Origin: an uncultured Gammaproteobacteria bacterium | GTDB lineage: Bacteria; Pseudomonadota; Gammaproteobacteria; GCA-002705445; GCA-002716945 | DNA length: 54,975 nucleotides | NCBI GenBank assembly: GCA_913045115.1 | Contig: CAJWPJ010000005.1 | Span: 1-54,975 of the forward strand | Reading direction: 5' to 3' | Part shown: positions 1 through 54,975 of the stretch, piece by piece | Layout of the letters: every line of letters begins with the position of its first letter | Position numbering within the stretch: position 1 is the first letter of the stretch | Notes under the pieces: generated by a model | Told to the model about the DNA's origin: nothing | Seen by the model: only the letters and a program-made list of their open reading frames with translations | Databases searched by the model: none | Position numbers and translations under genes: made by a program

Positions 1-721
1 CATTCTCAAGCATATCAAGAGTTTTACCCCATGGATTCACTATCATTGTATGACCATAAGTTTTCTTACCGTTAATATGGTAACCTCCCTGACATGATGA
101 TACAACATATGATAGATTTTCTATTGCTCGAGCTTTAATTAATGTTTCCCAATGAACTTTGCCTGTTTGTTCAGTGAACGATGCAGGAAGAATAATAACT
201 TCAATTTTCTTTTCTTGTTGCAGTCTAAATAATTCAGGGAATCTAAGATCATAGCAACATGCTATCCCAGCTCTACCTATGGGCGTATCAATAACTTCAA
301 TTTTATCACCTGGCATGAAATATCTAGATTCATTATAGGATTCTTTAGATTTTGGTAGTGTGACATCAAACAAATGAATCTTATTATATAGCGATACTCT
401 CTTGCCAGTATGGTCATATGTTATCGTGCTAGCCATTACTCTATCTTTATCGGGAGATTTAATTGGAATAGTGCCTGCGACTATCCAAATTTTATATGTG
501 CTTGCTAAGGATGCAATTGAATTTTGTATCTGTCCATCATCAAGCGTTTCGGCGTGCTTAATATAATCATTGTCATTTTCTGGCATAAGTGCAAAGTTTT
601 CAGGCAAAACAACCATCTTAGAATCACTATCTGAGATTTGCTCTATATATGATTTAATATCATATATATTTACCTTAATATTAGGACCAGAATTCAGCTG
701 TATTGCAGAAACTTTTGACAT
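1..721 (-). CDS. Carbon-nitrogen hydrolase (nitrilase/omega-amidase family), 3' part runs off the window edge
   Basis: Reverse translation from ATG at 721 reads MSKVSAIQLNSGPNIKVNIYDIKSYIEQI...VVLPENFALMPEND...YNKIHLFDV...GIACCYDLRFPELFR...LPASFTEQTGKVHWETLIKARAIEN; Glu-Lys-Cys nitrilase signatures. Located next to yhdP as in other gammaproteobacteria. Confidence 0.88.
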   Translation of the reverse strand, partial: MSKVSAIQLNSGPNIKVNIYDIKSYIEQISDSDSKMVVLPENFALMPENDNDYIKHAETLDDGQIQNSIASLASTYKIWIVAGTIPIKSPDKDRVMASTITYDHTGKRVSLYNKIHLFDVTLPKSKESYNESRYFMPGDKIEVIDTPIGRAGIACCYDLRFPELFRLQQEKKIEVIILPASFTEQTGKVHWETLIKARAIENLSYVVSSCQGGYHINGKKTYGHTMIVNPWGKTLDMLEN

Positions 722-735
722 TCGTTAAGAATATA

Positions 736-3717
736 TTAATTGAGGATAGGTTTAAATGATTGGGTCACCCTAATTTCAGGATTTTTCCAAGGACCTTTAA
801 TAGAATACTCTATGCCAGCAAGTTTATTCGTGTCGAGCCCAAACTCTTTTAGGAGTCTATCGTAAAATATAGACGCAGCAGCCCCAATTGGGCCACCAAG
901 GACTGCTCCAGTAACCAAACTAGTTGAGGATAAGTCTGGAATAAATATTAGTGTTTGATCATGAGTTTCGTCAATGAGGTTTGACTTTCCTGACAGTCTC
1001 ATTTCTCCAAAACTTCCTACTATTTGCATTCTTTTCGTATCAGCAATACCATTATCTAAACTGATATCAGATGTTAAATCATCAAATCTCAGCCCCTTGG
1101 AAAAAAAATCTGAGAAGTCTAGAGATAATCTTTTAGGTATTGAGGATATGCTAAATAACCCTAGAACTTGACCAATCGCCTGCGTTTTTTTATCCAATTC
1201 GTTGATTTGACCATTTTTTATTATAAAATTTAGATCACCCTTTGCATTTGAAAATGAAAAATCATCTAAGGAGCCTTGCCACTGTGCTTTTAAACTTGCA
1301 TCTAAGTCCCCTCCCTGTAGAACACCAACATAACCTAAACCTGTTAAGGCTTGTCCGAGATTACTGCTTTTAAAAAAAGCATTGATTTCTGTTTTTTCAT
1401 TTTTATTCCTGTACCATTTTCCTGATGACTGCATTTGCAAGTAGAGATTATTAAAGTTCAATTTATCTATCGAGATATAATTTTCTGCTGGAGTAATGAT
1501 TAGGTGAACGTCATCAAGAACAGCTCTGGATGTTTTGACGTGTTTGGATTTTATTTCAATCTTAGGTAAAGATTGACCTATACCGTCACTTTTAAAATAG
1601 GCCGTATCAATATACTCAAATGATCCTGTGGCTAGATTGATAGACTGTGATGTGGTGGGATATTTAAAAAATCCTCTTGCAAGAGGAGAATTAATATTAG
1701 TATAGATATAGCCTCCATCACTTCTAAATTTGAACTTATGTTTTTCAAGAGTCACAGACATAGGGTAAGATATTTGTGGAAAGTGCTGATACTTGAAAAC
1801 AAAGTTTTTATTTTCTTTGCTAGTCTTATTGAATGGCTCAATGATATTGAGTGACACACCATTTAGATTACTTGTGACATAGGATGTTGCAATATTTTGT
1901 GTGTGATCATAAGTTGTAACTGATTTTATCTGTGTCTTTCCCTTAGTGACTCCCTGAATATCCAAATACTCACTTAAGATTTTTGTATCAAGAAAACCAG
2001 TTGATGATAATATGAACTTATGCGAGGTACTATTTGATCGAGTCATAATTCTTGAAGTAAGTTCATTACTATTAATCGAAAGATTGAATTTGTCTGAACT
2101 AATAAAATTCGAGGTTGTGTAAACATTCACTTTTGGAGATGAAAGATAGATATCATCTGAATGTTCTATCACAAGATTCTCCACATTTGCTTTGCTGAAA
2201 AATACTCCACCGTGATAATAAATATTGGCGCTCATCTTGCCCTCATAATTTATCTTTGTAAGTAACTCGCTAGAGCTTAAGAAAGGTAGAATTTTATTAA
2301 CATTGGAAGAAATTCGGATCTTAAGTGATGGCATTTTTGATGTTTTATATCCTGAAAAGGTGAAATTATAATTCTGATTGTTTTTAAATTTAGAGCCGCT
2401 GAAGTAAATAGATTTTCCTCTCGCGTTATATGCTATTTTGCCAGATACACCATCTGCTACATTTTTTTCCTGTAGATTTAGAGATAAATTACGTATGTTA
2501 ACAATGCCCCTACTTAGTGTCCCGTATATTTTTGCATTAACATTATCTAGAGAGTAGCTATCCTCAATATCAACAGAACCGTCACTAATAGTTAAACTAT
2601 AATAATCAAGCTTGCCCTTACTATTAAGATGTACTTGAATATCTTCTATATCGCCAGATAGCAACTGTGTAGGTATATTAAGGTTATACATTCCTATAAT
2701 GGGAAAATACTTCCTGATCAAATGACTATCATTTTTTTTGATAAATACGCTAATATTTTTTTTGTTATCCTTACTTATGACTATTTTGTTATTTTTTATA
2801 TTTTTGTTATCTATAACATAATTCATTCTCATAAGACTCAAGGTTTCAGATTCACTATCTTTCACAAACAAAAGATCGCTATTGACTTTACCTAGTGTAA
2901 AGATGGACTTTCCAACAGTTAGACTTAATCTATCAGTAGCGATATTTCCGAATGCCCTCGTGATATTTGTTCCGTCTAAGTTTAACCAAATCCGCAGTGA
3001 CATCTGATTAGCCTGCAGTTGTCTTAGTTGCTCAGGAAGTAGAGGGTATGGTACTTTAATAGAATTCCCACTAAGAAATATTTTACTTTTAATGGAGTCG
3101 CCTATAACAACTCCTTTGTACTGAACAGTTATCGGATTAGGGCTCGCCTGGTGCAAAAAGTCTGAATATACTTTTATGATATTATCCTGATAACTTGCCA
3201 AAAGAGTGTTTGCTTTCATAGATAATGTTTGTTGATTTATTAAATTAGTTATTCTAATGTCAGAATTATTGAGGATAATTACAGGTATATTTTGTTTTAT
3301 TTCCAAATTGGAATTAACTGGTAATTTTTTCTTATTAAGAATGATTTTGTTCTTATCATATTTCAAATCAAGTATTGTGTTATTAATTATAATTTTCCCA
3401 ATTGATAATTCCTGACTCCTTAATGTATCTAATATGTTAATGTGTATTTCGCTGCTTGGTATTTCTAACAACATTCTATTGTCGCTGTCACTCATTAATG
3501 TATTTTTCATTTTTATTATCGGGTTTAAACCAATCCATTTAACATCAAAATTCTCTATACTAGTCTCTACATTGAGTGTCTTCTTTAGTTCAGCTTTAAA
3601 GAAATGAGTGAGATCTCTTTTAAGATTAGTTGAATTTTCGGAATACAGTATGACTGTAGTGAATAAGATTAGAGAGATAAGTAGAAAATTAAGTAAAACT
3701 TTGATTGTTTTAGACAT
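736..3717 (-). CDS. yhdP: YhdP family AsmA-like envelope protein
   Basis: 993-aa ORF, N-terminal TM segment, AsmA-like C-terminus (GQVLGLFSISSIPKRLSLDFSDFFSKGLRFDDLTSDI...GGPIGAAASIFYDRLLKE). Confidence 0.85.
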   Translation of the reverse strand: MSKTIKVLLNFLLISLILFTTVILYSENSTNLKRDLTHFFKAELKKTLNVETSIENFDVKWIGLNPIIKMKNTLMSDSDNRMLLEIPSSEIHINILDTLRSQELSIGKIIINNTILDLKYDKNKIILNKKKLPVNSNLEIKQNIPVIILNNSDIRITNLINQQTLSMKANTLLASYQDNIIKVYSDFLHQASPNPITVQYKGVVIGDSIKSKIFLSGNSIKVPYPLLPEQLRQLQANQMSLRIWLNLDGTNITRAFGNIATDRLSLTVGKSIFTLGKVNSDLLFVKDSESETLSLMRMNYVIDNKNIKNNKIVISKDNKKNISVFIKKNDSHLIRKYFPIIGMYNLNIPTQLLSGDIEDIQVHLNSKGKLDYYSLTISDGSVDIEDSYSLDNVNAKIYGTLSRGIVNIRNLSLNLQEKNVADGVSGKIAYNARGKSIYFSGSKFKNNQNYNFTFSGYKTSKMPSLKIRISSNVNKILPFLSSSELLTKINYEGKMSANIYYHGGVFFSKANVENLVIEHSDDIYLSSPKVNVYTTSNFISSDKFNLSINSNELTSRIMTRSNSTSHKFILSSTGFLDTKILSEYLDIQGVTKGKTQIKSVTTYDHTQNIATSYVTSNLNGVSLNIIEPFNKTSKENKNFVFKYQHFPQISYPMSVTLEKHKFKFRSDGGYIYTNINSPLARGFFKYPTTSQSINLATGSFEYIDTAYFKSDGIGQSLPKIEIKSKHVKTSRAVLDDVHLIITPAENYISIDKLNFNNLYLQMQSSGKWYRNKNEKTEINAFFKSSNLGQALTGLGYVGVLQGGDLDASLKAQWQGSLDDFSFSNAKGDLNFIIKNGQINELDKKTQAIGQVLGLFSISSIPKRLSLDFSDFFSKGLRFDDLTSDISLDNGIADTKRMQIVGSFGEMRLSGKSNLIDETHDQTLIFIPDLSSTSLVTGAVLGGPIGAAASIFYDRLLKEFGLDTNKLAGIEYSIKGPWKNPEIRVTQSFKPILN

Positions 3718-3718
3718 T

Positions 3719-4054
3719 TTAAATCATATTTTCATTATTCAGACTTTCGTCCCATAACTTTTCAAGAGAATAAAACTCTCGTGCTTCCGGATGCATGACG
3801 TGAACTAAGACATCACCAAAATCAATGAGTACCCACTCTGATTTTGAGTAACCCTCTATACCCAAAGGTTTGATTTTAACTTTTTTTAACTTTTTTATAA
3901 TATTATCTGAGATTGACTTAACATGACGCGTAGATCGTCCTGAGGCAATGATCATAGTGTCCGTAACTGATGATTTATTTTTTACATCAAGTGAGATTAT
4001 GTTCTCGGCTTTAAACTCTTCCAGCAAGAGGCTAATTTCTTTATTTAAAATCAC
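3719..4054 (-). CDS. rsfS: Ribosome silencing factor RsfS
   Basis: MIIASGRSTRHVKSISDNI...GYSKSEWVLIDFGDVLVHVMHPEAREFYSLEKLW typical of RsfS; adjacent to nadD. Confidence 0.92.
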   Translation of the reverse strand: MILNKEISLLLEEFKAENIISLDVKNKSSVTDTMIIASGRSTRHVKSISDNIIKKLKKVKIKPLGIEGYSKSEWVLIDFGDVLVHVMHPEAREFYSLEKLWDESLNNENMI

Positions 4055-4680
4055 TTATATAAACCATTTTTTTTAATAAATTCATAATTTACTTTGGATA
4101 CAATATTTTCAGTAGATTGATTTTTTTTTATCATGTCTCGCAGTATACTTCCAGATATCTGTGATTTGTACTTATTTGAAAGATGTATTTTTCCAGATTT
4201 AGATTGATTAAATAAATTAATATTTTTTTCTATATAACTATCCAATAATTCAATTCTAGCATAATTGCTGTCATTGTCTCTACATAGAACAATAATACTT
4301 GCCATCGACAAAATTTCGAGATATCTATGCCATGATGTAAAATTATGGAAATTATCTTCTCCCATAATTAAACGTAGGGAACTCGTCTCATATTCTTTAT
4401 TAAAATAATTAATTGTATCTATAGAATATGAAATTTCTTCAGATAACTTCTCGAAAGTGCTGACTTCAAAAAATTTATAAGCTTTTATAGCATTTTGTAT
4501 CATACAGACTCTATCATCAAACTTAGCATGAAATTTTCTACCGATTGGAGACTTATTATTAGGTACAAATATTATCTTTGTAAGTTGATAATGGTCCTTT
4601 ATGTGAAGAGGTATATCTATGTGAGCAGTATGAATAGGATCAAATGAGCCAAGATATATACCTATGTTAGATTGCTTAAT
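4051..4680 (-). CDS. nadD: Nicotinate-nucleotide adenylyltransferase; apparent ATT start
   Basis: The supplied ORF (4051..4503) is truncated. In-frame extension reads IKQSNIGIYLGSFDPIHTAHIDIPLHIKDHYQLTKIIFVPNNKSPIG...; GSFDPIHTAH is the nucleotidyltransferase motif. No ATG/GTG/TTG at the conserved N-terminus; ATT at 4680-4678 follows AAAGGAG. Confidence 0.88.
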   Translation of the reverse strand: MKQSNIGIYLGSFDPIHTAHIDIPLHIKDHYQLTKIIFVPNNKSPIGRKFHAKFDDRVCMIQNAIKAYKFFEVSTFEKLSEEISYSIDTINYFNKEYETSSLRLIMGEDNFHNFTSWHRYLEILSMASIIVLCRDNDSNYARIELLDSYIEKNINLFNQSKSGKIHLSNKYKSQISGSILRDMIKKNQSTENIVSKVNYEFIKKNGLYK

Positions 4681-5950
4681 TTCTAATAACTCCTTTGCTA
4701 GTGACTACGTATTTCAAATTTGTTAATCCTTCCAAGCCAACAGGTCCTCGTGCATGAATCTTATCTGTGCTGATCCCTATTTCTGCACCAAGCCCATATT
4801 CAAAACCGTCTGCAAATCTCGTAGATGTATTAATCATCACAGAGCTTGAATCTACCTCTCTAAAAAATCTAGATTGAGCTTTTTTATTCTTTGATATTAT
4901 GGAGTCTGTATGCCTACTGCCATACTTTTCAATATGATCCATTGCCTCATCAATGCTACTAACCACTTTAACAGCTATAATTGGCTTGAGATACTCCTCA
5001 TACCAATCAGCCTCCTTCGCTATACGAGCTTTACTAAAAATAGCTTTTATTTTTTTGCACCCCCTTATCTCAACACCATGATCCTGCAAAGCACTTAAAA
5101 TCTTAATAATGAACTCTTTTGGGAAGCTCTTATGTATTATAAGAGATTCAGCAGCATTGCATACTCCATACCTTTGTGTTTTCGAATTAAGCGTACATTT
5201 CATAGCTACCTTAAAATCTGCATCTCTATCAATATAGACGTGACAATTGCCATCTAGATGTTTTATGACAGGAATTTTTGATTCAGATGATATCTTCTTT
5301 ATTAGTCCTTTGCCCCCTCGAGGAATTATGACATCCACGTATTGATCTAATTTAAGAAGTTCGCTCACAGCGTTTCTATCCGTGGTGCTTATAAGTTGAA
5401 CAATATCCTGAGGCATTCTACATTTACGAAGAGAATCTTTTATGATGCAAGATAATATCAAATTTGAGTTTATAGCTTCGCTACCTCCTCGTAAGATAAT
5501 ACTGTTACATGACTTTATCGATAATCCTGCTGCATCTATTGTAACATTTGGTCTAGATTCATAAATCATCCCAATTACACCTATTGGTACTCTCATTTGT
5601 TCAACTGATATCCCGCTAGGCTGAGCTGCTTTGTTAATCTTTTTAAAAAGCGTATCAGGGATAGATTTTATTTTTTTTAAACCATCAACCATTGAAGAGA
5701 TTCTCTTATTGTTTATCAGAAGCCTATCAATGAGTGCATCTGACAATTTATTCTTCTCGGCATTCTTAATATCTAGTGAATTTTTTTGGATAATAAGTTT
5801 TTTCTGGTTATCAAGTTGAGAAATTATAGTACTTAGTATTTTATTCCTTTGAGAGTTCGATAATCTTCTTGCTAGCTTAGATGCATCCTGGGCTGCTTTG
5901 CATACATCAAACACATATTTTTTTATTCTATTTATATTCATTTTTATCAA
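4676..5950 (-). CDS. proA: Gamma-glutamyl phosphate reductase
   Basis: 424 aa; [43 protein letters not shown] ... [37 protein letters not shown]-type ProA motifs. Confidence 0.95.
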   Translation of the reverse strand: [424 protein letters not shown]

Positions 5951-6897
5951 CTATTCATAAGGTTCACTAACAGGCTATTGAAACTGGTCCAAGGGTTTGC
6001 TTTCCTAGACATATATTTAGAATTTATGTCTAGTCCTGCGATGTTCTTCAATGTGTACAACAGTCCGTCTAAGTTATATTTTTTAGATGCGTTTGTATAT
6101 TTATTTTTTAGAAAAGCTGGAATATATGGCTGAGATAAGGTCGGTTTAATCACGGAGTATATCTTTTCGAGCTCCAAATTAATTAAAAAAATTACATAAG
6201 AAAGTGATGTATCAGCATCTCTCAAATGTTCACTCACCTTTATAAAACCAGCTATATCTTTATTTAAAAGCATATCTATCAAATCATATTCTGTATATTT
6301 AGAATCTTTAGAAGTAAAATTCATTTTGTCGTTGGAGAGCCCGCTCAGATAAATGGCTTGTGAGATTGAGAGGCTGTTGTTAAAGTTTGAATCAATTAGG
6401 TTATTAATAGAGTCGGCTTCATAGCCGATGCCGCTCATCTTGCACTTGTTTGCTATCCACTGTTCCAGTATCTGACCTTTAAGTTCATATATCTCTACAA
6501 CACAGCCATTATTTGAAATGTTCTTATATAAATTAGTTTTTTTGAATGATGCTGCTTGTCTGTCTAACTTAATAATTAGTCGGTCTTGTGTATGATGAGT
6601 AACCCATATGTCAATTAGCTTCTTAATGTTAACAGGAATTGACTTCGAAACTATATTCAATACAAGAAGCTTTTTTTCGTCAAAAAGTGATTGCTCCTGT
6701 AAATTATTTTTTATATCTTCAGTTTGCGTGTCATCGTCTATGACATAGTTTTCGAGTTTATAGTCGAATTTTTTATGAAAGTTTACAATATCGCGCTCTA
6801 TCTCATTACTTATATTGCGTGGATTACCATGAATAAAAAATAATGGAATTTCTGAAGTAAGGGGGAATTTCTTAAATTTAACATAATCGAGTATCAT
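5947..6897 (-). CDS. holA: DNA polymerase III subunit delta
   Basis: ORF called to 6921; probable start MILDYVKFKKFP at 6897. IPLFFIHGNPRNISNEIERDI and overall layout fit HolA; located between proA and a divergent gene. Confidence 0.78.
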   Translation of the reverse strand: MILDYVKFKKFPLTSEIPLFFIHGNPRNISNEIERDIVNFHKKFDYKLENYVIDDDTQTEDIKNNLQEQSLFDEKKLLVLNIVSKSIPVNIKKLIDIWVTHHTQDRLIIKLDRQAASFKKTNLYKNISNNGCVVEIYELKGQILEQWIANKCKMSGIGYEADSINNLIDSNFNNSLSISQAIYLSGLSNDKMNFTSKDSKYTEYDLIDMLLNKDIAGFIKVSEHLRDADTSLSYVIFLINLELEKIYSVIKPTLSQPYIPAFLKNKYTNASKKYNLDGLLYTLKNIAGLDINSKYMSRKANPWTSFNSLLVNLMNS

Positions 6898-6923
6898 TAA
6901 ATGAATTATACTATATATCACCC

Positions 6924-7811
6924 ATGAATAGAGTTAAAAAAACAAAAGTTGGTTTCATCGGATTAGGCATTATGGGTAAACCAATGGTGATAAACTTACT
7001 CAAAAATGATTTTGAGGTTTTCTTTTACGCCAGAAAAAAGCAAGTAATCAACGAAATTTTAAAGGTTGGAGGTAAGTTTATTTCAACTCCAAGTGATATA
7101 CCAAAACATACAAAAATTTGCATTACAAATCTGCCAAATACAAAAGATGTGGAAAATGTTGTAGTCGGAAATAGGGGTCTCATAAGTAATCTTCGTGAAG
7201 GATCTATTGTTATTGATATGAGCACGATATCACCACAAGGTGCAGTTAAGATAAATAACAAGTTGAAGAAAAAGAAATCTTATCTAATTGATGCGCCTGT
7301 ATCTGGTGGAGAGGCTGGAGCCAAATCTGGAGAATTATCCATAATGGCTGGTGGTGACAAAAAAGCATATCAAAAAGTAAAATTTATTCTCGCCATACTT
7401 GGTAATAAGATTACTTATATTGGAAGGAGTGGTTCAGGACAAATATGTAAAGCATGTAATCAGATTTTAGTTGCACAGACCATTCAATCTGTGAGCGAGA
7501 TAATCTCTATCGCAAAAAAATCAAAAATTAATCCCTCAATAATAAGAGAAGCGCTGCTCGCCGGATATGCAAATAGTAAAATTCTAGAAATCCATGGTAA
7601 TCGTATGATTAAATCTGATTACCGACCAGGTTTTAAGCTTTCTCTTCATCATAAAGACCTAAAGATTGCCAGGACTCTGACAAAAAGTCTTGGACTAAAC
7701 TTGAGAGGATTGAGCCGAATCCAAAAAATCATGGAAAGCGCAAAAAAGTCTAAGCTTTATGAGTGTGATTCTTCAATTATTCACACTATATTAGAAAAAA
7801 CTTATAAATAA
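6924..7811 (+). CDS. NAD(P)-dependent beta-hydroxyacid dehydrogenase (3-hydroxyisobutyrate dehydrogenase / tartronate semialdehyde reductase family)
   Basis: KVGFIGLGIMGKPMVINLLK Rossmann motif, DAPVSGGEAGAKSGELSIMAGG, and GQICKACNQILVAQTIQSVSE catalytic region. Confidence 0.9.
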   Translation: MNRVKKTKVGFIGLGIMGKPMVINLLKNDFEVFFYARKKQVINEILKVGGKFISTPSDIPKHTKICITNLPNTKDVENVVVGNRGLISNLREGSIVIDMSTISPQGAVKINNKLKKKKSYLIDAPVSGGEAGAKSGELSIMAGGDKKAYQKVKFILAILGNKITYIGRSGSGQICKACNQILVAQTIQSVSEIISIAKKSKINPSIIREALLAGYANSKILEIHGNRMIKSDYRPGFKLSLHHKDLKIARTLTKSLGLNLRGLSRIQKIMESAKKSKLYECDSSIIHTILEKTYK

Positions 7812-7849
7812 TTATTAGTGTTTTTACATTAATATATTATAATATTTCC

Positions 7850-8248
7850 ATGGAAAGCAAATACGAGGATATTTATAGGAAGCTTAGCGTAACCCCTACT
7901 AAACAAAGGGTTGATTTAGCGCGTCTTATATTTTCTAAAAAGCAACATTTTACTGCAAATGAGCTGATAGCTATGGCAGATAAAAAGAAACTTAATATAT
8001 CAATGGCTACCGTTTACAATACGTTATCATTATTGGAGGATAAAGGAATGTTAAAAACTATAAACATAGATAACGAGTTAAAATTCTATGACACGAACTT
8101 AGACAACCATCACCATCTTTATAACACTACGATGAGTACACTAACTGATATTGATAATGACAGGATTGTGTTTGCAGAGCTGCCCGAGTTACCTAAAACT
8201 TTGCAAATTGAAAGTACAGAAGTACTAATAAAAGCGAGAAATAAGTAA
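7850..8248 (+). CDS. irr: Fur-superfamily regulator, Irr-like
   Basis: 132 aa; winged-helix Fur signature (TPTKQRVDLARLIFSKKQHFTANELIAMADKKKLNISMATVYNTLSLLEDKGML), FYDTNLDNHHHLY histidine cluster, no CxxC zinc motifs, C-terminus ELPELPKTLQIESTEVLIKARNK resembling Irr. Confidence 0.8.
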   Translation: MESKYEDIYRKLSVTPTKQRVDLARLIFSKKQHFTANELIAMADKKKLNISMATVYNTLSLLEDKGMLKTINIDNELKFYDTNLDNHHHLYNTTMSTLTDIDNDRIVFAELPELPKTLQIESTEVLIKARNK

Positions 8249-8249
8249 T

Positions 8250-8831
8250 CTAGTTTGTTTTAAGATCATCTTGCAAACTTTTCTTCACATCATCGTCTAG
8301 AACAACTTCTTTATCGTAAGCAGTATGATTAACTCCAATCTTAACTTTTGAGCTTGATATGAATTCTGCGATATCATCTTGTCCGAGTTGAAAGCGAAGA
8401 AAATGAACTGCGGATGTTTTCTTATCAGTACTTCGATCTAGATCTTCATCCGCATGTGCAATGATTTTTTTATTACCTGACGTTAGCCACATTTGGTTCT
8501 CAATATCATGAAGTTTAAGCAGCATTTCTCTTCTTACTTCAACATCTGGATACATAATAAGCATAGTAGCTTTAAAGTTTGTTCCATCAGGTATAAGTGG
8601 GTTATATGCATCAATCTCTTCTTGAATCTCTTTTTTGTTAAAAATTTTCTCTATTCTTAACATTTCTTGAACTTGATATTTTATCGTCATAAAATCCTCA
8701 AATATAAGAACGATATTATCGCCGACATTTACAGTTCTATTTTTTTTGTGATTTATTAACTCTTTTTTTATCGAATCTCTGTGTAAATCATAATCCTCTA
8801 GAGAGAGAAGATCCTCAGGTTTTAATTTCAT
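8250..8831 (-). CDS. DUF3501 family protein
   Basis: 193 aa; IVLIFEDFMTIKYQVQEMLRIEKIF...YNPLIPDGTNFKATMLIMYPD...HFLRFQLG matches what I recall of DUF3501; linked to Fe-S oxidoreductase and rubrerythrin genes. Confidence 0.75.
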   Translation of the reverse strand: MKLKPEDLLSLEDYDLHRDSIKKELINHKKNRTVNVGDNIVLIFEDFMTIKYQVQEMLRIEKIFNKKEIQEEIDAYNPLIPDGTNFKATMLIMYPDVEVRREMLLKLHDIENQMWLTSGNKKIIAHADEDLDRSTDKKTSAVHFLRFQLGQDDIAEFISSSKVKIGVNHTAYDKEVVLDDDVKKSLQDDLKTN

Positions 8832-10156
8832 TTATTTATCCCATATGCTTTTTTAATTAAACTGATTGGATGCTCAGGTGCTACAATATTTCCCATAGAA
8901 TTTTCAATATGATGGGCAGCGAGTGAGCAGTCGCTTGTAAAGCTGTCAAATTTAGCCTCCTTGAATGCTTTGGTTATAGGACGTGCTATTTTTATAGCAA
9001 TCTCATGAGTTTCCCTCTTCACTCCATATGTTCCGTCATGTCCTGAACACCTCTCAACAGCATTAACTTTAGTTCCTGGAATTAACTCAAGAATTTTTTT
9101 AGTCAACATACCAAAATTCTGAACTCGTTGATGGCATGCTACTTGATATGAAATATCGCCTAATTGTGTTGTAAAGTCTGTATTAAGGGCACCTTCATCA
9201 TAAAGCATGTTTAGAAATTCAAATGGATCTCGGAATGATTTAGATACTTTCATTAGATCTTGATTGTCTGGGAAGAGAAGAGGAAGCTCTTGTTTATACA
9301 TCAAGACACATGAGGGTATAGGAGCTATGATTAAATAGCCTTGATCAGTGAATTTCTTAAATTTGGGTAAGTTTTTATTCATCATTTCACTAACTTGCTC
9401 TATGTCACCTAGTTCTAGTTTTGGCATACCACAACAATTATTATCAGTTATTATCTCAACTGTTATATTATTGTGTTTCAATATTTCGTAAAAGTCTTTG
9501 ATGACTCCAGGCTCATTGTAGTTATGGTAGCAAGTTGTAAATATTGCAACTTTGTGTTTTGAGTTCGTAACCTGATTAGCTAACTTGAGTTGCTGTGCAG
9601 TTTTCGCAACAAACTTTGGAAGTTTAGCCGACCTATGAACACCAAATTTTTCTAGGATTACTCTAAATATTTTATTGTTATTGAAGAAATTGACAGTACT
9701 TGAAACTATTGATCTAGAAAATATTTTACCAAGCATGTCAGTTGATGAAAGAATTTTGTCGCGGAATGAAACTTTTTTATTCGCATTTTTTATAGCTTTG
9801 CCTCTTAGCATTAAATGCGGGAAATCAATCTCCCACTCATGAGGTGGTACGTATGGACATTTCGTCATGAAACAAAGATCGCAAAGATAACAGTGATCAA
9901 CTACAGATTCAAAATCTTGGTACGCAACCCCGTCAACTTCAAAGGTTTCGGATTCATCTATTAAATCAAATAAAGTTGGAAATGAGTTGCACAAACTTAC
10001 ACATCTTCTACAACCATGACATGCATCTGCAACTCGCCTTAACTCATCTTCATACTTTGCCTCGTTCAAAAAATCTGGATTTTTCCAATCAATAATATGA
10101 CGTGTAGGCCTCTCAAGTCCTCCTTCCATTTTAGGTTTTAAGTTAAGATTATCCAT
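8828..10156 (-). CDS. (Fe-S)-binding oxidoreductase, GlpC/HdrB-like with CCG domains
   Basis: Two [4Fe-4S] motifs (CHGCRRCVSLC and CYLCDLCFMTKCP) plus CCG-type cysteines (FTTCYHNY...NNCCGMPKLE; VACHQRVQNFG...VERCSGHDG). Confidence 0.88.
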   Translation of the reverse strand: MDNLNLKPKMEGGLERPTRHIIDWKNPDFLNEAKYEDELRRVADACHGCRRCVSLCNSFPTLFDLIDESETFEVDGVAYQDFESVVDHCYLCDLCFMTKCPYVPPHEWEIDFPHLMLRGKAIKNANKKVSFRDKILSSTDMLGKIFSRSIVSSTVNFFNNNKIFRVILEKFGVHRSAKLPKFVAKTAQQLKLANQVTNSKHKVAIFTTCYHNYNEPGVIKDFYEILKHNNITVEIITDNNCCGMPKLELGDIEQVSEMMNKNLPKFKKFTDQGYLIIAPIPSCVLMYKQELPLLFPDNQDLMKVSKSFRDPFEFLNMLYDEGALNTDFTTQLGDISYQVACHQRVQNFGMLTKKILELIPGTKVNAVERCSGHDGTYGVKRETHEIAIKIARPITKAFKEAKFDSFTSDCSLAAHHIENSMGNIVAPEHPISLIKKAYGINK

Positions 10157-10177
10157 TTCCCTGTTTGTTCTCCGATC

Positions 10178-10205
10178 CCTAGCGGGTAAAATAACACCCG
10201 CTAGG
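10178..10205 (-). promoter_or_regulatory. Strong stem-loop between rubrerythrin and Fe-S oxidoreductase genes
   Basis: CCTAGCGGGT-aaaataac-ACCCGCTAGG: perfect 10-bp inverted repeat, 8-nt loop; no T-tract follows it in the transcription direction. Confidence 0.75.
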
Positions 10206-10214
10206 TAAGTCTGT

Positions 10215-10634
10215 TTATGAGATTGATTCTAATGCCTTTGTAAAGCGATTAGCATGTGATCTCTCTGCTTTTGCTAGAGTCTCAAACCAATCAGCAATTT
10301 CATCATGACCTTCATCTCTTGCAGTTTTTGCCATACCTGGATACATATCTGTATACTCATGTGTCTCACCAGCTATTGCAGCTTTCAAGTTAGAGACACT
10401 GTCACCGATAGGCTCACCTGTAGCAGGATCTCCGCATTCTTTTTCAAGATACTCTAAATGGCCATGTGCATGTCCAGTTTCACCTTCAGCAGTTGAGCGA
10501 AAAACAGTAGCAATGTCATTTTGACCCTCTACATCAGCTTTAGCAGCGAAATATAGATACCTTCTATTTGCTTGGGATTCACCAGCAAAAGCATCTTTTA
10601 GGTTTTGTTCAGTCTTAGAACCTTTTAAACTCAT
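10215..10634 (-). CDS. Rubrerythrin
   Basis: MSLKGSKTEQNLKDAFAGESQANRRYLYFAAKADVEG...ETGHAHGHLEYLE...AAIAGETHEYTDMYPGMAKTARDEGHDEIADWFETLAKAERSHANRF; ferritin-like ExxH motifs. SD TTGGAG supports ATG at 10634 rather than the ORF start at 10646. Confidence 0.93.
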   Translation of the reverse strand: MSLKGSKTEQNLKDAFAGESQANRRYLYFAAKADVEGQNDIATVFRSTAEGETGHAHGHLEYLEKECGDPATGEPIGDSVSNLKAAIAGETHEYTDMYPGMAKTARDEGHDEIADWFETLAKAERSHANRFTKALESIS

Positions 10635-10654
10635 TATATTCTCCAAAATGATTA

Positions 10655-10671
10655 TTTAGAATGATTCTAAA
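10655..10671. promoter_or_regulatory. Perfect dyad TTTAGAA-TGA-TTCTAAA, candidate Irr box (iron control element)
   Basis: Seen directly; arms extend to 8 bp (10654-10672). Located about 20 bp upstream of the rubrerythrin ATG, overlapping the predicted -10. Confidence 0.65.
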
Positions 10672-10692
10672 TTTATAGAATATATATGTCAA
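10664..10692 (-). promoter_or_regulatory. Sigma70-like promoter for the rubrerythrin operon
   Basis: TTGACA (10692-10687), 17-nt spacer, TAGAAT (10669-10664), read on the minus strand. Confidence 0.7.
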
Positions 10693-10718
10693 ATAATTTC
10701 TGCTATGATATGCAAGAT

Positions 10719-10737
10719 GATAATGATTCTTGTTATC
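10719..10737. promoter_or_regulatory. Fur-box-like 19-mer GATAATGATTCTTGTTATC
   Basis: 15 of 19 positions match the classical Fur box GATAATGATAATCATTATC (counted by eye). Confidence 0.4.
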
Positions 10738-10751
10738 TTTGAGATGAGATT

Positions 10752-11765
10752 TTGAATAGATTAATATTTGAGCTATATAAAAAAATAGCATTTAAGATAG
10801 ATCCAGAAAAAGTACATGATGTCTCACTTGTTCTTCTCGAGACTGTTTATAAAAGTTATTTAGGAAAACTTTTTCATAAAAAAATAATCAAAAAAAGTAC
10901 TAAAGAATTCAACATTGACTTTGATAACCCTATTGGCCTTGCTGCAGGATTTGATAAAAATGCAGATTATCTTAATTTCACTTCCAATATAGGCTTCGGG
11001 TTCATAGAGGTAGGAACCTTAACCCCTAAAGCACAATCAGGCAATCCAAAACCAAGAATATTTAGACTGGTAGATGACAAGGCTATAATCAATCACCTAG
11101 GATTTAATAATAAAGGGATAGATTATGCAATCTCTCGTATAAGAAAATTTAATAGAAACATCCCTATAGGAATAAACATAGGTAAAAATGCTAGTACAGA
11201 TGTAAAAGATGCATTCAGAGATTATGAGTATTGTTTAAGAAAAGCTTACTCTATAGCTGATTATATTACGCTAAATATTTCATCGCCAAATACAAAGAAT
11301 TTAAGAGATTTACAAAAAGGTGAAAAAATAAATAATTTTCTTCACTCAATTAAGTCACTCCATGATAACTTGAAAAAAGTTTACAAAAAGCATACTCCAT
11401 TAGTAATCAAAATTGCACCTGATATAACGAATGAAATGATCTTTGAACTATCAAAACTACTGGATGAATATGAAATTGATGGAATAATTTGTACGAATAC
11501 AACGATTGATAAATCCAGCCTAGATGATCAATACAAAGATATCCAGGGAGGATTGAGTGGTAAGCCACTAATAGAAAAATCAAACGCTGTGCTCGGTGAA
11601 TTTTCAAAGGTTGTCAATAAAGATAAAACTATTATAGGTGTTGGAGGGGTAGATTCTTGGGAAACTGCTAACAAGAAATTTAAAATGGGTGCGAATTTAC
11701 TTCAGCTCTACACTGGTTTGGTCTATAAAGGTCCTGGTGTGATTGAGGAGATACTTCGAGGCTAA
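10752..11765 (+). CDS. pyrD: Dihydroorotate dehydrogenase (quinone), TTG start
   Basis: DFDNPIGLAAGFDKNADYLNF, VGTLTPKAQSGNPKPRIFRL, NISSPNTKNLRDLQ, GIICTNTTIDK, GVGGVDSWETANKKFKMGANLLQLYTGLVYKGP are class 2 PyrD motifs. In-frame start codon is TTG near 10752. Confidence 0.95.
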   Translation: MNRLIFELYKKIAFKIDPEKVHDVSLVLLETVYKSYLGKLFHKKIIKKSTKEFNIDFDNPIGLAAGFDKNADYLNFTSNIGFGFIEVGTLTPKAQSGNPKPRIFRLVDDKAIINHLGFNNKGIDYAISRIRKFNRNIPIGINIGKNASTDVKDAFRDYEYCLRKAYSIADYITLNISSPNTKNLRDLQKGEKINNFLHSIKSLHDNLKKVYKKHTPLVIKIAPDITNEMIFELSKLLDEYEIDGIICTNTTIDKSSLDDQYKDIQGGLSGKPLIEKSNAVLGEFSKVVNKDKTIIGVGGVDSWETANKKFKMGANLLQLYTGLVYKGPGVIEEILRG

Positions 11766-11767
11766 TA

Positions 11768-12058
11768 TTACTCAGGTTTCCAGACGCCATAAGCATCTTC
11801 TGTGGTTTGAGTTGTATCTTGGTTATCTTGACTGAGGGCACTAGATTGTTGATCATAAACATATTGAGTGAATTCAATTAATTGTTTCAATATATCGTCT
11901 TTATCTTTTTTGGGAATTTCAGCAGTAGCCACAATAGATCCAACAACGGCTGATAAGTACTGAGATGCTAAGATTGGATCCTCGTTTTTTGGCTCATAAT
12001 CTACTAGAACTTTTTGCAAGCCTTTTAATAATTCCGGTTTTAATACAATTTCGGTCAT
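11768..12058 (-). CDS. Small hypothetical protein (96 aa), acidic
   Basis: MTEIVLKPELLKGLQKVLVDYEPKNEDPILASQYLSAVVGSIVATAEIPKKDKDDILKQLIEFTQYVYDQQ...; fills the pyrD/MBL gap and is longer and more protein-like than antisense ORFs; family not recognised. Confidence 0.6.
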   Translation of the reverse strand: MTEIVLKPELLKGLQKVLVDYEPKNEDPILASQYLSAVVGSIVATAEIPKKDKDDILKQLIEFTQYVYDQQSSALSQDNQDTTQTTEDAYGVWKPE

Positions 12059-12093
12059 AATATTTCAAACAAGTTATATTATAATATGAGCGT

Positions 12094-12798
12094 ATGCAAG
12101 ATAAATCTACACTATCAGTTAAAACATTTGACGCTGGGCCAATGCTAAACATTATTTACCTTATCTGGGACAAGATAACCAAGCATGCTGCTATAGTTGA
12201 TCCTGCATGGGACTTAACGGAAATACTGACATTCATCGATAATAATCAATTGAAGCTAAACAAAATACTTCTTACTCATAGTCATCATGACCATGTTAAT
12301 TCGATAGATGTTTTACTCAAAGACCATGACATTCCTATTTATATAAATAAATTCGAAGCTAATTTCTGGAAAAAAAAGTATGATAATTTGATTATTACTA
12401 GTTCAAATGAGAGTTTCACTCTAGGGAAATCATCTATATCATCAATTCATACACCTGGACATACTCCTGGGTCATGTTGCTACTCGTTCGATGAAAATCT
12501 GATTGCAGGTGATACATTATTTGTTTTTGGCTGCGGAAGATGTGACCTCCATGGAGGAAATCCTGAAGAAATGTACAATTCATTGAAAAGTCTCAGGGAT
12601 CATTTTAGTAAAGATACAATCATAATGCCGGGGCATAATTATTCTATTAAGAGACAATCCACTATTAAAGAGGAGATAGAGGGTAATCCATTTTTTAGTT
12701 TTAATAACCTAAAGGATTTTATAAGCTATAGAATGCATGATCATGACAAAACGAGAGAAGAGCCATATGGTCCAATTACCTTGGGCTCGACGATTTAA
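12094..12798 (+). CDS. MBL-fold metallohydrolase (glyoxalase II-like)
   Basis: LLTHSHHDHVNSID (HxHxDH), HTPGHTPGSCCYSFDENLIAGDTLF, MPGHNYSIK. Confidence 0.92.
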   Translation: MQDKSTLSVKTFDAGPMLNIIYLIWDKITKHAAIVDPAWDLTEILTFIDNNQLKLNKILLTHSHHDHVNSIDVLLKDHDIPIYINKFEANFWKKKYDNLIITSSNESFTLGKSSISSIHTPGHTPGSCCYSFDENLIAGDTLFVFGCGRCDLHGGNPEEMYNSLKSLRDHFSKDTIIMPGHNYSIKRQSTIKEEIEGNPFFSFNNLKDFISYRMHDHDKTREEPYGPITLGSTI

Positions 12799-13273
12799 TC
12801 TTAGATCTTATTTTATGTATAAGCTTTCTTACCAAGACCCTGTCAATAGCATTATTAGCAATTAACTCCTGCTCTTTTGTTCCTTGCATTTGGGATTCAT
12901 TAAAGTCATATGAGGCAGAAGCATTTATCGTATTTTTTATTTTAACATTTTCAGATAACAAAAGTTCATAATCCAAAGATTTACTTATTTCATATTCATC
13001 GACCCTTCCAGATGAGTTTACAGAGAGTTGTCTTTTTTTACCTGATATGCTCATTATCTTAATAATTGGATAGGTATCAAGGTCCGAGTCTTGTGCTAAA
13101 ACTGAAGACCCTAGTCTATTTACAAGTAATTTAGATATTGATGTATATCCATTAGAAACAACTCTAATTTCGCCTAGACTATCCAAGTCTGCTGAACCTC
13201 TGAGTTGATAACCGCATGATATTAATATAGAAGATATTATAAGTACACTGAAAATTGACTTGATAGATTTCAT
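12776..13273 (-). CDS. lptE: LPS assembly lipoprotein LptE
   Basis: Signal peptide with lipobox (SSILISCGYQLRG), downstream of leuS as in other gammaproteobacteria. Confidence 0.85.
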   Translation of the reverse strand: MKSIKSIFSVLIISSILISCGYQLRGSADLDSLGEIRVVSNGYTSISKLLVNRLGSSVLAQDSDLDTYPIIKIMSISGKKRQLSVNSSGRVDEYEISKSLDYELLLSENVKIKNTINASASYDFNESQMQGTKEQELIANNAIDRVLVRKLIHKIRSKIKSSSPR

Positions 13274-15687
13274 TTAATTACGAAGTTTATTAGTTTATCT
13301 TTTATATAAATAGTCTTTAATATATTCGAACCGACAAGATACTCTCTAGATTTTGGATCTTTTTGTATAATTTTCAAAATCTCATCCTCTTGAAGACCTA
13401 CCTGTGTAATTATTTTACTTCTTAGTTTACCATTGATTTGAACTATTATTTGAACTTCTTTGTTATCATCGATACCATCAATTTTTTCTGGCCATTGGGG
13501 ATTAGTGGCTTCCTCTGCTTCAAATACGGATAAAATCGTAAAGCATATATGAGGAGTAATAGGATAGAGTAGCTTAGCTATAGTGCATGTGCATACTCGC
13601 GCATGTTTTTGAGATATTGACTTTTCATCGACCGATTTTGAGAGACTATTAAAAAACTCCATTATGGCTGCAATGGCTGTATTGTATGATTTTCTCTCAA
13701 AAATATCTGCTGTGACCTTGTCTATTGTTTCATTATGTTTGATTAATATTTTGTTATTTTCATCACCCGAAATACTATATGAATCGTTTATTAAGTAAGA
13801 AAGCTTCCATAATCTCTTCAAAAATTTATACCCTCCCTCGATTGCAGAATCTGACCACTCTAGATTTTGCTCAGGTGGAGCAGCAAATAATATAAATAGC
13901 CTGATTGTATCAGCCCCATATTTATTTATCATTTCATCAGGATCGACAGTATTACCCTTTGACTTTGACATTTTCGCTCCATCCTTCAAGACCATGCCTT
14001 GTGAAAGTAAGGATTTAAATGGTTCGTCATTATCCACTAAACCCTCGTCTCTTATTAGCTTGTAGAAGAATCTTGCATATAGAAGATGAAGAATTGCATG
14101 TTCAATGCCTCCGATGTACTGATCAACAGGTAGCCATGATTTATACTTTTCGTTGAACATCTCATTCTTATTATGTGGATCTAGGAATCTTAAGTAATAC
14201 CATGAGGACTCAAAAAAAGTATCGAATGTATCTGTTTCTCTAGTTGCGTTTTTGCCGGTAATGGGGCAAGTGAAATTTTTCCACTTATCATTTTTATTCA
14301 GAGGGTTTCCCTCTCCATCTAAATTTACATTTTTTGGTAGCCTAACAGGAAGTTGCTCTTCTGGAATAGGGTGTACGGTACCATCATCATGATAATAAAC
14401 GGGAATGGGACATCCCCAATATCTTTGTCTGGATATCCCCCAATCTCTTAACCTATATGTTGTAACCTCTTTCCCAAGTTTATTTTTATCAAAATGCATT
14501 GTTATTTTTTCCTTAGCAACATCTGAATGAATTCCATTGAACTGTTGAGAATTCATAAGCATCCCGTCTTCAAGAAATGGAAGATTAGTAGAACTCTCCT
14601 TATCATCAATTACTTTGATGATTTTAAGGTTAAACTTTTTTGCGAAGTCATAATCACGCACATCATGTGCAGGGACGCCCATTACAACTCCCGTACCATA
14701 ATTGTCTAGTACATAATTAGCGACCCATATCGGGATTTTTTCTTCAGTAATAGGATGTAAACAGTACTTCCCAGTAAAAATTCCATCTTTTTCAATTTTA
14801 GCAGATGACTCCTCTGATAGTTTTTGTTTTTTATACTTAGATATAAACGAATGGATATCCTTATTGCTTTTTGAAGATTGAATTGCTAGTTCGTGATTTA
14901 TACTAACTGCAATATAGGTAACTCCAAAAATCGTATCTGGTCTTGTGGTGAATGCTGTGAAAATTTTGTCATCATGCTCAGACTTAAAATTGATATTTAG
15001 CCCCTTAGATTTTCCTATCCAATTCTTCTGCATTAGTTTAACTGATTCAGGCCAGCCTTCCAGCTTGTCAATATCTTTAAGTAACTCATCAGCAAAGGCA
15101 GTTATCTTTAAAAACCACTGTGGTATTTTTTTTCGTTCAACTGGAGCACCTGACCTCCAACCTTTGCCATCAATTACTTGCTCGTTAGCAAGAACTGTTT
15201 GATCAATAGGATCCCAATTAACCTCAGAAAGTTTCCTATAAACTAATCCCTTTTTTAGAAGTTTCAAAAAGAACCACTGTTCCCACTTAAAATAATCTGG
15301 ATCTGCTGTGGATAATTCATTCTCCCAATCATATAAAATTCCAATATTTTTAAGTTGAGACTTCATATTAGAAATATTAGACTTTGTCCATTCTTCTGGA
15401 TGGACCTTGTTCTTAATAGCTGCATTCTCCGCCGGCAGCCCAAATGAATCCCACCCCATTGGTTGAAAGACATTCTTGCCTAGCATAATATTTGATCTTG
15501 TTATCACATCACCAATGGTATAGTTTCTAACATGTCCCATGTGCAACTTACCGCTTGGATAAGGAAACATACTAAGAACATAATATTTGTTTTCACTGGA
15601 AGATAACTTATCTTTCGTATCATGCTTCTGGTACCAAATATTTTGAGCTACTTTCTCAATTTCTTTAGGATGATAATCTTTATTCAT
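13270..15687 (-). CDS. leuS: Leucyl-tRNA synthetase
   Basis: 805 aa; MFPYPSGKLHMGHVRNYTIGD, WGCPIPVYY, KMSKSKGNTVDPDEMI. Confidence 0.97.
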   Translation of the reverse strand: MNKDYHPKEIEKVAQNIWYQKHDTKDKLSSSENKYYVLSMFPYPSGKLHMGHVRNYTIGDVITRSNIMLGKNVFQPMGWDSFGLPAENAAIKNKVHPEEWTKSNISNMKSQLKNIGILYDWENELSTADPDYFKWEQWFFLKLLKKGLVYRKLSEVNWDPIDQTVLANEQVIDGKGWRSGAPVERKKIPQWFLKITAFADELLKDIDKLEGWPESVKLMQKNWIGKSKGLNINFKSEHDDKIFTAFTTRPDTIFGVTYIAVSINHELAIQSSKSNKDIHSFISKYKKQKLSEESSAKIEKDGIFTGKYCLHPITEEKIPIWVANYVLDNYGTGVVMGVPAHDVRDYDFAKKFNLKIIKVIDDKESSTNLPFLEDGMLMNSQQFNGIHSDVAKEKITMHFDKNKLGKEVTTYRLRDWGISRQRYWGCPIPVYYHDDGTVHPIPEEQLPVRLPKNVNLDGEGNPLNKNDKWKNFTCPITGKNATRETDTFDTFFESSWYYLRFLDPHNKNEMFNEKYKSWLPVDQYIGGIEHAILHLLYARFFYKLIRDEGLVDNDEPFKSLLSQGMVLKDGAKMSKSKGNTVDPDEMINKYGADTIRLFILFAAPPEQNLEWSDSAIEGGYKFLKRLWKLSYLINDSYSISGDENNKILIKHNETIDKVTADIFERKSYNTAIAAIMEFFNSLSKSVDEKSISQKHARVCTCTIAKLLYPITPHICFTILSVFEAEEATNPQWPEKIDGIDDNKEVQIIVQINGKLRSKIITQVGLQEDEILKIIQKDPKSREYLVGSNILKTIYIKDKLINFVIK

Positions 15688-17131
15688 GATATTTCGTTGC
15701 TATGTTAAAACTTTTGATCAGTAGTGACAAAAATATTAACATCAAAATTGATAGATCGCCATATTGAGAATAAAAAGATCTTGTCATTGTTGTGGGTATT
15801 TGACCCTTAAGTATTCCTTCGACATTATTTTCAAGCATATCTATTACCTGACCCTGATTATTTATAACAGCACTTATCCCGGTGTTAGTTGCTCTGAGAA
15901 TATATCTGTTAAATTCTAAAGCTCTGATTTGTGTTATCTGTAGATGCTGATGTGGCGCTAGTGTTTTTCCAAACCATCCGTCATTACTAATATTTATTAT
16001 AATTTCGTTGTCAGTAGATGATTTAATAAGATTTGGGAAATTGCTCTCAAAACATATCATTGGAATTAAATTGATATTACCAAATGAAATCTGATCTATC
16101 TCTTTTGAGCCATGCGAGAGATTGGATAGAGGGATGTTAAGGTTTTCAGATAAATTCACTAGAGTGTTATACCATGGTGTATACTCACCAAAAGGGACAA
16201 GTTTCCTTTTACTGTAAGTTTTAGTGTCATCAGAAAAAAATATCATACTGTTATAGTATTGATTATTTTTAAAGGAAAATAATCCACTTATTAATAAATT
16301 ACTTTTATTCGTTGATGACTGAAAATACTTATAAAGCGGGTTATTTTTATCATATGGCGAAGATATGATAGTTTCTGGGAAGATTACAAGATCACTAGAC
16401 TGATTGTCGATAAGGATATTATTATATTTTTCCATTAATGGGGAATGCCTATTGCTATCATATGAATCATCTGGATAAATATTGGGTTGATATAATACAA
16501 AGCTAACATAATTAGTCTGCAATGGAGTCAGAAAATTATGGTCTTTATTAGTAAGGGAATACATTAGTAAACCTACAATTGATAAAGATATATAAAATTT
16601 TCTACTGTGAACAATAGCCATATAGAATGATAAAGAAACCAGAACTACTAAGTAACTTACAGCAAGACTACCAAAAAATGGATATACAAAATCAAATGCT
16701 GTTGAATTTTGAGTATGCCCAATTAAAAGCCATGGAAAACCTCCAAATACCACTGATTTTAAATACTCTGCTACAACAAATAGGGAGGCAATAAAACACA
16801 AATTGATGAAACCATTTTTAGATGCAGATTGATGCAGTCCAACTAGTGCATATGGGAGGCTTATAATTATCGCAACAATAAAAGTAATAACATAACTCAA
16901 AAGATATCCTAGTGAGCTATAGTTAATTAAAGAATGACTTATCCAAGATACACCAATAAGATGAAACCCAACAGAAAAATAAAGCATTGCCCTCACTTTG
17001 TCTCTTACTGAGAGATCATCTAAAACGTAAAATAAAAGTAGTAAGGAAAAAAATATAGAGAATTTATAATCAAATGGGGAAAATGATAAGACATATAAGA
17101 TAGAGGATATTGATAGATAAAGTAGCTTCAA
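15680..17131 (-). CDS. lnt: Apolipoprotein N-acyltransferase
   Basis: Multi-TM N-terminus plus nitrilase domain (VIFPETIISSP, KRKLVPFGEYTPW, PMICFESNFPNLI, NISNDGWFG). Confidence 0.93.
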   Translation of the reverse strand: MKLLYLSISSILYVLSFSPFDYKFSIFFSLLLLFYVLDDLSVRDKVRAMLYFSVGFHLIGVSWISHSLINYSSLGYLLSYVITFIVAIIISLPYALVGLHQSASKNGFINLCFIASLFVVAEYLKSVVFGGFPWLLIGHTQNSTAFDFVYPFFGSLAVSYLVVLVSLSFYMAIVHSRKFYISLSIVGLLMYSLTNKDHNFLTPLQTNYVSFVLYQPNIYPDDSYDSNRHSPLMEKYNNILIDNQSSDLVIFPETIISSPYDKNNPLYKYFQSSTNKSNLLISGLFSFKNNQYYNSMIFFSDDTKTYSKRKLVPFGEYTPWYNTLVNLSENLNIPLSNLSHGSKEIDQISFGNINLIPMICFESNFPNLIKSSTDNEIIINISNDGWFGKTLAPHQHLQITQIRALEFNRYILRATNTGISAVINNQGQVIDMLENNVEGILKGQIPTTMTRSFYSQYGDLSILMLIFLSLLIKSFNIATKYHE

Positions 17132-17976
17132 CTGTTTTTTTGTTCTTTTTTGATAGTCAGCTGGACCCTACTTATTTTTTTTGAGTCTGCTGAGAGTACA
17201 GTAAACAATAAACCGTTAATTTCAAATGTTTCTTGTTTTTTTGGAACTTTCTCAAACTTATTTACAATAAACCCTCCAATTGTCTCAATATCTTCATCTA
17301 TAAGTTTACAATTAAAATTTTTATTAAATTCATCTAGCGGAAGAAGCGCGTCAATTATATACTTATTATTTGCCTGCTGAATAATTAACTCTTTACTTGA
17401 GATATCATGTTCATCATCAATCTCACCAATAATTTCTTCTATAAGATCTTCAAGAGTTATTAGTCCCGATATATTGCTATGTTCGTCTATTACAATAGCA
17501 ATATGATTACGGCTTGCTTTAAATTCGTTTAAGAGAATATTTAATCTCTTACTCTCAGGAATAAATTTTGCCGGTCGTATATAGTCATGTAAATCAAAAT
17601 CATCAGAAGTAACAATTTGATTCTTAAGCAAATCCTTCGCGTGAAGTATCCCCAATATCTCATCAGGCTTATCATGAATTACCGGAAAGCGTGAGTGTCC
17701 AGACTCAATTACTTTATTAACTACAGCATTAAGTTCCTCATTAACATTAATAGTAATCATGTGTGGGCGCGGTATCATAATTTCTCTGACTGGTATTTCA
17801 GATACACTAAAAACACCCAAAATCATCTGAAATATATCTTGAGTTATCAAATTATTTTTGGCTGCAGTATCTAAGAGCGATATTAAATCGTCTTTGTCTT
17901 TTGGTGCATCGCCTAATAAGTCTTTTATCTTATCAAGCCAATTATTATCTTTAATTTCTGACATAAGGGTTACCAA
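17128..17976 (-). CDS. corC: CBS-domain protein, CorC/YbeX family
   Basis: VREIMIPRPHMITINVNEELNAVVNKVIESGHSRFPVIHD...GLITLEDLIEEIIGEIDDEHD. Confidence 0.9.
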   Translation of the reverse strand: MVTLMSEIKDNNWLDKIKDLLGDAPKDKDDLISLLDTAAKNNLITQDIFQMILGVFSVSEIPVREIMIPRPHMITINVNEELNAVVNKVIESGHSRFPVIHDKPDEILGILHAKDLLKNQIVTSDDFDLHDYIRPAKFIPESKRLNILLNEFKASRNHIAIVIDEHSNISGLITLEDLIEEIIGEIDDEHDISSKELIIQQANNKYIIDALLPLDEFNKNFNCKLIDEDIETIGGFIVNKFEKVPKKQETFEINGLLFTVLSADSKKISRVQLTIKKEQKNS

Positions 17977-18400
17977 AATTCATATTATTCAAAAGTTTAA
18001 CTTCTGTTTTCTCCATGAATGATTGTTCTTTTCTGGTATTATGATTATAACCTTGCAAATGTAACATTGAATGAACTATCATATGCGCCCATCTAAAGTC
18101 AGATGAAAACCCATATTCTTTTGCCTCTTTATTTATAATTTCTGGACACAATATGATATCACCATGAAAGACTTCATTGTCATAAGTGAATGTAAGCACA
18201 TTCGTAGATCTATCTTTTTGTAAGTATCTATTATTTAGAGTTCTCATTCTTTTTTTTCCAACAAAAATAAGATTGACATGATTTATGAACTGCTCTATTG
18301 AACTAAAGTTCACCCATGTCGTAAGGTTATATTTTGATGGAACATATGGTTTTTGTATGAATTTGATGAAGTTAATCTTTATTTTTTTTTCTTTTTTCAT
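17951..18400 (-). CDS. ybeY: Endoribonuclease YbeY
   Basis: HSMLHLQGYNH metal motif (HxxxHxxxxxH), NVLTFTYD; between corC and phoH. Confidence 0.93.
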   Translation of the reverse strand: MKKEKKIKINFIKFIQKPYVPSKYNLTTWVNFSSIEQFINHVNLIFVGKKRMRTLNNRYLQKDRSTNVLTFTYDNEVFHGDIILCPEIINKEAKEYGFSSDFRWAHMIVHSMLHLQGYNHNTRKEQSFMEKTEVKLLNNMNFGNPYVRN

Positions 18401-19343
18401 ATTCTTTTACAATTGATGAAACAATTTTATGTCTCATTACATCTTTTGGATCAAATTCTACTGCATCAATACCTTTAATCTTTAAAATAAATTCTAAACA
18501 GTCCTTTAGTCCAGATTGTGAATCTTTAGGAAGATCTATTTGGCTTACATCGCCAGTTACGACAGTTGTGGAGCCATAACCAATTCTAGTCAGAAACATT
18601 TGCATTTGTGCAATGGTCGTATTTTGAGCCTCATCTAGTATGATAAATGCATCATTTAAAGTTCTACCTCTCATATAGGCAAGCGGTGCAATTTCTATGA
18701 CATTTTTCTCTAGAAGTTTATTTACATTATCAAATCCTAGACATTCATATAATGAATCATAAAGAGGTTGTAAATAAGGATCCACTTTTTCAGCTAGATC
18801 TCCAGGCAAGAATCCAAGTTTTTCTCCAGCTTCAATAGCTGGTCTAACAAGTATTATTTTTTTTACGAGCTGTTTTTCTAGAGCATATACAGCACAGGCT
18901 ACTGCTAGAAATGTTTTTCCTGTTCCTGCTGCGCCTACCCCAAATGTGACTGTATTGTTATGGATTGTTTCAATGAATGATTTTTGATTTTTAGATTTAG
19001 GTTTTATGATTAATTTTTTAAGGTTGATACAATTATTAATATCGTCTACACCATCTGAAATTAATTCTATAGAGTTATTCAAGTACAAATGAAGTTGTTT
19101 TGGTGTGATTTCCTCATTTTCTGATAAAGAATAAATCTTTTCAATGAAATTTGAGGTATTTGCAACATTTGTATTTGCTCCTGATATTTTAAATGAATTT
19201 CCTCTGTTAGATATTTCTACTTCAAAAAAATTTTCTATTTGCCGTATATTCTTATCAAGAAGACCACAAAGCCTTATTAATCTCTCATTATCAACAGGCT
19301 CGAGCTTTATGTGTTGATCAATGTTTTTCTGTGACGATTTCAT
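18372..19343 (-). CDS. ybeZ: PhoH-like ATPase (YbeZ)
   Basis: FGVGAAGTGKTFLAVACAVYAL, RPAIEAGEKLGFLPGDLAEKVDPYLQPLYD, FIILDEAQNTT. Confidence 0.95.
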   Translation of the reverse strand: MKSSQKNIDQHIKLEPVDNERLIRLCGLLDKNIRQIENFFEVEISNRGNSFKISGANTNVANTSNFIEKIYSLSENEEITPKQLHLYLNNSIELISDGVDDINNCINLKKLIIKPKSKNQKSFIETIHNNTVTFGVGAAGTGKTFLAVACAVYALEKQLVKKIILVRPAIEAGEKLGFLPGDLAEKVDPYLQPLYDSLYECLGFDNVNKLLEKNVIEIAPLAYMRGRTLNDAFIILDEAQNTTIAQMQMFLTRIGYGSTTVVTGDVSQIDLPKDSQSGLKDCLEFILKIKGIDAVEFDPKDVMRHKIVSSIVKEYEKRKKNKD

Positions 19344-20671
19344 ATCTCACAAATTCCCTCTAACGAAGCTCTATTAGCTTTTGTAATACTGATGTTTACT
19401 AACTGTCCGATTAGACTCCTATCACCTCTGAAACTTACTGTTTTGTTTGTGAGTGTTCTACCGTATAAATTTCGCGAATCTGTTTTAGACATTCCCTCTA
19501 TAAGCACCTCTTGGTTTGTACCAACTAATTTAGATAGATACTTTTTAGAGTTCTCTCGTATAAGGTTTTGTACCAAACTTAATCTTTTTTTCTTTTCAGC
19601 TATAGTCACGTCGTCCGGCTCAGACGATGCTGGAGTGCCCGGTCTTTTACTGTATATAAAGCTATAGCCATCATCAAAACCAATCTGTTCAATCAAATCG
19701 AGAGTTTCCTCGAAACATGTATTGGATTCACCAGGATAACCAATAATAAAATCTGACGTGATGCTTATGTCTGGTCTGATTTTTCTAACTTTGGTAATCA
19801 TATTTTTATACTCCAGTACAGTATGCTTTCTTTTCATCTTTGAAAGTATTAAATCAGAACCTGATTGAATTGGTAAGTGTAAATTACTACATAATTTTGA
19901 ATTGCTGTATTCTTCAATTAAGTCATCGGTAAAATCAATTGGGTGAGAAGTTGTATGTCTTATCCTGGCAATACCATCGATCCTTGATATGTACCTAATT
20001 AATTCTGAGAAACTTATTGATCTATTATCTTTGTTTCTGATTCCCTTATATGCATTAACATTTTGACCAAGTAAAATAATCTCTCTTACACCATTACGAG
20101 CTAAGCTGGAGACCTCAAAAAGTATCTCGTCAAGAGATCTACTGACCTCTTCGCCTCTAGTATATGGAACTACACAAAATGTACAATACTTACTGCATCC
20201 CTCCATAATAGAAACATATGCAGAAACATCTGATGATGTCGATTGGGGCAGGAAATCAAATTTTTCGATTAGTGGAAAAGAAACATCTACTGGTTTCATG
20301 TTTTTCAATATTACTTCATCTATCATTTTTGGCAGTCTGTGAAGTGTCTGTGGACCAAAAATAATATCAACACAGGTTGCCCTTTGTTTTAAATTTTTCC
20401 CCTCCTGTGAAGCTACGCAGCCACCAACTGCAATTATAGTCCCAGGTTTAGATTCTTTTATCTTTTTCCATCTACCAAGTTCAGAAAAAACTTTTTCTTG
20501 TGCTTTTTCTCTTATCGAACAAGTATTTAAAATAAGCATATCAGCACTAACAGGATCTTCAGTAGAGGTCATATTATAATGATGCGCCAGGAGCTCTGAG
20601 ATTTTGTCAGAGTCGTACGCATTCATTTGGCAACCCTGAGTTTTAATAAAGTACTTTTTATTTTCTATCAT
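19340..20671 (-). CDS. miaB: tRNA-2-methylthio-N6-dimethylallyladenosine synthase
   Basis: KYFIKTQGCQMNAYDSDKISELL, EGCSKYCTFCVVPYTRGEEVSR (radical SAM CxxxCxxC). Confidence 0.96.
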   Translation of the reverse strand: MIENKKYFIKTQGCQMNAYDSDKISELLAHHYNMTSTEDPVSADMLILNTCSIREKAQEKVFSELGRWKKIKESKPGTIIAVGGCVASQEGKNLKQRATCVDIIFGPQTLHRLPKMIDEVILKNMKPVDVSFPLIEKFDFLPQSTSSDVSAYVSIMEGCSKYCTFCVVPYTRGEEVSRSLDEILFEVSSLARNGVREIILLGQNVNAYKGIRNKDNRSISFSELIRYISRIDGIARIRHTTSHPIDFTDDLIEEYSNSKLCSNLHLPIQSGSDLILSKMKRKHTVLEYKNMITKVRKIRPDISITSDFIIGYPGESNTCFEETLDLIEQIGFDDGYSFIYSKRPGTPASSEPDDVTIAEKKKRLSLVQNLIRENSKKYLSKLVGTNQEVLIEGMSKTDSRNLYGRTLTNKTVSFRGDRSLIGQLVNISITKANRASLEGICEI

Positions 20672-20674
20672 TTA

Positions 20675-21097
20675 TTAAAAAGGTATGTCTTCATCCTTAA
20701 TGATATCTTGATTTGAAAAACCATTATTATCTTGATTGTTTGGGGAGAAGGTGTCTGTAGAGTCGGACTTGCTTCCTACAAAAGTAAAATTGTCTGAAAT
20801 AATGTCAGTTGAATACTTTTCAACTCCATCTTTATCCTGCCATTTTCTTGTTTGAAGTCTACCTTCAACATACAACTGTTGTCCTTTTTTGACGTACTGA
20901 CCTATTGTTTCTGCGGGTTTATTAAAAAAAACAACCCTATGCCACTCTGTTTTATCCTCATATGATCCTGAATCTTGATTCTTAAATTTTCTGTTTGTGG
21001 CAATAGAAAGGTTTACCACAGCATTACCGCTAGGCATAAATTTAACTTCAGGGTCATTACCAACCCTGCCTAGTAAAATAACTTTATTGACTGACAA
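20675..21097 (-). CDS. ssb: Single-stranded DNA-binding protein
   Basis: MSVNKVILLGRVGNDPEVKFMPSGNAVVNLSIATNRKF...DEDIPF acidic tip. Confidence 0.96.
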   Translation of the reverse strand: MSVNKVILLGRVGNDPEVKFMPSGNAVVNLSIATNRKFKNQDSGSYEDKTEWHRVVFFNKPAETIGQYVKKGQQLYVEGRLQTRKWQDKDGVEKYSTDIISDNFTFVGSKSDSTDTFSPNNQDNNGFSNQDIIKDEDIPF

Positions 21098-22253
21098 TAT
21101 TAACTCCTTTGTTTTTTACAAACAGACAATTAAATGCCCACATCACAGATATTACAGCAGTAAAAAAGAAAATACCACTTAATCCATATGCATCATACAG
21201 ATATCCACCAATGAATCCGCCAAGAAAAGTTCCAAAAAACTGAAAAGAGGTATAAATGCTCATTGTTAACCCACGATTATCTATATTTGTATTCTTAGAT
21301 AAGGCCGACGGAATACCGGCTTCTAATACACTAAAAGATCCAATATAACAAATTAATGCAAGAGTTATTAAGATAAGACTAGTGTCAAAAAATATATATG
21401 AAAAAACAAGAGATAGCGTAAGCAGCAGTATTGATACATTTCTTATTAAGATTGGTTTGTTTCTCTCTACACCCAATAATGGCAACGTTATGACTAACGA
21501 CAATATAAAAATTGAAGAGTATAACTGTGGAAAATCATCAACTGCAATACTATACATTTCAGACATCATCACTGGTATTGCAATAAAGATTGAAGTTAGT
21601 ATCGTATGTAATACCAAGATATCAAAAAAGAAGCGGTTAAGTTTTCTGTCTAATACTAATTCTTTTAAGTCATAACTGAATTGACTTTTTGATCTCTTAG
21701 CTGCTTTCGGAATAAGGGCTGTAATAAATAAACTAAAAGCTGTAAGGATGATTATCAAAAAGAAAAGACCTGATAGATTAAAATATTTAGTTATTAGTGG
21801 GCCTATTATAAACGCACTAAAAAAAGCAGCTCCGATCGCAACTCCAACAATTGCCATTGATATTGTTCGATTCTTCTCTGCGGTGCTATCAGATAATAGT
21901 GCCATTAAAACACCTGAGATAGCACCCGCTCCTTGAAGCGCTCTTCCAAGGACAAGATAGTAAATATTGTTTGTGTAAGCGCAAATTAGTGAGCCCAGAA
22001 GAAATATTAGCAAGCCAATAAATATGATAGTCTTTCGACCGTAACGATCAGACAGTAAACCGAATGGAATTTGCATTATGGCATTTGCAAGACCATAGAT
22101 TCCTAGTGTAACTCCAATTAAGAATGGAGTTGAGTAATTATATGAATCAGCGTACACAGATAACACTGGAAATATCATAAAAGCGCCAAGCATCCTAAAA
22201 AAATACATTAGAGTAATTATGGAAATAGATTTCTTTTCTAAATCTGAGAACAT
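21084..22253 (-). CDS. MFS transporter
   Basis: Multiple TM segments; GLANAIMQIPFGLLSDRYGRKTIIFIGL MFS loop motif; between ssb and uvrA. ATG (MFSDLEKK) at 22253. Confidence 0.88.
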   Translation of the reverse strand: MFSDLEKKSISIITLMYFFRMLGAFMIFPVLSVYADSYNYSTPFLIGVTLGIYGLANAIMQIPFGLLSDRYGRKTIIFIGLLIFLLGSLICAYTNNIYYLVLGRALQGAGAISGVLMALLSDSTAEKNRTISMAIVGVAIGAAFFSAFIIGPLITKYFNLSGLFFLIIILTAFSLFITALIPKAAKRSKSQFSYDLKELVLDRKLNRFFFDILVLHTILTSIFIAIPVMMSEMYSIAVDDFPQLYSSIFILSLVITLPLLGVERNKPILIRNVSILLLTLSLVFSYIFFDTSLILITLALICYIGSFSVLEAGIPSALSKNTNIDNRGLTMSIYTSFQFFGTFLGGFIGGYLYDAYGLSGIFFFTAVISVMWAFNCLFVKNKGVNIVSQ

Positions 22254-22313
22254 ATGCAAAAGAAATTCAGTAAACCAGACGTATAAACAAAGCTATAATT
22301 ATAAACATGATAT

Positions 22314-22373
22314 ACAGTTTGCCTCAATTTCTACTCCAATAGATAAGAGTAAATTATAGCACAAGCAAACTGT
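22314..22373. repeat. Inverted repeat ACAGTTTGC ... GCAAACTGT (9-bp arms, 42-bp spacing)
   Basis: Arms 22314-22322 and 22365-22373, in the divergent uvrA/MFS intergenic region. Confidence 0.6.
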
Positions 22374-22409
22374 TGGTCTTATAACATTAAAAAATGTTAA
22401 TATTGTCTG

Positions 22410-25259
22410 ATGGATAAATACATTAAGATTAAAGGAGCTAGAACTCATAATCTTAAAAATATTGATTTAGACCTTCCAAAAAATAATTTAATTACTATAA
22501 CTGGCCTATCTGGATCAGGAAAGTCATCTTTAGCATTTGATACAATATTTGCTGAAGGTCAAAGGAGGTATGTAGAATCACTATCGGCATATGCTAGACA
22601 ATTTTTATCAATGGTAGACAAACCAGATGTTGATAAGATAGAGGGATTATCGCCAGCTATATCGATAGAGCAAAAATCCACATCTCATAATCCAAGGTCC
22701 ACTGTTGGTACTGTAACAGAAATTTATGATTATCTGAGATTATTATATGCAAGAATAGGCGAACCAAGATGTCCGGAACACAATGTTAGTCTAGATGCGA
22801 TGTCTACATCTGAGATGTATCTGAAGCTCTGTGAGACCGTGCAAGGAAAAACTATATTCATTCTTTCGCCTATCGTAAGGCAACAAAAAGGTGAACACGT
22901 CAAAGTTATACAAGATTTTGCAAAACAAGGTTATAGCCGCGTAAGAGTAAACGGCGAAATTCATAAGATAACTGATATCTCTAAACATATGATTGGTCAT
23001 GTGATTGATCCAAAGAAAAAAAATGATATAGAAGTTCTAGTAGATAGAGTTGAAGTGAACGAAATGAATAAACTTAGAATTATTGAATCATTGAATTCTT
23101 GCTCAGAGATTTCTGAAGGTATCATATTTATAAATGAAATTGATGATAACAAAGAAAGTATCTTTTCCACTAAGTATGCTTGCCCATACTGCGGATATTC
23201 AGTTGGTAAACTCGAACCAAAATTATTTTCGTTTAATTCTCCTGCAGGAGCATGTGAACGATGTGATGGTTTGGGTGTTGATGAATTCTTTGATGAAAAT
23301 AAAATTATCGAAAATTCTGAACTTAGTTTAAATGATGGAGCCATCTCAGGATGGGATTCAAAAAACTATTTATACAATTCGATACTTGTCTCGTTAGCTG
23401 AGCACTTCAAAATTAATATTGATGAGAAGTTTTACAAACTACCAAAAAAATTTAAAGACATTCTCTTCAATGGATCAGATGATATTATTGAGTTCAATAT
23501 CAGGAAACTTAGTAAAAAAACAAAAAAATTTGTGAATACAACTGAAAAAAGATCATGGGAAGGAATATGTAATATTTTTGAAAGAAATTATAATAACGCG
23601 TTTAGATTTAGTGTTAAGAGATATTATGAAAAATTCCTTACTGAGAGTATCTGTAGGAAATGTGATGGAGATAGGCTAAATACTCCTGCAAGAAATGTTT
23701 TTGTTGGAGAAAAATCTATAAGTGAAGTTTCCAGTTTGAATGTTGAAGAGGCAATACAATTTTTTGAAAATATAAAACTTGATAGCATGAAAGAAAAAAT
23801 CTCTGAAAAAATAATATATGAGATTTCATCCCGCTTAAAGTTCTTAAATAATGTTGGACTAAGATATCTCACGCTATCGAGAAGCGCAGAGACCTTATCG
23901 GGAGGTGAGTCACAAAGAATTAGACTTGCTAGTCAGATAGGCTCTGGTTTGACTGGAGTAATGTATGTGCTAGATGAGCCCTCAATAGGATTGCATCAAA
24001 GAGATAATGATAGACTTCTCAAGACCTTAAAAAATCTCCGAGATTTAGGAAATACAGTAATTGTGGTTGAGCATGATGAGGATACTATTCTATCGTCAGA
24101 TCATATAGTTGATATTGGACCTAATGCTGGTGTTCATGGGGGAGAAGTAGTATTTTCTGGGAAACCATCAAAATTAATATCCGCTTCCTCTCATACATCA
24201 GACTTTATTTCAGGCAAAAATAAAATAGAGGTCCCAGAGAATCGTCTTAAAGCAAGTAAAAAGTGGTTATCTATTAAAAAAGCTTGTGCAAATAATTTAA
24301 ATAACATCAATGTTCAGATACCTATTGGCTTGTTAACGTGTATAACCGGAGTATCCGGATCGGGTAAATCATCACTTATCAATAATGTTTTATATTCATC
24401 CATTGTAAATAAATTGCTTGATAACAATGAGGGGTACGTGGACTGTGAGAGTATTGATGGAGTAAATAATATTGATAAGATAATAGATATTGATCAAAGC
24501 CCGATCGGGAGAACGCCAAGATCTAATCCCATAACGTATACAGGAATTTTTTCATTAATAAGAGAAGAATTTTCCAAGAAGCCAGAATCTAAATCTAGGG
24601 GATATACTCCGGGAAGATTTAGTTTCAATGTTAAAGGGAAAAATAATGGTGTCTGTCCAAATTGTGATGGACAAGGTCAAATAAAAGTGGAGATGCATTT
24701 TCTATCAGATGTCTATGTTCAGTGTGAAAAATGTAATGGAAAAAGGTATAACAATGAAACTTTAGAGATAAAGTTAAACGAAAAAGATATTAGTGACGTT
24801 CTAGACATGACAGTTGAAGAGGCGCTAGATTTTTTTAAGAACTATCCAAGAATATACAAGAAATTGATGGTATTGTCTGATGTTGGTTTAGGTTATATAA
24901 AATTAGGCCAGAGTGCTATAACGTTATCGGGTGGTGAGGCACAAAGGATAAAACTCGCGAAAGAATTAATTAGACCCGACACTGGTCATACGTTGTATGT
25001 GCTAGATGAACCAACAACTGGTCTTCATAACTATGACGTTAAAAACTTATTGAAAGTTTTAGAAAGATTAAAAGATAAAGGCAACACAATGATAATTATT
25101 GAACATAATTTAGACGTTATTAAGACTGCAGATTGGATTATAGATCTTGGACCAGAAGGCGGAAGCGGTGGCGGTGATGTTGTTGGTTACGGTACGCCGG
25201 AGGACTTGGCCAAAATAAAACACTCGTATACAGGAAAGTATTTGAAAGGGAAGCTTTAA
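22410..25259 (+). CDS. uvrA: Excinuclease ABC subunit A
   Basis: 949 aa; two ABC modules (GLSGSGKSSLAFDT, GVSGSGKSSLINN), zinc-finger cysteines, LSGGESQRIRLA. Confidence 0.98.
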   Translation: MDKYIKIKGARTHNLKNIDLDLPKNNLITITGLSGSGKSSLAFDTIFAEGQRRYVESLSAYARQFLSMVDKPDVDKIEGLSPAISIEQKSTSHNPRSTVGTVTEIYDYLRLLYARIGEPRCPEHNVSLDAMSTSEMYLKLCETVQGKTIFILSPIVRQQKGEHVKVIQDFAKQGYSRVRVNGEIHKITDISKHMIGHVIDPKKKNDIEVLVDRVEVNEMNKLRIIESLNSCSEISEGIIFINEIDDNKESIFSTKYACPYCGYSVGKLEPKLFSFNSPAGACERCDGLGVDEFFDENKIIENSELSLNDGAISGWDSKNYLYNSILVSLAEHFKINIDEKFYKLPKKFKDILFNGSDDIIEFNIRKLSKKTKKFVNTTEKRSWEGICNIFERNYNNAFRFSVKRYYEKFLTESICRKCDGDRLNTPARNVFVGEKSISEVSSLNVEEAIQFFENIKLDSMKEKISEKIIYEISSRLKFLNNVGLRYLTLSRSAETLSGGESQRIRLASQIGSGLTGVMYVLDEPSIGLHQRDNDRLLKTLKNLRDLGNTVIVVEHDEDTILSSDHIVDIGPNAGVHGGEVVFSGKPSKLISASSHTSDFISGKNKIEVPENRLKASKKWLSIKKACANNLNNINVQIPIGLLTCITGVSGSGKSSLINNVLYSSIVNKLLDNNEGYVDCESIDGVNNIDKIIDIDQSPIGRTPRSNPITYTGIFSLIREEFSKKPESKSRGYTPGRFSFNVKGKNNGVCPNCDGQGQIKVEMHFLSDVYVQCEKCNGKRYNNETLEIKLNEKDISDVLDMTVEEALDFFKNYPRIYKKLMVLSDVGLGYIKLGQSAITLSGGEAQRIKLAKELIRPDTGHTLYVLDEPTTGLHNYDVKNLLKVLERLKDKGNTMIIIEHNLDVIKTADWIIDLGPEGGSGGGDVVGYGTPEDLAKIKHSYTGKYLKGKL

Positions 25260-25261
25260 CG

Positions 25262-25645
25262 CTATTCGGATAGCAGAACGTAAGCAACAGGGGAGGCGTC
25301 ACCTAATCGATATCCTTTCTTTAGGATTCGCAAATAGCCTCCAGGACGACTTTTGAACCGTGGGCCCAAAACTTCAAAAAGCTTCTTAACAACTTTTTTG
25401 TCACCTAATCTTGAATAAGCCAACCTTCTTCTCATTAGAGTATCGTTTTTTGCGAGTGTTATGAGTGGTTCTGCAGTTTTACGAAGCTCTTTAGCTTTCG
25501 CTAAGGATGTCTCTATATGCTCATGCTGAAATAATGATATAGCCATATTCTTAAACATAGCTTTCCTATGCGAAGAGTTTCTATTTAATTGTCTGCCTGA
25601 TTTCTTATGTCTCATTATCTTTTTTCTATACTCTTGGGTGGCCAA
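25262..25645 (-). CDS. rplQ: 50S ribosomal protein L17
   Basis: [28 protein letters not shown] start is upstream of the likely MRHKK start. Confidence 0.96.
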
Positions 25646-26598
25646 TCCTCAATAATCTGACCAAGTGATAGGCTATGTGTTGACAATACATCTTTTATCT
25701 CTGTAAGAGACTTTTTCCCAAGATTGGGTGTTTTGAGTAACTCATTCTCACTCCTTTGAACAAGGTCTCCAATATAGTGAATATTCTCGGCTTTTAAACA
25801 GTTCGCTGATCTCACTGTTAATTCAAGATCATCAACTGGCCTTAGTAGCACAGGGTCGATATGATTTTCATCGATTTCGTCTTGTGTATCATCTTTAATC
25901 TCTAAGTGACTGAATACTTCTAGCTGCTCTCTGAGAATTTTTCCAGCTGTTCTGATTGCATCTTCAGGGTTTATGGTGCTGTTAGTCTCGAGCTCAATAA
26001 TAAGTTTGTCTAAATCTGCTCTCTGTTTTACCCTTGCATTGTCCACACTATAAGAAACTTTCTCAACGGGAGTAAATGATGCATCAACTTGCATTTTACC
26101 AATACCAAGGTCTTCAAGTTCATTAAATTTCCTTTTCATTGCAGGCTGATAGCCTTTACCTTGAGAAATTGTTAAATTAATAACCAGTTCAGTCTTATCA
26201 TTTGTAATATTTGCTAAACAAAAATCTGGGTTTTTTATTTCAAGGTTGGGATGCTCTTCTATATCTGATGCTAAAACTGGCCCCTTACCTTTTTTACGAA
26301 GAACCACTTCTATCTTCTCCTTCTCATGTAGAATTATTGCTAACTTCTTAATATTTAGTATTATCTCTAAAACATCTTCTTGTACGCCATCGATAGTACT
26401 GTATTCATGAAGAATGTTTTCAATGGAAACTTCAGTGACAGCACTTCCCGGCATTGATGATAATAAAACTCTTCTAAGTGCGTTGCCCAGCGTATGACCA
26501 AAACCTCTCTCAAGAGGCTGTATGACTATCTTTGATCTAGAATCAGATATCATTTCAATATCGACTAAGTTTGGTTTTAAAAATGTGATTGCTTTCAT
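25615..26598 (-). CDS. rpoA: RNA polymerase subunit alpha
   Basis: 327 aa; [28 protein letters not shown]-terminal domain [13 protein letters not shown]. Confidence 0.98.
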
Positions 26599-26608
26599 AA
26601 GTTACCTG

Positions 26609-27229
26609 CTATTTTGAATATAATTCTACAATTAACGATTCGTTGATTTCTTTCGGTAGTTCAGATCTTTCTGGAATTCTTAAATATGTCGCAGTAAGAT
26701 TTTTAGAGTCTACATCAATCCAATCATTCGAATTCCTCGTTTCAGCTACCGACATCGCAAACTGAATTCGTGATTGATCCTTACATTTGTTTCTCACTGA
26801 AATTTTATCTGTTGCTTGAACTTGATAAGATGGGATATTGATAACGTTACCATTAACTTCTATATTTTTGTGGTTAACTAATTGTCTAGATTCTGCTCGT
26901 GTAGAACCGAAACCTGATCTGTAGACAACGTTATCTAATCTAGATTCTAAAAACGTAAGTAGATTCTCGCCAGTGGACCCTTTTTTACTAGCAGATTTTT
27001 TGTAGTAATTTCTGAATTGTTTCTCTAAGACGCCGTACAATCTTTTCACTTTTTGTTTTTCTCTTAACTGTAGTGCGTAATCAGATAGTTTTTCCCTCCT
27101 CTCACCAACGATTCCTGGTTTTCTCTCTAGATTACATTTGGTATCTAAAGCTCGAGATCCAGACTTTAGATAAAGATCAGTTCCTTCTCGTCTCATTAAT
27201 TTACATTTTGAACCAGTGTACTTAGCCAT
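26609..27229 (-). CDS. rpsD: 30S ribosomal protein S4
   Basis: [50 protein letters not shown]. Confidence 0.98.
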
Positions 27230-27612
27230 TAAACTCTTCTCTTCTTAGGTGGTCTGCAACCATTATGCGGTAGCGGAGTTATATCTTTGATGTTTGTAAT
27301 TTTAAAACCGACATTATTTAAAGCTCTCACTGCAGAGTCTCTTCCAGGGCCCGGACCTTTTACTAATACTTCTAAGCTTTTAAGACCAAATACAGTAGCT
27401 TTCTGACCAGCTTTTTCTGCAGCAATTTGTGCTGCAAAAGGCGTACTTTTTCTTGAGCCCCTGAATCCAGAACCGCCAGATGTAGCCCATGCAAGAGTGT
27501 TGCCTTGCTTATCAGTTATTGTAACTATTGTATTATTAAAGGATGCGTTAATATGAGCAACACCCTCGTTAACAATTTTCTTTACTTTTTTCTTCTTTGA
27601 TTTTTCTACCAT
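27229..27612 (-). CDS. rpsK: 30S ribosomal protein S11
   Basis: [22 protein letters not shown]...[13 protein letters not shown]. Confidence 0.98.
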
Positions 27613-27613
27613 A

Positions 27614-27973
27614 TTATTTCGCTTTTAATAATTTTCTAGGACCTTTTCGAGTTCTACTGTTATTTTTTGTTTTTTGACCTCTTAACGGTAAACCTTTTCT
27701 ATGTCTAATTCCTCTGTATGAACCTACATCCATCAATCTCTTGATGTTCATGGAGTTCTCTCTTCTCAGATCTCCCTCTAATTGATAATCATCTATAAAC
27801 TGACGAATACTCTCTAAGTCCTTTTCCTCCAGATCTTTAACTTTTTTTGTAGCTTCAATGCCAACTTTGTCACATATATACCTTGCTCTAGTGTCACCTA
27901 TGCCATAGATAGATGTTAAAGCAATCCATATATGCTTGTTATTTGGTAGATTTATTCCTGCTATTCTTGCCAT
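27614..27973 (-). CDS. rpsM: 30S ribosomal protein S13
   Basis: [26 protein letters not shown]...[22 protein letters not shown]. Confidence 0.98.
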
Positions 27974-28029
27974 TAATTATCTCTGAGCGTAAATTCTATA
28001 GTTCATTGGTCTTGAATACAACATATATA

Positions 28030-28143
28030 TTACCCCTGCCTTTGTTTGTGTCGAGGGTCTTTGCATATAACTCTGACAACACGATTCCTTCTAATTATTC
28101 GGCAATTCCTACATAATTTTTTGACTGATGCTCTTACCTTCAT
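28030..28143 (-). CDS. rpmJ: 50S ribosomal protein L36 (missing from ORF track)
   Basis: Reverse translation [40 protein letters not shown] overlaps the secY stop (ATGA). Confidence 0.97.
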
Positions 28144-29489
28144 CTCATTCCTCCTCCTATCCCTCTGAGGTTAGCTTTCTTCATCATTCCCTCATACTGC
28201 TGTGATAATAAATGAGATTGCACTTGTGCCATCAAATCCATTACGACGACTACAACTATAAGTAATGATGTTCCCCCGAAGTAAAATGGTACATTAAAAT
28301 ACAAGATTAAAAATTCTGGAAGGAGACAGACTGCCGTGATATAAATTGCGCCAACAGTCGTTAATTTAGTAGTAATACCATCTATATAATTTGCTGTTTG
28401 ATCTCCGGGTCTTATTCCAGGTATGAATGCTCCTGATTTTTTTAGGTTATCAGCAGTTTCTTTTGGATTGAAAACCAATGCAGTATAAAAAAAACAAAAG
28501 AAAATTATAGCAAGAGCATATAGCATTATGTACGGAGGTTGACCTGGCGATAAAGTCATTGCTATCTTTTGAACTATGCTATCTGGTGAACCGGATCCTG
28601 ACCAGCTAGCAATGGTTGCAGGAAACAAGATGATAGCGGACGCAAATATTGGCGGGATCACACCTGCCATATTTAACTTCAGCGGAAGGAAGCTGCTCTG
28701 TGCAGCATACATCTTGCGGCCTTGCATTTTTCTTGCGTAATTAATTGGAATCTTCCTTTGTCCTCGCTCAACATACACCACAAACGCTGTGATAACTATC
28801 GCTAATAAGAATATAAGAATCACGCTAAAGTTTTGTATTTCCCCATTTCTTGCAAGCTCTATTGTTCCACCAATAGCAGATGGTAACCCAGCAACAATAC
28901 CAGCAAAGATTATTATAGATATTCCATTGCCCACTCCTCGTTCGGTAATTTGTTCACCGAGCCATATTAGAAACATTGTGCCTGTGACTAGTGTAACTAC
29001 ACCTGTAATAAAAAATCCCAGTCCAGGATCTAGTACCAAGGTAGTTGATGATGTGTTTTGATTCATAAGTGCGTTCATAACACCCATAGATTGAAGTAGC
29101 GCAAGGACCAATGTGAAGTAACGGGTATATTTTGTTATTGTCTTTCTTCCTCTCTCACCTTCTTTTCTTAGCTGTATGAGAGGCGAATAGATATGTGTCA
29201 TCATTTGTATGATAATTGATGCTGATATGTAAGGCATAACGCCAAGTGCGAAAATTGACATTCTGGATAATGACCCTCCAGAAAACATATTAAACATATC
29301 TAGAATGCTTCCTCTTTGCTGTTCAAACAAGAAGCTCATCACGGCAGGGTCAATACCGGGAAGTGTAATAAAACTTCCTAATCTAAAAACTATTAGCGCG
29401 AAAATAACAAAGAATATTCTTTGTCTTAATTCAGAGGATTTTGTTAGCCCACCAAGATTTGGGGACATACCTGATGCAGCCCTTGACAT
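28140..29489 (-). CDS. secY: Preprotein translocase SecY
   Basis: 449 aa, 10 [30 protein letters not shown]. Confidence 0.98.
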
Positions 29490-29896
29490 TACTTAATAAA
29501 CTCCATTACTGATTTTGTCGCATCTACGTCAACTAAATTTTTCTTCATAGAAATAGTTACTGGACCAATAATTTTAACTTTTTTTGCTTTATTGTTTATT
29601 AGTTTATGTTTTTTTAATAACTCTATTGTGATGTCAGTATCCGAGATTTTTTCTAAATAATCATATTTGAGCTCAACAGTATTGATGTTTTTTCTTGAGG
29701 TGAAACCAACTTTTGGTAACCTCCTTTGGAGAGGCATTTGTCCACCCTCGAATCCCACTTGCACTTTTCCGCCTGTGCGGGATTTCTGACCCTTGTGCCC
29801 ACGACCACAAGTTTTGCCGGTTCCAGAGGCTATCCCTCGCCCAACTCTTTTCTTTGGGTGTTTTGATTCTCTTTTTAACTTTATTTCATTTAACAT
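29489..29896 (-). CDS. rplO: 50S ribosomal protein L15
   Basis: [31 protein letters not shown]. Confidence 0.97.
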
Positions 29897-29900
29897 TCTT

Positions 29901-30086
29901 TTACTCTTCGATACGTTCGATATTTACCATGTGCTTTACAACGTTCACCATACCTAAATTTTCAGGTGTATCATCAATGATTCTTGAATCATTTATTTTT
30001 CTCAGCCCTAAACCTTTGATACAAGCTATTTGTTTTTTAGTTTTACCAATTAAACTTAATTTTTGTGAAACTTTAATTTTACTCAT
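29901..30086 (-). CDS. rpmD: 50S ribosomal protein L30
   Basis: [50 protein letters not shown]. Confidence 0.95.
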
Positions 30087-30094
30087 AATACTTA

Positions 30095-30586
30095 TTATAA
30101 CTCGCTAGTTTTTTTCCCTCTTTTTAGAGCAACCTGTTCGGGGTAATACATTGACTCTAATCCTTTCACAGTTGCCTTGACAACATTTATTGGGTTAGTT
30201 GATCCAATGCTTTTAGCAAGAACATTATGTATGCCAGTTGCTTCAAATACCGCTCTCATTGCTCCACCTGCAATTACTCCTGTACCCTCACCTGCTGGTT
30301 GCATGTATACTTTTGCTGATCCATGCTCATATGTAACCGCATGATGTAAAGTTCCTTTTTTTAAAGATACAGACACCATGCTCTTCTTTGCTTTCTCCAT
30401 GGCTTTTTGGATTGCAACAGGTACTTCTTTTGCTTTTCCATAGCCATATCCAACTCTGCCGTGGCCATCACCGACTACTGTCAAAGCAGTGAATCCAAAT
30501 TGTCTACCACCCTTAACTACTTTTGCAACACGGTTAACCGCAACAAGCTTTTCTATATAATCTGAATTTCTCTCATCAGTAGCCAT
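30095..30586 (-). CDS. rpsE: 30S ribosomal protein S5
   Basis: [42 protein letters not shown]. Confidence 0.98.
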
Positions 30587-30945
30587 TATATTTTTACTCC
30601 ATTTTCTCTTAATGCTTCAGCAACAGCTTTGACTCTTCCGTGGTATCGATATCCTGATCGGTCAAATGCTACATTTGAAATCTTAGCTTTTTTGATATAA
30701 GCAGCCATCTTAGTGCCCACATTTTTTGCACTTTCAATATTGTTAGCTTTAGCTTTATTGTCTTTTTGATTTGTCGATATTGTTGTAATCACCTTGTCAC
30801 CCTTTGGTGAAATCAATTGAAGATACATATGTTGAATCGATCTATGTATGCTAATTCTGTGGTTTCCAGAACTAGCTATGTTTGAACGAGTTTTTGCTGC
30901 TCTCCTTAATCTCTGTCCATTTTTATTTCTTATTATAGATTTCAT
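30586..30945 (-). CDS. rplR: 50S ribosomal protein L18
   Basis: [18 protein letters not shown]...[28 protein letters not shown]. Confidence 0.97.
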
Positions 30946-31469
30946 TATTTTTTCTTAGCCTCTTTTTTGACTATTTGCTCATCTGCATACTTTATACCTT
31001 TACCTTTATAGGGTTCTGGTGGTCTGACTGATCTAATATCTGCGGCAGCCTGTCCGACTTTTTGTTTATCAACACCAGATATTATAATTTCAGTCTGTGA
31101 AGGGGTTTCAATAGTAAGACCCTCAGGTATTTCAAAATTAACAGGATGTGAATACCCGACAACCAGTTCAAGTTTAAGTTTATCTGCTTTCGCTCTATAT
31201 CCGACTCCCACCAATAAAAGCTTTTTTTCCCAACCTTTTGAGACACCGGTCACCATGTTATAAATTAATGCGCGAGTTGTCCCACTCATTGCAGTCGAAT
31301 CTGAGTTGGTGCTAACTTTGAGGAGGTTTTCGCTCTGCTCAATCGTTACTTCACTAGGTTTAACAAACTCTAATTTTCCTTTTGGGCCTTCGATATGAAC
31401 AGTATTGTCAACAAGACTATATTTAACTTCTGATGACAACTCAACTGGTTTACTAGCTACTTTTGACAT
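30945..31469 (-). CDS. rplF: 50S ribosomal protein L6
   Basis: GPKGKLEF..., RSVRPPEPYKGKGIKYADE. Confidence 0.97.
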   Translation of the reverse strand: MSKVASKPVELSSEVKYSLVDNTVHIEGPKGKLEFVKPSEVTIEQSENLLKVSTNSDSTAMSGTTRALIYNMVTGVSKGWEKKLLLVGVGYRAKADKLKLELVVGYSHPVNFEIPEGLTIETPSQTEIIISGVDKQKVGQAAADIRSVRPPEPYKGKGIKYADEQIVKKEAKKK

Positions 31470-31472
31470 AGT

Positions 31473-31865
31473 TCAAGAGATATAACAAATGATCTCTCCT
31501 CCGCATTTTTTTTCTTTTGCTGATTTTCCTGTCATTAATCCTTGGGAAGTAGATATTATGCATATCCCCAGTCCATTTTTAACAAGAGGTATTTCATCAG
31601 ATGATTTATATATTCTTAACCCAGGCCTGCTAACTCGTTTAATGTAGTCAATTACTGGTTTACCTTCAAAATACTTTAAATCGACAACTAATGTTTTAAT
31701 TTTACTTTCATCGCTACTATATCCCTCAATATAACCCTCATCTAGCATAACTTTGCAAATGGACTCCTTCATTTTAGAATATGGAGCAGATATAGATTTC
31801 TTGCTGGACATTTGTCCATTTCTTATCCTAGTAAGTAAATCAGATATTGTGTCATTCATGCTCAT
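31473..31865 (-). CDS. rpsH: 30S ribosomal protein S8
   Basis: MNDTISDLLTRIRNGQMSSK...LGICIISTSQGLMTGKSAKEKKCGGEIICYIS. Confidence 0.97.
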   Translation of the reverse strand: MSMNDTISDLLTRIRNGQMSSKKSISAPYSKMKESICKVMLDEGYIEGYSSDESKIKTLVVDLKYFEGKPVIDYIKRVSRPGLRIYKSSDEIPLVKNGLGICIISTSQGLMTGKSAKEKKCGGEIICYIS

Positions 31866-31869
31866 AATA

Positions 31870-32175
31870 TTACCAACTCGCTTTAGTTAACCCAGGAATA
31901 AGACCAGACATAGCCATTTCCCGTAATTTCGTTCTTCCTAGTGTAAATTTTCTATATACGCCTCTCGGCCTTCCAGTGAGTGCACACCTATTTCTTTTTC
32001 TCACAGATAGGGCATTTAGTGGTATTTTTTGCAATTTTAATCTCAAATCCATTGCCTCTTCGTCTGATGTCTTGCTATCTTTGAGCTTCTCTTTAATCAT
32101 TTTTATTTTAGAGATATATTTTTTATTGAGTTTTTCTCTCTTTTTTTCTCTCTCAATCATTGATAATTTTGCCAT
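31870..32175 (-). CDS. rpsN: 30S ribosomal protein S14 (start corrected to MAKLSM)
   Basis: ORF called to 32238, but [16 protein letters not shown] at 32175 is the conserved start; [26 protein letters not shown]. Confidence 0.96.
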
Positions 32176-32176
32176 A

Positions 32177-32713
32177 TTATTTAAATGGAAAGTTAAACTG
32201 TTTGAATAACTCCATCGCCTCCTCATTATTTTTTGCACTAGTTGTTACACAAATATCTAATCCTTTTATTTTATCAATTTTATCGAAGTCAATTTCAGGG
32301 AAAATTATATGCTCTTTTATACCAAGTGTATAATTTCCTCTTCCATCAAAAGACTTGTTGCTGTAGCCTCGGAAATCTCTTGTTCTTGGCAGAGATATTT
32401 TTATTAGCTTTTCAAAAAAATCATACATCATTTGCCCTCTAAGCGTGACCTTACAACCAATAGGCATACCTTCTCTCAGTTTAAAATTTGCAATAGATTT
32501 CTTAGCGTAGGTCAATACTGCTTTCTGACCTGCGATTTGAGTCAATTCCTCTTGAGCTTTTTCTAAAATCTTTTTATCAGCTATAGCTGAACCCAGCCCC
32601 ATATTCAGAGTTATCTTAATTAAACGCGGAGCCTCCATGTTTGATTTAAATTTAAATCTTTCCATTAATGCAGGCACAACATTCTCATGATAATATTCTT
32701 TATAGGTATTCAT
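32177..32713 (-). CDS. rplE: 50S ribosomal protein L5
   Basis: [35 protein letters not shown]. Confidence 0.98.
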
Positions 32714-33030
32714 CAGATGTCTATGACCTCTCTATTAGATTTGTAAATTCTCACTTTCTTTCCAGACTCTAGCTTTTTAAAACCAACTCTATCTTGTTTT
32801 TTTGTAACAGGGTTGAATATCATAATGTTAGATATCTCAATTGGCATTTCTTTCTCAATTATTCCACCCTCAATGCCAGCATTTGGGTTTGGTTTCGTAT
32901 GCTTTTTTGCCATATTTATTGCTGATACAAGACACTTGTTATCATCAAGTAATCTGATAACTTCTCCTTTTTTTCCTTTGTCTTTTCCAGCAACAACTAT
33001 TACAGAATCACCTTTTTTAATTTTATTCAT
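32713..33030 (-). CDS. rplX: 50S ribosomal protein L24
   Basis: [24 protein letters not shown]. Confidence 0.97.
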
Positions 33031-33399
33031 TTATAAAACCTCCGGTGCTAAGGATATTATTTTCATAAATGTTAAATCTCTCAGCTCTCTAGTCACTGGC
33101 CCAAATATTCTAGTTCCTATTGGCTCGAGTTTGTTATCAAGAAGCACTACCGCATTGCTATCGAATCTAATTAATGAACCATCAGGCCTTCTCACTCCCT
33201 TTTTAGTTCTAACGATTACTGCATTATATACCTCACCTTTTTTAACTTTTGCCTTAGGTAACGCGTCCTTAATTGCAACTTTAATCACATCACCTACTGA
33301 CGCAAATCTTCTGTGAGAGCCCCCTAATACTTTAATACACATAACTTTTCGAGCTCCACTGTTATCTGCTGATTTTAATATTGTTTGCATTTGAATCAT
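33031..33399 (-). CDS. rplN: 50S ribosomal protein L14 (start corrected to MIQMQT)
   Basis: [37 protein letters not shown]. Confidence 0.97.
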
Positions 33400-33407
33400 G
33401 GCGATAT

Positions 33408-33644
33408 TTATTCCTCTACTAGTACCCACGTTTTAGTTTTTGATATTGGCCTACTCTGCTTTATTTTGATGACATCACCTACAACACATTTATTGTTCTC
33501 ATCATGGATATGGTATTTAGTTGATCTTTTAATAAATTTACCATTTACAGGATGTTTCACTAATCTCTCTACGCTCACAACCGCAGACTTATTCATAGCT
33601 GTCTTTAATACTTTTGCGCTTATAATTTTTGCCTTATTTTCCAT
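33408..33644 (-). CDS. rpsQ: 30S ribosomal protein S17
   Basis: [30 protein letters not shown]. Confidence 0.96.
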
Positions 33645-33831
33645 GTTTTATCTCATTTAAGATTGTTTTCACCCTAGCGGTAGTAATTTTATTCTCCCGG
33701 AATAAGTTCGGCTTTGGGTTTAATCCAGAGCCACGCTTGATTCTAAGACTAAATCTCTCTTTTGCAAGTTCTTCGAGCGTCTCTTCAAGTTCGGTCTCGC
33801 TTTTTTTTCTTAATTCCTCTAGCTTGATCAT
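33634..33831 (-). CDS. rpmC: 50S ribosomal protein L29
   Basis: [36 protein letters not shown]; operon position. Confidence 0.95.
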
Positions 33832-34241
33832 AATGCGGTCCTAGTTACGAATGTTGTTAGTACAGGCAGCTTTGCTGCAGCGAGCCTAAACGCCTCTCTG
33901 GCTATCTCTTCGGAGACTCCCTCCATTTCGTATAAAACTTTCCCTGGCTGAACTTTAGACACCCAATACTCTACGTTTCCTTTTCCTTTACCCATTCTGA
34001 CTTCGATAGGCTTTTTTGTTATAGGCACATCTGGGAATATTCTAATCCAAACTTTACCACCACGTTTGATATATCGCGTCATGGCTCTTCGCGCAGCTTC
34101 TATTTGTCTTGCGGTCACTCTTCCCCTGGTAGTTGCCTTTAAACCAAACTCACCAAAGCTTACCTTTGCTCCTGATGTCGCAAAACCTCGAAGTCTACCT
34201 TTTTGCTGCTTTCTATATTTTGTCTTTTTAGGTTGTAACAT
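33828..34241 (-). CDS. rplP: 50S ribosomal protein L16
   Basis: [36 protein letters not shown]. Confidence 0.98.
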
Positions 34242-34912
34242 TATTTTTTCTTCGCTGTTGTTTTTTGTGATTCTTCTTTAACGACATCTTCGGAATATAT
34301 CCAGACCTTTACACCTATAATTCCATATGTAGTGAGAGCTTCTGCGAAGCCGTAGTCTATAGCAGCATCAAGAGTATGCAGCGGAACTCTGCCTTCTCTG
34401 TACCATTCGCTTCTTGCAATTTCGGCTCCATTGAGTCTACCAGCAACATTTACTTTAATACCAAGTGCGCCCAATCTCATAGTATTCGTTACAGCTCTCT
34501 TCATCGCTCGTCTGTACATTATTCTTCTTTCAAGTTGTTGAGTAATTCCCTCAGCAACAAGTTGTGCATCAAGTTCAGGTTTTTTGATTTCTTTAACATT
34601 CACCTTAACTGTGGTTTTGTCTGTATTTAAAATAGTGGCAATTTTACTTCTGAACTTTTCTATATCTTCACCTTTTTTACCTATTACTATTCCTGGACGT
34701 GAGGTGTAAATGTTAACAACAGCCTCTTTTGTAGGTCTTTCTATCACAATTTTACTTACGGATGCATTTTCTAACTGTTTCTTTAGATACTCACGGATAC
34801 GGTAATCCTCCAAAAGGTAGGTGGAGTAATCTTTGTTACCTGCATACCATTTCGAAGAGTATTCTGTAGAGATACCCAATCTAAAGCCTGTTGGATGTAC
34901 TTTTTGTCCCAT
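34241..34912 (-). CDS. rpsC: 30S ribosomal protein S3
   Basis: [24 protein letters not shown]. Confidence 0.98.
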
Positions 34913-35259
34913 TATTTGTCCTCTCCTTGATTGTCACTAACTACAATCGTGATGTGACTAGTTCTTTTTAAAATCTGGTTAACTCGACCTCTTGCCCTTG
35001 GCCTGTGTCTTTTACCGTATGGACCCTCATCAATCAAAACATTTTTTACAATTAATTCATCGAGATCACTTGAGTTGTTGTGTTCAGCATTAGCAACAGC
35101 TGATTCAAGAACCTTTAAAATTAACTGCGAAGCTTTCTTGTTACTGTAGTTCAAAAATTCAAAAGCCTTATTTACAGGTAACCCTCTTACTTCATTAGCA
35201 ACAAGCCTACACTTTTGTGCTGATATTTTTTGATACTTTAAAATTGCTTGTGTGTTCAT
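34912..35259 (-). CDS. rplV: 50S ribosomal protein L22
   Basis: [24 protein letters not shown]...[27 protein letters not shown]. Confidence 0.97.
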
Positions 35260-35262
35260 AAT

Positions 35263-35538
35263 TTATCCTTTAGCTTTTCTATCACCTGAGTGTCCTTTGA
35301 AAACCCTGGTAGGTGAAAATTCTCCAAGCTTATGTCCAATCATATTCTCAGTAACATACACAGGGACATGCTGCTTACCATTATGCACGGCAATAGTTAG
35401 ACCAATCATATCTGGAGATATCACAGATCTTCTTGACCATGTCTTTATAGGCTTCTTATCATTTTCCTTCAGTGCCTTATCTACTTTCGCTTGAAGGTGA
35501 TGGTCAATAAAGGGTCCTTTTTTTAATGATCTAGCCAT
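35263..35538 (-). CDS. rpsS: 30S ribosomal protein S19
   Basis: [22 protein letters not shown]...[26 protein letters not shown]. Confidence 0.98.
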
Positions 35539-35540
35539 TT

Positions 35541-36377
35541 TTATTTCCTGTTCTTATTAGTTCTTCTTCTGACAATAAGTTTATCAGTTCTTTTATTTGA
35601 TCTTGTTTTATATCCTTTAGTTGGAGTTCCCCATGGTGACACAGGGTCCCTACCACCTGACGTCTTTCCTTCTCCACCGCCGTGAGGATGGTCGATAGGA
35701 TTCATTGCAACACCTCTTACAGTTGGTCTTACTCCAAGCCATCTCTTAGCGCCTGCTTTACCATGTTTCTGAAGATTATATTCACTATTTCCAACTTCAC
35801 CAATAGTTGCTCTACAAGTTTTAAAAATTTTTCTAGTTTCGCCTGACTTCAGTCTAAGAGTAGCGTAATCTCCATCTAAAGCGACTATTTGCGCTACAGT
35901 ACCTGCGCTTCTGGCAATCTGAGCACCTTTACCGGGCTTCATTTCAATACAGTGAACTTGAGTCCCAACTGGTATGTTTAGTAATGGAAGTGTATTACCG
36001 ATATTAATAGATGATTTTTCACCGGACATTAATTTATCACCTGATTTTAAATTTTTAGGTGCAATAATGTATCTTCTCTCCCCGTCAGCATATAGAAGTA
36101 ACGCTATGTTAGCGTTCCTATTAGGATCATACTCGAGTCTTTCAACTGTTGCAGGAATGTCATCCTTGTTTCTTTTAAAATCAATAATTCTGTATCTTTT
36201 TTTATGTCCGCCCCCAATATGTCTGGTAGTTATCCTGCCTTGATTGTTACGACCTCCAGTTTTATTTAACTTAGTTAGTAACGGCTCGTGTGGCTGTCCT
36301 TTATATAGATCTGGGTTTGAAACTTTTACCCTAAAGCGTCTTCCAGGAGATGTTGGTCTTGATTTTACAATTTTCAT
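35541..36377 (-). CDS. rplB: 50S ribosomal protein L2
   Basis: [28 protein letters not shown]...[26 protein letters not shown]. Confidence 0.98.
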
Positions 36378-36679
36378 TTGACTGCCTCTTCCTCACCGTA
36401 ATTAATATCAAATCCATCTTCTAATCGAACATAAGCTTTTTTCCAATCTTTTCTTTTTCCAAAAGTACGTCCAATTCTTGTCAGCTTTCCTTGCATATTT
36501 ATAACTTTTACGCTTTTTACTTTTACGCTAAACATCAATTCTACAGCTTTTTTAATCTCAGGTTTTGTTGCATTTTTCAAAACAGAGAAAACATGCTGGT
36601 TTTCAAGATCAGCGCGTGTCGTAGCTTTTTCTGAAACTCGTGGGGCTAGAATGATATTAGCTAATCTTTCTGTATTCAT
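36374..36679 (-). CDS. rplW: 50S ribosomal protein L23
   Basis: [15 protein letters not shown]...[19 protein letters not shown]. Confidence 0.96.
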
Positions 36680-37254
36680 ACTATCGTTGCCTTTTCAAGG
36701 TGTTCAAGAATATTTAGATCAATCACGACATTATCATGCTTCATCAGGACATACGGATTGATTTCTCTATAATCAAGAACAGATATATCCTTTATATTTC
36801 TTAAAGAGAAGAAAGCATTGGGATTATCAAGAGTTGTAATAAATAATGCATTAACTACTTTTAATTCGTCCAGAAGCGCTTTTCCTAATTTTGTTTTCTT
36901 ATCAGGAAAAGACAGCTTATCCGTTGAGTGAAGCCTTCCTCTTTTTAGAAGTTCATTAAAGATGCAATTCAGGGCTCCTCTGTACATTTTTTTATTAATT
37001 TTCTTAGAAAAGTGTTTGGGTCTTGCAGCAAATGTTACACCACCAGTTCTCCAAATAGGGCTTCTTGTTGTTCCGGCTCTAGCTCTTCCTGAGCCTTTTT
37101 GAGGTCGGGGCTTAGCACCACCACCACTTACAGCAGATCTATTTTTTTGAGCTTTAGTTCCACTCCTCTGATTTGACATGAAATCTGTAATAACTTGATG
37201 AACTAGCGCCTCATTGAATTCTTTTGTAAATATTTTAGAAAGCTCTTTACTCAT
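36676..37254 (-). CDS. rplD: 50S ribosomal protein L4 (start corrected to MSKELSK)
   Basis: LVHQVITDFMSNQRSGTKAQKNRSAVSGGGAKPRPQKGSGRARAGTTRSPIWRTGGVTFAARP. Confidence 0.97.
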   Translation of the reverse strand: MSKELSKIFTKEFNEALVHQVITDFMSNQRSGTKAQKNRSAVSGGGAKPRPQKGSGRARAGTTRSPIWRTGGVTFAARPKHFSKKINKKMYRGALNCIFNELLKRGRLHSTDKLSFPDKKTKLGKALLDELKVVNALFITTLDNPNAFFSLRNIKDISVLDYREINPYVLMKHDNVVIDLNILEHLEKATIV

Positions 37255-38056
37255 CTTTACTGCTCTCATTATTTTTATCACTATCAGGTTGAGTTTCTTT
37301 TGACGTTGATGGGTTATCCATGGCTTCATTTGCATTGTCTGAACTAGCATCTAAAGTCTCTGTAGAATCGTTAGATTTGGTTAGTGATTGTTCATTTTCT
37401 GTAAAAATTTCTTTTGGAGTGTATTTCTTTTCTGTTGGTTTGATTATAACGACACTGCCTTTATGTCCAGGAATGGAACCTTTCACAAGCATGATATTTT
37501 CATCAGTCATAATTTTAACAATAGTTAAATTTTGTATCGTTCTGTTTACATTACCGAGGTGCCCAGGCATTTTTTTACCTTTAAAAACACGACCTGGATC
37601 CTGACATTGCCCTGTAGAGCCTAGAGCTCGATGCGAAATTGAGTTGCCATGAGTTGCGTCTTGTGTTTTGAAATGATGTCTTTTGACTCCCCCTTGAAAA
37701 CCTTTACCTAATGTTTTTCCAGTGATATCAACATGCTCTCCAGCTTTGAATGTGTCGACGCTAATGTCGGAACCAACACTTAAACCCTCGTCAATTTCTT
37801 TTACCCTAAATTCAACAAGACCCTTTGCGGGTTTAATATTAGCTTTTTTATAGTGGCCAGTGAGAGACTTGTTCAGTCGACTCTCTTTTTGACTCCCGTA
37901 AGCAACTTGAATAGCTGAATATCCATCACGTTCAGATGATTTGATTTGAGAGATTCTATTTGAGTCAACGTTGATGACAGTTACAGGAATAGAAGTACCC
38001 GATTCGTCAAATACGCGGGTCATACCTGTTTTTATGCCTACTAGGCCTATGCTCAT
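37247..38056 (-). CDS. rplC: 50S ribosomal protein L3 with acidic C-terminal extension
   Basis: MSIGLVGIKTGMTRVFDESGTSIPVTVI...GNSISHRALGSTGQCQDPGRVFKGKKMPGHLG; about 58 residues beyond the usual end (...VVIIKPTEKK). Confidence 0.97.
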   Translation of the reverse strand: MSIGLVGIKTGMTRVFDESGTSIPVTVINVDSNRISQIKSSERDGYSAIQVAYGSQKESRLNKSLTGHYKKANIKPAKGLVEFRVKEIDEGLSVGSDISVDTFKAGEHVDITGKTLGKGFQGGVKRHHFKTQDATHGNSISHRALGSTGQCQDPGRVFKGKKMPGHLGNVNRTIQNLTIVKIMTDENIMLVKGSIPGHKGSVVIIKPTEKKYTPKEIFTENEQSLTKSNDSTETLDASSDNANEAMDNPSTSKETQPDSDKNNESSKDE

Positions 38057-38113
38057 TTTCTTGTCCTCAAAATGATAAAAAGTTAGTTAATTTAGTTATA
38101 TTTAAGGTGCTGA

Positions 38114-38141
38114 ATCTTAACATAAAATTTGAAAATGTTAC
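38114..38141 (-). promoter_or_regulatory. Candidate promoter in the rpsJ-rplC gap (GTAACA-N16-TAAGAT with extended -10 TGT)
   Basis: Minus-strand reading GTAACATTTTCAAATTTTATGTTAAGAT; 4/6 match at -35, TGn extended -10. Confidence 0.45.
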
Positions 38142-38190
38142 ACTTTTTTAAGGTTTTTTGGGCTATTGAGCCTTATTTTAGGAGAAAAGA

Positions 38191-38520
38191 TTAACTAAGC
38201 TCTATTTGTACATCAACACCTGCAGCAAGGTCTAATTTCATCAGAGCATCTACAGTTTTGTCAGTAGGCTCAATAATATCCATCAACCTTTTATGAGTAC
38301 GAATTTCGTATTGATCGCGAGCGTCTTTGTCTACGTGAGGAGATACTAGTACAGTAAACCTTTCCTTCTTAGTTGGAAGAGGTATTGGGCCAATAACTCT
38401 AGCTCCTGTTCTTTTAGCTGTCTCTAGAATTTCTTTTGATGAAGCATCAATAAGCTTATGATCAAATGTTTTTAGACGAATCCTGATGTTTTGTGTATTT
38501 TTTTTCTTTTTTGCTACCAT
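38191..38520 (-). CDS. rpsJ: 30S ribosomal protein S10
   Basis: [51 protein letters not shown]. Confidence 0.98.
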
Positions 38521-40620
38521 TTATGAGGCCTTTTCAATTAATTGTTCTGCAATGTTTGAGGGAATCTCAGCATACTTTTCAAATTCCATAGTATATGTAG
38601 CTCTTCCTTGCGTCATTGATCTTAGGTCTGTTGCATATCCAAACATCTCAGAAAGCGGAACTTCTGCTTTAATTATGTTACCCACAACCGTCTCTTCCAT
38701 ACCTTGAATTATACCTCTACGCCTATTTAAGTCACCTGTGACATCACCTAAGTAATCTCCTGGCGTTACAGCCTCTACTTTCATGACAGGTTCTAATAAT
38801 ACTGGGTTAGCTTTTTTAGCTCCTTCTTTAAAAGCTTGTGATCCTGCGACCTTAAATGCTACTTCACTTGAGTCAACATCATGAAATGAGCCGTCATACA
38901 ATGTTACCTTTACATCAACAACAGGATATCCACCAATGACACCATTCTCCATTTGTTCAACGACACCTTTATCAACAGGCCCTATGAATTCTTTAGGGAT
39001 TGCTCCACCTACAATTTCATTAACAAATTCATATCCTTTGCCAGGTTCTTGAGGTTCTATTTTTAACCAAACATGACCATACTGACCTTTACCACCACTC
39101 TGCTTGACGTATTTTGCCTCTTGTTCAATTGGTTTCCTTATGGTTTCTCTATATGCAACTTGTGGCTTCCCTATTGTAGCCTCTACATTAAATTCTCTTT
39201 TCATTCGATCCACAATTATGTCTAGATGTAATTCTCCCATTCCTGAAATAATTGTTTGGTTAGACTCTTCATCTGTGGCGACTCTGAAAGACGGATCTTC
39301 TTGTGCTAGTTTTCCAAGCGCCAAACCCATTTTCTCTTGATCATCTTTTGTTTTTGGCTCTACAGCAATTGAGATGACTGGTTCTGGGAACTCCATTCTT
39401 TCAAGCGTGATTACAGAAGATGGGTCGCACAATGTATCGCCAGTTGTAACTTGTTTTAATCCAACAGCAGCAGCAATGTCACCTGCTCTTACTTCTTTAA
39501 TCTCTTCTCTTGAGTTTGAGTGCATCTGAAGTATCCTTCCTATACGCTCTTTTTTTTGAGTTACAGCATTGTAAACAGTATCTCCAGCTTTCAAGACTCC
39601 TGAGTACACTCTAAAGAATGCGAGTGTTCCGACAAAGGGGTCTGTCGCGATCTTAAATGCTAGTGATGCAAATGGTTCATCATCAGATGATTCTCTTACA
39701 CCCTCGGTGTTATCTTTGTCATCATTAATCCCTTTAATTGCTGGTACATCAAGAGGAGATGGCATGAAATCAATTACAGAATCTAACATTGCTTGTACAC
39801 CTTTATTCTTAAATGCTGTACCACATGAAACTAATACAATTTCATTAGATAGTGTTTGTAATCTCAAGCCTTGAATAATTTGCTGTCTGGTAAGCTCCCC
39901 ATTATTCAAGTATGCTTCCATCAATTCTTCATTAGCTTCAGCGGCCGTCTCAACTAGTTGTTCGTGCAGCTCATCGGACTTAGCCTTGAGTTCATCAGGT
40001 ATATCTACCTCATCAAATTTCATACCCTTAGATTCCTCGTCCCATATGATAGCTTTCATATCTATTAAATTGATAACACCTTTGAAGTTATCCTCTGCAC
40101 CAATAGGAACTTGGAGCGGTACTGGTTTTGAACCTAGACGAGACTTTATTTGATCAACGACGCGGAAAAAGTCGGCTCCAGCTCTATCCATTTTATTTAC
40201 AAAAGCCATTCGGGGCACACTATATTTGTTTGCTTGTCTCCACACAGTCTCAGATTGTGGTTCAACTCCGCCAACTGCGCAAAAAACAGCCACTGCTCCA
40301 TCTAGAACCCTCAGTGACCTCTCTACCTCGATGGTGAAATCAACATGGCCTGGAGTATCAATGATATTTATTCTGTGTTCATCATATTGCCCAGTGCTTC
40401 CACTCCAAAAACAGGTTGTCGCAGCAGATGTTATTGTAATTCCTCTTTCTTGCTCTTGTTCCATCCAGTCCATAGTGGCTGCCCCATCATGAACTTCACC
40501 TATTTTATGAGAAACACCGGTGTAGTAAAGTATGCGCTCGGTCGTAGTTGTTTTACCAGCATCAATATGTGCCATGATACCTATGTTTCTGTAATGTGTT
40601 AGCTCAGTAGTTCTAGCCAT
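38521..40620 (-). CDS. fusA: Elongation factor G
   Basis: [25 protein letters not shown]...[23 protein letters not shown]; 699 aa. Confidence 0.99.
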
Positions 40621-40623
40621 GTT

Positions 40624-41094
40624 TTACCACCTATAGTGCGCGAACGCTTTGTTTGCCTCAGCCATTTTATGAGTGTCCTCACGTTTCTTAACAGCCGAAC
40701 CCTTATTGTCTATTGCATCAGTTATTTCTGATGCCAATTTTTCTTTCATAGACTTTTCATTTCTTTTGCTTGCAGCCTCGATAATCCACTTCATTGCAAG
40801 TGATATCTTCCTTTTAGAATTCACTTCAATGGGAACCTGATAATTTGATCCGCCCACTCTTCTTGATTTGACCTCGACAGTAGGTCCAACATTTTGAAGT
40901 GCTTTTTCAAGAACTGTTAGAGGTTCTTCTTTAGTTTTTTTTGATGAAATAGACAAAGCGTCATAAACAATTTTTTCAGCTGTTCTTTTTTTACCATCTT
41001 GCATAATCATGTTAGTTAGGCGTGTAACATTCGTACTCTTATAAATAGGATCTGGGATGATTTTCTTTTTTGGGATGTCTCTCTTTCTAGGCAT
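40624..41094 (-). CDS. rpsG: 30S ribosomal protein S7
   Basis: [36 protein letters not shown]. Confidence 0.98.
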
Positions 41095-41097
41095 ATT

Positions 41098-41472
41098 TTA
41101 ACTCTTTGGTCTCTTAGTTCCATATTTGGATCTGCCTTGTTTTCTATTTTCAACACCTTGCGTGTCTAAACTCCCTCTGACAATGTGATACCGTACTCCA
41201 GGTAGATCTTTAACTCTCCCTCCTCTTATTACAACAACAGAGTGTTCCTGAAGATTGTGGCCCTCGCCTCCAATATAAGACGTAACTTCTTGACCATTGG
41301 TTAACCTCACCCGAGCGACCTTTCTAAGTGCAGAGTTTGGCTTTTTTGGTGTAGTCGTGTAAACACGTGTGCATACTCCACGTCTTTGTGGGCAGGACTC
41401 AAGCGCAGGGACATCAGATTTTGTAATCTTTGATTTCCTTGGTTTTCTAACAAGTTGATTAATAGTAGCCAT
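41098..41472 (-). CDS. rpsL: 30S ribosomal protein S12
   Basis: [57 protein letters not shown]. Confidence 0.98.
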
Positions 41473-41495
41473 ATTTCTCCTGACAAGTATGCGAA

Positions 41496-41524
41496 ATTTT
41501 ATTGGTACAGCAAGTATGTGTCAA
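41496..41524 (-). promoter_or_regulatory. Sigma70-like promoter upstream of rpsL (TTGACA-N17-TAAAAT)
   Basis: Minus strand: TTGACA CATACTTGCTGTACCAA TAAAAT in the 86-bp rpoC-rpsL gap. Confidence 0.75.
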
Positions 41525-41558
41525 GAAATGATTAACATTATATGAAAAAAACATATTT

Positions 41559-44500
41559 TTAATCTTTAAAAAGATCTTCAGCGGTCGTTTCAGGTGACTT
41601 TTCCGGAATAATATTTATTTCGCTTGCTATTTCTTTCTCAAGCATTTCCTCAAAAGATTCATTTTCCTCATTTTGAGTCGATAGGCCTGTTCCACATGGC
41701 AGCAGTCTACCTACGACAACGTTTTCTTTTAAGCCCCTAAGTTTATCTTTTCTCCCATTTACAGCTGCATCCGTTAGGACACGGGTTGTCTCTTGGAAAG
41801 AGGCAGCAGAAATGAATGACTCAGTTACCAGTGACGCTTTAGTAATTCCCAGTAACATAGGGTTGTATGTAGGTAGTTGAGCATCAGGATTTTTGGATTT
41901 TAGGGAATCCATTATTTCAAGAAGCTGAGTTTTTTCCATCTGCTCTCCAGACATTAGAGATGTATCTCCTGGAAATACTATTTCTACCTTCCTTAGCATT
42001 TGTCTTAGTATAACTTCGATATGTTTGTCGTTAATAGCTACACCTTGGAGTCTGTAAACATCTTGAACTTCCTTGACTAAATGCTCCGCAAGGTCTGTAA
42101 TTCCTCTATATGCAAGTATGTCGTGAGGGTCAAGCTCACCATCCGAAATGATCTCGCCTTGGGTAACGCTTGCTCCTTCAAAAACATTTAGTAATTTAGT
42201 TTTATTTAACATTTGTACATGCTCATTACCATCCTTATCAGTTATTATGAGTCTACGCTTACCTTTGGTTTCTTTTCCAAAAGATACAACTCCAGTTTCT
42301 ACGGCGAGTTCTGCTTTATCCTTTGGTTCTCTTGCTTCAAATAAATCAGCTACTCTTGGTAAGCCGCCTGTAATGTCTCTGGTACCAGATGTTTCTCTAG
42401 GTGTTCTTGCTATTACATCACCGATACCTACCTTGCTTCCTGATGTTAGATTAACCGTTGAGTTAGAGGGTAAGTGGTAATGCGCAGGAAGATTAGAATT
42501 AGCTAGGGTTAACTCCTTGCCTTTTCCATCGACTAATTTAATCATAGGTTTTCTATTTTTATCAAAAGATGCGCTCGTTGTGTCTTTAACCTTGATTGAG
42601 GTAATACCTGTTAATTCATCAATGATATTTTCCACACTTATACCATCTTCAAAATCTTCAAACTCAATTATCCCTGCAGTTTCAGTAATAATTGGTGTTG
42701 AATGAGGGTCCCATGTAACTATATTTGCTCCTCTTTCAACTTTTTCAGCATCAACAGTTTTTATAATCGCGCCATATGGAATTTTATATCTCTCTTTCTC
42801 TCTGCCGCTGTCATCTAGAATTCCTAATTCACCAGACCTTGATACTGCTACTATCTCTTTTTGACTATTAATGACGGTTTTTAAATTATGATATCTTATA
42901 GTTCCTGAGTTTTTCACTTCGATGCTATTAGCAGCTACTGCTCTTGAGGCTGCACCTCCAATATGGAAAGTTCTCATAGTCAGCTGTGTGCCTGGCTCGC
43001 CGATAGACTGTGCTGCAACAACACCAACTGCCTCACCAATGCTAACCTGTCTTCCTTTAGCTAAATCTCGGCCATAACATTTGGCACAAACACCATGTCT
43101 GATGTCGCATGTTATTACGGATCTCACCCAAACCTCGTCAATTGCATTTTGCTCTAAGAGTGAGACATTACTCTCATCAAGTAATGTGTCTTTCGGAAGT
43201 ATTATAGATTTTGTTTTTGGATCCACAAGATCATGCAAGAGTGTTCTACCCAATACTCTTTCATTTAATGGTTCAACAATATCTCCACCTTCAATGAGTG
43301 GTTTCATCAAGATTCCATTCGTTGTGCCACAATCATCTTCCGTTACAACTAGGTCTTGTGATACATCAACAAGTCGTCTTGTTAAATAACCTGAATTAGC
43401 TGTTTTTAATGCCGTGTCAGCTAGTCCTTTTCGAGCACCGTGTGTTGATATAAAGTACTGCATTACATCTAATCCCTCTCGAAAGTTAGCTGTTATTGGT
43501 GTTTCTATAATAGAGCCATCGGGTTTTGCCATAAGGCCTCTCATCCCAGATAATTGTCTGATTTGTGCTGCGGAACCTCGTGCACCAGAGTCTGCCATCA
43601 TGTAAATTGAGTTAAAAGATTTATGTTCAACTTTTTTACCATCTGATGATTTTGTAGTCTCAGTGCCAAGTTGTTTCATCATAGCTTGAGAGACTTGATC
43701 ATTCGTATGTGACCATATATCAACAACTTTGTTATAGCGTTCGCCAGCTGTCAATAAACCAGAATTATATTGTTTTTCTATGTCCTTAACTTCTTTTTCT
43801 GCTTTTGCTGTTATAGTAGTTTTCTCTTTCGGTATCACCATATCATCTACACCAATTGACACGCCAGCAAGAGTTGAATACTTGAAACCCATATTTTTTA
43901 TTTGATCCGCAAATAAAACTGTCTCTTTCAAACCAGCAAGCCTATATGCCACATCGAATAATTTAGAGATAGCTTTTTTATTTAAATCCTTGTCGATAAA
44001 TGAATATGGAATATTTTTAGGAAGTATCTCGGATATTAAAGCTCGGCCAGTCGTTGTGTTAATAATTTTAGTTTTTTCGACAAGCTTTTCTCCTTCATAC
44101 TCTGTGACCTTCATTCTAACTTTAATCTTTGCGTGCATATCCACAAGTTTTGATTGGTAAGCTTTTGAGACTTCTTCAATATCAGTAAAGATCATGCCTT
44201 CGCCTTTACAGTTGGGTTTTTCTCTAGACATATAATAAATGCCCAAGACCATATCTTGAGAAGGAACTATAATAGGACTTCCATTAGATGGGGATAGAAT
44301 ATTATTAGTGGCCATCATTAACACTCTTGCTTCTGTTTGAGCCTCTACAGACAACGGCACATGCACTGCCATTTGATCTCCATCAAAATCTGCATTGAAT
44401 GCTGCGCAAACAAGAGGATGTAATTGAATTGCTTTGCCTTCAATTAAAACTGGTTCGAATGCTTGTATTCCAAGACGGTGAAGTGTTGGGGCACGATTTA

Positions 44501-45767
44501 ATAAAACAGGATACTCTTTAATTATCTCTTCTAAAATATCCCAGACTTCTTCTCCCTCTTTTTCAACGACTTTTTTTGCTGACTTAATTGTTGTTGTTAT
44601 TCCTCTAGTCTGAAGCTTCCCAAAAATATGAGGTTTGAAAAGCTCCAAAGCCATTTTTTTAGGTATACCACACTGATGTAATCTCAGTGTTGGGCCGACA
44701 ACAATTACAGACCTACCGGAATAATCTACTCGTTTTCCAAGAAGATTCTGTCTAAATCTTCCTCCTTTACCTTTGATCATGTCTGCAAGAGACTTAAGAG
44801 GCCTCTTGTTTGTTCCGGTGATAGCTCTTCCTCTTCGACCATTATCTAATAAGGCATCTACAGATTCTTGTAACATCCTTTTCTCATTTCTAACTATTAT
44901 GTCTGGGGCTTTCAACTCTAAAAGTCTCTTGAGTCTATTATTTCTATTAATAACCCTTCTGTATAAATCATTTAAATCAGACGTGGCAAAACGACCACCC
45001 TCGAGTGGGACTAGTGGTCTAAGATCCGGCGGAAGAATTGGTAAGACATCAAGAATCATCCACTCAGGTTTATTGCCTGAATTAATAAATGACTCTATGA
45101 GTTTTAGTCGTTTGATATTTCTCTTATTCTTTGCTTGTGATTTAGTAACTTTAATTTCTTCCAATAATTCTTCGTATGCTTTTTCTAAATCTATACTCTG
45201 AAGTAATTCTTTGATGGCCTCCGCCCCCATACCGACTTTAATCTCGTTACCATACTCCTCTATTGCCTGATTATACATTTCCTCATTTAATAATGAGCCT
45301 GTTTCATATGGTGTTAGCCCACCGTCTATCACTATAAAAGCCTCGAAATATAACACTTTCTCTATTTGTCTCAGTGTCATATCCATCATCAAACCTATTC
45401 TTGATGGTAAAGATCTGAGGAACCAAATATGTGCAACAGGCGCAGCTAACTCAATATGCCCCATTCTTTCTCTTCTAACTTTGGATAATGTGACCTCTAC
45501 TCCACATTTTTCACAAACTACACCCCTGTGTTTGAGACGCTTGTATTTCCCGCACAAGCACTCGTAATCTTTTACTGGACCAAAGATCTTCGCGCAGAAT
45601 AATCCATCTCTCTCTGGCTTAAATGTTCTATAGTTAATCGTTTCTGGTTTTTTGACTTCGCCATAAGACCATGACCTCATAAGATCAGGAGATGCAAGCG
45701 ATATCTTTATATGGTCAAACTTTTTGTCATTACTATTCTTTTTAAACATATTTAATATTTCTTGCAT
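41559..45767 (-). CDS. rpoC: RNA polymerase subunit beta'
   Basis: 1402 aa; [34 protein letters not shown] active site. Confidence 0.99.
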
Positions 45768-45775
45768 AATTTTTC

Positions 45776-48700
45776 CTAGTTTGATTTGTTTTCAGAATCC
45801 AAATCTATGTTGATACTCAATGATCGGATTTCTTTTAATAATACATTGAATGACTCTGGCACGTGCGCTTCAGTAGTGTAATCCCCATCTACAATATTCT
45901 TATAAACCTTGTTTCGTCCAGCAATGTCATCAGACTTAACTGTTAAAACTTCCTGTAGAACATTTGTTGCTCCGTAAGCTTGGAGTGCCCATACTTCCAT
46001 TTCCCCAAATCGTTGACCCCCAAACTGCGCTTTTCCTCCAAGCGGCTGTTGAGTGACAAGACTATATGGGCCAGTTGATCGTGCATGCATTTTATCATCG
46101 ACTAAATGGTTTAATTTTATAATATACATATATCCAATAGTCACCGGTCTTTCGAATTTTTCCCCAGTTCTTCCATCATACAAAATCGATTGTCCACTTA
46201 ATGGTAATTCAGCGAGCTCAAGCATTTTCTTGATCTCATCTTCTGAAGCTCCATCAAAAACCGGAGTTGCCATAGGTATGCCGTTCTTCAGATTGTTTGC
46301 TAGAGTGAGTATTTCCTCATCACTAAATTTGTCTATGGTGTATTTTGTAAAACCTGGACATTCTTTATAAACCTTTGTTATAAACTGCTTTAGTTTTTTG
46401 ATTTCTTGTTGTTCTTTGAGCATTTGATTTATCTTTTCTCCAATGCCATGAGCTGCCCACCCAAGATGTGTCTCCAAGACTTGACCAACGTTCATTCTAG
46501 ATGGCACTCCGAGAGGATTAAGAACGATGTCTACAGGTGTTCCATCTTCACGATGAGGCATGTCCTCAACAGGTATGATTTGAGAGATAACGCCTTTATT
46601 ACCATGGCGCCCAGCCATTTTGTCGCCAGGCTGTAGTGTTCTTTTCACTGCTAGATATACTTTTATTTTCTTTTGAACGCCAGGTCCTAGATCATCTGGC
46701 ATTGTTATTTTCTTTGTTACTTCCTCGAGATCTTGGTTAAACTTACTATGCAAATCATCTATATTGTTTGCAAGGTTTGCAAGACTGATGTTTACCTTTT
46801 CAACCTTTGTTTGTAACTTAAATAAGTCATCATTTGCCACAGTTTCAATTAATGTGGTAGTTAGCTTCGAACCTGATTTTAGATCTAAAACAGCTTTTGA
46901 GAGCGTTTTATTTAAGAGAAGTTTTCTTGCTCTGAGATAGATGGTTTCTTGATTTATTCTTAGTTCATCAACAAGATTTTTCTTAACTTCTTCTATCTGA
47001 GCTTCTTCTATCTCAATAGCTCTCTTATCTTTGTCAATACCTTCTCTAGTAAAAACCCTAACGTCGATTACTGTACCGTCCATACCAGATGGTACCTTTA
47101 GAGAAGAATCTTTAACATCAGATGCTTTTTCTCCAAAAATAGCTCTGAGTAATTTTTCTTCAGGTGTAAGCTGAGTTTCTCCCTTCGGTGTTACTTTACC
47201 AACGAGTATATCACCGGATTTTACTTCGGCCCCAACATATACAATTCCTGATGAGTCGAGTTTATTAAGTAAGTTTTCACTAACGTTAGGAATGTCTGCA
47301 GTTATTTCTTCAGATCCTAATTTTGTATCTCTTGCTACACATTCTAGTTCTTCGATATGGATTGACGTAAATCGATCTTCTCTAACAACTTTTTCCGATA
47401 CAAGAATAGAATCTTCAAAGTTATATCCATTCCATGGCATAAAAGCTATTAATAAATTTTGGCCTAACGCAAGCTCTCCAAGGTCAGTTGATGGGCCATC
47501 AGCAATAGCATCGCCTGCTGTAACTTTATCACCAGGTTTTACAAGAGGTCTCTGATTAATGCATGTATTTTGATTTGTGCGTGTATATTTTGTTAGAGGA
47601 TATATATCAACTCCCGTATCTGAATCATCACCAACATACTTTTCGTCTACATTTACAATAATTCTAGATGCATCAACATAATCAACAACACCATCTCTTC
47701 TTACTTTTACTGATGCGCCAGAATCAACAGCAACAGTTTTCTCCATTCCTGTTCCTACAAGTGGTTTATCAGGTATTAGTAGAGGTACAGCTTGCCTCTG
47801 CATATTAGAACCCATTAATGCTCTGTTAGCGTCGTCATGTTCAAGAAACGGTATCAATGCAGCTGCAACAGACACAACTTGACGGGGTGACACATCCATA
47901 AGTTCGACTTTGTCTGGTGAGGATATTGTAAATTCATTGTTAAAACGGCATGAAATTAAATCTCCAACAATATTATCTTTGGAATCAAGGGTAGTATTAG
48001 CCTGTGCAATCATGTATTTGCTCTCCTCGATGGCTGACAACCATTTAATCTCGTCTCGAACTTTGTTTTTGCTCACAACTCTATAGGGAGTCTCAAGAAA
48101 ACCATAGGAATTAGTTCGTGAATATGTTGCAAGTGAGTTTATAAGACCAATGTTTGGGCCCTCTGGTGTCTCAATCGGGCAGACCCTACCATAATGCGTT
48201 GGATGGACATCTCGTACCTCAAAACCTGCTCTCTCTCTCGTTAGACCTCCTGGACCAAGCGCGGATATTCTCCGTTTATGGGTAATCTCTGCAAGGGGAT
48301 TATTTTGATCCATGAATTGAGATAATTGACTAGTGCCAAAGAATTCCTTAAGAGTCGCAGTTATTGGTTTTGAGTTAACAATATCTTTTGGTTGAAGTTT
48401 TTCTGCTAATTCCATGGTAGTCATCCGTTCTTTGACAGCTTTTTCCACTCTTACCAAGCCAACTCTGAATACATTCTCAACCATTTCTCCAACACATTTA
48501 ACCCTCCTGTTACCAAGATGGTCTATGTCATCAACAGAATCTGATCCATTTCTTATGTTAATGAGGGTTTTGAGTACATCTAATATATCTTCATTAGATA
48601 ATGTAGTCTCTCCTTCCATACTCTCGCGACCAACTCTTGAATTAAATTTCATGCGACCAACATCAGACAAGTCATATCTTTCACTCGACTGAAACAGATT

Positions 48701-50002
48701 TGTAAATAATTGATTAGCAGCCTCTTCGGTAGGAGGCTCTCCTGGCCTCATCATTCTGTAAATCTCGATTAAAGCAGACTTTTGGTCAACTGTAGGATCG
48801 ATATCTAGGGTGTTACATATAAAAGTACCTCTATCTAAATCATTTGTGTGAAGAATTGTGAAATTAGAGATACCAAATTCATGAATTTGAGAAATTACCT
48901 CAAGATCAATTTCTTGATTGCAGAATAAAATGCTTATTGGCACAGATTTTATATTTTGCAATTTTTCTTTTATAGATTTATCTATTTTTACATTTGCTTC
49001 ACAGATCAGTTCTCCTGTCTCTGAATCAATAACTTGCTCTGAAGTCACCATATCAACTTTGATGTCAGGTCCTTTTATTTTTATAGGTACATCGTTAGCA
49101 ATACGTTTGCCTAATAGAAAATCATCCGGTACTTGGAAGGCCTTCATTTTACTTTTTTTAGCAGCTTCTATCTGCCTGACAGTTATGCGCTTGCCTTTAC
49201 CTACAATTAGTTTTTTATTGTGATAAATGTCAAATGAAGCAATGCTACCTTTGAGATCGTCTAACTTTTGGTCGATAAATATTTTGTTATCTTTAACTGT
49301 AATCTTGTTGAAGTCGTAGAAGTTTTCTATTATCTCTTTGGTAGAGTATCCGAGCGCTCTCAATATTATTGTAGATGCTATTTTTCTTCGTCTATCAATT
49401 CTTGCATAAATTACATCTTTCTGATCAAATTCAAAATCTAGCCAAGAACCTCGATATGGAATGACCCGTGCGGAAAAAAGTAATTTGCCAGATGCATGAG
49501 TTCTGCCTCTATCATGATCAAAAAATACACCAGGTGACCTGTGTAATTGAGACACAACAACGCGCTCAGTTCCATTGACAATAAATGTACCGTACTTTGT
49601 CATTATCGGAAGTTCACCTAAGAAAACCTCCTCATTTTCAAAAATTTCTATCTTATCCGAATTTTTCTCGTCTATGTTTGTATATAGCTTGAAGTTAACC
49701 TTAATTGGTACAGAATATGTCTTGCTACTGATTCTACATTCTTCCTCATTAAACTCAGGCTTATCTAATTTAAAGCTTGTGTATTCTAATTTGCAGTTAT
49801 TTGAATAATCATATATGGGAAAAACTGATTGAAATACTCGGTGTAGTCCAGATTTTTGCATGTCAAGACTGCCATTTGATAAACCTAAAAATTCATTGTA
49901 GGAATTTATTTGTAAATCGATTAAATTTGGTGCCTCAATGACATCACTTGTTTTGCCGAAACTTTTACGAATACGTTTTTTTTCAGTATAAGAATATGTC
50001 AT
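45776..50002 (-). CDS. rpoB: RNA polymerase subunit beta (start corrected to MTYSYTEKK)
   Basis: [17 protein letters not shown]..., [20 protein letters not shown] call begins at an upstream TTG. Confidence 0.99.
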
Positions 50003-50004
50003 AG

Positions 50005-50021
50005 CCAAAAGATCCTTTTGG
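50005..50021 (-). promoter_or_regulatory. Small stem-loop enclosing the putative rpoB Shine-Dalgarno sequence
   Basis: Transcript CCAAAAG-GAT-CTTTTGG, 7-bp perfect stem; AAAGGA lies in the 5' arm/loop about 10 nt before the ATG. Confidence 0.55.
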
Positions 50022-50077
50022 TTTCTACCAAATTTAATTTCTCAATGTTTATTTGAGTAATGTTATGTTGTGTTAGT

Positions 50078-50455
50078 CTATTTGAGTTCAACAGTTGCTC
50101 CAGCTTCTTCCAATTGCTTTTTAAAGTCGTCTGCTTCCTCTTTAGAAGCACCTTCTTTTAAAACACATGGTGCTGATTCAACTTTATCTTTTGCTTCTTT
50201 AAGACCCAGACCAGTAATTGCTCTAACAGCCTTAATAACTGCTACCTTATTACCGCCCATGTCTGCTAAAGAAACATCAAATTCGGTTTTCTCTGCTGCT
50301 GCATCGCCACCATCACCGGCTGCTGCTGGTGCTGCTGCAACTGCTGCTGCTGCTGTAACTCCGAATTTTTCTTCCATCTGTGATATGAGGTCAACAACTT
50401 CCATCACAGTCATATTTGATATACTTTCTAGTATGTCGTCTTTACTCACTGCCAT
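50078..50455 (-). CDS. rplL: 50S ribosomal protein L7/L12
   Basis: [33 protein letters not shown]...[44 protein letters not shown]. Confidence 0.98.
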
Positions 50456-50472
50456 CATTTTCTCCCGATATA

Positions 50473-50994
50473 TTAATTCTTAGATGCTTTCACAGCATCG
50501 ATAGTTCTCACAAGTTTACTTGGAACGGCATTCATCGTTCCCATAAGTTTTTGAATAGGGCCCTGCATTACTGATAATAACTTGGCTATAGCCTCTTCAT
50601 AAGATGGAAGAGATGCAAGTTTTTTTAGTTCGCTAATATCAAGGTCTTTTCCTTGATAGTTAATAGCTTTCGGCTTTAAATTCTCATGCTTATCAATGAA
50701 TTCTTTTATTGATTTTGCAAATTTGCCTGCATCTTCTTTTCCTACTGCGACAATCTGTGGTCCCTTAATGTTCTCTGACATAGATGCAAATTGGCTGTCC
50801 TTAAGAGCCATTTTAAGCATGTTGTTTTTAACAAGCTTTATGAATACACCCGATTCGCGAGTTGTTTTCCTAAGCTCATTTAATTCGTTCGATGTTAGTC
50901 CAGAATAGTCAGCTGTTAAAACAACTTCAGCATCACTCAATACAGCGGTCATCTCCTTCACTAACTCTTGTTTTTGGGATAAATTTAGCGGCAT
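50473..50994 (-). CDS. rplJ: 50S ribosomal protein L10
   Basis: [64 protein letters not shown]. Confidence 0.97.
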
Positions 50995-50995
50995 T

Positions 50996-51697
50996 CTAGC
51001 TCCTCTTCTCGACTGACGATAAGTCTACCTTAATTCCAGGTCCCATAGTAGAGGAAATTGTAATATTTTTCATATATTTACCTTTGGCTGATGAGGGTTT
51101 TGCTTTGTTTAAATCTGAAACAAGTGCAATAGCATTATCTGCAAGTTTTTTTGTCTCAAAATCAAGCTTACCAATAATAGCATGTATGATACCTGCCTTA
51201 TCATTTTTATACCTAATTTGACCTTTTTTTGCTTTTGTAATTGCATCAGCAATATTCTTTGTGACAGTTCCTTCTTTAGGGTTGGGCATTAAATTTTTTG
51301 GTCCTAAGATCCTGCCAAGTTGACCCATTTTTTTCATGCAGTCAGGAGTTGCAACCACAATATCAGCCACTAAGTCTTTATCTTTTTTTACTTTATCTAT
51401 CAGATCCTCGAAACCCACTTCATCTGCACCAGCTTCCTTTGCTGCTTTTTCGTCTTCTCCATCTGCAAAAGCTACAACAGTCATAGTCTTGCCAATCCCA
51501 TGAGGTAACGTCGAAGACCCACGTACACCCTGATCAGATTTAGTAGCATCAATACCAAGATTCACGCTAAGATCCACGCTTTCATTAAATTTAGCTTTCG
51601 GCGCACTCTTCAGTAATTCGATAGCTTCTTCAATGCTATAGTCTTTGAATGTATCTATCTTTTCTTGTATAACTTTTGCTTTTTTTGTAAGAGCCAT
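50996..51697 (-). CDS. rplA: 50S ribosomal protein L1
   Basis: KFNESVDLSVNLGIDATKSDQGVRGSSTLPHGIGKTMTVVAF...LGRILGPKNLMPNPKEGTV. Confidence 0.98.
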   Translation of the reverse strand: MALTKKAKVIQEKIDTFKDYSIEEAIELLKSAPKAKFNESVDLSVNLGIDATKSDQGVRGSSTLPHGIGKTMTVVAFADGEDEKAAKEAGADEVGFEDLIDKVKKDKDLVADIVVATPDCMKKMGQLGRILGPKNLMPNPKEGTVTKNIADAITKAKKGQIRYKNDKAGIIHAIIGKLDFETKKLADNAIALVSDLNKAKPSSAKGKYMKNITISSTMGPGIKVDLSSVEKRS

Positions 51698-52128
51698 TAG
51701 TCTTCCACCTCTATTCCCATGCTTCTCGCTGTACCGGCAATAATTTTGATTGAATTCTCTAAACTAGCACCTGTTAAGTCTCCTTCTTTTGTTTTAACTA
51801 TCTCTGCTAATTGGTCTTTAGTGACTTTAGCAACTTTTTTTGTGTGCGGTGTGGGACTGCCTTTTTGTATACCTGCTGCTTTTTTGAGAAGAACAGCTGC
51901 AGGCGCAGATTTTATTACAAAGTCAAAAGATCTGTCTTTGTATACATTTATGACAACAGGTAATGCCATACCTTTCTCGGAATCCTTAGTCTTATCATTA
52001 AACTGTTTACAAAAATCTTGAATGTTTAACCCGTGCTGGCCAAGTGCCGGACCAACTGGTGGCGCTGGGTTAGCAGATCCAGCAGGGACTTGAAGCTTAA
52101 CTTGTGTCATTAATTCTTTTGCTGCCAT
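51697..52128 (-). CDS. rplK: 50S ribosomal protein L11
   Basis: [37 protein letters not shown]. Confidence 0.98.
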
Positions 52129-52655
52129 TATCCTTTCTCCACTTGTGTTAATGATAGTTCTATAGGTGTCGGCTTACCAAAAACTAGAACTGATACTTTA
52201 AGCTTATTTTTCTCAAAATCAACTGTTTCTACCACCCCATTAAAGTCATTAAATGGTCCATCAGTGATTCTCACAACTTCACCTGGTTCAAACATTACTT
52301 TTGGCTTCGGCTTATCCACATCATTTTGCATGGATTGCATCAAATTATCAGCCTCTGCTTTTTTAAGTGGGACAGGCTTATCACTTGTGCCTCCTATAAA
52401 CCCTAGTACTTGGGGCGCACTTTTTACGAGATGCCAAGTCTCATCATTCATATCCATTTTAATCATTACATAGCCGGGGAAATATTTTCTCTCGGATCTC
52501 TTCTTTTTTCCTTCTCTAATTTCTAGAACTTCTTCAGTTGGAACCAATATCTCCTCAAATGAGTCTTGAAGCCCACTTCTCTTTATGCGATCTTCGAGAG
52601 TAAGTTTTACCTTATTTTCGTATCCTGAGAAAGCTTGTAATACATACCAATCCAT
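52128..52655 (-). CDS. nusG: Transcription termination/antitermination protein NusG (start corrected to MDWYVLQ)
   Basis: [24 protein letters not shown]...[31 protein letters not shown]. Confidence 0.97.
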
Positions 52656-53023
52656 TATGCTACTCCATATAAGGTGCCTATGGCCCACCCTAACAACATA
52701 TCAAAAAGCCACAAAAGGATGCCCACGACTATAACAACAAATACAACTCCTAATGTCGTTTGTGTAGTCTCCTGCTTCGTTGGCCAAGTTACTTTTTTAA
52801 GTTCTACTTTAGAGTCAGTGACATAAGAATAGACTAACTTGCCAAAATCACTTTGGTAGGCAATAAAACTCGATAATATCAAAACCGTAATCATACCGAC
52901 TACCCTATAAAATAATCTAACGTCACTGTAATAATAAAACAGAAACATACCGGTGATCAGAACACCAATAGATAGTATTAAGTACGATTTTCCGGAATTA
53001 GCTTCTATGTTTTTTTCTGTCAT
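52655..53023 (-). CDS. secE: Preprotein translocase SecE
   Basis: 122 aa, three TM segments; ELKKVTWPTKQETTQTTLGVVFVVIVVGILLWLFDMLLGW. Confidence 0.96.
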   Translation of the reverse strand: MTEKNIEANSGKSYLILSIGVLITGMFLFYYYSDVRLFYRVVGMITVLILSSFIAYQSDFGKLVYSYVTDSKVELKKVTWPTKQETTQTTLGVVFVVIVVGILLWLFDMLLGWAIGTLYGVA

Positions 53024-53045
53024 GGCATTACCTTCGTCAATTCGT

Positions 53046-53118
53046 CAGGCCAGGAGGGACTCGAACCCCCAACCTACGGTTTTGGAGACCGTCGCTCTAC
53101 CAGTTGAGCTACTAGCCT
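53046..53118 (-). tRNA. trpT: tRNA-Trp (anticodon CCA)
   Basis: AGGCTAGTAGCTCAACTGGTAGAGCGACGGTCTCCAAAACCGTAGGTTGGGGGTTCGAGTCCCTCCTGGCCTG folds as a cloverleaf: 7-bp acceptor stem, CTCCAAA anticodon loop, G discriminator; CCA not encoded. Confidence 0.97.
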
Positions 53119-53139
53119 ATCATTAAAAATCAATGATAG
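53117..53139 (-). promoter_or_regulatory. 8-bp hairpin between the tuf stop and tRNA-Trp
   Basis: CTATCATT-GATTTTT-AATGATAG, perfect stem overlapping the first two tRNA nucleotides. Confidence 0.5.
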
Positions 53140-53140
53140 T

Positions 53141-54331
53141 TTACTCTACTATTTTCGATACGACTCCAGCTCCAACAGTCTTGCCACCTTCACGTATCGC
53201 AAATTTTAGACCTTGTTCTAAAGCAATAGGTGTTATGAGTTCGACATTCATTTTTACATTATCACCAGGCATAACCATTTCCACATCTTTTGGTAGTTCT
53301 ATAGCTCCAGTTACATCAGTAGTCCTGAAATAAAACTGAGGTCTGTAGTTTCCAAAGAAAGGAGTATGTCTTCCACCTTCGTCTTTTGATAATACGTAAA
53401 CTTCACATTCGAATTTAGTGTGAGGCTTAATTGAACCTGGGACACATAGCACTTGTCCTCTTTCAACCTCCTCACGTTTAGTGCCTCTTAAAAGTACGCC
53501 GACATTATCTCCGGCAACGCCTTCATCAAGAAGTTTCCTAAACATTTCGACTCCGGTACATGTGGTTTTTTGTGTCTCTTTAATACCGACGATTTCTATT
53601 TCTTCACCCACATTTACTTTTCCTCTTTCTATTCTGCCTGTGACTACTGTTCCACGACCTGATATCGAAAATACATCTTCAATCGGCATTAGGAATGTTT
53701 GATCAACTGGACGTTCAGGAACAGGAATAAATTTGTCCATCTCTTCAACAAGTTTTTCAATTGAAGGAATACCAATGTCTGATGAATCACCTTCAATAGC
53801 TTTTAAGGCAGAACCTGAAACTATAGGCACGTCATCACCAGGGAAATCATATTTAGAGAGCAGTTCTCTAATTTCCATTTCAACTAAATCTGTTAATTCT
53901 TTATCATCTACTTGATCGGCTTTATTCAGGTAGACTACTATGTGTGGCACTCCAACTTGACGCGCTAAGAGAATATGCTCTCTAGTTTGAGGCATAGGAC
54001 CGTCAGCTGCAGAACATACTAGAATGGCACCATCCATCTGCGCAGCACCTGTAATCATATTTTTTACATAATCAGCATGACCTGGGCAATCTACATGCGC
54101 ATAGTGTCTATCTGTTGATTCATACTCTACGTGAGCTGTTGCAATCGTAATACCACGCTCTCTTTCTTCAGGTGCATTATCAATCTGGTCGTAGGCTTTT
54201 GCTTCACCACCAAATTTCTCACCCATCACTTTTGTGATAGCCGCAGTAAGTGTTGTTTTACCATGATCAACGTGTCCAATTGTACCTACGTTTACATGGG
54301 CCTTATTTCTTTCAAATTTTTCCTTAGCCAT
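53141..54331 (-). CDS. tuf: Elongation factor Tu (396 aa from internal ATG at 54331)
   Basis: [37 protein letters not shown] ... full-length EF-Tu to [10 protein letters not shown]. The frame stays open upstream through 54975. Confidence 0.97.
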
Positions 54332-54391
54332 TTTTTTAACATCTTCACCTACATCTGATAATTTATCTGGATGGTATTTTTTTACTACTTT
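54332..54391 (-). other. Short J-domain-like linker segment (HPD motif) fused in frame between the lyase and EF-Tu
   Basis: [20 protein letters not shown]; with flanks [10 protein letters not shown] and MAKEKFE it resembles the helix II - HPD - helix III part of a DjlA-type J-domain. Confidence 0.7.
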
Positions 54392-54975
54392 CCTATATGC
54401 TTTTTTCACCTCATCATCACTAGGACAGAAGACTTTTTTTGCTATGTCAATTTGCGATGGATGAAGAGACCATGCTCCATGACACCCAAGAATAAAAGCA
54501 TTCCTAAATTGTATTTCACATCCTTCAGGGTCATCAAAGTCTCCATAAGGGCCAAAAAAGGCCTTTATATTATTTGATGCACAAGCATCTATCATTTTAG
54601 ACAAGGAATAATGCCAAAGGTCCTGTTGAAGAAATTCTCTTTTTGATGTTTTTTCTTCTGAATCAGTCAGAATACCATAATCTGGATGACTTCCCCCAAC
54701 TCTAACTGTTTTCATACCTCTTGATGCAGCAAGATCTGCTGGACCAAGACTAAATCCATGGAGCCTAGGGCTGCATGCAGCTAAAGACTCTACATTCATA
54801 ACTCCTTCTGCTGTCTCAAGAATTATATGAATTTTGATCTGTTTGTTTAATTTATTTTCTGCCTCATTAAGAGCAATTATTCGATCAGCAAATAAAATCT
54901 CTTCTGGCGCACCCATAAATTTAATACCATCAGCTCCCATTTTTTTCAGATTTTGCACCCTAAGCCTTGCATCTT
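54392..54975 (-). CDS. HpcH/HpaI-CitE family CoA-ester lyase fragment, open at the window edge and fused in frame downstream
   Basis: ...[37 protein letters not shown]...[39 protein letters not shown]...[37 protein letters not shown] and LGPADL motifs, HPSQI near the C-terminus. Confidence 0.8.

Follow-up and report, generated by a model that had tools for sequence, protein, structure and literature searches.

The window analysed here, that is, the whole stretch of 54,975 nucleotides (contig CAJWPJ010000005.1) from an uncultured gammaproteobacterium with a genome of 1.05 Mb (G000), carries on its minus strand the gene of an aerobic-type rubrerythrin (rbr, 10215-10634), a protein of 139 amino acids counted from the ATG that matches Pfam PF02915 with 101.6 bits, has orthologs 78-99% identical across the class, and contains no rubredoxin domain. 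Downstream of rbr, on the same strand, follow the genes of an Fe-S oxidoreductase of the GlpC/RFO type (8828-10156) and of a DUF3501 protein (8250-8831; PF12007, 218.7 bits), the latter being the third gene of what is probably an rbr operon. Convergent to this cluster lies the gene of a Fur-family regulator of 132 amino acids (7850-8248, plus strand); pyrD (10752-11765, plus strand) is divergent from rbr and is thought to stand outside the circuit considered here.

In front of rbr, the sequence TTTAGAATGATTCTAAA (10655-10671, plus strand) is extended by its A/T flanks to a perfect palindrome of 19 bp, ATTTAGAAT-G-ATTCTAAAT (10654-10672), the proposed operator, a box of the Irr type. The preliminary description of this DNA had reported a perfect dyad overlapping the -10 element of the rubrerythrin promoter, a TTGACA-N17-TAGAAT promoter on the minus strand about 20 bp from the start codon, and an Irr-like gene 2.4 kb away, and all three observations hold. 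Specifically, the exact palindrome contains the -10 hexamer TAGAAT (10664-10669, minus strand), separated by a spacer of 17 bp from the -35 hexamer TTGACA (10687-10692, minus strand), with the promoter core running from 10692 to 10664; the rubrerythrin ATG begins at 10634, 20 bp from the dyad; and the product of the gene at 7850-8248, about 2.4 kb from the dyad, falls into the Irr clade of a phylogenetic tree. The two hexamers together match the sigma-70 consensus at 11 of 12 positions, and the Shine-Dalgarno sequence is GGAGA. The dyad itself is better described as TTTAGAAT-S-ATTCTAAA, a form with G or C at the centre and a conserved neighbouring T/A, than as 7-N3-7.

Could such a palindrome be a product of chance, or a mere promoter or RNA element? 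The region is A+T-rich, and the weak matches to the dyad do not rise above chance: the window contains 14 matches with up to three mismatches (14.7 expected), and G000 contains 31 with up to two mismatches (41 for the reversed control). Hence, only near-exact copies are informative. Under a first-order Markov model, however, exact 7-N3-7 copies are expected 0.003 times in the window and 0.06 times in the 1.05-Mb genome, and the full 16-base form, with the conserved T/A beside the centre, 0.006 times per genome; G000 contains one exact copy. No Rfam or terminator match was found, so that an RNA element or a terminator was dropped as a candidate, and the low expectation, together with the conservation of the dyad in the family and its placement before genes (see below), disposes of the chance palindrome. 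The probability that we would leave to this whole group of explanations is minute: the dyad is almost certainly an operator and not an accident of composition.

Within the bacterial family of the host, the dyad is found upstream of rbr in all 20 genomes with a full rbr and, in addition, upstream of an apparent rbr pseudogene in genome G015, and these 21 dyads match 15 or 16 of 16 positions. In each of the 21 promoters, a TTGACA intact at 6/6 positions precedes the embedded TAGAAT by 16-17 bp (at one fixed spacing, at least five of the six letters would be met by chance in 0.7% of cases), and the distance from the dyad to the ATG varies from 20 to 64 bp. Since the geometry of the hexamers is constant while the distance to the ATG drifts, the dyad and the promoter form one conserved unit. 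An operator in competition with the polymerase would be expected to form just such a unit, and the architecture envisaged in the preliminary description, with the operator lying across the -10 element, is retained in 21/21 family promoters, in which the -35/-10 geometry does not change. In G015 (locus L084), where rbr is an apparent pseudogene (a 51-aa frame, TAG), both the dyad promoter and irr have been kept; in G007 (L055), irr is interrupted by a stop or frameshift.

The dyad is not confined to rbr. The exact core TTAGAMTNAKTCTAA occurs at 41 places in the 25 family genomes, as compared to 4 for the reversed control, and all 41 precede genes, namely, rbr (21), ftsH (11), a Prx5-like peroxiredoxin (6), katG (1), an IscR-like iscR (1), and proteorhodopsin (1); the gene names at the distant dyad loci were assigned by reading the translated sequences. 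Counted at a match of at least 13/16 and in the correct position, the ftsH dyad is present in 20 of 21 family genomes and in 0 of 9 from other families (family loci L270-L290; in G000, L002:1501-1517, C2:34423). Most ftsH promoters of the family have the rbr-like form TTGACA-N16-18-TAGAAT; a recognisable -35 is missing from all seven ftsH promoters of the first genus. The ftsH dyad can be seen as a family-specific rewiring of FtsH. It has been kept in G001 and G016 (assemblies 90% and 84% complete), where irr and rbr were not found, owing either to recent loss or to an assembly gap. In G010, the place of the rbr operon between pyrD and irr is taken by katG, in front of which stand a perfect dyad and TTGACT-N17-TAGAAT (L082:1243-1259, 1343-3529), so that the operator persists while the peroxidase behind it changes, in what amounts to a natural, promoter-preserving gene swap. 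Elsewhere in the family, tandem dyads, TTTTAGAATAGTTCTAAATCATTTAGAATGATTCTAAAT, are found before a peroxiredoxin gene in G019 (L264, around 1935-1990), and single genomes have a dyad before the IscR-like gene (G005; L235, C1:98334) and before proteorhodopsin (G001; L233, C6:23197); because neither irr nor rbr was detected in G001, its proteorhodopsin dyad may be due to chance.

The preliminary description had looked to a genome-wide scan for further dyads at iron genes. In G000, this expectation was disappointed: the other iron genes show no enrichment of the motif, and the only other near-exact promoter copy is that of ftsH, an outcome that, taken literally, is one half of what the preliminary description had named as refuting its interpretation. 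Apart from rbr and ftsH, the 31 places with up to two mismatches, all of which were inspected, either fall within genes or are weak and stand alone, as does a copy with two mismatches and no symmetry 38 bp ahead of a TonB-receptor-like gene. A broad iron regulon in this genome was accordingly discarded; the regulon of G000 appears to consist of rbr and ftsH. In our judgement, the evidence from across the genomes outweighs the lack of enrichment at the iron genes of G000.

Which protein, then, might occupy the operator? The proposed cognate regulator, encoded at 7850-8248, gives its best matches to the NCBIfam models IrrA (115.5 bits, E=1.6e-33) and Irr (112.5 bits), in both cases under the curated cut-offs of 150 bits for IrrA and 170 bits for Irr (NF045677, NF045678), for which reason we refer to it as an Irr-clade or Irr-type protein and not as an IrrA equivalog. 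In a tree of 86 Fur-family proteins, Irr is split from the Fur-like proteins with a support of 100/99, and the Irr proteins of the family group with those of beta- and gammaproteobacteria (96/92), the inner forks of the tree resting on few columns. Judged by its sequence, the predicted protein groups with Irr and not with Fur. Its residues 87-89, HHH, correspond to the HXH haem motif, which by a strict pattern is present in at least 61 of 64 Irr sequences. There is no cysteine among its 132 residues and, hence, neither a haem regulatory motif of the Bradyrhizobium type nor a CxxC zinc site. The only further member of the Fur family encoded in G000 is a classical Fur; a ferrochelatase gene was also found. 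The Irr protein of Gammaproteobacteria bacterium RS590 (L091) is identical to that of the family member G019.

The link between the dyad and irr was followed in a comparison that took in more than 130 genomes overall. Eighty named genomes with rbr were each searched whole with the IrrA model, the scores of which are bimodal (at least 110 bits for Irr, at most 74 bits for Fur and others), and 79 of these were counted, G111 being excluded because its hit is cut at a contig end. With an rbr dyad defined as a match of at least 13/16 to TTTAGAMTNAKTCTAAA within 250 bp upstream of rbr, the dyad is present in 29 of the 34 genomes with irr and in 4 of the 45 without it (Fisher p=4e-12), so that five genomes have irr and no rbr dyad, and four have the dyad and no irr. 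Since related genomes are not independent, the count was split by group: the figures are 17/21 with irr against 0/5 without it in Alphaproteobacteria, and 12/13 against 4/37 (p=2e-7) among the other proteobacterial or unplaced genomes, and a separate sample of one genome per gammaproteobacterial family yielded 8/9 against 1/5 (p=0.02). In several surveyed genomes, irr is located far from rbr or on a different contig, so that simple linkage does not explain the co-occurrence. The half-site is TTTAGAAT in the family, in Alphaproteobacteria, and in SAR11, and mostly TTTAGACT in beta- and gammaproteobacterial relatives. The Irr-box consensus that we used was drawn from published papers and from the alphaproteobacterial rbr sites of the survey, which are TTTAGAATNATTCTAAA-like. 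The identification of the dyad with the alphaproteobacterial Irr box (ICE), made in the preliminary description, is thus supported by the conservation of the dyad, by its co-occurrence with irr, and by the place of the protein in the Irr clade, with the qualifications that the host is a gammaproteobacterium and that the protein scores under the Irr and IrrA cut-offs.

The same survey bears on the possibility that Fur, or some unrelated regulator, is what binds the dyad, with irr co-occurring for another reason, such as a shared iron ecology. The 7-1-7 plan is, indeed, common to Fur-family sites, and the evidence on irr is one of association and not of binding. Nearly all genomes without irr, however, have a Fur-type gene, and most of them nonetheless have no dyad; Fur, being present almost throughout, does not explain the pattern and was rejected as the dyad binder. 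Besides, a separate Fur-box-like sequence lies 47 bp away, and no convincing OxyR was found in the family. We regard an operator of this kind as improbable.

The Fur-box-like 19-mer, GATAATGATTCTTGTTATC (10719-10737), matches the classical Fur consensus GATAATGATAATCATTATC at 16 of 19 positions on the minus strand; it is centred at about -71 from the inferred transcription start and lies upstream of the dyad. The 47-bp gap between the two is exact in 14 genomes (8 members of the genus that have rbr and 6 of a second genus), that is, it is constant in two genera despite drift elsewhere; in a third genus, the site is weaker and lies 44-46 bp from the dyad. In genus members, 0-1 of 200 shuffles score as well. 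Neither G012 nor the region upstream of katG in G010 has the site; in G010, pyrD is still divergent although the box is gone, which, for this one genome, disfavours a pyrD element and favours a box tied to rbr. The region around -71 is a usual position for upstream activators. The site suggests a second, Fur-dependent input, and we infer, with moderate strength, that Fur contributes to the control of rbr; the box is possibly a site of activation by Fur.

Taken together, these observations make it, in our opinion, quite probable that the palindrome serves as operator for the Irr-type regulator encoded at 7850-8248, which would act by haem-released occlusion of the -10 element and control a small peroxide-defence regulon. 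A dimer of apo-Irr on the palindrome would cover the -10 element of the rubrerythrin/Fe-S oxidoreductase/DUF3501 promoter and block RNA polymerase; haem, by binding at the HXH site, would release Irr, the signal being either sufficiency of iron and haem or a haem status altered by peroxide, so that the iron-dependent peroxidase would be produced only with iron available or under peroxide demand. At ftsH, the dimer would likewise occlude the -10 element, and the same operator on ftsH, peroxiredoxin, and katG would make up a small regulon of peroxide and protein damage in a family without a convincing OxyR. The site, the constancy of its promoter geometry, its tracking of irr, and its further promoter copies were observed, whereas Irr binding, repression, and the haem signal are inferred. 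Several observations speak against this reading: the window protein scores under the Irr and IrrA cut-offs and has no cysteine-containing haem regulatory motif, G001 and G016 keep the ftsH dyad without a detected irr, nine genomes of the survey have either irr or the rbr dyad but not both, and the ftsH promoters of the first genus have no recognisable -35. There is a precedent in Alphaproteobacteria, where the ICE boxes of mbfA lie over the promoter core or over the transcription start and serve as sites of repression (PMC3413700, PMC7540006), the half-site in Sinorhizobium meliloti being TTCTAA (PMC7540006). An Irr-type protein that binds the dyad but activates rbr would have parallels too, given that directly activated Irr targets are common (PMC7762939). 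Yet, the dyad covers the -10 element in 21/21 rbr promoters, so that the bound protein would block the polymerase, and hexamers this close to the consensus would need no activator; we rate activation as scarcely probable.

The signal is the weakest step of the mechanism. In Candidatus Pelagibacter ubique, the relatives of which have a weaker dyad at rbr, iron limitation raised the rbr mRNA 1.57-fold (PMC2864753), contrary to simple repression at low iron. An alternative shares the Irr operator with the explanation preferred here and differs in the signal, the decisive one being peroxide, as for PerR or OxyR, and not iron supply. The recurrent targets, rbr, katG, peroxiredoxin, and ftsH, are all genes of peroxide defence or protein damage and not of iron uptake or haem synthesis; mbfA, an Irr target of Rhodobacter sphaeroides, is up about 9-fold with peroxide (PMC3413700); the Fur family of G000 consists of Fur and Irr only; and no convincing OxyR was found in 25/25 family genomes, the sole match, in G010 (E=9e-4), being too weak to count, whereas many other genomes of the class give a strong one. 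On the other hand, the Irr proteins studied to date respond to haem (PMC7762939), and both signals may be coupled through oxidation of haem. A peroxide signal is, in our estimate, a real possibility that nevertheless falls short of an even chance. We would be similarly tentative about extending the haem-released repression preferred here to a scheme in which the Irr-type protein is, throughout this family of small genomes without a detectable OxyR, a master repressor of peroxide and haem stress over any peroxidase that a given genome encodes (rbr, katG, or peroxiredoxin) and over the membrane protease FtsH, with rbr under a two-input gate that combines activation by Fur at about -71 and occlusion by Irr at -10.

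By comparison, then, an operator can be assigned to the Irr clade of beta- and gammaproteobacteria, with the regulon of one family proposed to consist of peroxide-defence genes and ftsH. Such an assignment would explain how peroxide defence is controlled in genomes without a detectable OxyR, and it predicts how the widespread aerobic rubrerythrin/RFO/DUF3501 cluster is regulated. According to a 2020 review, Irr is, few exceptions aside, confined to Alphaproteobacteria (PMC7762939); outside that class, Acidithiobacillus has been predicted to encode a protein of the Irr type (PMC2631029). In the literature that we searched, outside of which most subscription journals remained, we found no description of an Irr operator in front of rbr or ftsH in a gammaproteobacterium. 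The joint occurrence of rubrerythrin, RFO, and DUF3501 genes as an aerobic-type cluster has been described (PMC5114695), and the window has the same three genes together; a word search of that paper gave no mention of promoters or regulation, whereas the cluster of the window is here given a proposed operator.

As a kind of circuit, Irr/ICE is already known. The dyad of the window has inverted TTAGAA/TTCTAA half-sites with Fur-family symmetry, and resembles the alphaproteobacterial ICE in its TTCTAA-type half-sites, its 7-1-7-like symmetry, its overlap with the promoter core, and its rubrerythrin/ferritin-like target (PMC3413700, PMC7540006). It differs in the gammaproteobacterial host, in the target, which is a soluble aerobic-type rbr/RFO/DUF3501 operon and not MbfA, in the further targets of the family (ftsH, peroxiredoxin, and katG), and in that the beta- and gammaproteobacterial relatives mostly have TTTAGACT half-sites. 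Similarly, the window protein shares with Irr and IrrA (NF045677, NF045678) the best-scoring models, the clade, the HXH motif, and the ATVYNTL recognition region, but its 112-116 bits stay under the cut-offs of 170 and 150, and it has neither a cysteine nor the haem regulatory motif. The PerR and OxyR regulons have similar targets, namely, rubrerythrin, katG, and peroxiredoxin; unlike these systems, the family has no convincing OxyR, and the protein of the window groups with Irr and not with the Fur/PerR-like outgroups.
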